From assembly GCA_016194285.1 (NCBI GenBank), contig JACQBZ010000060.1, forward strand, positions 1 to 43,838: a stretch of DNA of 43,838 nt, written 5' to 3'. This stretch comes from Nitrospirota bacterium. GTDB lineage: Bacteria > Nitrospirota > Nitrospiria > JACQBZ01. The notes beneath the pieces were generated by a model, which was given only the letters and a program-made list of their open reading frames with translations, searched no databases and was not told where the DNA came from. Positions 1 through 43,838 of the stretch are shown here, one piece after another. The position numbers were made by a program, and so were the translations under genes. Every line of letters begins with the position of its first letter. The first letter of the stretch is position 1.

Positions 1-63
1 GGCGACTACAAGATCGGGATATCCAATGATGACGATACCGTATATCCACCGGGGCCTCGTCAT
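1..63 (-). CDS. Possible 5' end of a minus-strand gene running off the left edge (MTRPRWIYGIVIIGYPDLVVA...)
   Basis: Open frame from ATG at 63 to the window edge, preceded by a promoter-like TTGAGC-N17-TATACT on the minus strand (138-110). Too short to identify. Confidence 0.3.
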   Translation of the reverse strand, partial: MTRPRWIYGIVIIGYPDLVVA

Positions 64-109
64 GACAAACGGGTACACCGATAAGAAAATTAGGCAGGAC
101 AGTGGAGGA

Positions 110-138
110 AGTATACAGGAAGCGGCTAAAAAGCTCAA
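110..138 (-). promoter_or_regulatory. Sigma70-like promoter, TTGAGC-N17-TATACT
   Basis: -35 at 138-133 and -10 at 115-110 on the minus strand, 17-nt spacer. Confidence 0.45.
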
Positions 139-155
139 GGGTGAAAGGGGGTGTC

Positions 156-175
156 GGGCGCAATGCATTGCGCCC
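156..175. repeat. Perfect 20-bp palindrome GGGCGCAATGCATTGCGCCC
   Basis: Exact self-complementarity, about 30 nt beyond the leuA stop codon. Confidence 0.85.
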
Positions 176-204
176 CTTATGATGAATATTTCGCGCAAAC
201 GCGG

Positions 205-1755
205 TTAAATCAAGCCGACCTTGCCGTCGCCCTGGCCTTTTTTCGTTTTCCAGTAGGCCAGCTTGTTCAACGCGTTTAAGTAGGCCTTGGCCGAGGCCAC
301 GATGATGTCGGTGTCCGCGCCATAGCCCATCACGGTCTTGCCGTCCTCTTCAAGACGCACCGTCACTTCGCCCAGGGCATCCGTACCCCCGGTGATCGCC
401 GCCACGACGTAGGAGAGAAGACGGCTCTTCGTCTGGGTGATGGCCGCGATCGTTTTATAGGCGGCATCCACCGGGCCGTCGCCTTTGGCGACGTTCTGGA
501 TCGACTGGCCGTTCACCGCCAGCTCGATCGTGGCGGTGGGGGTCACTTCGCTTCCGCTCTCGACATGGATCTTTCGAAGGACATACGCCTCGGGGATCTT
601 GGACAGCTCTTCGTTCACGATCGTCTCGATGTCTTCAGCGAAAATTTCCTTTTTCTGGTCCGCGAGACGCTTCATCCGCTCGAAGGCCGCGTTCAGCTCC
701 TCCTCGGTCAACTGGTAGCCCAATTCCTCCAGCCTTTTCTTAAGCGCGTGGCGGCCGGAATGCTTTCCCAGCACGAGGCGGCTCTGGCCGAGACCGACCG
801 AGGCCGGCGTCATGATCTCGTAGGTCATCTTTTCCTTGAGCAGTCCGTCCTGATGGATGCCCGATTCGTGCGCGAAGGCGTTGGCCCCCACGACCGCCTT
901 GTTCGCTTGAACCGTCATTCCGGTGATCTTGCTCACCAGCCGGCTGGTTTTGGTAATCTCCTCGGTATGAATCCGTGTGTCGGCCCCGAAGAGATGGCGG
1001 CGCGTCCGCAAGGTCATCACGACCTCTTCCAGCGAGGCGTTGCCGGCCCGCTCCCCGATCCCGTTGATCGTGCATTCGACCTGCCCGGCCCCTTCCGATA
1101 TGGCCGCGAGCGAATTGGCCGTGGACAGGCCCAGATCGTTGTGGCAATGGACCGAGATGACGGCCTGCTGAATGTTCGGGACGCGCTCTCGAATCGTCCG
1201 GATCAGCGATCCGAACTCGTGCGGGATGGCGTAGCCGACCGTGTCGGCGATATTGACCGTCCGCGCACCGGCCGCGATGACCGCTTCCAGGACCTCGCAC
1301 AGATAGGTTTCATCCGAACGGGTCGCGTCCATCGGCGAGAACTCCACGTCCTCGACATAGCCTCGCGCCCGCTCGACCATTTCGACCGCGCGCTTAAGCG
1401 CCTGGTCGCGGGTGAGCCGGAACTGATGCTTGAGGTGGATATCGGACGTCGAGATAAAGGTGTGGATCCTCACCTTGGGCGCGCCCTTCAGCGCCTCCCA
1501 TGCGCTGTCCACGTCCTCCGGCTTGGCGCGGGCCAGGCTGGCGATCACGGGTCCTTCCACCTCGTGGGCGATCCGTTTCACGGCCTCGAAATCGCCGGGG
1601 GAGCTGAAGGCGAAGCCGGCCTCGATGATGTCCACGTGGAGCCGGGCCAGTTGCTTGGCGATCATCACCTTTTCTTCCACGTTCATGCTCGCGCCGGGTG
1701 ACTGCTCGCCGTCCCGGAGGGTCGTATCGAAAATTTTGATCATGCGTGTCATCAT
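205..1755 (-). CDS. leuA: 2-isopropylmalate synthase
   Basis: MIKIFDTTLRDGEQSPGASM N-terminus, HCHNDLGLSTANS motif and full-length regulatory C-terminal domain. Start could be 1755 or 1752. Confidence 0.96.
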   Translation of the reverse strand: MMTRMIKIFDTTLRDGEQSPGASMNVEEKVMIAKQLARLHVDIIEAGFAFSSPGDFEAVKRIAHEVEGPVIASLARAKPEDVDSAWEALKGAPKVRIHTFISTSDIHLKHQFRLTRDQALKRAVEMVERARGYVEDVEFSPMDATRSDETYLCEVLEAVIAAGARTVNIADTVGYAIPHEFGSLIRTIRERVPNIQQAVISVHCHNDLGLSTANSLAAISEGAGQVECTINGIGERAGNASLEEVVMTLRTRRHLFGADTRIHTEEITKTSRLVSKITGMTVQANKAVVGANAFAHESGIHQDGLLKEKMTYEIMTPASVGLGQSRLVLGKHSGRHALKKRLEELGYQLTEEELNAAFERMKRLADQKKEIFAEDIETIVNEELSKIPEAYVLRKIHVESGSEVTPTATIELAVNGQSIQNVAKGDGPVDAAYKTIAAITQTKSRLLSYVVAAITGGTDALGEVTVRLEEDGKTVMGYGADTDIIVASAKAYLNALNKLAYWKTKKGQGDGKVGLI

Positions 1756-1770
1756 GGGCTCCTGGAGTCT

Positions 1771-2020
1771 GAAATTAAAAAGCCTTCGTCTCTACCGCAC
1801 CGGATTCGGTGCAACGCAGGGACGAAGGCTATCTCCGTGGTACCACCCTGATTTAGAAAAACAGGAATAAGTCCAATCCGACTTATCCTGTTTTTCCCTT
1901 GATTCGGCCCTTGACGTGGGCGTTGCGGCGTCGATTACGTTGTTGTTTCACCGACGCGGCTCCGAGGCGAGTTCAGTCCATTCTACAGACCTACTACTCC
2001 TCTTCACAGCCTTTCAATAC
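1771..2020 (-). promoter_or_regulatory. T-box riboswitch leader upstream of leuA
   Basis: Minus strand carries the T-box core AGGGTGGTACCACGG (about 1850-1835), then terminator AGCCTTCGTC...GACGAAGGCTTTTT (1830-1777). Upstream are a Stem I-like GAAGAGGAGTAGTA segment and a GTCGGTG...CGAC hairpin. Confidence 0.92.
1777..1830 (-). terminator. Regulated intrinsic terminator of the leuA T-box leader
   Basis: AGCCTTCGTC (1830-1821) pairs with GACGAAGGCT (1790-1781), followed by a T run. Confidence 0.88.
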
Positions 2021-2025
2021 CGATT

Positions 2026-2055
2026 ATTATGTCAGGAAGCCCGTATACCTGTCAA
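2026..2055 (-). promoter_or_regulatory. Sigma70-like promoter for the T-box-leuA transcript
   Basis: TTGACA (2055-2050) - N18 - CATAAT (2031-2026) on the minus strand. The -35 overlaps the pssA stop codon. Confidence 0.65.
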
Positions 2056-2834
2056 GTGTTGTGAGAATGGCCTGCCGGCGGAACCGAGGAGGGGTTGCGG
2101 GTGGGTGCCGGCCGCTTAAACGTTTTTCGGAACACAGCGGCGAGCGGCCGCTCGATGACGCCGGACAGCGCATACCCCGCAAACAGGACGAACAATAAAA
2201 TTTGCGGTTCGGCCGCAAGAATAATCAGGACCAGAACGGCCGAGACCAGCACGTGAAAGGGCTTGCGGCCCCGCAAGTGAAAATCCTTAAAGCTTCGGTA
2301 ACGAAACGTGCTGACCATCAGAAACGCCAGCGTGTAAATAAGCCCTAAGATCAGCAGCGGCTTGATCTCGGTTCCCATCCGAAGGATATGATGATCCAGC
2401 ACCACCAGCGAGGCGATCACCCCCGCCGCGGCCGGAATCGGAAGCCCGACGAAATGCTTGCTCTCGATCGTTCCAACCTGGACATTAAACCGCGCCAGTC
2501 TCAGCGTTCCACAGGCCACGAAAAGAAAGGCCGCGACCCAGCCCACACGTCCGTAGGTGCTTAACGCCCAGGAATAGATCAACAGACCGGGGGCGATGCC
2601 AAAGGAAACGAGATCGGCCAGTGAATCATATTCCACGCCGAACCGGCTGGTCGTCTTCGTCAGACGGGCCGATTTGCCGTCCAGTACGTCAAACGCCATC
2701 GCCACCAGGATGGCCATGGCGGCCCGCAGATAGTCGGCGTTAAAGACCGAGATGAGGGAATAAAAACCGCTGAAGAGGTTTCCGGTCGTCAACAGGTTCG
2801 GAACCAGATAGATGCCGCGTCGATAATCTTTCAT
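2052..2834 (-). CDS. pssA: CDP-diacylglycerol--serine O-phosphatidyltransferase
   Basis: CDP-alcohol phosphatidyltransferase signature DVLDGKSARLTKTTSRFGVEYDSLADLVSFG, multi-pass protein, adjacent to psd. Confidence 0.93.
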   Translation of the reverse strand: MKDYRRGIYLVPNLLTTGNLFSGFYSLISVFNADYLRAAMAILVAMAFDVLDGKSARLTKTTSRFGVEYDSLADLVSFGIAPGLLIYSWALSTYGRVGWVAAFLFVACGTLRLARFNVQVGTIESKHFVGLPIPAAAGVIASLVVLDHHILRMGTEIKPLLILGLIYTLAFLMVSTFRYRSFKDFHLRGRKPFHVLVSAVLVLIILAAEPQILLFVLFAGYALSGVIERPLAAVFRKTFKRPAPTRNPSSVPPAGHSHNT

Positions 2835-2855
2835 TTTAATACTCCCGATAAACTT

Positions 2856-3500
2856 TTATTTTAAGACTCCAATGATGCTTGAACCGCCTTTGACTTTCTG
2901 TCCGAGTCGGATCTTGAGCTCCGTCCCCAGGGGTAGAAACAGGTCCGTTCGGGAACCAAAACGGATCATCCCGAATCGGCTTCCCCGGGCAACCTCCTCA
3001 CCCTCTTTCACCCAGCAAACGATCCGTCGCGCCACCAGCCCCGCGACCTGAACAAACACCAGCTTCACCCCCGAAGCGGTTTCGAGTAGAATGGCGTTCT
3101 GCTCGTTCTGGGTCGAGGCCAGATCCTTGTTCGCGGCCAAGAATGTTCCGGGCTGGTACTGAATCGCCCGAATCCGGCCCGTGCAGGGGATCCGATTCAC
3201 ATGAACGTCGAACACGTTTAAAAAGATGCTGACCTTGATCGCCCGATCCTTCAGGAACCGTTCCTCTTTGGCCTCGGACAACCCTATAATTTTACCATCT
3301 GCGGGAGAAACAATCAAATCTTCGCCGGCGGGAACAATTCGGTTGGGGTCTCTGAAAAACCAGAAAATCTGGAGGGCCAGGGCGACCATCAGGACGGTCA
3401 GCCAGACGACCTTCAGAAGCGCCACGGCCGCGGTCAGGACGGTCACGCCGATCAGAAACGGCAGCCGTTCGCGAACTACCGGTGACGGATCTTGGGCCAC
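2856..3500 (-). CDS. psd: Phosphatidylserine decarboxylase (short form)
   Basis: SPADGKIIG motif, NVFDVHVNR, and C-terminal GGSS self-cleavage site. Confidence 0.92.
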   Translation of the reverse strand: MAQDPSPVVRERLPFLIGVTVLTAAVALLKVVWLTVLMVALALQIFWFFRDPNRIVPAGEDLIVSPADGKIIGLSEAKEERFLKDRAIKVSIFLNVFDVHVNRIPCTGRIRAIQYQPGTFLAANKDLASTQNEQNAILLETASGVKLVFVQVAGLVARRIVCWVKEGEEVARGSRFGMIRFGSRTDLFLPLGTELKIRLGQKVKGGSSIIGVLK

Positions 3501-3523
3501 GATACGGTGAGAGATCCTCCGCC

Positions 3524-4573
<1,050 letters not shown>

Positions 4574-5101
4574 TTAGGTTCCAAACCGCTTTTTATCTTG
4601 TGGCTTGTCTTGGACCGCGGTCTTAATCTCTTCCCGGGCGATTGCGATCCGACCGGTTCGGACCAGATCCTTGATTCCCAAGGGCTTTAGCAAATTGATG
4701 ATCGCCTCGATCTTGTTGGTGTCGCCCGTGACCTCGATTGTATACGTGGCGGGCGTGGAATCGACGACGCGGGCCCGGAAGATATCCGTAATCCGCAAGG
4801 CCTCGGCGCGGTCTTCCCCCTTGGCGCTGATCTTGATTAGAACCGTTTCCCGGGCCACAAAGGCACCCTCACTCAGGTCGATGACCTTGATCACATCAAT
4901 CAGCTTGTTCAGCTGTTTAATGATTTGTTCCACAATCCGGTCATCCCCCCGAGTGACCAGGGTCATCATGGATACGGTAGGATCGATCGTGGGCCCCACG
5001 GACAGACTGTCAATGTTAAAGCCCCGTCCGCTGAATAAGCCGGCCACCCGAGACAGGACCCCGAACTTGTTTTCGACCATGACGGAGATGATGTGTTCCA
5101 T
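4574..5101 (-). CDS. ilvN: Acetolactate synthase small subunit
   Basis: ACT-domain N-terminus HIISVMVENKFGVLSRVAGLFSGRGFNIDSL, located between ilvB and ilvC. Confidence 0.95.
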   Translation of the reverse strand: MEHIISVMVENKFGVLSRVAGLFSGRGFNIDSLSVGPTIDPTVSMMTLVTRGDDRIVEQIIKQLNKLIDVIKVIDLSEGAFVARETVLIKISAKGEDRAEALRITDIFRARVVDSTPATYTIEVTGDTNKIEAIINLLKPLGIKDLVRTGRIAIAREEIKTAVQDKPQDKKRFGT

Positions 5102-5139
5102 GCGTGCTCCGGTTACGCAATGATAACTTGAATGATAAC

Positions 5140-6924
5140 TTAAGCCGTCAAGACCCCTTCTTTTTCACCGTTACCGGCCTTTTTCATGCCGGCCTTATCT
5201 TTCTCCTTTTTCCGAAGTTCCGGCGGATCCTCCATGATCATTTCGTTATTCGCCCCACCGGCCGGGATCATGGGATAACAATTTTCGTAAGGATCGACCT
5301 GAAAATCGATCAGCACCGGTTTGTCGATTTTTAAGGCCTCCTTGATCACCCCGTCCACTTCCTCCGGTTTCGTCGCTCGGAGACCGACCGCTCCATAGGC
5401 ATCCGCCAGTTTCACGTAATCCGGATGCTGGCCCAAGAAGCTGGAGGAGTAGCGGCTGTTGTAGAACAGATCCTGCCATTGACGGACCATGCCGTGATAA
5501 CCGTTGTTGACGATCGCCACTTTCACCGGAAGATGATAGTCCATGGCCGTGGCCATCTCCTGAAGGTTCATTTGAAAGCTCCCATCGCCGACAATGCTCA
5601 GGACCAACCGGCCGGGAAAAGCCCGTTGTGCCCCGAGTGCGGCCGGGAAACCGAATCCCATTGTGCCCAAACCACCCGATGTAAGCCAGGTCCGCGGATG
5701 GTCCAGTTTAAAGAACTGCGCCGCCCACATCTGGTGCTGGCCGACATCCGTGGACACGATGGGGTTTTGATCGTGGGTCAGCTCATACAACCGGTCGATC
5801 AGGTAGGGAGGTTTGATCTTCTGGTCCTTATTCTGCTTATACGTCAACGGGTTCTTTTTCTTCCATTCTTCGAGCTGGTTCCACCACGGCTTGAGTTCTT
5901 CCTTGCGCCGGCCGTCGAGAGAGGCCCGGAGGTGCTGGTTGAGTTCCTTGAGCACGCATTTCACGTCGCCCACGATCGGAATATCGACATTCATGATTTT
6001 TTGGATCGAGGTCGGATCGATATCGATATGGATGATCTTGGCGTGCGGCGCAAATTCGGATACCTTGCCCGTCACCCGATCGTCAAATCGGGAGCCGACG
6101 GCGATAATCAGGTCCGAATGATGGATCGCCATGTTGGAGGTGTAGCTGCCGTGCATTCCGAGCATTCCCAGAGAGAGGGGATGGGTTCCCGGAAAACTGC
6201 CGAGCGCCATCAGCGTCATGTCGACCGGGATCTGTGTCATCTCGGCAAACTCCCGCAGTTCTTCAAAGGCATTGGAGAAGACCGTTCCGCCTCCGACATA
6301 AAGGATGGGCCGCTTGGCTTTTAAGATGGCCTCGGCCGCTTGTTTGATCTGCCACTTGTGCCCTTCGTACGTCGGGTTATAGCCGCGGATATACACTTTT
6401 TCCGGGTAGTTGAATTCGGTCTGATTCATCGAAACGTCTTTGGGAATATCCACCAAAACCGGACCGGGACGTCCGGTGGTCGCGATGTAAAAGGCCTCTT
6501 TAATCGTCTGGGCGAGATCGTTAACATCCTTGACCAGGTAGTTGTACTTGGTGCATGGACGGCTGATCCCGACGTTGTCGGCCTCTTGAAAGGCATCATT
6601 GCCGATGAGACTGGTCGAGACCTGTCCGGTAAAGACCACAAGGGGAACGGAGTCCATAGAGGCATCCGCGAGCCCGGTTACGGTGTTCGTCATGCCCGGC
6701 CCGGAGGTCACAAGCACCACACCGGCTTTTCCGGTAGCCTTGGCATAGCCTTCGGCCATGTGCATCGCGCCCTGTTCATGTCGAGTCAGAATGACTTCGG
6801 GGTCTTTGTAATCGTACAATACGTCAAAAATCTTCAAAACCACGCCGCCGGGCAGGCCAAAAATAACCTTCACCCCTTCTTTCTTCAATGACTCGACAAA
6901 GATCTGAGCCCCGTTTAATTTCAT
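5140..6924 (-). CDS. ilvB: Acetolactate synthase large subunit
   Basis: TPP-enzyme motifs (FGLPGGVVLKIFD, HEQGAMHMAEGYA, GDGSFQMNLQEMATA...NN). Confidence 0.95.
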   Translation of the reverse strand: MKLNGAQIFVESLKKEGVKVIFGLPGGVVLKIFDVLYDYKDPEVILTRHEQGAMHMAEGYAKATGKAGVVLVTSGPGMTNTVTGLADASMDSVPLVVFTGQVSTSLIGNDAFQEADNVGISRPCTKYNYLVKDVNDLAQTIKEAFYIATTGRPGPVLVDIPKDVSMNQTEFNYPEKVYIRGYNPTYEGHKWQIKQAAEAILKAKRPILYVGGGTVFSNAFEELREFAEMTQIPVDMTLMALGSFPGTHPLSLGMLGMHGSYTSNMAIHHSDLIIAVGSRFDDRVTGKVSEFAPHAKIIHIDIDPTSIQKIMNVDIPIVGDVKCVLKELNQHLRASLDGRRKEELKPWWNQLEEWKKKNPLTYKQNKDQKIKPPYLIDRLYELTHDQNPIVSTDVGQHQMWAAQFFKLDHPRTWLTSGGLGTMGFGFPAALGAQRAFPGRLVLSIVGDGSFQMNLQEMATAMDYHLPVKVAIVNNGYHGMVRQWQDLFYNSRYSSSFLGQHPDYVKLADAYGAVGLRATKPEEVDGVIKEALKIDKPVLIDFQVDPYENCYPMIPAGGANNEMIMEDPPELRKKEKDKAGMKKAGNGEKEGVLTA

Positions 6925-7022
6925 ACACTTCTCTCCTCGGTGACCGTCTCTTACACGCCGGATCGTGTTGGATGGCTTCGATCTATCTATGCCACCGTAA
7001 ATTATGAGAAAACGAGAATTTT

Positions 7023-7052
7023 AATTTACCACAAGGGTTTGAGACTAGTCAA
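7023..7052 (-). promoter_or_regulatory. Candidate sigma70-like promoter for ilvB
   Basis: TTGACT (7052-7047) - N18 - TAAATT (7028-7023) on the minus strand. Confidence 0.45.
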
Positions 7053-7084
7053 CAGCAATGTTCATGAGCCGGTTATCAGAGGGA

Positions 7085-8335
7085 TTAAGGAGCGGGAGGC
7101 GTTTCAAAATGGTCACCTTTATAGATGACCTCCGTGCTCTTAAGGACTTTTGCGGTTGCGGTGGCATCCTGAACCGAAATGACCTGGAGCTCACCGATAA
7201 TGCGTCGAGGAAGTCGAACGCCCTTCCCGGGTGAGAAATAAGACGTCTTCTCGCCCGCGCGGACGATCGCATAACGGTCCCCGGAACGAACGCCTTGCTG
7301 CCGGCCCCTGTCCAGATAGACCACGTCAAACTGAGATTGGTCGACCCGATCTTCTTTGACTTCAACAATGAACCCTTCGAGTGGACCACTCGGGGGCGGA
7401 GGAGTGGTTTGATCGACAGAATCCTCCGGGGTCGGTGTAGACATCAGAAAATCGCCCGGGTGGATAGCGTCGTAAGAGGTGATCACCTTGGATGTTACGG
7501 TTTTCTCTTCCGGGTCTGCGCCCGTAATCTCTGCTTGGCCCAGGATCCGAATGAGGTCACCCAGATATTGGCCCGTTTTTGGATGGTAAACCTTGTGAAC
7601 CGAACGGTAAACAGTGTATCGGTCTCCGACCCGGGGCTGGGATCCATCCTTTGGGAGTACATAAGCCGTGTCACCCGCCCCGTTCAACTCGCGGCCGTCC
7701 CGGCCGGCGACCACAACGCCCGCGGGGCTCTGACCGGTCAAGATATACCCGCTCGCTGCAAGGAGTTTCATTTCGATTGGCTTCGCCGCGGGGACGGGTT
7801 GTTCCGGAGGCGTGATCTCGACGGGCTTTTCGCGCTCCGGGGGGGGCGCCGCTTCTTCAACGACCCTCGGGGAAGGTGAACTCGCGGGTTGTGCGGTTTC
7901 AACACGAGCCTCGAGCTGGGCCGCTTCGCCTCCGGGCAGATCGATCACGTTTCCAGGATAGATCAGGTCCGGGTTTATAATGTATTGGTTATTTTTCCAA
8001 ACTTTCGGCCATAGGAAGGAGTCTTGTAAATAGGCGTTCGAAATGCCCCAAAGGGTGTCTCTTGGCTTTACGGTATATTTTCTTGGACCGGTCGTGGTTT
8101 CAGGAACGGTCACGGTTCCGGGCTTGGAGGGAGTGACTTCTTCCGGAGGCGCCGGGGTTTCTTCGGTGGGCGTCGGCGTCTCCGCAGTGGAGTTCTCATC
8201 GGCCGACGCAGGCTCGCTCGTCGTGGTGGAAGGGGTTTCTTGACCCCAACTGACCGAGTTAATCCACGGCGCGGCCCACAGGGTCATCGCGATGAAGGTC
8301 AAGGCGCTCAGCCACCGTCGACCGAAATTCATCAT
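7085..8335 (-). CDS. LysM domain-containing secreted protein
   Basis: Signal peptide, Thr/Pro-rich linker, then LysM YTVKPRDTLWGISNAYLQDSFLWPKVWKNNQYIINPDLIYPGNVIDLP. Confidence 0.85.
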   Translation of the reverse strand: MMNFGRRWLSALTFIAMTLWAAPWINSVSWGQETPSTTTSEPASADENSTAETPTPTEETPAPPEEVTPSKPGTVTVPETTTGPRKYTVKPRDTLWGISNAYLQDSFLWPKVWKNNQYIINPDLIYPGNVIDLPGGEAAQLEARVETAQPASSPSPRVVEEAAPPPEREKPVEITPPEQPVPAAKPIEMKLLAASGYILTGQSPAGVVVAGRDGRELNGAGDTAYVLPKDGSQPRVGDRYTVYRSVHKVYHPKTGQYLGDLIRILGQAEITGADPEEKTVTSKVITSYDAIHPGDFLMSTPTPEDSVDQTTPPPPSGPLEGFIVEVKEDRVDQSQFDVVYLDRGRQQGVRSGDRYAIVRAGEKTSYFSPGKGVRLPRRIIGELQVISVQDATATAKVLKSTEVIYKGDHFETPPAP

Positions 8336-8460
8336 GCAGAAAACTGCTCCTCAATCGGGTTAGATGCCGGTTTAGATACCGATCGGCTCTTTCGATGAAT
8401 CCGCATTGATTAGATTACCAGATTGTCTGGAAAAGTCAAGGGGAGACCGATCGGGCTGCC

Positions 8461-8489
8461 TTGACTCACCCCCTTGAATCCACTATAGT
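8461..8489 (+). promoter_or_regulatory. Sigma70-like promoter, TTGACT-N17-TATAGT
   Basis: TTGACT 8461-8466 and TATAGT 8484-8489, just upstream of ATG 8502. Confidence 0.6.
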
Positions 8490-8501
8490 GGCTCTCAATT
8501 T

Positions 8502-9542
8502 ATGGTTGCGCATCGCCTTCAAACCATCCGGCATTCACTCCGCGCCCTCGCCGTACTATCTTTCGGAGGGGTCCTGCTTCTGGGTTGTAGCGGGAAAAGC
8601 AATATCGTCACGGCCATCGTCATCAATCCGGAGCAGCCGGCCATTTTATTCATCGCCACGAATGATTCCGTGTATAAAACCCGCGATGATGGAGCCACCT
8701 GGGTGCCGGTCACGGAGGGTTTGAGCAACGCCCGGATCTTGTCCTTGGCCATCCATCCGACCCATACCTCGACCATTTATGCGGGGACCCTCGGAGACGC
8801 CGTCTATCGTAGTGTCGATGGTGGGAATCGGTGGTCCATCATCAACGCAGGGCTCAAAGAGCATGTAACCGTGGTCAATGCTTTTATCTTTTTTCCTCGG
8901 GATCCCGAGACCATTCTGGCCGCGACAACGGTCGGGTTTTTTAAAACCGTCAACGGAGGGATGATGTGGGACGAGCTGTCCAGCAAGGGCATGGACAGCG
9001 TCTACATCGTGTCGACCGCTTTGGATCCTACCGACACGAATATTTTATATGCCGGCACGAGCGGCGGTGTTTACAAGAGCGTCAACGGTGGAATGAATTG
9101 GCGTGAATCGAACAACGGCCTCATGCGTATCGAACCCGGAAACGCGCTTTCATTGGGGGTCAATTCTCTGGTGATGAATCCGATGAAGACGACAACGCTC
9201 TACGCCGGAACGACTCGAGGGGCTTTCAAGACGATCGATGGCGCCGCAAGCTGGACCAAGATTCAGGAAGGGATCGGGGAGCGATTTATTGCAGCGATCC
9301 TCGTCCATCCCACGGTGAGTACGACCCTGTTTGCCGCGACCCAGGACGGGGTTTACAAATCAACCGATGGGGGTGAGCATTGGGTAACCCTTAACAATGG
9401 GCTGGCCAATCTCAACGTCCGCTCGCTGGTCATGCACCCGAAGGATCCGAACATCCTGTATGCAGGGACTCAGGGTGGCCTTTTTAAAACAATGGACGGT
9501 GGCGTCCACTGGACTGCTTTGACCATTCGACCGAAAGGGTGA
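8502..9542 (+). CDS. BNR/YCF48-like beta-propeller lipoprotein
   Basis: Lipobox-like VLLLGCSGK followed by repeated YAGT..GVYKS.NGG..W units. Confidence 0.85.
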   Translation: MVAHRLQTIRHSLRALAVLSFGGVLLLGCSGKSNIVTAIVINPEQPAILFIATNDSVYKTRDDGATWVPVTEGLSNARILSLAIHPTHTSTIYAGTLGDAVYRSVDGGNRWSIINAGLKEHVTVVNAFIFFPRDPETILAATTVGFFKTVNGGMMWDELSSKGMDSVYIVSTALDPTDTNILYAGTSGGVYKSVNGGMNWRESNNGLMRIEPGNALSLGVNSLVMNPMKTTTLYAGTTRGAFKTIDGAASWTKIQEGIGERFIAAILVHPTVSTTLFAATQDGVYKSTDGGEHWVTLNNGLANLNVRSLVMHPKDPNILYAGTQGGLFKTMDGGVHWTALTIRPKG

Positions 9543-9659
9543 GGGGAATAAGCAGCCCCGGATAATAAAGCCGGTTCGCGGCTCTGCCGCGAGAGGCGCA
9601 GGGTTTGGGGGCATCGGAGGACGTTGCACAGCCTCAGCCGCACGGGCCCCCAATTATAT

Positions 9660-9745
9660 TGGTGCCGAAGGGGGGATTTGAACCCCCACGGGGTCACCCC
9701 CACTACGCCCTGAACGTAGCGTGTCTACCGTTCCACCACTTCGGC
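9660..9745 (-). tRNA. tRNA-Leu(CAG), CCA encoded
   Basis: GCCGAAGTGGTGGAACGGTAGACAC...CTACG-TTCAGGG-CGTAG...GGTTCAAATCC...CTTCGGCACCA on the minus strand. Long variable arm. Confidence 0.95.
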
Positions 9746-9796
9746 ATACAGAAAGAGACAGGACATGCATTCATGACGGCCCGTTTGAGATCCCGT

Positions 9797-9825
9797 ATCC
9801 TAACAGAGAACCCTGGGGGTGTCAA
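9797..9825 (-). promoter_or_regulatory. Candidate promoter for tRNA-Leu
   Basis: TTGACA (9825-9820) - N17 - TAGGAT (9802-9797) on the minus strand. Confidence 0.5.
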
Positions 9826-9890
9826 TCCAGGGTATCCCGTTGAATGGAATGTCAAAAGTAAGGACTTTTTTGTGATATATTTAAAACATA

Positions 9891-12371
9891 ATGCAGCGTT
9901 TGAAGATCAGAACACCCTTGCTAAAAACAGTTCTCTTTCCATTTCTTATTATTCTATCGCTTACCGGAATTTTTAATATTTCCAAAGCCTCCACCGATCC
10001 CTCCCCCGGTGCTTCAACCGATATCAGTTCTTTGACCACCCCGGCTGAGGGGCCATCGATGGCGGAGTCTCAGTCAACGGAACCGATTGATATGGACTCG
10101 AAGCCGTTTGTAGGGTCCTGGGGGGATTATGTCCTGTCCATTCTGTTGATCGCACTTGCGATTTTTTTAACAAAGAAGCGGATCCGCCTGTTTCAAGCCA
10201 AATGGGCCATCACTGCCCTCAGTGTCTTTTTGGGATTGCGCTACCTCTACTGGCGGTGGATCTACACGTTAAATACAGAGGATCCCTGGGCCACAAGTAT
10301 CAGTCTGATACTCTATTCAGCCGAGATTTATGGTTTCCTTTCCGTGCTTTTGTTTTATGTTCAGGTGGCCAAGCCTACGGACCGTTCTGCGAGCCCGCCG
10401 AGCGAAACCCAGCTGCCGACCGTGGATATCTTTGTCACAATTTACAATGAATCGCTGGATATCTTGTATCAAACCCTTGTCGGATGTATGGCCATCGACT
10501 ACCCGGCCGGTCTTAAAAAGGTTTGTGTCCTCGATGATGGGCATCGGGAAGAGGTCAAACGCCTCGCGGAGCGTTTGGGCTGCCAGTACATCCGTCGCAC
10601 GACCCATGAACATGCCAAGGCCGGGAACCTCAATCATGCCCTGACCCAGTCTTCCGGGGAGTTCGTGATGGTTCTGGATTGTGATCACGTCCCGGTCCGA
10701 ACCTTTCTCAAAGAGACGGTCGGTTTCTTCAAGGACCCGAAGGTCGCCTTTGTGCAGACCCCGCATTACTTCTATAATCCGGACACGTTTCAACGAAATC
10801 TTCGACTGGAACGGGAGATTGTCAATGAACAGGACCTATTTTTCTATGTCATACAACCGGGGCGGGACGGCTTCAACTCCAGCTTCTTCGCCGGCAGCGG
10901 GGGGATATTCCGCCGCTCGGCTCTCCAAACCATCGGCGGGTTCCAGGTGGTGACCCTGACGGAAGATCTCCATACCAGCATGGTCCTACACGCAAAAGGA
11001 TACCGGTCCGTCTACGTGAATAAGATTCTGGCGGCGGGATTGGCTCCCGAGAGCTACGAGAGCTATCTGAAACAGAGGCAACGGTGGACTCGAGGAGGGG
11101 TCCAGGTTTTCCTGTTGGACAACCCGCTTTGGAAAGCCGGACTGACCGTGATGCAGCGGATCAATTATTTCGGTTCGCTCTTTTATTTCTTTCACGGCTG
11201 GCCCCGTCTGATTTATCTGGCGGCTCCGCTTTCATACCTTCTTCTGAATTACCCTCCGCTCATGGCGCCTTTTCCGATTCTTCTGAATTATTTTTTGCCC
11301 TACTATCTATCATCGTTCATGGCCTTTAACGTCGTCAGCAAAAACTTTCGCAACCCCTTCTGGTCGGATGTTTATGAAACCGTGATGTGCTTTTTTATCA
11401 GCTGGACCTCTCTGGAAACCGTGTTTACGCCGACAAAGACCAAGTTCCATGTAACGCCCAAGGGGGTGCGGTTTGAGAAGGCCCAGTTGTCCTGGTCTTA
11501 TGTGATGCCCCACATACTGCTTTTCGCCGTTCTATTGATCGGGCTTGGCGTGGGGGGATATCAATTATGGAATCGCCGCGACCATTTCGATGCCACCTTG
11601 TTAAGCGTCATCTGGACCGTCTATAATCTGGTCATCCTGATGGCGGCGGTCATCGTGGCCCGCGAGCGTCCTCAGAAAAGGTCGTCGCCTCGCCTGTTCC
11701 GGAAGATCGACTGCGAATTGAAGTTCGGGGGTCGAACCCTCGTTGGAAAAACAACCGACCTAAGCGAGAGCGGTCTATCGATGGTTCTGGATCGCCCCGT
11801 GCTTCTCCCGCCGGTGGTTCACGTTCGGTTGGTCAGCGACTTCGGCGAGATCACCGAAATCAAGGGGGAAGTGATCCGGAACGATTCGTCGCCGTCCGGC
11901 GGTTCCGGTGTCGGGATTCGATTTTTAAACATCAGCGATTCGCAGCACCAGAGTCTGATCCGCCAGATGTACAGTTCACCGACTGGTTGGGCCGAGGCCC
12001 ATCAGGCCACCTCCGCCACGTGGGCGTCGTTGGCCTATCTGGTGACCTCATCGGTCCGGGCCTTTGTCAAGGAAAAGATCCTTCGGCGGCTTTCCTCCCG
12101 GGTCAAGAAGCGCCTGACGTGCGAACTGGTGGTGGGAGAACGCGTATTCCAAGGGACTACGGAGGACATCAGCAACACCGGTCTCTTGGTGCACCTGAAG
12201 ACCGACGAGGCCTTCACGAAAGAAGTGACGATCCGGTTGTATCACGAGGATCGGGTGGTTTTCAGTATCCGGGGAGAAATTGTCCGCCGGACCAAGGCGA
12301 AAGGACAGGGGGCGATTTACGGGATCCGGTTTCTCGAACGCCAGGATCTCGAACTATCCTCCCTGGCATGA
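9891..12371 (+). CDS. bcsA: Cellulose synthase catalytic subunit-like GT2 with two C-terminal PilZ domains
   Basis: DDG, DCDHVP (DxD), LTEDLHTS (TED), QRQRW (QxxRW) and FHVTPKG motifs. Two PilZ modules: RSSPR...TDLSESG and RVKKR...EDISNTG. Confidence 0.88.
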   Translation: MQRLKIRTPLLKTVLFPFLIILSLTGIFNISKASTDPSPGASTDISSLTTPAEGPSMAESQSTEPIDMDSKPFVGSWGDYVLSILLIALAIFLTKKRIRLFQAKWAITALSVFLGLRYLYWRWIYTLNTEDPWATSISLILYSAEIYGFLSVLLFYVQVAKPTDRSASPPSETQLPTVDIFVTIYNESLDILYQTLVGCMAIDYPAGLKKVCVLDDGHREEVKRLAERLGCQYIRRTTHEHAKAGNLNHALTQSSGEFVMVLDCDHVPVRTFLKETVGFFKDPKVAFVQTPHYFYNPDTFQRNLRLEREIVNEQDLFFYVIQPGRDGFNSSFFAGSGGIFRRSALQTIGGFQVVTLTEDLHTSMVLHAKGYRSVYVNKILAAGLAPESYESYLKQRQRWTRGGVQVFLLDNPLWKAGLTVMQRINYFGSLFYFFHGWPRLIYLAAPLSYLLLNYPPLMAPFPILLNYFLPYYLSSFMAFNVVSKNFRNPFWSDVYETVMCFFISWTSLETVFTPTKTKFHVTPKGVRFEKAQLSWSYVMPHILLFAVLLIGLGVGGYQLWNRRDHFDATLLSVIWTVYNLVILMAAVIVARERPQKRSSPRLFRKIDCELKFGGRTLVGKTTDLSESGLSMVLDRPVLLPPVVHVRLVSDFGEITEIKGEVIRNDSSPSGGSGVGIRFLNISDSQHQSLIRQMYSSPTGWAEAHQATSATWASLAYLVTSSVRAFVKEKILRRLSSRVKKRLTCELVVGERVFQGTTEDISNTGLLVHLKTDEAFTKEVTIRLYHEDRVVFSIRGEIVRRTKAKGQGAIYGIRFLERQDLELSSLA

Positions 12372-12395
12372 AGTCGAGGAGGTTCCCGTCGTATC

Positions 12396-13937
12396 ATGGG
12401 CGCGTGGAATTTTTATTTCTTAGCCAAACTGTACTTATATTTTCGAGGCTATCTTCGCCTCGATTTCGTGTTGAACCTTCTCTTCATCATTTTTCTGGTC
12501 ATTCCCGTGCCGGCGCAACTGAAGTCTTACCGGTCACTCACCGTCGTTAAACATGGCTTCAGTGGGGTTTTGGGTTTATTGCTTTTGTGGCATGATTCCT
12601 GGCTTCCACCGCTCGGAGTTGCGTTGAGCTTTGTTGGGCAAGGCGGGATGCCGTCCAAAGAATACGTCTACCGATTTCTTTTGGAGTTCGTCAATCTCCG
12701 GGAAGTCGCCGCGGTGGTTTCAATTCTGGCCTTGGGGATTTTAGTGCGCAATCGTATTCGATTAACGCCGGTCGTCCTGCTCTTACTTGTGATCGTTCCA
12801 CTCCGCGAGTTTGGACAACACCCGGGTGGGATCGAGGGCGAGGTCCGGGCCTTCTATCGATCGGAATCGTCCCGCGTGGTTCATTTTGAAAAATCAAATA
12901 CGAAGGCCCCGGATTTTGACATCATTATTTTACATGTCTGCTCGCTGTCCTGGGATGATTTGAGAGGGGTCGGCATGGAAGCCGATCCCTTTTTCAAAAC
13001 ATTTGATGTCCTTTTCACCGATTTTAACTCCGTCACGACGTACAGCAACCCATCCGCCATCCGGCTTCTAAGGGCCAACTGCGGTCAGTCCAGTCATGAC
13101 GCCCTCTACCACGAGGCGCCGCGGGACTGCTACCTGGTTGAATCGCTTCGTGATCAAGGATTTGAAACCACCTTTACCTTGAATCATGACGGGGTCTACG
13201 GTCATTTTGCAGACCAAGTGAAGGCCTTGGGGCATCTGGATACGCCGCTGCTGCCGATCGATCTCCCGATCCAGGCCTATGACTTTGATGGATCGGCCAT
13301 CTATAATGACTACGCCGTGCTTGAAAAATGGTGGGCCCTTCGGCAGCAATCCCCCTCAACGGCTGCGGCGGTTTACTACAACACGATCAGCTTGCACGAC
13401 GGCGCTCATTGGGTCGGAGAGAAAGAATGGTGGAAGCGGGACCGCACGGTTTACTACAGAGAAGCGGCGCAGAAACTGTTGGGGGATGTCGCGCGGTTTT
13501 TTGATCTTGTGGCGTCGTCCGGCCGGAAGGCCGTCATCGTTTTTGTTCCGGAACACGGTATGGCGCTGCGGGGCAACGTGCTTCAGGTCGCGGGCCTGCG
13601 GGATATTCCGTTTAAGCCAATCACCCAGGTGCCGGTCGGGATCAAATTCATCGGGAGAAATCCCGGTCGCGGAGATATTCCTCAACGCGTCATTTCCAAA
13701 CCGACCAGCTATCTTGCGCTTTCGTACCTGATGGCGTCTTTTATGGAACGAAGCCCTTTCGAGTCGGACGGGTCTGAATCCGATGATCGAATCGCGCATC
13801 TGCCTGAAACCGATTTTGTGGCCGAAAACCAGGAAATCCGAATTGCCAAAAAAGGCGCGGAATACTTTCTTTACGGCAAAGAGAAGAAATGGATCGCGCT
13901 TCCATCAATTGCCGTTCCACAGACAGGAGGAACTTAA
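12396..13937 (+). CDS. bcsG: BcsG-like cellulose phosphoethanolamine transferase
   Basis: GAWNFYFLAKLYLYFRGYL N-terminus, TTYSNPSAIRLLRANCGQSSH, YNTISLHDGAHW, VPEHGMALRG and VAGLRDIPFKPITQVPVGIKF all match my recollection of E. coli BcsG blocks. Confidence 0.88.
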   Translation: MGAWNFYFLAKLYLYFRGYLRLDFVLNLLFIIFLVIPVPAQLKSYRSLTVVKHGFSGVLGLLLLWHDSWLPPLGVALSFVGQGGMPSKEYVYRFLLEFVNLREVAAVVSILALGILVRNRIRLTPVVLLLLVIVPLREFGQHPGGIEGEVRAFYRSESSRVVHFEKSNTKAPDFDIIILHVCSLSWDDLRGVGMEADPFFKTFDVLFTDFNSVTTYSNPSAIRLLRANCGQSSHDALYHEAPRDCYLVESLRDQGFETTFTLNHDGVYGHFADQVKALGHLDTPLLPIDLPIQAYDFDGSAIYNDYAVLEKWWALRQQSPSTAAAVYYNTISLHDGAHWVGEKEWWKRDRTVYYREAAQKLLGDVARFFDLVASSGRKAVIVFVPEHGMALRGNVLQVAGLRDIPFKPITQVPVGIKFIGRNPGRGDIPQRVISKPTSYLALSYLMASFMERSPFESDGSESDDRIAHLPETDFVAENQEIRIAKKGAEYFLYGKEKKWIALPSIAVPQTGGT

Positions 13938-13940
13938 TCC

Positions 13941-14708
13941 ATGGTCCGGTGGGTATGCCTTTGGGGAGTGATTTTTTCCGTCAGCCTGCTTTGCAGCGGG
14001 CCGGCGTTTGCGCTGGATTATCTGGGCCTGCCCGGTTCGACCTGGGGTTCGGTCAGCCATGATGTGGACAAGCTGGTGGGCTCCGGCGCGATGGGCTACA
14101 TCAACCAGGGGGTCGACTGGGTCAAGCTGCCGGGGGCGATCACGTTCAACACCTTCGCCGAGTTTCGGTACCGGTTTCGGAGCGAGAACAAGGAATTTTA
14201 TAATGCCTACAGTGGGGCGACGGGGTTGGAATTCAAACGGTCGCCTTTCCATTTGGGAATGGACTATGTCTGGGAGCGGTTTCCGGCGGAGGGCGTGCAG
14301 TCCAACAATCTCCAATACTATCTCACCTGGTACTACGACTGGGACCTCAATCGGGGGTCGCGGAAGGTTCTGGGTGTTCCGGGTTCGATCTGGGGTTCGG
14401 TCAGCCATGATGTGGACAAGCTGGTGGGCTCCGGCGCGATGGGCTACATCAATCAGGGAATCGACTGGGTCAAGCTGCCGGGGGCGATCACGTTCAACAC
14501 GTTTGCCGAGTTTCGGTACCGGTTTCGGAGCGAGAATAAGGAGTTTTATAATGCCTACAGCGGAGCGACGGGGTTGGAATTCAAACGGTCGCCTTTCCAT
14601 TTGGGAATGGACTATGTCTGGGAGCGGTTTCCGGCAGCAGGGGAGCAGTCGAATAAACTGCAATACTATCTCACCTGGTACTACGACTGGGACTTGAAAC
14701 ATAAGTAG
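13941..14708 (+). CDS. Secreted protein of two near-identical ~116-aa tandem repeats, unknown function, in the cellulose locus
   Basis: N-terminal signal peptide, then LGLPGSTWGSVSHDV...YYDWDL repeated with a 348-nt period. Directly follows bcsG. Confidence 0.8.
   Translation: MVRWVCLWGVIFSVSLLCSGPAFALDYLGLPGSTWGSVSHDVDKLVGSGAMGYINQGVDWVKLPGAITFNTFAEFRYRFRSENKEFYNAYSGATGLEFKRSPFHLGMDYVWERFPAEGVQSNNLQYYLTWYYDWDLNRGSRKVLGVPGSIWGSVSHDVDKLVGSGAMGYINQGIDWVKLPGAITFNTFAEFRYRFRSENKEFYNAYSGATGLEFKRSPFHLGMDYVWERFPAAGEQSNKLQYYLTWYYDWDLKHK
14026..14348 (+). repeat. Tandem repeat unit 1 (period 348 bp)
   Basis: Near-identical to 14374-14696. Confidence 0.9.
14374..14696 (+). repeat. Tandem repeat unit 2 (period 348 bp)
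   Basis: Near-identical to 14026-14348. Confidence 0.9.
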
Positions 14709-14736
14709 GGCCGAACGGAGAAAGGGATTCACCCAG

Positions 14737-14765
14737 TTGACAGCCCATGCCGTTTTGACTATACT
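14737..14765 (+). promoter_or_regulatory. Sigma70-like promoter for rplI
   Basis: TTGACA 14737-14742 - N17 - TATACT 14760-14765. Confidence 0.65.
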
Positions 14766-14810
14766 GACCTCCTTTAATTCGGTGTGCAGACCCGGAAGAA
14801 GGAGTGGACG

Positions 14811-15254
14811 ATGAAAGTGATTTTGCGGGAAGATGTCGAAACGTTGGGCCGGATGGGCGATTTGGTCAATGTCTCGGACGGCTACGCCCGGAATTTTTTG
14901 ATTCCCAAAATGAAGGCGGTTGAGGCCACGACAAAAAACGTCAAGGTTTTGGAACACGAGAAGCGATTGATCGCCGACAAGGCCCGAAAGATAAAAAAGG
15001 AGTTTGAGACCCTGGCCAAGAAGATCAACGGTATGCCGATCACGATCCCCGTCCAGGTGGGCGAGGAAGGGAAATTGTTCGGTTCCGTGACGAATAAAGA
15101 CATTGCGGAAGCATTATCCAAAGAAGGCATCGAGATCGACAAGCGGAAAATTCAGCTCGAGAGTCCGTTGAAGGAGGTCGGCAGTTTTAGCGTCCCGATC
15201 CAAGTTTATCATGATGTCAAGGCCCACCTGAAACTCACCCTGATCAAGGCCTAA
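14811..15254 (+). CDS. rplI: 50S ribosomal protein L9
   Basis: [46 protein letters not shown] ribosome-binding site upstream of ATG 14811. Confidence 0.96.
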
Positions 15255-15291
15255 TCTCCAAGAACCGTTCGATTCCTGCCCCGACAGCCGA

Positions 15292-15321
15292 TTGCTATTT
15301 CTCGACGGTTTGGGCTATAAT
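15292..15321 (+). promoter_or_regulatory. Candidate promoter for rph
   Basis: TTGCTA 15292-15297 - N18 - TATAAT 15316-15321. Confidence 0.5.
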
Positions 15322-15352
15322 CTCCCCACTTTTTCACGGAGAAGGAAGCGAC

Positions 15353-16102
15353 ATGCCCCACCTGCGACCTCGGCCGGACGGACGGCGCTGGGACGAATTG
15401 CGACCCCTCAAGATCACGCGGTCCTATCTGAAAAATGTTGAAGGATCGGTTTTGATCGAGATGGGCGACACCAAAGTGATCTGCGCGGTCACCGTCGAAG
15501 AGACCGTGCCCCCGTTTCTTCGAGGCAAAAACAAGGGCTGGATCTCGGCCGAGTACGGCATGCTGCCCCGTTCTTCCCGTGAGCGCATCCCCCGCGAGTC
15601 GGTGCGGGGTCGCGTCGGTGGTCGGACGCATGAGATTCAGCGATTGATCGGCCGATCCCTCCGTGCCGTGACGGACCTTGAGCGCCTGGGTGAGCGCACC
15701 CTCTGGATCGATTGCGACGTGATCCAGGCCGACGGCGGGACCCGGACCGCCTCGATCACCGGCGCCTTCATCGCGCTGGCCGACGCCCTTCTCCAGGCTC
15801 AAAAACAGGGACGCATGGATCGCATTCCGATCAAGGATTACCTGGCGGCCGTCAGCGTAGGCCGGGTGCAGGGTCAGGCCGCGTTGGACCTGTGCTATGC
15901 GGAAGACTCCAATGCCGAAGTGGACATGAACGTCGTTATGACCGGAAGCGAGAAATTCGTCGAAGTTCAGGGAACGGCCGAACAGCAGCCCTTCACCCGG
16001 TCCGAAATGGATGCGTTGGTGGATCTGGCAAAGAAAGGCATCAAGCAACTCATCACCCAGCAGAGGAAATTGCTGAAAGGAATCCTGTTGTGCGGACCGT
16101 GA
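15353..16102 (+). CDS. rph: Ribonuclease PH
   Basis: [44 protein letters not shown] and [17 protein letters not shown]. Confidence 0.95.
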
Positions 16103-16698
16103 CAGAGATCGTTGTCGCGACGAACAACCGGCACAAGTTTGAGGAGATCTCGGCCATCTTAAAAGGGGTGCCGGTTCGACTAATCCCGCTCGCCGATTAT
16201 CCCGACGCCCCGGAGTTGAAGGAAGAAGGCGCGACCTATGCCGAGAACGCCGTCCACAAAGCGCGGACGATCGCCCGGTTTACGGGGAAGTGGGCCCTCG
16301 GAGATGATACCGGTTTGGAGGTGGATGCGTTGAACGGCCAGCCGGGTCTCTATTCCGCGCGATTTGCCGGGGAGGGCGTCACGTTCGCCGATAACCGTCG
16401 CAAACTCCTCCGGCTGATGGAATCGGTGCCGACCGAGAAGCGGATGGCCACGTTTCGAACCGTCGTGGCGCTGGTCAATCCCTCGGGCGAGACGCACATG
16501 GCGGAAGGCGTTCTTCAGGGTCGCATCGCCGAACAGGAACGAGGAACCGGCGGTTTCGGGTACGATGCCGTGTTTGATCTTCCGGAGTTGGGCAAGACCT
16601 ACGCGGAGCTGACGAGCGAAGAGAAAAACCGCATCAGCCACCGGGCTCGTGCGGTTCAAAAAATCAGGGAGCATTTAAAAAAAATCGTCGGGGTGTAG
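16099..16698 (+). CDS. rdgB: XTP/dITP (non-canonical purine NTP) pyrophosphatase
   Basis: [61 protein letters not shown] start overlaps the rph stop. The longer ORF from 15712 is read through rph. Confidence 0.93.
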
Positions 16699-16762
16699 CG
16701 CAGCCTGGTAGCGCACCTGCCTTGGGCGCAGGGGGTCCCCGGTTCAAATCCGGGCACCCCGA
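16689..16762 (+). tRNA. tRNA-Pro(TGG)
   Basis: CGGGGTG acceptor, CCTGC-CTTGGGC-GCAGG anticodon arm, GGTTCAAATCC T-arm, CACCCCGA 3' end. CCA not encoded. Confidence 0.95.
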
Positions 16763-16793
16763 GATTTTTGTTTTGAAAAAATCTGGAGCAATG

Positions 16794-16860
16794 GAGCATT
16801 GGAGATTGGAACAATCGACAAGGCTCACATTGCGATCTATTTTCTAATGCTCCAATGCTC
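16794..16860. repeat. Inverted repeat GAGCATTGGAG / CTCCAATGCTC within degenerate 8-nt direct repeats
   Basis: 16794-16804 is the exact reverse complement of 16850-16860. The left arm sits in TGGAGCAA/TGGAGCAT/TGGAGATT units. Confidence 0.75.
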
Positions 16861-16898
16861 AAGAACTTTGCGCCGTCAATTCAGACTGGAAACGCTCC

Positions 16899-16972
16899 GC
16901 GCCCGTAGCTCAGGTGGATAGAGCATCTGCCTTCTAAGCAGAGGGTCGGGGGTTCGAATCCCTCCGGGCGCA
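16899..16972 (+). tRNA. tRNA-Arg(TCT)
   Basis: GCGCCCG acceptor, CTGCCTTCTAAGCAG anticodon arm, GGTTCGAATCC T-arm, CGGGCGCA 3' end. Confidence 0.95.
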
Positions 16973-16978
16973 AAGATT

Positions 16979-19127
16979 TTACCCGTTGAGAATGAATTCG
17001 CCGTGCTCGATTCGCAGAGTCCGCAGGTGCATGCGGCAGGGCATGGGTTTTAATGCGGGGTTGAACTTTGCCGTCAGAACTTGCGGGACAAAGGCCGGCA
17101 GCCAGAGTCCTCCCACATGAAATTGTAAGAATTTATAACCGAGATTCTCCTCGTTCACTAAGTAAGGCACAAGGGCCAGATCCAGACGCGGGATCCATCC
17201 CTTAGAGTCGGCATGAATCCGCAATTTCCCTTCTTGGAATTCCACTTCCGAATGCGGCGCACCTTTCAGGCCGGACAGATACGCATTCAGATCCGTTTGA
17301 GTGATCCTGAAATGGGGCGTTGCTTCCAACAGGCTGATGATTTCAAACTGCCCGTCCCGTAATAATTTATAGGGATTAACGGTTAGATCCGACAGTTCCA
17401 TTCCGAGATCCCGAACCATCAGGGATTGCCGCCCGTCGGGCTTTGACTCAACTCGAGCAGAGTCCATCGAGAAACTCACCCTTCGAAACCGTCCCGACAG
17501 TGTATCCTGATCTGAAATGGGCTCCACATGGATCGCCCAGCCCTGGGGGTCCTTCACATATTGTCCGAGATAACCCATTAGGGCGGATTTAAATCTTTCG
17601 ATAAATGCAGCCGGCGTGATTCCGGAAACCGGGGTGATATCCCGAACATAGATTTGAACAATGCTTCCGTCCGGGAGCGGTCGTTCCCATTTTTTCTTGA
17701 AGACCGCTTCGAAACCCTCCGGGTCCCGTTGAATCGTTTTCATGACCTCGACCGGGTCATGCGCGAATCCTTGGTCGCCGGTTTTTGTGACGACGAAGTC
17801 AGTAAAGGTGGGAAACCGTACCCACGTCGTGACGTCCAGCGGATACCGTTCCAATACCGCGTAATACTCGAAACCATGCCTCTGGAACTGGGCCAAATCC
17901 GGGATGACACGGACACGGGGCCGGGGATGGTAGGACTTTTGCGTTTGGATGAACTCAAAGGCGTCTTTCAACGGCCAGGCCTCCCGCTGAGGCGGGAATG
18001 CGAGAAACGTATTTATTACCGTATAAAGGCCGAGGCCGATCAGGCCCAGCCCCGTTACCCATGGCTTCCAGCGAAAATTTTTAAGCCAGCCTATCGCGAT
18101 CAGGCCTACCGCAGGCAAAAACGGCATGGTAAATCGGATATCTTTATTCCGGAGTAGGGTCAAGATGCCGTATCCACTGATGATCCAGAGAAAGAGGATC
18201 GGGTTCTTCTTGAGATCTTCACGCAGATAAAATACGACGCCGACCGCGAAAAAGATAAGCCAAAGGTAGTGGATGTCTCTAGGAAACAACCTGGCATAGT
18301 AAATAAGGGATTGCGCCGTGAAGATCTCCGGATCACCCTCTTTAACCCCGTTACTTGTGAATCGAGTTGTCATGAAGAGCAGATGCGATAGATGCTCCAC
18401 GAACCACGGAAGGGCGACCACGCCCCAGATCGCGAAGGCGACCATGATGTTCATCCCCCTTTTGAGACGGTCATCAGCACGGAGGGCCTGGACAACCAGA
18501 TAAATCAGGGGCAGAAAAATAAAAAAAAGATAAGACCATTTGGTGAGGGTCGCAAGCCCGGAGATCAGTCCTCGCCCAGGCGGTCATGGCCGTCGTTGGG
18601 ATATCCAGCATAAATATCCGGGACTGGTCTATAATGATCGGAAATGAGGTCACCGCCACGGCGGCCAGAAGACCGATTTCGGGTGAATACAGATGGGTGC
18701 CGAGGCGGTACACCGCAAGCATCAGAAGGCCAAGAAAAAGTTGATTTAGTATCCAAGTGGCGGTGTCGATGTCGGGAGGCAAAAAGAAATAGAACACCGA
18801 CGTGGCCAAAGTCGCAAGCGGTGGATAATAATTATCCACATTGAGCAGGGCCGCGAGGCCGCTGGTCGAGAGACCCAGCCTCTGTAGAACATGATAATAC
18901 AGGAGGCTGGACATGAGGTGATTCAACGGATCGTGGTAGGGGGGGACTGGGATTCCGACATTCGCGAGAGTCTCCAGGGGGCCCGAACCTCTTGCAGTCG
19001 GGTTCTCTTTTCTATAACATAATGGCGACGTCCGCGCAACCTCACGAAGTGAATCGAGGCATAATCCATCCGGGCCGTCCGTTAACCGGAGAGGGTTGAC
19101 AAGCCGTCTGTTTCTTGGTAAAAGCAA
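16979..19127 (-). pseudogene. Disrupted GT39/PMT-like membrane glycosyltransferase with C-terminal LmeA/DUF2993-like region
   Basis: Two ORFs in different frames (19127-18474 and 18454-16979). Minus-strand frame shifts near 18565-18575, where LDIPTTAMTAW should continue into GLISGLATLTKWSYLFF. About 20 residues seem missing compared with remembered GT39 proteins. Confidence 0.65.
19096..19124 (+). promoter_or_regulatory. Candidate promoter for the liv substrate-binding protein
   Basis: TTGACA 19096-19101 - N17 - TAAAAG 19119-19124. Confidence 0.4.
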
Positions 19128-19148
19128 GACTTTACATGCGACGGCCGT

Positions 19149-20336
19149 ATGGGTCTTAAGAGAAATTGGATGATGCGAGTGTCGGAACAGACGGCTTATC
19201 CGTGGGTGACGCTTGGACTTGTGGCGGTTTCAATTTTTGCGTCCGTCGGCGGGGCCGGATGCGGCCGTCCGTCGGTCGATACGATTCGTGTCGCCGTCGC
19301 GGGACCGATGACGGGTGATCAAAGCAAACAAGGCACGGATCTTAAGAACGGGGTCGAGCTGGCCGTGACGGATTGGAATGAGAAAGGCGGAGTGCTGGGG
19401 AAAAGGATCGAGCTCCTGGTCGGCGATGATCAGCATGATCCCAAGCAAGCCGTGGCGATCGCGAACAAGTTTGTGAATTCCGGCGTGGTGGGCGTGGTGG
19501 GCCATTGGAATTCCAGCGCGTCGATTCCGGCTTCGGAGGTCTATCACGGGGCGAACATTTCGATGATCACCCCGGCCTCGACCAACCCGCAGGTGACCGA
19601 TCGGGGTTATACAAATGTCTTCCGCGTCTGCGGTCGAGATGATCAACAGGGGAAGGTGGCGGCCGAGTTTGTCGTCACACAACTGAAGGCCAAACGGGTG
19701 GCGGTACTGCATGACAAGACCACCTACGGGCAGGGCCTGGCGGACGAATTTAAGAAGTCGTTGAACGCTTCGGGCGGCGGCCGGGTCGAGGTCGTCTACT
19801 ACAGTGGGATTACCCAAGGGGACAAAGACTTCCGCGGTGTTTTGACGACGGTGGCCTCCAAAAAGCCGGATGTTTATTTCTTCGGCGGAATCTATCCCGA
19901 GGGAGGGCTTCTGGTCAAGCAAGCCAGGGAAGTCGGTCTGAAGGCGCCGATGGTCAGCGGCGACGGGGTCATCGATCCCGTCTTCGTCCAGATCGCCGGG
20001 GAAGCGGCCGAGGGGACCTACTTGACCTTCAGTCCGGATACCACCAAGCTGCCGACCGCGCAGGAGGTGCTGAAGAAGTACCGGGCGCGGTACGGCGAAC
20101 CCGGGCCGTATTCCTTCTATGCCTATGACGCGGCCCAGGTCTTGTTACGGGCCATTCAGTCGGCGGGAACCACGGACGGATCGAAAATCAGCCAGGCGAT
20201 TCATATAAGCCGGTATGATGGAATCACCGGCCGGCTTCAGTTCGATTCGAAAGGGGATCTGCTCACGACCCAGTACGTCGTGTGGATTACGAAGAACGGA
20301 ACATTTGAAGAGTTCTGGGCCCCTTCCGGAACATAA
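19149..20336 (+). CDS. Branched-chain amino acid ABC transporter substrate-binding protein (LivJ/LivK family)
   Basis: IRVAVAGPMTGDQSKQGTDLKNGVELAVTDWNEKGGVLGKRIELLVGDDQHDPKQAV, lipobox-like GGAGC. Confidence 0.92.
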   Translation: MGLKRNWMMRVSEQTAYPWVTLGLVAVSIFASVGGAGCGRPSVDTIRVAVAGPMTGDQSKQGTDLKNGVELAVTDWNEKGGVLGKRIELLVGDDQHDPKQAVAIANKFVNSGVVGVVGHWNSSASIPASEVYHGANISMITPASTNPQVTDRGYTNVFRVCGRDDQQGKVAAEFVVTQLKAKRVAVLHDKTTYGQGLADEFKKSLNASGGGRVEVVYYSGITQGDKDFRGVLTTVASKKPDVYFFGGIYPEGGLLVKQAREVGLKAPMVSGDGVIDPVFVQIAGEAAEGTYLTFSPDTTKLPTAQEVLKKYRARYGEPGPYSFYAYDAAQVLLRAIQSAGTTDGSKISQAIHISRYDGITGRLQFDSKGDLLTTQYVVWITKNGTFEEFWAPSGT

Positions 20337-20359
20337 AGTGAGCTCCGTCAAGGGAAACG

Positions 20360-20941
20360 TTGGAACGATCCATGGATCCGAAGGATGATGCCATTCTCGA
20401 GAAGGGCGTGATGCTGGTCGCAATGCCCACGCTGTTGGATCCGAACTTCCGGCAGACGGTTGTCCTGCTCTGCGAACACGGAACCCAGGGAGCGATGGGT
20501 CTTGTCCTCAATCGTCCGACGAGCGTTCCGCTCTCCACGATCTATCCGGAGGCCGCGAAGCTGTATGGACGGGAAGATCCGGTGTTTGTCGGAGGCCCTG
20601 TCCAGACCAATGCACTGATGATTCTGTACCAAGGCGATGGGATTCCAACGGCCCATTCGGTATCGGAGGACGTCCAACTCACCGGCGACCTACACCTGCT
20701 GCAGACACTTGAACGCCCTGTAGGATCCGATCTGCGGATTCGATTTTTCCTGGGATACGCTGGCTGGGCGTCTGGCCAGCTTGAGATGGAGCTTCGCGCC
20801 GGGGCCTGGAGGCTGTTGCCCTGCGATTCAAAAATCATTTTTCAGGATGATCCCCTCCGCATCTGGCCCCGGCTGATGCAGACCTTAGGCCAGGAATGGG
20901 CCGTTTATGCGGACATGCCCCCCGACCCGCGCCTGAATTGA
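20360..20941 (+). CDS. YqgE/AlgH family protein
   Basis: EKGVMLVAMPTLLDPNFRQTVVLLCEHGTQGAMGLVLNRPT and VFVGGPVQ motifs. Confidence 0.92.
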   Translation: MERSMDPKDDAILEKGVMLVAMPTLLDPNFRQTVVLLCEHGTQGAMGLVLNRPTSVPLSTIYPEAAKLYGREDPVFVGGPVQTNALMILYQGDGIPTAHSVSEDVQLTGDLHLLQTLERPVGSDLRIRFFLGYAGWASGQLEMELRAGAWRLLPCDSKIIFQDDPLRIWPRLMQTLGQEWAVYADMPPDPRLN

Positions 20942-20969
20942 TCCGATCCCGGACCGGTACTTCAAATCC

Positions 20970-21749
20970 TCAAATCGTCCGGGCGCGGACCCGGAAGTCC
21001 ACGTTGTCCTTCACCCACTGCCAGAGACGCAGTTGTCCGGCCGGATCCGCGTCCGCCTGAACCTGCGCGCTCCATCCTTTCATCACCTCGGCCTCGACCG
21101 TCCAGAGCCGCACCCGCTGGCGCGGAATGTACTTACGCCAGTGATCCCCTACCTTGGGACTGGCGTAAGCGAGCCGGAGGGTGAGATTCTTGGAGAGATA
21201 CTCGATCGGAGTAAGATCGATCGTTTTATATAAGTCGCGGGGGTCGGTCTTGGCGGTTGGGGTTCCGATGTCCGGAATTCCGTCGCTGACGATCACGACG
21301 GTGATCGGAGCCAGGATCAGGTTCCGCTCCTTCGAGATCCGCGCCACCTGCTGAATAAAGGCATTGAAGTCGGTCAGGGTGTCGGTCGCCGGAAACCACC
21401 CCCGGAGGTCGGCCTCGATCTGGGCGATGTCCTTGCCCTGAAAGTCATGGATCGGATGAAAGGCCTTCGGTTCGTTCATGCCCCTTCCGCCGATTGATCC
21501 CACAAACACCTCCCGGGGCTTTTCCAGACCGTCCAGCTCATTAAGATGGCCGTAGATGTAATGGGCCAGGAACGACAGGGCGTCGTCGTAGTACCCCGAG
21601 GTGCGAAATGAGCCGCTGGTGTCGACCCCGATGAAAAGGGTCATATGCGTCTTACCCTCGGCCGGCTTCAGATTGCAGGCCGTAAGGGTCAAGGACATCA
21701 TCACGGCACCGACCCACCCGATAAAGGCAACCAAATTTATGCGCTTCAT
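20970..21749 (-). CDS. VWA-domain lipoprotein
   Basis: Lipoprotein signal (LTLTACN), MIDAS DTSGS, TDTLTDFN, VSDGIPD. Confidence 0.7.
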   Translation of the reverse strand: MKRINLVAFIGWVGAVMMSLTLTACNLKPAEGKTHMTLFIGVDTSGSFRTSGYYDDALSFLAHYIYGHLNELDGLEKPREVFVGSIGGRGMNEPKAFHPIHDFQGKDIAQIEADLRGWFPATDTLTDFNAFIQQVARISKERNLILAPITVVIVSDGIPDIGTPTAKTDPRDLYKTIDLTPIEYLSKNLTLRLAYASPKVGDHWRKYIPRQRVRLWTVEAEVMKGWSAQVQADADPAGQLRLWQWVKDNVDFRVRARTI

Positions 21750-22969
21750 GGGTTCACCTTCTTCGACTGGAGTTGCAGTTGGGCCAGGATCCCCTGCGGT
21801 TCCATGATCGCTTTTAAGTTCTTGAACGGGATACTGAAAACGGGGTACGATGCCACGAGGATCATCGCAAAGTTCAAAGCCGCGGCCAGTACGTGGAGAG
21901 CCGGCAGCGAAAGATACTCCAGCATCTCCTGGCTTTTATCATGCAGCCAGCCGACCTCGCGCTTGAAATCCTCAATCGGTGCGCGCCACCAGACCGGGCT
22001 CTCGGCGGCGAGCGGTCCCGCTTCGGCCCCTTCCGGCATGGCCATCGGTTTTCGGGAGATGAAGGCCAGAAGCGGCGGAGTGCCAAACTGTCCGAACAGG
22101 AACCAGGTCATGCCGCGGACGCCGACCCAGGCGAATGCGGCAAGGGCCAGGGTGGAAGCGATGCCCATGCGGAGCTCCTCGCTGGTCTGCTGCGCGATCC
22201 ACGGCGTGATTGCGTCCACCAGCTCACGATAGAGGAACATCACTTCAAAAAACATCACGAAGAGTTCGACCACGATCATCTGGATCAGAAATTTGTACTC
22301 TTTCTTCTTGAAGGTGTCGAACAGGATCTGGAGGCAGGCGAAGCTTCCCATGATCAGCAGGAAGAGGAACATAAACAGAACCGGCCCGGTGAACTGGGGT
22401 GCATCGGTTCCCGCCAGGTCGGCCAGGACCTCCGATACGGTCGGATACAGCGTATAGGTGAAGATCAAGGCTTCCAGCAAACACCAGGCGATCAACAAAA
22501 TAAATGCGATCCACGGCACCCCGGGCTGAAAATAGCTTTTTGTCATCTTTCCGGTCATCGCGAAGGGGAGGAACAGGATCTGTTTGAAGGCATCGGTCAT
22601 CAAACGCAGCGCGAGACGCGTCAGCGTGAAGCCCCATCCGATCGCGACGGTGACGACACGGAACAGCCCCACCCAATACAGCCAGATCGCCCGTGCCGCG
22701 TCCCACCAGGCCAAGAGGATCATCGTAATGAACTTGACGCGCCCCGAGCGGAACGGGAGCGTGTAGATCGAAAGTTGAGTGCACCAGACGGCGCTTACAA
22801 TGAGTAGAGCCGGAAAGATCATCAGAATAAACTTTCCGGCCGCAATCCACCCGGAAGGGGAATCGAGAAAGAAATCCAGGATGGCTTGCTGCATGACCGG
22901 TATCCAAGCGATCGGTGCCGCCAGGGCTTCAATAATTTCCTTCCATTGCTCGGGAAGTTGATCAAACAT
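21746..22969 (-). CDS. Polytopic membrane protein of unknown function, paired with the VWA lipoprotein
   Basis: 407 aa with multiple hydrophobic segments, strong GGAGG ribosome-binding site, 4-nt overlap with the VWA gene. Confidence 0.75.
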   Translation of the reverse strand: MFDQLPEQWKEIIEALAAPIAWIPVMQQAILDFFLDSPSGWIAAGKFILMIFPALLIVSAVWCTQLSIYTLPFRSGRVKFITMILLAWWDAARAIWLYWVGLFRVVTVAIGWGFTLTRLALRLMTDAFKQILFLPFAMTGKMTKSYFQPGVPWIAFILLIAWCLLEALIFTYTLYPTVSEVLADLAGTDAPQFTGPVLFMFLFLLIMGSFACLQILFDTFKKKEYKFLIQMIVVELFVMFFEVMFLYRELVDAITPWIAQQTSEELRMGIASTLALAAFAWVGVRGMTWFLFGQFGTPPLLAFISRKPMAMPEGAEAGPLAAESPVWWRAPIEDFKREVGWLHDKSQEMLEYLSLPALHVLAAALNFAMILVASYPVFSIPFKNLKAIMEPQGILAQLQLQSKKVNP

Positions 22970-23003
22970 GGGAATCCCTCCTTCGATGCTCTATATAATA
23001 TAG

Positions 23004-23037
23004 ATAAAAATTAAAAATAAGGAGCGGTGCTCCTTAT
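23004..23037 (-). terminator. Terminator-like hairpin (or operator) just upstream of the membrane-protein gene
   Basis: Perfect inverted repeat ATAAGGAGC-N3-GCTCCTTAT followed on the minus strand by TTTTTAATTTTTA. Confidence 0.55.
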
Positions 23038-23194
23038 AATCAATCTCAAGATAACAGAAGACCCGGGGTTGTCAAGCGCAAGAGAAGGCTGTAATGAGTT
23101 GATAAACATCTTATTTTTTGTCGGAGAAAAAATTGGTCCAGGGAACGGAAATGTACGACGATGGACAGAACTGTACATCGGAATGGTCGATGCA

Positions 23195-23223
23195 TTGACA
23201 TCCGCACCCCGTCATGTTAGATA
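23195..23223 (+). promoter_or_regulatory. Sigma70-like promoter for livH
   Basis: TTGACA 23195-23200 - N17 - TAGATA 23218-23223. Confidence 0.65.
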
Positions 23224-23254
23224 TACCCCCAATTTTGCGGAGGTATAAACGCGA

Positions 23255-24157
<903 letters not shown>

Positions 24158-24163
24158 CATGTC

Positions 24164-24222
24164 TGCTGCGGGCCCGTACTCGGCGTTTCGCAGCCGAGTA
24201 TTGCAGCCGATGTGTCGCAGCA
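24164..24222 (+). other. Potential structured RNA element between livH and livM
   Basis: Outer stem TGCTGCG (24164-24170)/CGCAGCA (24216-24222) encloses hairpin TACTCGGC (24177-24184)/GCCGAGTA (24193-24200). Confidence 0.45.
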
Positions 24223-24243
24223 TGCAGGTCGGCGGATCGGAAT

Positions 24244-25467
24244 GTGCGGCTGGCATTGAATTTGAAAACCTTATCTTATATCGGAATCCCGGTCTGGATC
24301 GGACTTCTGGTCCTGCCGTTTATAGGAAGCGAACGGGCCCTGGCCTTGGCCGGAGTCACATTTTTGGGCGGGCTCTTCTGGCAGATGGCGACCCGGGTTT
24401 CAAGATCGGTGCAGTTTTTACCCCAAATCGGGATCCTGCTCGAAGAGACCGGCCGGCTTATTCGCGTGGCAAGCGAGTGGAAGCCGGCGGATCGACAACG
24501 GCGGGCCTTGACCATCATAGTGACGGGCGCTGTTTTGATCCTGCCGTTGGGACTGAATAACTATTTTATTGATGTCCTGACCCTGGCCGGTATTTATGTC
24601 GTCTTGGCCTTGGGGTTGAATATCGTCGTGGGCATGGCCGGACTTTTGGATCTGGGGTATATCTCCTTTTATGCGATCGGCGCCTACAGTTATGCATTGC
24701 TGTCCACTCGGTTGGGGATTTCCTTTTGGTGGGCCCTTCCCCTCGGCGGCATGGCCGCAGCCGCGTCCGGCGTCGTTCTGGGCGTTATCACACTGCGGCT
24801 GCGCGGGGATTACTTTGCGATCGTGACGTTGGGTTTTGTCCAGATCGTTCATCTCGTTTTGAACAACTGGGACCGCGTGACGAACGGCCCCAACGGCATT
24901 CTCAACATCGGTCGTCCGGCTCTCGGGGCGTTTGTCTTCAGCCAGCCGATCCATTTCTACTACCTGATTCTGGCCATCGTGTTACTGACCATTCTGGCCG
25001 TCGACCGGCTCAACCGGTCGCGCATCGGTCGGGCATGGATTGCGATCCGGGAGGATGAGATTGCCGCCCAGGCGACGGGCGTGGACACGACCCGGTTGAA
25101 GATTCTCGCATTCGCGCTGGGGGCGGTCTGGGCCGGGGTCGCCGGGGTTTTTTTCGCCGCGAAGTATGCGTTTGTGTCCCCGGAGAGTTTCACCTTCTTC
25201 GAGTCGGTTATCGTCCTGTCCATGGTGGTGCTGGGCGGAATGGGGAGCGTCCCCGGCGTGATCCTGGGGGCCTTGATCGTGGTCATCCTGCCGGAGGTCC
25301 TTCGCGAATTCGCGAGCTACCGGATGCTGGTTTTTGGCGCGGCGCTGGTCCTGATGATGATCTTCCGTCCGCAGGGATTGATCGGCAATCCTCGCCGGAG
25401 AGTCGAACTTCGATGCCAGGATGAAGGCCGGCTGCTTCGCCCGCATACGGACGGCAAGCGTATGTGA
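24244..25467 (+). CDS. livM: Branched-chain amino acid ABC transporter permease LivM
   Basis: VVLALGLNIVVGMAGLLDLGYISFYAIGAYSYALL. The ORF opens at 24154 but its first 30 residues look non-coding; GTG 24244 is a plausible start. Confidence 0.9.
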   Translation: MRLALNLKTLSYIGIPVWIGLLVLPFIGSERALALAGVTFLGGLFWQMATRVSRSVQFLPQIGILLEETGRLIRVASEWKPADRQRRALTIIVTGAVLILPLGLNNYFIDVLTLAGIYVVLALGLNIVVGMAGLLDLGYISFYAIGAYSYALLSTRLGISFWWALPLGGMAAAASGVVLGVITLRLRGDYFAIVTLGFVQIVHLVLNNWDRVTNGPNGILNIGRPALGAFVFSQPIHFYYLILAIVLLTILAVDRLNRSRIGRAWIAIREDEIAAQATGVDTTRLKILAFALGAVWAGVAGVFFAAKYAFVSPESFTFFESVIVLSMVVLGGMGSVPGVILGALIVVILPEVLREFASYRMLVFGAALVLMMIFRPQGLIGNPRRRVELRCQDEGRLLRPHTDGKRM

Positions 25468-25489
25468 GCGTAGGGGGGAGGCGAGACTG

Positions 25490-25990
25490 TTACGAAGCAT
25501 TGCCGGACGGCGGGCTGAACGAGCGTTGATGTTTGAGGTCGATCGTTCCGGTGCGGCTGTAAGGAAACTCCAGGCGGCCCAGGAATGACCGGACCGCAAG
25601 CGATCCCTGGATGCGGTATTCCACGGTATCGAAGCCGATCAGTGATTTGAGGCCCTTTTCCAGGTCTTGAAAGGTGGTCTTCAGCGGGAGCGAAATGGGG
25701 GTGACGCTCCGACGCGGGATCGAGATGGGTTCGGTCGCTTCCCCTTGTGCGACCGGGCGGTCGTTCAGATAGACCGAGTAGGTGAAGGCCGTTACCGTGA
25801 GGCCGAATCCGTTCGGATTTTCCAGTTCGACCAGAAAGGTCAGAGTCGCGCCGGTCAGGCTCAGGCCGGTGACATGAATCTCTTGGATTGCCACGGTCGG
25901 ACGGGTGATCATCCGACTGAAGCAGCCGGAAAGGAAAAGGGACGCCGTCAACAGCACGATAAAGGTTTTTCGATACGATGACATGATCAT
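25490..25990 (-). CDS. LEA14/WHy-like lipoprotein
   Basis: Lipobox LFLSGCFS, LSLTGATLTFLVELENPNGFGLTVTAFTYSVYLNDRPVAQG typical of LEA type 2. Confidence 0.82.
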   Translation of the reverse strand: MIMSSYRKTFIVLLTASLFLSGCFSRMITRPTVAIQEIHVTGLSLTGATLTFLVELENPNGFGLTVTAFTYSVYLNDRPVAQGEATEPISIPRRSVTPISLPLKTTFQDLEKGLKSLIGFDTVEYRIQGSLAVRSFLGRLEFPYSRTGTIDLKHQRSFSPPSGNAS

Positions 25991-26056
25991 GTCGGTGCCT
26001 CAAGATACCGCAGATGAGCCGAAACTGCAAGGGGGGATCTTTGTTCGGAGTCGACC

Positions 26057-26815
26057 ATGCCGCTGCTTGAGACGCAGAACCTGAGCAAGGTCTTTGGGGG
26101 ACTGACCGCGCTGGAGCGCGTCGAGATCGCCGTGGAAGAGGGCAAGATCGTCGGCCTGATCGGACCGAACGGGGCCGGCAAGACGACCTTCTTCAATTGC
26201 GTCACAGGGATCTATGCGCCCACCCACGGAACGGTCACGTTTAAAGGCCAATCCATGGCCGGATGGGCTCCGCATAAGATCACGCGCCATGGAATGGCCC
26301 GGACGTTTCAAGGCATCCGGCTGTTCGCCGAGATGACGGCGCTTGAAAATGTAATGGTCGGCGCCCATACCCGCAGCCGCGCCGGTGTCGTTGGCGCGTT
26401 GCTTCGAAGGCGGTGGGTTCTCGACGAGGAAAGAGCGCTTGCATCCAGAGCCTTCAGACTGTTAGAATTCGTTGGCTTGGCAGAGCGAGCGGAGGCCTGG
26501 GCGCGAAATCTGTCGTACGGCGAGCAGCGGCGGCTCGAGATCGCACGGGCGTTGGCCAGCCAACCCGTCCTGCTTCTTTTGGACGAGCCCGCGGCCGGAA
26601 TGAACCCCCGTGAAACGGGGGATCTGACGCGGTTGATACGGCAGATTCGTGAGCAGGGGATTACAATCCTGTTGATCGAGCATGACATGAAGGTGGTGAT
26701 GGGGATTTCGGACCGGGTCGTTGTGCTGGACCACGGGGAGAAGATTGCGGAAGGGCCTCCGGCCGAAATTCAGCGAAACCCGAAGGTGATCGAGGCCTAT
26801 TTGGGGACAACGTGA
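26057..26815 (+). CDS. livG: Branched-chain amino acid ABC transporter ATP-binding protein LivG
   Basis: Walker A GPNGAGKTTFFNCVTG, LSYGEQRRLEIARAL, LLLDEPAAGMNP. Confidence 0.93.
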   Translation: MPLLETQNLSKVFGGLTALERVEIAVEEGKIVGLIGPNGAGKTTFFNCVTGIYAPTHGTVTFKGQSMAGWAPHKITRHGMARTFQGIRLFAEMTALENVMVGAHTRSRAGVVGALLRRRWVLDEERALASRAFRLLEFVGLAERAEAWARNLSYGEQRRLEIARALASQPVLLLLDEPAAGMNPRETGDLTRLIRQIREQGITILLIEHDMKVVMGISDRVVVLDHGEKIAEGPPAEIQRNPKVIEAYLGTT

Positions 26816-27531
26816 CCCCCTCCGTGTTGAAACTGGAGGACGTCCACACCTGTTATGGTCCCATTGAAGCGATCAAAGGGATTTCGCTGGATGTGAAGGA
26901 ATGCGAGATCGTGGCCCTGATCGGTGCGAACGGGGCCGGCAAGTCCACCACCCTGATGACGATTTCCGGAGCCCTGACGCCTCGTCAGGGTCGGATCGAA
27001 TTTCTGGACGAAAATATCGCCGGGCTTCCGACGCATGAAATTGTCGGCCGGGGGATTTCCCAGGTTCCGGAAGGACGGAGGATCTTTCCCCGGCTCACGG
27101 TTCTGGAAAATCTTGAAATGGGGGCTTTTCTCCAACCGGACCATCGGGAGCGTGAGGCCGATCTGGCCGCGGTCTTTGAGCAATTTCCGATTCTCAAGGA
27201 ACGGCAGAGCCAGCGGGGTGGAACCTTGAGCGGCGGCGAGCAGCAGATGCTGGCGATCGGACGGGCCTTGATGGCCCGGCCCCGGCTTCTTCTGTTGGAC
27301 GAACCCTCCTTGGGACTGGCCCCGGTCGTGGTGAGCCGGATCTTTGAAATCATCCGGAAGATCAATCGGCAGGGAAAGACGATCCTGCTCGTGGAACAGA
27401 ACGCGCGCGCGGCGCTGAACCTGGCGCACCGGGGCTACGTGATGGAAACCGGTCGGATCGTGATGCAGGACGAGGCCCGCGCGCTGCTTTCAAACCCGCG
27501 CGTGCGGGAGGCGTATTTGGGGGAAGGGTGA
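26812..27531 (+). CDS. livF: Branched-chain amino acid ABC transporter ATP-binding protein LivF
   Basis: GANGAGKSTTLMTISG, LSGGEQQMLAIGRALM, LLLDEPSLGLAP. GTG start overlaps the livG stop. Confidence 0.93.
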   Translation: MTPSVLKLEDVHTCYGPIEAIKGISLDVKECEIVALIGANGAGKSTTLMTISGALTPRQGRIEFLDENIAGLPTHEIVGRGISQVPEGRRIFPRLTVLENLEMGAFLQPDHREREADLAAVFEQFPILKERQSQRGGTLSGGEQQMLAIGRALMARPRLLLLDEPSLGLAPVVVSRIFEIIRKINRQGKTILLVEQNARAALNLAHRGYVMETGRIVMQDEARALLSNPRVREAYLGEG

Positions 27532-28622
27532 AACGCACCCCGTTATACGACGAGCACAAAAAACTCGGGGCGAAGATTGTGCCGTTCGCCGGCTGGGAGA
27601 TGCCGCTGTCGTACACCGGCGTGCTGGAGGAACATCGCGCCACGCGGTCGGCCGTTGGCCTGTTCGACGTCAGCCACATGGGGCGGATCGAGCTGACGGG
27701 CCCCGCCGCCGTGGAGTTGTTGAATCGCGTGGCGACCAGTCCGGCCAAGAAACTGGCCGTCGGCGGGATGCAGTATGCACTGGCCTGCAACGAGCAGGGC
27801 GGTGTTCTGGACGATATCATGATCTATCGTTTCGACGAACGGCGATACTTCGTCTGCGCGAACGCCTCGAATGCCGAAAAAATCGATCAATGGCTTCGCA
27901 AGCAAGCCGCTGGTCTTTCGGGTGTCGACGTGACGGACCGAAGCGCCGAGCTGGCCCAGATCGCGGTACAGGGGCCGCGGTCGCGAGAGCTGATGAAACC
28001 GCTGACGGCGGTCGACCTCGACCGGCTCAAGCTCCGACACTGTATCGAAACGAAGGTGGCCGGCGTTCCGATGCTCCTGTCGCGCAGCGGCTATACTGGC
28101 GAGCTGGGATACGAGCTGTACCTTCCGGCCGATCGCACGCCCGGCGTGTGGGAGACGTTGCTTCATGAAGGCGCGACGTACGGACTAAAGCCGTGCGGCC
28201 TAGGTTGCCGGGATACCCTCCGGCTTGAGATGGGTTATCCGTTGTACGGCAACGACATGGACGAGACCGCCACGCCGTTGGAAGCCTCCTTGGATTTTGC
28301 GGTGGATTTAGCCAAAGGCGATTTTATAGGCCGCGAGGTGATGAGGCGGCAAAAGGAAGACGGGGTATCCCGAAAATTGATTGGTTTCGAGCTGCTGCGG
28401 CAGGGGGTGCCGAGGCATGGCCATGCGATCTTATGCGACGGCAAGGAGATCGGCGTTGTGACCAGCGGCAACCATTCGCCCTCCTTGAATAAGGGGATCG
28501 GCATGGGCTACGTCCAGACCCGGTTCGCCGAGGTGGGCGGTAAAATCCAAATTGATATTCGCGGCAACGCCGTACCGGCCCTTGTGGTCGAAAGACCGTT
28601 TTATAAAAAGGGTAAGGCGTGA
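27528..28622 (+). CDS. gcvT: Glycine cleavage system T protein (aminomethyltransferase)
   Basis: LYDEHKKLGAKIVPFAGWEMPLSYTGVLEEHRATRSAVGLFDVSHMG. GTG start overlaps the livF stop. Confidence 0.95.
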   Translation: MKRTPLYDEHKKLGAKIVPFAGWEMPLSYTGVLEEHRATRSAVGLFDVSHMGRIELTGPAAVELLNRVATSPAKKLAVGGMQYALACNEQGGVLDDIMIYRFDERRYFVCANASNAEKIDQWLRKQAAGLSGVDVTDRSAELAQIAVQGPRSRELMKPLTAVDLDRLKLRHCIETKVAGVPMLLSRSGYTGELGYELYLPADRTPGVWETLLHEGATYGLKPCGLGCRDTLRLEMGYPLYGNDMDETATPLEASLDFAVDLAKGDFIGREVMRRQKEDGVSRKLIGFELLRQGVPRHGHAILCDGKEIGVVTSGNHSPSLNKGIGMGYVQTRFAEVGGKIQIDIRGNAVPALVVERPFYKKGKA

Positions 28623-28682
28623 GGGGTGAGGAGTGAGGAGTAAGGAGATAATAAATCATGGTTAGACTGTCACGGAGGTAAC

Positions 28683-30026
28683 GTGGAATACATACCGAAC
28701 ACCAAAGAAGAACAGCAACAGATGCTCAAGACGATCGGCGTCGAGACGATCGAGGACCTTTTGGGCGATATCCCGTCCGAGATCCGGCTCACCCGAGGGC
28801 TTCAGCTTCCTCCGCCGTTGTCCGAGCCGGAATTAAAGACCGAGTTGCTGCGATTGAGCGAGAAGAACGCCGATCTCCTCCATCACGTCTCATTTTTGGG
28901 CGCCGGGGCCTATGATCACTATATCCCATCGGTGGTCAACCATCTGGCTTTTCGATCCGAGTTCTACACCGCCTATACGCCGTATCAGGCCGAGATGAGT
29001 CAAGGGCTGCTCCAGACGATTTACGAATTTCAGACCATGATCTGCGAGCTGACCGGAATGGAGGTGGCGAACGCCTCGCTCTACGACGGAGGCTCCGCGC
29101 TGGCGGAGGCCGCGATGATGGCGCTACGGGTCACCAAGCGAAACGAAATTCTCGTCTCTTCCACGGTCCACCCGTTCTATCGGGCCGCGTTGCGGACCTA
29201 TCTCTCCGGTACAAGAGCGAGGATTCTCGAGCTTCCGTTAGAGAACGGGGCGACCGATCTTGTGGCCGTCGGAAAGCAACTGACCGAAGATGTCGCATGC
29301 ATTTTGATCCAAACGCCCAACTTCTTGGGTTGTCTTGAACCGGTGGAAGGTCTGGCGCAGGAAGCCCATCGGCACGGTGTGTTATTGGGCGTGGCGGCCG
29401 ATCCGATCAGCCTGGGTCTATTAAAGTCACCCGGCGAGGCCGGCGCCGATATCGTTGTAGGAGAAGGCCAGGGAATGGGTTGCGGTCTCAATTTCGGCGG
29501 GCCCTACCTCGGCTTCTTTGCAACGAAGCGAGAGTATGTCCGCCAGATGCCGGGACGTGTGGTTGGGGCGACGGTGGATACCAAAGGCCGACGGGGCTAC
29601 TGCCTGACGCTGCAGACCCGCGAGCAGCATATCAAACGGGAGCGAGCGACCTCCAATATCTGCACCAACGAAGCCTTGGCCGCATTGGCCGCGACCGTCT
29701 ATCTTTCCGTCATGGGTCGGCAAGGGCTACGCGAGGTCGGGCGACTCTGTCTTCAGAAGGCCCATTACTTGAAGCACCGTCTTTGCGAAATCAAGGGATT
29801 TGAGATGGTCTTTCAACGGCCCTTCTTCAAGGAATTTGTCGTGAAAACACCGGTGCCACCGGCCCGGTTGAATAAGCGGTTGTTCAAACATAAAATCATC
29901 GGGGGACTGGATCTGGGCGAGGTCGATCGCAAGTTGAAAAATCACTGGCTCCTGTGTGTGACCGAGAAACGCACAAAGGAGGAAATGGATCAGATGGTTA
30001 CGGTCCTGAAGGAGATCATCGCTTGA
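28683..30026 (+). CDS. gcvPA: Glycine dehydrogenase (decarboxylating) subunit 1
   Basis: EYIPNTKEEQQQMLKTIGVETIEDLLGDIP, SFLGAGAYDHYIPSVVNHL. Confidence 0.95.
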   Translation: MEYIPNTKEEQQQMLKTIGVETIEDLLGDIPSEIRLTRGLQLPPPLSEPELKTELLRLSEKNADLLHHVSFLGAGAYDHYIPSVVNHLAFRSEFYTAYTPYQAEMSQGLLQTIYEFQTMICELTGMEVANASLYDGGSALAEAAMMALRVTKRNEILVSSTVHPFYRAALRTYLSGTRARILELPLENGATDLVAVGKQLTEDVACILIQTPNFLGCLEPVEGLAQEAHRHGVLLGVAADPISLGLLKSPGEAGADIVVGEGQGMGCGLNFGGPYLGFFATKREYVRQMPGRVVGATVDTKGRRGYCLTLQTREQHIKRERATSNICTNEALAALAATVYLSVMGRQGLREVGRLCLQKAHYLKHRLCEIKGFEMVFQRPFFKEFVVKTPVPPARLNKRLFKHKIIGGLDLGEVDRKLKNHWLLCVTEKRTKEEMDQMVTVLKEIIA

Positions 30027-30553
30027 CAACGGTCTACAAAGGACGCGCGGTGGAATTCAATTTGGAAGAGGCCCATCTTCCGAACGGACGGACCGTGCAG
30101 CTCGAAATCCTTCGCCATCCCGGCGCATCGGCCATCGTGCCGTTGCAGGAAGACGGGCAGGTGGTGTTGATACGCCAGTATCGTCATGCCGCCGGCGGGA
30201 TGATCTATGAAATCCCGGCCGGTCGGCTGGATCCGGGTGAGGCTCCGCTCGATTGCGCGCGGCGGGAACTGGCCGAGGAGGTTGGCCAAGAGGCGTCGCA
30301 ATGGGAGCGGTTGGGCGCCATCTGGACCACGCCGGGTTTTACGGATGAAAAGATCCATTTATTCCTGGCGCGACACCTGACGCCGGTGGGCCAGGCCCTG
30401 GAGCACGACGAGGTGATCGAGGTGGTGAAACGGCCGCTGGAGGAGGCCATCGCGATGATCCGTCGAGGGGAAATCAATGACGGCAAGACGATCTGCGCGC
30501 TGATGTTGGCGTATTTTCATGTCAGAGGAGAAGGGTCATGGGTGAACCGTTGA
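30023..30553 (+). CDS. NUDIX hydrolase (ADP-ribose pyrophosphatase-like)
   Basis: Nudix box [28 protein letters not shown] start at 30023 overlaps the gcvPA stop; the ORF from 29954 reads through gcvPA. Confidence 0.88.
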
Positions 30554-31986
30554 TTTTTGAAAAGAGCGTGCCGGGACGCAAGGGATATTCGCTTCCCGAC
30601 CTGGATGTGCCGGAGGTGCCGATCGCCGAGCTGATGCCGGCGGAGTATCTTCGAAAAGACCCGCCGCTCCTGCCGGAGCTGAGCGAGGTGGATGTGGTGA
30701 GACACTTCACCAATCTTTCGCGCGACAATTACGGCATTGACCAGGGGTTCTATCCGTTGGGATCCTGCACGATGAAATACAATCCGAAGGTGAATGAAGA
30801 CGTGGCCCGCTTTGCCGGTTTCGCCGCGCTGCATCCGCTGCAACCGGCCCAACAGACCCAGGGCGCGCTGCAGTTGTTGTATCAACTGGAGGCGGCCCTG
30901 CGCGAGATCACCGGAATGGACCGCGTGACGCTGCAGCCGGCGGCGGGTGCGCAGGGCGAGTTGGTCGGGATGCTCATGATCCGAGCCTACCATCAATCGA
31001 ACGGCAATCCACGGCGAAAGGTGATCGTGCCGGATTCGGCTCATGGAACGAATCCGGCCACCGCGACCCTGGCGGGCTATGAAGTCCAGGTGGTGCATTC
31101 CAACGCGGACGGTCTCGTGGACCTGGACGATCTCAAACATTTGGTGAATCAGGATACGGCGGCGCTGATGCTGACCAATCCGAACACCCTGGGATTGTTC
31201 GAGGGGGACATTCTCAAAATCGCCGAGATGCTGCACAGCGTCGGAGCGTTGTTGTACCTGGACGGCGCCAATCTGAACGCGCTGCTTGGACTCTGCCGAC
31301 CCGGCGACATGGGGTTTGATGTCGTCCATTCCAATCTTCACAAAACCTTCACGACGCCTCACGGCGGGGGCGGCCCCGGGGCCGGCGCGCTGGGCGTCAA
31401 ATCCTTTCTGTCCCCGTTTCTTCCCGTGCCGGTCGTGGAGAAAACCGAAAAAGGTTATGTGCTGGATGACCGTCGGCCCCAGTCCATCGGAAAGGTTCAG
31501 ACCTTCTATGGAAATTTTGGAAACCTGGTCCGCGCGTATACCTACATCCGGAGGATGGGCGCGATTGGGTTTCGAAAGGTCAGCACCAACGCGATCCTCA
31601 ACGCCAACTATATCCGAAAACGTTTGGAGCAGGTCTATCCGGTTCCGTATAATCGATTCTGCATGCACGAGTTCGTGGCCTCCGCGAAAAGATTCCGCGA
31701 CCGGGATGTCCATGCCTGGGACATCGCCAAGCGGCTGATCGACTACGGCATTTACCCGCCGACGGTCAACTTCCCGATGATCGTGGACGAGGCCTTGATG
31801 ATCGAACCGACCGAGACCGAGCCGAAGGAGAACCTCGACCGGTTTTGCGAAGCGATGCTGCGCATCGCAAAGGAGATTGAGGAAGATCCGGAGCTGGTCA
31901 AGACGGCGCCGCACACCCGGACGGTCACCCGGCTGGATGAAATTCGGGCGGTCAAGGAGCTCAATCTTCGCTGGAAACCGGCATGA
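30538..31986 (+). CDS. gcvPB: Glycine dehydrogenase (decarboxylating) subunit 2
   Basis: [56 protein letters not shown] (PLP lysine). Confidence 0.95.
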
Positions 31987-32378
31987 TCGAGGAACGGATT
32001 ATCAAGACCCGTGAAAGCGCCGAGCTGATCGATGTGACGGCCGACGTCCAGGCGGCCATCGGCAAAAGCGGCGTGAAAAACGGGATCTGCGTCGTTTATG
32101 TGCCCCACACAACGGTCGGCCTCATCATTAATGAGGCCGAGCCGGGATTCCATTCGGACCTCCTGCGGGTTCTAAACCAGCTTGTTCCCGAAAAAGGGAC
32201 CTACCGCCATCCCGATGGGAATTCCCACGCCCACATCAAGGCCAGCCTATTGGGTTCCTCTCAATATCTTCTCGTGCGGGACGGCCGCGTCGTTCTCGGA
32301 ACGTGGCAGGCGATCTTCCTCTGCGAATTCGACGGACCGCGAAGCCGGAAGGTCTTTGTAACGGTGTTAGAGGGATAA
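31983..32378 (+). CDS. YjbQ/UPF0047 family protein
   Basis: [58 protein letters not shown]. Confidence 0.9.
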
Positions 32379-32382
32379 TCGA

Positions 32383-34041
32383 ATGCGCACGCATGACATT
32401 CTGATCATCGGTGCCGGCCTGGCCGGGATGCGGGCGGCCGTGGCCGCGGCGCCCGGATTGGACGTGGCGATCGTCTCGAAAGTCCACCCCGTCCGGAGTC
32501 ATTCCGTCGCGGCCCAGGGCGGGATCAATGCGGCCTTGAATCCGAACGATTCCTGGGAGGCCCACGCGTTCGATACCGCGAAGGGAAGCGGCTATCTCGG
32601 CGATCAGGACGCCATCGAGGTGATGTGTCAGGAAGGGCCGGCGGATATCCTGGAGCTGGAGCGGTTGGGCGCGATCTTCAGCCGGAATGAACAGGGCCAG
32701 ATCGCGCAGCGCCCATTCGGCGGTGCGGGGTATCCCCGCACGTGTTATGCGGCCGACCGCACCGGCCACGCGTTGCTGCATGTCATGTACGAGCAGTTGG
32801 TGAAGAAGGGCGTGTTCGTTTATGAAGAATGGTATGTCCTGTCGCTGATTGTCGAAGACCGGGTGTGCAAGGGCGTTATCGCGATAGACGTTCTGCATGG
32901 TGAGCTGCAGGCCATTGGGGCGAAGGCCGTGATCTTCGCCACCGGCGGCTACGGCCGGGTCTATTCCACCAGCACCAATGCCGTCATCAACACGGGAGAC
33001 GGGATGAGCATGGCTTACCGCGCCGGGGCGCCCCTGATGGATATGGAGTTCGTCCAGTTCCATCCGACGACCTTGCGGGAAACCGGAATCCTGATCACGG
33101 AGGGGGCTCGAGGAGAAGGGGGATACCTCCTCAACACGTTGGGAGAGCGATTTATGAGTCGGTACGATCCGCAAAAGATGGAACTGGCCACGCGGGATTT
33201 CATCAGCCGCTGCGAACAGCAAGAAATCGAGGAGGGACGCGGGGTGAACGGGTGTGTCCTGCTGGACCTCCGTCATCTTGGAAGGAAAAAAATTATGGAG
33301 CGTTTACCGCAGATCCGGGAGCTGGCGATCAGCTTTGTGGGCGTGGATCCGATCGAGTCCCCCATTCCCGTAAGACCGGGAGCCCATTATTCAATGGGGG
33401 GGATCCGAACGAACTCCTGGTGCGAGACCGAGCTGGCCGGATTTTATGCGGCCGGGGAATGTGCCTGCGTCAGCGTCCACGGGGCCAACCGATTGGGTGG
33501 GAACTCCTTGTTGGAAACGATCGTCTTCGGCCGTCGAGCCGGCCTGCGCGCATCAGAGTATGCCCGTACGGTGAAGTCAACCGAGTTTTCTTCGCGACCC
33601 CTTCAGGCGGAGCGGAATAGAATCGATCAACTTCTAAAGCGCAGAAGCGGGGAACGCATCGGGCCGCTTCGCGAGGAGTTGGGAGTCGCGATGACGGATC
33701 ATCTCGGGATTTTTCGCAGCCGGGAGCGAATGGAAAAGGCCCTAGAGAAAATCCGTGAACTTAGGAAACGGTATGAGCAGATCTATCTGGAAGACCGTGG
33801 AAAAATCTTCAATACGGAGTTGACCAACGCGTTGGAGGTGGGCTCGTTGATTGATCTGGCCGAAACGATCGTGGTCGGCGCGATCGCCCGGGAGGAAAGC
33901 CGGGGTTCCCATTACCGGAAGGAGTTTCCTCATCGGAATGATCCCGGTTGGTTAAAACATACCCTGGCCTATTGTACGGATTCGGGACCGCGACTTGAAT
34001 ATGCGCCGGTGACAATCACCCGCTTCGCTCCTCCGAGCTGA
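32383..34041 (+). CDS. Succinate dehydrogenase/fumarate reductase-type flavoprotein subunit
   Basis: [71 protein letters not shown]. Confidence 0.88.
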
Positions 34042-34280
34042 GATTATACCAAAGGATCTATCTCTCCTCTTCATGTTACTAAAACACAACACGCAAACCA
34101 AGTCCTGTTGTCTTTATACAACAAAGAGCCGTAATTATTCGTCTGACCTGAAGATGGCTTTACAGATGCTTCTATTTTTGTTTATGGATTACAACAAGTT
34201 ATATGAGGATTAAGAATTTCTTCAAGATAGCTGTCTTATGGTACATCTCTTGCACACAACTGATAGCGTTCGGAGTTATC

Positions 34281-35192
34281 ATGTATCTTCAGAAAACAAT
34301 CCAAAAAATCGTTCAGTGCTCCGGAATCGGTCTTCATTCCGGGGGTCCGGTAAACCTGCGGCTGGTACCGGCTCCGATCAACACCGGGATCACCTTCATA
34401 AGAAAGACGACTCAAGGGCCGGTTCCGGTGAAGGTGGATGGAACGAAGGTCGTTGGGACGTTGCTCTGCACCACGATCGGTGAGAACGGAACAAAAGTCC
34501 AGACGGTCGAGCACCTGCTGGCCGCGCTGTCAGGTCTTCAGATCACCAATTTGATCATCGAATTGGATTCGGCCGAGCTGCCGATTATGGACGGGAGCGC
34601 CAAACCGTTTGTCGATTTAATCCTCAACGCCGGAATTCAAGAGCAGGGGGTTCCGCAACCATTTATAAAGATCACCCGACCGGTTGATGTGCGTGACGGT
34701 GGGAAATGGATCCGGATCCGGCCTTCGTGGAAATTTCGAGTAAACTGCACAATCCGGTTTGACCATCCCCTCTTGGCCCATCAGAGCTGTTCCTTCGAGC
34801 CCATTTCGGAGGATTTTGTGGAGTGGATTGCGCCCGCCCGGACCTTCGGTTTTCTAGAGGAAGTAGAGGCGCTTCGTAACCACGGCTTGGCCCGGGGCGG
34901 ATCGCTTGAGAATGCCGTCGTGGTCGGCCCGGACGGTGTCTTGAATAAAGAAGGGCTTCGCTACGCCGACGAGTTTGTCCGCCACAAGATCCTCGACATT
35001 CTCGGGGATCTCTCGTTGTTGGGCATGCCCATTTTAGGCGAGGTGGAGGCTTACTGCTCGGGTCACCAGCTGAACACGAAATTGGTCTCCGAGATTCTGT
35101 GCTCGACCGATTGCTGGACGATGATCAAGGACCGTCCCTCGGCCGTGCCGACACCGTCGCCGATCGATTCCAAGATCGCGGCTCAGGTATAA
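34281..35192 (+). CDS. lpxC: UDP-3-O-acyl-N-acetylglucosamine deacetylase
   Basis: MYLQKTIQKIVQCSGIGLHSGGPVNLRLVPAP, TVEHLLAALSGL, HKILDILGDLSLLG. The conserved start is 34281, not 34203. Confidence 0.95.
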   Translation: MYLQKTIQKIVQCSGIGLHSGGPVNLRLVPAPINTGITFIRKTTQGPVPVKVDGTKVVGTLLCTTIGENGTKVQTVEHLLAALSGLQITNLIIELDSAELPIMDGSAKPFVDLILNAGIQEQGVPQPFIKITRPVDVRDGGKWIRIRPSWKFRVNCTIRFDHPLLAHQSCSFEPISEDFVEWIAPARTFGFLEEVEALRNHGLARGGSLENAVVVGPDGVLNKEGLRYADEFVRHKILDILGDLSLLGMPILGEVEAYCSGHQLNTKLVSEILCSTDCWTMIKDRPSAVPTPSPIDSKIAAQV

Positions 35193-35193
35193 G

Positions 35194-35337
35194 ATGAAAC
35201 GTTTTCGAACCCGAGTAAAAGCAGCCGTCCTTCCCCGCCTTATCGAGATCGGCCGTTTTATTTTCATGTCTTTGGCCTTCCTGCTTTTCGTGTTTCTTTT
35301 CTGGGCCGTTTCCCTGATCGGCCACCATTCCCACTAA
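35194..35337 (+). CDS. Small single-pass membrane protein, 47 aa
   Basis: ATG one nucleotide after the lpxC stop: MKRFRTRVKAAVLPRLIEIGRFIFMSLAFLLFVFLFWAVSLIGHHSH. Basic N-terminus and one hydrophobic helix. Not in the supplied ORF track. Confidence 0.5.
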   Translation: MKRFRTRVKAAVLPRLIEIGRFIFMSLAFLLFVFLFWAVSLIGHHSH

Positions 35338-35394
35338 GTATTGTCCTATCCTTCTCAATCGGGTCTTGGTTTCACTGGAAGCGGTTGACCCTCT

Positions 35395-35423
35395 TCGTCC
35401 AAACCTGTAGAATTCAATAAAAT
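35395..35423 (+). promoter_or_regulatory. Sigma70-like promoter
   Basis: TTGACC 35395-35400 - N17 - TAGAAT 35418-35423, upstream of CDS 35442. Confidence 0.55.
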
Positions 35424-35441
35424 TTAAATCGAGGTTTCCGC

Positions 35442-36893
35442 GTGTCCGATCCATGGGTACTCTCCGCGTCGAATGTTGCACTCGCCCTTTCAGACCCGTT
35501 CGGTTTGTGGCAGGACCGTCACGGTGATCCGGGGCTCAGGGATTCTGAAGATGAGTATGCCCGTTTCCTCCAAGAGCAGGGACTGCGGATTGAAAAAGAG
35601 CTTCTCCTAAAACGTCATGAACAATTCAGCGACCTGAAGTCCCTTTCGTTTGAATCAGCCGTGACCCAGACAAAGCAGTTATTGAAGTACGGTCACGTGG
35701 TGATTTATGGCGGCGCGCTGGAATCGGGCGTGCTGGGCCTGCGCGCGCAACCGGATGTCATTCAGGTGGAGCGGGGAAGGTGCATCATTGAAGAATATAA
35801 ACTGGCCGGGACGCCGGACGAGACGCACGAAATCCAGGCCCTGGTTTACGCCTATCTTTTAAAGAAAGGATACGGGATGGAATGCGAGAGTCAGATCATC
35901 TCGCGTCTCAACGAGGCCTTCCCGATTCCGTATGACGAGATCCGAGTCGAGGAGGCCATTCAGCGCGCGCGGGAGATCATTGCCAGTGAAAGACCGCCCT
36001 ACCCGGTTTATAATCGCATGTCCCGCTGGAGACGACTTCAGAACAAGATGGCGCACGACCTTCACGATGTCACGTTGACCTGGAACGTCGGGGCCGTTCA
36101 TGCCGAGAAGTTTCACCGAATGGGCATCCATACGCTCGGGGATCTCGCTCAACTGGATCCCAACACATTAAAAACGATCAAGGGATTGGGTCCGAAGAAG
36201 ATTCCGCAAATCCTGAACTCGGCCAAGTCCCAGCTTTCAAGACGGGTAATTCGAGTCGGGCCCTACCCACCGGTGAAAGATCCTCCGGAAGTTGAACTGT
36301 TTTTAGATCTTGAGGGAACGGGGGAGCTGTTTCAAGATGATCCGACTTGGAACTGCATCTACTTGATCGGGCTTATCGCTCGGTCCGACGGTCGAGAGGG
36401 GCCTTACGTCGCTTATCTGGCCAAGAAACCGGTCGACGAAGAAACGATTCTCATGGAATTTTTTGAATCCCTTCGGAAAGAATCCCGACGTTACCGTCTC
36501 TACCACTGGGACCATTATGAGAAGACTCAGCTCAGAAAGGCGAGCGAGCGACACGGTCTTCTGGACGACTTCAACGCGCTGGTTCAGCCTCATCTGGAAG
36601 ATCTTTGCAAAGCGGCTCAAGTGTCCTATATTCTGCCAACGCCCGGCTACAGCATCAAGGTCGTCGCGCCGTACTTTGGGTTTCATTGGTCGCAGGACGC
36701 TTCGGAGGTGGATGCGATGAAGAGCGCGATGATTTGGTACAAGCAGGCGGTTCAGGGCGGGACCGGTCATGCCCTGGACAAGGTTCTACGTTACAATGAG
36801 GACGATTGTAAAGCGATGATGGTCGTCAAGGACGGGTTCGAAAAATTGGAACGGTCCGGGGAGGGACGATTGGCGATCCGCCCCTACCGGTAA
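35442..36893 (+). CDS. TM0106-family RecB-like nuclease
   Basis: RecB-like N-terminal region (IIEEYKLAGTPDETHEIQALVYAYLL), HhH segment, C-terminal RNase H-like VELFLDLEGTGE...YNEDDCKAM. Confidence 0.8.
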   Translation: MSDPWVLSASNVALALSDPFGLWQDRHGDPGLRDSEDEYARFLQEQGLRIEKELLLKRHEQFSDLKSLSFESAVTQTKQLLKYGHVVIYGGALESGVLGLRAQPDVIQVERGRCIIEEYKLAGTPDETHEIQALVYAYLLKKGYGMECESQIISRLNEAFPIPYDEIRVEEAIQRAREIIASERPPYPVYNRMSRWRRLQNKMAHDLHDVTLTWNVGAVHAEKFHRMGIHTLGDLAQLDPNTLKTIKGLGPKKIPQILNSAKSQLSRRVIRVGPYPPVKDPPEVELFLDLEGTGELFQDDPTWNCIYLIGLIARSDGREGPYVAYLAKKPVDEETILMEFFESLRKESRRYRLYHWDHYEKTQLRKASERHGLLDDFNALVQPHLEDLCKAAQVSYILPTPGYSIKVVAPYFGFHWSQDASEVDAMKSAMIWYKQAVQGGTGHALDKVLRYNEDDCKAMMVVKDGFEKLERSGEGRLAIRPYR

Positions 36894-37375
36894 TTTGTGA
36901 ACTGCAACGGCAGACCAAAATCCTGACCTTTCAGAAGAGCAATGATGGCTTGGAGTTCGTCTTTGTCCTTGCTCAACACGCGGACCTGATCCCCTTGAAT
37001 CTGGGTCTGGGCCTTGAACTTCGCATCCCGGATCGCCTTGGCGATCTCTTTGGCCTTCTCGGAGGAGATCCCCTGCTGCAATGTGATTTTCTGCCGGACC
37101 GTCCCGCCCAGCGCTTCTTCCACCACACCGTAACTTAACGCTTTGAGGGAAACACCGCGCTTCACCAGCTTGGACTGGAGAATATCCAGAACGTTCTTTA
37201 ACTTGTATTCGTCATCCGACACGACGATCAGGTCGGTGCCTTCCAGCGTGATGCGGCTTTTGCTTCCTTTAAAGTCGAACCGCTGGGCCAGTTCTTTGGA
37301 AGCCTGGTCCACCGCATTCTTGACCTCCTGCAAGTCGGTTTTGGAAACGATATCGAACGAGCTGAGATTGGCCAT
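36884..37375 (-). CDS. YajQ family protein (reported cyclic-di-GMP-binding family)
   Basis: SSFDIVSKTDLQEVKNAVDQASKELAQRFDFKGSKSRI. Confidence 0.94.
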   Translation of the reverse strand: MANLSSFDIVSKTDLQEVKNAVDQASKELAQRFDFKGSKSRITLEGTDLIVVSDDEYKLKNVLDILQSKLVKRGVSLKALSYGVVEEALGGTVRQKITLQQGISSEKAKEIAKAIRDAKFKAQTQIQGDQVRVLSKDKDELQAIIALLKGQDFGLPLQFTNYR

Positions 37376-37389
37376 GGCACTCTCCTTAA

Positions 37390-37788
37390 TTAAGGGCGCT
37401 TGAGAATCTCGATGACCAGTTCCGCTAACTTCTGCGGACTGAAGGGTTTATTCATATAGTCCGTTGCGCCGAGGGAGATCCCCTTTTCATGATTCGCCTG
37501 CTCGCCCCGCGCCGTCAGCATCACAATCGGGATCCGGGCGGTGGTCGGATTGGACTTCAGTTTTTCGCAGGCCTCAAACCCGTTCATTTTGGGCATCATC
37601 ACGTCCAACAGGATCATGTCCGGCCTAAGAGCCTGGGCCATCTCGATGGCTTCGAGACCGTTGGTGGCCTCCATAACCACCAGGCCGCACCGACCGAGTT
37701 TGATTTTGATCAGCTCACGAACAAACCTCTCATCGTCCACCACCAGGACTTTTTTCCCGGCGACCTCGGCTGCCTCGGGGATCGTCAT
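37390..37788 (-). CDS. CheY-like response regulator
   Basis: KVLVVDDERFVRELIKIKL, ILLDVMMPKMNGFEACEKL, MLTARG, GATDYMNKPFSP. Confidence 0.92.
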   Translation of the reverse strand: MTIPEAAEVAGKKVLVVDDERFVRELIKIKLGRCGLVVMEATNGLEAIEMAQALRPDMILLDVMMPKMNGFEACEKLKSNPTTARIPIVMLTARGEQANHEKGISLGATDYMNKPFSPQKLAELVIEILKRP

Positions 37789-40700
37789 CGGATCCCTCCG
37801 GGGGATTCAGCCGCGGCGGACGGGCGGGTATATTTCACCACGCAATTCCCGCCACGCGATCGGGCCTCGTCCAGCGCTTGATTGGCATGGACCATCAGTT
37901 GCTCCGGCGTCTCTCCGTCTTCAAAGAAGGTGGCCAGGCCAATGCTGATTGTGAAATGTTGGGCCGGAGTCGGGCCGGCGGAAGCCGTTTCGCTCGACGC
38001 AAACGCATGCCGTTCGATGATTCCGCGTATTTTCTCTCCGACCAGTCCGGCCGACGGCTTTGTCGTTTCAGTCAGGATAATGGCGAACGTACTACCGCCG
38101 CAACGGCAAAGGGGGTTCGCCGCCCGCGTGTTTTTCCGCAACAGTTTGGCGGTTTCCTGGATCACCCGGTTGCCGGCTTCAACGCCGTGCTCCTCGTTGA
38201 AAGACTGGAATCGATCCAGGTTAACCAGGAGCAGTGAAAAAGTCAGCTGGATCCGAAGCGCCCGGTTTGACTCATCGGCGAGACGGTTCTGTAAGTAGCG
38301 TTCGTTGTAGATACCGGTCAGGCCGTCCACCATGCGGGCCTTGTCGGGATACAGCTTCTCGAACTTCCGGATCTCGGTCAACAGCGCCTCTCGGAGCGAT
38401 TTGCCCTTCTGGATCACGCCTCGGATTTTGGCGTTCAAGCGGGTCCGATCTTCCTCGGTCAGGGAGCGCGCCGTGAAGATGATCACCGGAATATTTTTAG
38501 CCGTCGGGTGGAGTTTGAGTCGTTCCAGCGCTTCAAACCCGCTGATATCCGGCATCAGGAGGTCCAGGAGGATTAAGTCCGGTTGGATCTCGATGGCTAA
38601 ATCAATCCCTTCAATAGCCTGCTGGGCCCTGAGAACTCCGTAGCCCTCGGATTCGAGGATGGCGGACATCAATTGAAGGATCTTCGGATCATCGTCGATC
38701 ACCAGGATATTGACCGGCTTGCGTTTGATTTTGCTGGAGAGGTCGAGCTTCTTCAGGCTTTCCAGAATCGCCTTGCGGTCGATGGGCTTGGTAAAATAAT
38801 CGGTGGCCCCGAGGCTGAAACCCAGCTCCCGGTTTTCAATGATCGAAATGATGATGACGGGGATGTCTTTCGTCTCTTGAAGCTGTTTCAATTTCTGGAG
38901 GATGGTCCATCCGTCCTCGCGCTGCAGCATGATGTCCAGCGTGATCGCAAATGGTTTGAGCAGAACGGCCTTCTCAATGGCCTCCTCTCCGTCGGTGGCA
39001 TGGTCGACGTGATACCCTTCCTGGTTTAGGTACAAGGTCAGGAGCCTCTCAACGGTGGGGTCGTCTTCCACCACCAGAATGCGTGGCAGGGTGGCCGGTA
39101 CGGTGGGGTTCATCTCGGCCGGCGTCGAGCCCGGGGTTCGATCCCGTATCGGCAAAGCCGAGGGCTTGGAATCTTCGACGGCCGGGGCTTGGGGTGTTTC
39201 CCGAGGGATGGACGGCGACGGCAGGGGTGCCGCCTGCATCGGGAAAATGATCGTGAAGGTGCTACCGCGGCCGTATTCGCTTTCGACGTCAATGCGTCCG
39301 CGGATCAGCTCCAGAAACTGTTTTGAGATGGTCAAACCCAACCCCGTTCCGGGATAGTCCCGAGAGAAGGAGCTGTCCAGTTGTTGAAACTCTTCGAAGA
39401 TTTTCACCTTGTCCTCTGGCCGGATGCCGATCCCGTTATCCGAGACCGCAATCTCCACGGCCGGCTGATCGTGCAGCGTCGTGAGCCTTGACCGAACTCG
39501 AATTTCGCCGCCGGCCGGAGTGAATTTGATCGCGTTGCTTAACAGGTTGAGCAGGACCTGTTTGACTTTTCCCTCATCCGTGTAAAGAGAGGTCGCCTCC
39601 GGATCCACCCGGGCTTCCAGACTCACCCCTTTTTTGGCCACCAGGGGAGCGACCGTCCGTTTGATGCTGTCGATCAAGGAAGCCAGGTCAAACGGATGGC
39701 TATGGAGCTCCATCTTTCCGGCCCGCAATTTGGACAGATTGAGCAGATTATTGATGATCTCCAAGAGATGATGCCCGCTCTCCTGGATGTTCCGGATGTA
39801 GTCGTCTTGGTCCGGAGTCAGATCTCCCGAAACGCGATCCAGCAGGAGCTCCGAGAAACCGATGATCGAGGTCAGCGGCAATCGGAGCTCATGGCTGACG
39901 TTGGACAGGAACTCGGACTTCAACCGGTCGATTTCCTTGAGCCGGTCGACTATCATCCGCTCACGGGTGTACAGCGTGGCATTGTCGATGGCGGTTCCCA
40001 TCTGGTTGCCGATGGAGGACAGGAGTTGGAGATCGGAGGGGGTAAACCGGCGCGGGGTCACGCTGGCAATCGTCAGGGTAGCGACCGTCTGATTTTTGTT
40101 GTTCACCGGAATGCAGACGATGGAACGGCATCCCCCTTGAACGAGCGGACTGTCCGTATAATCCCGAAGTTGGGCCTCTTCGATCACGATCGCTTTTCCG
40201 AGCAGGGCCGCTTTCCGAGAGATCGGATCGCCGGGCTCGACCTTGGCTGCGGATCGGACCTGTTCATTGGAGAGTCCCCGGTGGGCTTTCAAGAACGACT
40301 GGCCTTGCGCGGCGTCCCCGGTGTGGATGATCCCGGTTTCTACATGCATCACGTCCAGAATTTTTTCCAACGTCGAGTCTAAGATTTCCTGAAGGTCCAG
40401 AGACCGGTTGACGGTCAGGGCGATGGTGTTCAACACCGACAACTCTTTCGTCCGGTCCGCCACACGCTGTTCAAGGCTGGTATAGGATTCTTCGAGATGG
40501 ACGGCCATCTGATTGAATTCCTCCGCCAGTTGTTCGATTTCGTCGTTCGTCTCGATCTTCAAGCGGTGACGGAGATTGCCTTTGCCGATCAGTTCGGCGC
40601 CGACATGCAGGATGTGCACCGGCTGGACCAGTCGCTTGGACACCGCCAGGGCCAGAAGAACCATCAGGCCGACAAGGGCCACGCTCGCAGCCGCCACATA

Positions 40701-41732
40701 GATCAAAAGGGAATGGATGGGAGCGTACAGTTCCTTTGGGTCCTGACGGGTAAAACCGAACCAGGGCGCCGAACCGGACCGGGTCAAGATCTGATTTGAA
40801 CGGTCCAATGGGGCAGTCCCGACGATCGAGTTGGTTCCGCCGTGCGCGTCATTACGGACCAAGGTCCAGTTAGGTTGCTGTGTCCCCGTGATGGCCTGCA
40901 TGAGTTGGGGATCGGTGACATGCATGCCGGTCGGCAGGATCGGGCAGATCAGAACACGGCCGTTGCCGTCGATCAGCATGGCATGGCCCGTTTTGCCGAA
41001 ACGAACCTCTTCGATTCGTGTCTTGAAGAGCTCCTTTATATCACTGACCAATATCAAGGTGCCGACAGCCCCGCCGGTGGAAGGATCAAGAACAGGGACG
41101 CCCATGGTGACCAGGAACCGGTCGGTTTTGGCGTCGCGATAAAGATTGCCGAGGTAGGGCTGACCGTGTCCATTCGAGAAGATCTTGTTCCATTCCATTG
41201 TTTCCGAAGAGAGAAAGGGCGGACGATCGTTGATGCTGGCCACGAGGGCTCCGCGCCGGTCGGTGACATACAGTGCGACACGAGAGGTGTGTCCTTCCTG
41301 AAGTGTTAAGGCCTTGGCCAGATAAGCCGAAGCCGGGTTGGACAGGATGCCGTCTGAAAGGTCCCGTGTTCGGTGAGCGTCTTCCCAGTCCTGTCTCGAC
41401 CGGTTTAACCGTTGCTGAACGGCCGATTCCGACAATCCTCGATAGGCCTGATTGGCCCGCGCAACGGTTTTGAAGACTTCCACCTCGGCGGCGGCGTTCG
41501 TCAATTCCTCGATCTTTCGATCGATCAGCAGGTCGGTTTTGCTTGCGGCCTCGCGCGCCAGTCCCGCAAAGTTTTCGCCGAGGGCTTTGCGGAGTTCCTC
41601 GGTTCCTTTGAGGTAGGTTAAGGTCAATCCCAAGACGACGGGCAGGATACCGACAAAGACGGTGGCCCCGATCAGTTTTTTGCGTAATCCCGTCTTCCGT
41701 TCCGTCCCGCTCATTCCCAATACTCCATCCAA
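37785..41732 (-). CDS. Hybrid sensor histidine kinase: extracytoplasmic sensor-HAMP-GAF-HisKA-HATPase-REC-REC-degenerate GGDEF
   Basis: Two TM segments, FLSNVSHELRLPLTSIIGFSELLL (HisKA), DNGIGIRPEDKVKIFEEF (HATPase), two receivers (LDIML, LDLLMPDISG), terminal LTGIYNERYLQNRL...CGGSTFAIIL. Confidence 0.92.
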   Translation of the reverse strand: MDGVLGMSGTERKTGLRKKLIGATVFVGILPVVLGLTLTYLKGTEELRKALGENFAGLAREAASKTDLLIDRKIEELTNAAAEVEVFKTVARANQAYRGLSESAVQQRLNRSRQDWEDAHRTRDLSDGILSNPASAYLAKALTLQEGHTSRVALYVTDRRGALVASINDRPPFLSSETMEWNKIFSNGHGQPYLGNLYRDAKTDRFLVTMGVPVLDPSTGGAVGTLILVSDIKELFKTRIEEVRFGKTGHAMLIDGNGRVLICPILPTGMHVTDPQLMQAITGTQQPNWTLVRNDAHGGTNSIVGTAPLDRSNQILTRSGSAPWFGFTRQDPKELYAPIHSLLIYVAAASVALVGLMVLLALAVSKRLVQPVHILHVGAELIGKGNLRHRLKIETNDEIEQLAEEFNQMAVHLEESYTSLEQRVADRTKELSVLNTIALTVNRSLDLQEILDSTLEKILDVMHVETGIIHTGDAAQGQSFLKAHRGLSNEQVRSAAKVEPGDPISRKAALLGKAIVIEEAQLRDYTDSPLVQGGCRSIVCIPVNNKNQTVATLTIASVTPRRFTPSDLQLLSSIGNQMGTAIDNATLYTRERMIVDRLKEIDRLKSEFLSNVSHELRLPLTSIIGFSELLLDRVSGDLTPDQDDYIRNIQESGHHLLEIINNLLNLSKLRAGKMELHSHPFDLASLIDSIKRTVAPLVAKKGVSLEARVDPEATSLYTDEGKVKQVLLNLLSNAIKFTPAGGEIRVRSRLTTLHDQPAVEIAVSDNGIGIRPEDKVKIFEEFQQLDSSFSRDYPGTGLGLTISKQFLELIRGRIDVESEYGRGSTFTIIFPMQAAPLPSPSIPRETPQAPAVEDSKPSALPIRDRTPGSTPAEMNPTVPATLPRILVVEDDPTVERLLTLYLNQEGYHVDHATDGEEAIEKAVLLKPFAITLDIMLQREDGWTILQKLKQLQETKDIPVIIISIIENRELGFSLGATDYFTKPIDRKAILESLKKLDLSSKIKRKPVNILVIDDDPKILQLMSAILESEGYGVLRAQQAIEGIDLAIEIQPDLILLDLLMPDISGFEALERLKLHPTAKNIPVIIFTARSLTEEDRTRLNAKIRGVIQKGKSLREALLTEIRKFEKLYPDKARMVDGLTGIYNERYLQNRLADESNRALRIQLTFSLLLVNLDRFQSFNEEHGVEAGNRVIQETAKLLRKNTRAANPLCRCGGSTFAIILTETTKPSAGLVGEKIRGIIERHAFASSETASAGPTPAQHFTISIGLATFFEDGETPEQLMVHANQALDEARSRGGNCVVKYTRPSAAAESPGGIR

Positions 41733-41765
41733 TCGCCGAGTCGCTGGTATGGCCTGGCGTGGACG

Positions 41766-42482
41766 TCAGGGCCTCCGGAGAGGCGATTCGACCACCACGA
41801 CATCCTTGGGCGGCGTGAAGACAAAAAACCGGTCCTTCAATCCGGTATCGTTTCGGATCCGTGCGAACTGAAACCGCGATTGGTTTCCATTCGCTTCAAA
41901 TAACGTGAGCCGCGTGATGAAATACGTCACCGGATCCACATCCATTAGAAGTTTTGTCAGGCCCGTGTTGGGATCTTTGGGGATCAGGGTCAGCGAGGGT
42001 GGGTCCTGGGGCCGCGGCCGAGCCGGATCGGTCCACTGCACGGTGAAGTCCCGGTCCAGCCGGCCGACGCCGCTTAAGAGATGGAGAGGCAATTGGGAAT
42101 CGGAGATTTCGGCAAAAGGGCTCACGATCACCTGCTTTTGTTCCGGTGTATAGATCCAGATCTTTTGCTCATTGACGAGGATTTGGTGCCGATTCGGTTC
42201 CAGATAATCCCACCGCAGTTTATCCGGTTTCTTGATATACAACGTTCCCCGCGAGGTGATCGGCGAATCAAATCCCTCGATCTGCGTGACCTGTTCAAAC
42301 TCGGCCTTCCAATCGGTCGTATGTTCATACGCGGCCTGGATTTTCTGGACCACCTCGGTCAGGGAATTCTCGATGACCGGGACAGGCGCGGCGAAGGTGC
42401 GACCGGACATTTCAAAAAAGCCGGCCAGGCCAAAGAGGAGCATCCAGTGGGTCTTCGAATGAAAGGGGTTCATCCGAATCAT
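41766..42482 (-). CDS. lolA: Outer-membrane lipoprotein carrier protein LolA
   Basis: LTEVVQKIQAAYEHTTDWKAEFEQVTQIEG...SRGTLYIKKPDKLRWDYLEPNRHQILVNEQKIWIYTPEQKQV. Confidence 0.9.
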   Translation of the reverse strand: MIRMNPFHSKTHWMLLFGLAGFFEMSGRTFAAPVPVIENSLTEVVQKIQAAYEHTTDWKAEFEQVTQIEGFDSPITSRGTLYIKKPDKLRWDYLEPNRHQILVNEQKIWIYTPEQKQVIVSPFAEISDSQLPLHLLSGVGRLDRDFTVQWTDPARPRPQDPPSLTLIPKDPNTGLTKLLMDVDPVTYFITRLTLFEANGNQSRFQFARIRNDTGLKDRFFVFTPPKDVVVVESPLRRP

Positions 42483-43838
42483 CCGACCGGCTCGTCCCGT
42501 CGGCTGAGGACTTCCCGTGGTTTGCCTCCCGCGGCCGGCCCCACGATCCCGTCCTCCTCCATCATCTCGATCATTCGGGCCGCCCGGGGATAGCCGACGC
42601 GGAGCCGTCGTTGGATGAGGGAGGCCGAGGCCGCGCCGGAGGTGACGACCAGCTCGACCGCTTTTTCATACAGCTCGTCCCGCTCGTTTGCATCCGACTC
42701 CTCGGCCTCGCTTCCTCCGGCATGGGCGGAGGGTGAGAGGTCGATGTACTGCGGTTTGCCCTGGGATTTGACATGATCCACGATCGCGCGGATTTCGTTT
42801 TCGGAAACAAAGGCCCCGTGAATGCGCGTGATCCGGCCCGTTCCCGGAGCCAAGAAAAGCATGTCGCCCTTTCCCAGCAATTGCTCGGCTCCATTGGCAT
42901 CCAGAATCGTTCGGGAGTCGGTCTTGGACGAGACCTGGAACGAAATCCGAGCGGGGAAATTGGCCTTGATCAGGCCGGTCAGAACGTCCACGGAGGGCCG
43001 CTGGGTGGCCACGATCAAGTGGATGCCGGCCGCACGGGCCATCTGGGCCAGGCGCGCGATGGAGTCTTCGATTTCGCGCGCCGCGACCAACATCAGGTCG
43101 GCCAGCTCGTCTACGATGACGACCAAGTATGGGAGCGGAGCGTTGGGCAGGGGCGGTTGAGCGTCGAGGCCTTCATCGGATCCGATCGGGGTCGTTTCCC
43201 TCGCGGGTCGCGCCGGACCGAGGGCCGCCCGCTCCCGAAGCTTCTTGTTGTAGCTCTCAATGTTTCGGGCGCCGGCTTCGGCCAGAAGGCGGAACCGTTG
43301 CTGCATCTCGGCCACCAGACGTTGGAATACCTTGGGTGTATCCTTGGCCCGGACGAGAACCGGCGTTTGAAGGTGCGGTATTCCGTCGTAGGCGGAGAGC
43401 TCCAGCAGCTTGGGATCGATCATGATGAACTTGACCTCATCGGGCGTGGCCGAGTACATCAGGCTCAAGATCATGGTGTTGAGGGCGACGCTTTTACCGG
43501 AGCCGGTGGCGCCGGCCACCAGGAGATGGGGCATGCCGGCCAGGTCCGCCACGATCGGGGTTCCAAAGATGTCCTTTCCCAGGGCGAGGGTGAGCTTGGA
43601 TTTCGTCGTTGTAAAGGCCTCGGCGGTCAGGATCTCCTTGAGGTAGACATCCTCACGACTGGTGTTGGGAATCTCGATCCCCACGACCGATTTCCCGGGC
43701 AGGGGGGCCACAATCCGGACGCTCATGGCCCGCATCGCCAGGGCCAGATCATCCGATAGGTTGACGATACGGTTCACCTTGACGCCGGGTGCGGGCTCAA
43801 ATTCATACATCGTGACGACCGGTCCCGGATGGACCTGC
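42479..43838 (-). CDS. ftsK: DNA translocase FtsK/SpoIIIE, partial (N-terminus beyond the right edge)
   Basis: PHLLVAGATGSGKSVALNTMI Walker A, FIMIDPKLLELSAYDGIPHL, ATQRPSVDVLTGLIKANFPARISFQVSSKTDSRTILD, C-terminal winged helix. Confidence 0.95.
   Translation of the reverse strand, partial: QVHPGPVVTMYEFEPAPGVKVNRIVNLSDDLALAMRAMSVRIVAPLPGKSVVGIEIPNTSREDVYLKEILTAEAFTTTKSKLTLALGKDIFGTPIVADLAGMPHLLVAGATGSGKSVALNTMILSLMYSATPDEVKFIMIDPKLLELSAYDGIPHLQTPVLVRAKDTPKVFQRLVAEMQQRFRLLAEAGARNIESYNKKLRERAALGPARPARETTPIGSDEGLDAQPPLPNAPLPYLVVIVDELADLMLVAAREIEDSIARLAQMARAAGIHLIVATQRPSVDVLTGLIKANFPARISFQVSSKTDSRTILDANGAEQLLGKGDMLFLAPGTGRITRIHGAFVSENEIRAIVDHVKSQGKPQYIDLSPSAHAGGSEAEESDANERDELYEKAVELVVTSGAASASLIQRRLRVGYPRAARMIEMMEEDGIVGPAAGGKPREVLSRRDEPVG

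Follow-up and report, generated by a model that had tools for sequence, protein, structure and literature searches.

The window analysed here, a contiguous 43,838-nucleotide stretch of DNA from a Nitrospirota bacterium, contains a tight, co-directional operon of three genes on the + strand (positions 9891-14708), encoding a BcsA-type synthase (bcsA, 9891-12371), a BcsG-type phosphoethanolamine (pEtN) transferase (bcsG, 12396-13937) and a small secreted repeat protein, here called P3 (13941-14708). The intergenic gaps are 24 bases (bcsA/bcsG) and 3 bases (bcsG/P3), in agreement with the coordinates given in an earlier, sequence-only reading of this DNA, and gene order and gap lengths are identical in both sister genomes (L010 and L011). 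Within the genus purifying selection acts on each of the three genes, with dN/dS values of about 0.17-0.21. A sigma-70-like promoter, recognised by consensus match alone, lies at 14737-14765, downstream of P3 and upstream of rplI, so that P3 is probably the last gene of the operon. Upstream of bcsA, at 8502-9542 (+), is a gene for a lipoprotein with a BNR/sortilin-type propeller, which is conserved in the genus, is matched by a similar ORF in the corresponding position of genome G006, and is possibly an accessory of the bcsA-bcsG-P3 system. On the other side, at 16979-19127 (-), two adjacent ORFs of 491 aa (with an LmeA-like C-terminus) and 217 aa (PMT_2-like) are represented in the sister genomes by one ORF at least 663 aa long, and the split is probably a frameshift or an assembly error in the window.

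The product of the first gene (826 aa) was assigned to the BcsA-type processive GT2 synthases using profile matches, motifs and a phylogenetic tree. It matched cellulose-synthase/GT2 families and, in two tandem C-terminal stretches, PilZ (1e-28), scored 656.6 bits against TIGR03030, somewhat below the curated cut-off of 699.1, and has the E. coli and Rhodobacter BcsA proteins as its closest solved relatives. The GT2 core motifs of BcsA (DxD, TED and QxxRW), the gating loop FxVTxKG and a C-terminal PilZ domain are all present, the motifs kept being D215/D216 (DDG), DCDH, TED, QRQRW, FHVTPKG and those of PilZ, whilst the BcsB partner also expected of a BcsA is missing from the genome. The first PilZ domain (11673-11972, +), with Q-R/K-R..R and DLSESG motifs, is a putative c-di-GMP binding site, and the second, PilZ-like domain (approximate limits 12090-12356, +; KKRLTCE...EDISNTG) is degenerate. 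At the N-terminus a short Ser/Thr/Pro-rich linker comes after a hydrophobic segment. In E. coli the N-terminal region of BcsA recruits BcsG (PMC11379886); this region has no counterpart in the window protein, since the alignment begins at E. coli residue 176.

The second gene encodes a 513-aa protein with an N-terminal transmembrane domain followed by a periplasmic catalytic domain. It was identified as BcsG by its matches to CBP_BcsG (1.7e-143) and TIGR03368 (469.7 bits, above the curated cut-off of 410.2), together with its residues C182, S217, H334, E386 and H387, which align with C243, S278, H396, E442 and H443 of the E. coli enzyme. S217 is the predicted nucleophile, Ser278 being the assumed nucleophile of E. 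coli BcsG (PMC11379886).

P3 is a 255-aa protein with a signal peptide (13941-14012, +; cleavage after ...PAFA as judged by eye, helix at residues 2-18 in the structural model) and two repeats of ~110 aa, LPGSTWG...WDL (14028-14354, +) and VPGSIWG...WDL (14376-14705, +). The DNA of the two repeats is 93% identical in the window and 84-85% identical in the two sister species, which suggests that the repeats were recently homogenised in the window. Members of the P3 family have a signal peptide, one or two such repeats and invariant G, W, Q and G positions. The P3 proteins matched no family in Pfam or NCBIfam, and a sequence search of the PDB gave no similarity to KdgM/NanC/VhGalP or PgaA. The idea that P3 is a diverged BcsC barrel found no support in the Pfam scans of P3 members or in the PDB sequence search: no P3 protein matched BCSC_C (PF05420), and the window P3 has no TPR solenoid. 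We found no report of the family in the literature covered, subscription journals lying mostly outside that coverage.

The AlphaFold2 model of P3, built with 25 relatives, is all-beta with a pLDDT of 93.5 and has twelve strands, six per repeat. When this model was compared with the PDB using Foldseek, all 50 matches listed (E about 1e-3 or better) were outer-membrane barrels, including autotransporter domains, the PNAG secretin PgaA (4y25) and the 12-stranded porins VhGalP and NanC, at low TM-scores (0.3-0.5) and high rmsd; against a viral structure library the top matches were generic outer-membrane proteins. Residues along the strands show the inward/outward alternation to be expected of a barrel, at a strength equalled by 61 of 5000 shuffles. 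On the basis of the signal helix, the twelve strands, this alternation and the barrel-only matches P3 is predicted to be an outer-membrane beta-barrel. The model of the single-repeat form is weaker (pLDDT 72.9, five confident strands) and gave no significant match to PDB structures, as would fit a half-barrel needing a partner. We treat P3 as a new, unnamed candidate family of export barrels.

The sequence-only reading had recognised no BcsB, BcsC, BcsZ, BcsE or BcsF in the window, and this holds for the whole genome and for the two sister genomes, in which we obtained no match to BcsB (PF03170), BCSC_C (PF05420), the GH8 enzyme BcsZ (PF01270) or BcsE (PF10995), and for BcsF nothing above the cut-off (sub-cut-off matches only, none in G000). 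The pairing of BcsE and BcsF with BcsG that marks type II (E. coli-like) bcs systems was thus not found. Loss of BcsB in assembly gaps can be ruled out because the sister genomes, which are 98-99% complete (the window's genome is 88.6% complete), also lack it. A complete bcs operon elsewhere in the genome, which would have told against the sequence-only reading, is not there either: the window protein is the genome's single BcsA-type synthase, and the sole other match, C45, scores 168.5 bits where the cut-off is 699.1 and is a distant GT2 adjoining ilvD and a HAD hydrolase. BcsB has been described as required for BcsA activity in the systems studied, and in the Gram-negative pEtN-cellulose system studied the route across the outer membrane is described as BcsC (PMC11379886). 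In a maximum-likelihood tree of 29 synthases, the 23 BcsB-less proteins were separated from the six encoded in BcsB operons by a branch with 100/100 support. By this tree the window BcsA belongs to a BcsB-less synthase lineage, and because the BcsB-less proteins all lie on one side of that branch, the lack of BcsB is an old property of the lineage and does not reflect incomplete data or losses scattered among genomes.

The triad recurs in relatives, a point that the sequence-only reading had put forward for checking. BcsG was found in 16 of 399 Nitrospirota genomes and P3 in 23, with 14 of the 16 BcsG-bearing genomes also having P3; the other two contain BcsG fragments only, one of them at a contig end. 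BcsB is present in just three of the 16, and GH8 in the same three. A wider scan, using one genome per GTDB species, located P3 in Nitrospirota, Elusimicrobiota, Krumholzibacteriota and UBP1, plus one Desulfuromonadaceae MAG. There are 44 distinct P3 places (each counted once), and in 39 the fetched stretch contains a processive GT2, either BcsA or a smaller enzyme. Three of the remaining five are cut by contig ends (L051, L052 and L066), one lies on an 8.8-kb contig that encodes BcsB without BcsA (L058), and in one the P3 gene stands alone (L105).

Several operon architectures were distinguished. BcsA-BcsG-P3 without BcsB occurs in the window, its genus and several families, and BcsA-P3 also occurs with a divergent BcsG. 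BcsA, a GT-C-like protein and P3, with or without BcsG, are found together in some Nitrospirota, Krumholzibacteriota and UBP1, and BcsA-BcsB-(BcsZ) with P3 and BcsG in three Nitrospirota and in Elusimicrobiota; BcsA-P3 alone and small GT2-P3 pairs complete the set. Since many P3 loci (BcsA-only, BcsA with GT-C, small GT2) have no BcsG, P3 tracks the synthase and not BcsG, and a role for it as a dedicated BcsG partner is ruled out. The small GT2s beside P3 (L106, L108, L109 and L110) are processive-type enzymes of 360-432 aa without PilZ or BcsG, with a small gene between GT2 and P3 in L108 and L110, which suggests that P3 serves other polymers too. The GT-C-like insert, encoded between BcsA and P3, is a ~470-aa membrane protein with a weak PMT_2 match (L062:8508-9956), with equivalents in L040, L042, L064-L076 and L104; these form one large group, mostly without BcsG, and the insert is a possible alternative glycan modification. 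A protein with a class III adenylate/guanylate cyclase domain (Pfam match) is encoded just upstream of BcsA in L044 (895-1821), and ORFs judged similar by eye lie upstream of BcsA in L061 and L121, all of these operons containing BcsB. In Elusimicrobiota (L054, L055, L057, L058 and L061) a GH10 protein takes the place of GH8 BcsZ near P3/BcsB, and some of the bcs loci of this phylum have a GDPD-domain protein nearby.

The position of P3 relative to BcsC is clearest in genome G128, in which a 1062-aa protein consists of TPRs followed by P3. Its TPR part is 30% identical (E 3e-54) to a canonical Nitrospirota BcsC, that of G090, both proteins occupy the A-B-Z-C slot, and P3 stands where the G090 protein carries BCSC_C (516-840). 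In G006, a member of the same family with the locus at the same chromosomal site as in the window, and in G165, a TPR domain is instead fused to the BcsA N-terminus after a signal-anchor-like segment, and P3 comes next. BcsA proteins of ~1000 aa with this N-terminal arrangement are encoded beside P3 at L100:5540-8581 and L103:7485-10490, followed in L103 by a dual-specificity-phosphatase-like gene and in L100 by a similar-looking one. Strong BCSC_C matches were obtained in nine Nitrospirota genomes, none of which has P3, an exclusivity that is consistent with replacement and at such numbers is not statistically strong alone. The suggestion that the third gene replaces missing export or anchoring parts therefore stands for export, given the predicted barrel, its position in G128 and the lack of a strong BcsC barrel alongside it, and can be narrowed to the BcsC barrel; it does not extend to BcsB, as P3 also occurs in BcsB operons. 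The system may not be minimal, as BcsB and periplasmic TPR functions may come from elsewhere in the genome.

The locus is genuine and represents a recurring form of synthase-dependent exopolysaccharide secretion, and we consider it reasonably probable that BcsA extrudes a glucan, BcsG adds pEtN and P3 is the outer-membrane pore. Because its motifs are conserved, BcsA would polymerise UDP-glucose into a glucan, assumed to be beta-1,4-linked, under c-di-GMP control and extrude it through the inner membrane. BcsG, anchored in that membrane and with a periplasmic active site whose catalytic residues are conserved, would then move pEtN to the chain from a donor assumed to be lipid. In view of its fold, the fusion, the exclusivity and the linkage, P3 would provide the exit for the modified chain, as a small barrel of two six-stranded repeats in place of the 16-stranded BcsC barrel; single-repeat P3 proteins would pair, as oligomers, to close the barrel. 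As neither BcsB nor a TPR conduit is encoded, the synthases of the BcsB-less lineage must be active without BcsB, and the chain would cross the periplasm unassisted or with proteins encoded elsewhere. Against a pore count the low TM-scores and high rmsd, the weak model of the single-repeat form, and the occurrence of P3 beside BcsB, beside small GT2s and alone in L105; moreover, the reported requirement for BcsB (PMC11379886) is left unexplained by this scheme.

P3 could alternatively tether the secreted polymer to the cell surface, as an anchor or receptor in the outer membrane, or help a generic porin/OPX translocon, and not be the exit pore itself. A short barrel could bind glucan through its conserved aromatic residues, the single-repeat form has only about six strands, and P3 is also found alongside BcsB systems, for which the exit barrel might lie elsewhere. 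We nonetheless think this unlikely, as P3 occupies the exit-barrel position in the TPR protein of G128, strong BCSC_C matches are lacking from every P3 genome and no other barrel gene was recognised in the BcsA-BcsG-P3 loci. It is more doubtful still that the locus is a reduced remnant that has lost BcsB, BcsC and BcsZ and makes a periplasmic or short cell-wall-associated modified oligoglucan, not exported as cellulose, with P3 porin-like or envelope-stabilising. Barrels of the 12-stranded KdgM/NanC type pass oligosaccharides, and the absence of BcsB, GH8 and TPRs would agree with such a remnant, but the three genes are under purifying selection, the arrangement is conserved across several families and phyla, and the BcsB-less synthases form one deep lineage. 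Equally improbable is a supply of the BcsB and BcsC functions by other unrecognised genes with P3 merely accessory, for which the HlyD-like proteins and TolC thought to serve cyanobacterial BcsB-less systems (PMC12430437) offer a parallel, since no HlyD/TolC-type gene is linked to the loci whilst P3 nearly always is.

The preferred reading, with P3 as the pore, can be set against known systems. The locus shares with the E. coli type II bcs system (BcsA-B-C-Z plus BcsE-F-G) a BcsA with PilZ, a BcsG with conserved catalytic residues and, presumably, modification of the polymer in the periplasm as in E. coli pEtN-cellulose; it differs in having P3 and in lacking BcsB, BcsC, BcsZ, BcsE, BcsF and the BcsG-recruiting N-terminal domain of BcsA. 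BcsC is a TPR solenoid with a 16-stranded BCSC_C barrel. P3 resembles it in occupying the same kind of operon place and in being, by prediction, an outer-membrane barrel, but has no detectable BCSC_C homology, consists of one or two six-strand repeats and usually comes without TPRs, which a P3 protein carries only in the G128 fusion. The type IV cellulose loci of cyanobacteria (XcsA-HlyD-TolC) likewise have a BcsA-type synthase with PilZ and no BcsB, and are a precedent for BcsB-less cellulose synthases; there an XcsAB-TolC route using HlyD-like proteins has been proposed (PMC12430437), whereas the locus described here has BcsG and a dedicated barrel-like protein. P3 is of the same predicted fold class as the 12-stranded oligosaccharide porins KdgM/NanC/VhGalP and the 16-stranded PNAG secretin PgaA, in a different genomic context.

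The locus thus probably makes pEtN-decorated cellulose without two proteins thought essential, and in several phyla members of the P3 family probably form the pore by which such polymers leave through the outer membrane. That P3 proteins are previously undescribed small outer-membrane polysaccharide export barrels (12-stranded, or dimeric and 6-stranded) for processive GT2 synthases of Nitrospirota, Elusimicrobiota, Krumholzibacteriota and UBP1, and define a route by which cellulose-type polymers, often pEtN-modified, are exported independently of BcsB and BcsC, seems to us slightly better than an even chance. If P3 is an exit barrel, 255 aa is an unusually small size for one that serves a synthase-dependent polymer, and the protein would be a simple part for engineering the export of modified cellulose. 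A widespread lineage with BcsA, often BcsG, but neither BcsB nor BcsC makes the true need for BcsB testable, and the P3 family can serve to flag unannotated exopolysaccharide loci in the genomes of uncultured phyla.
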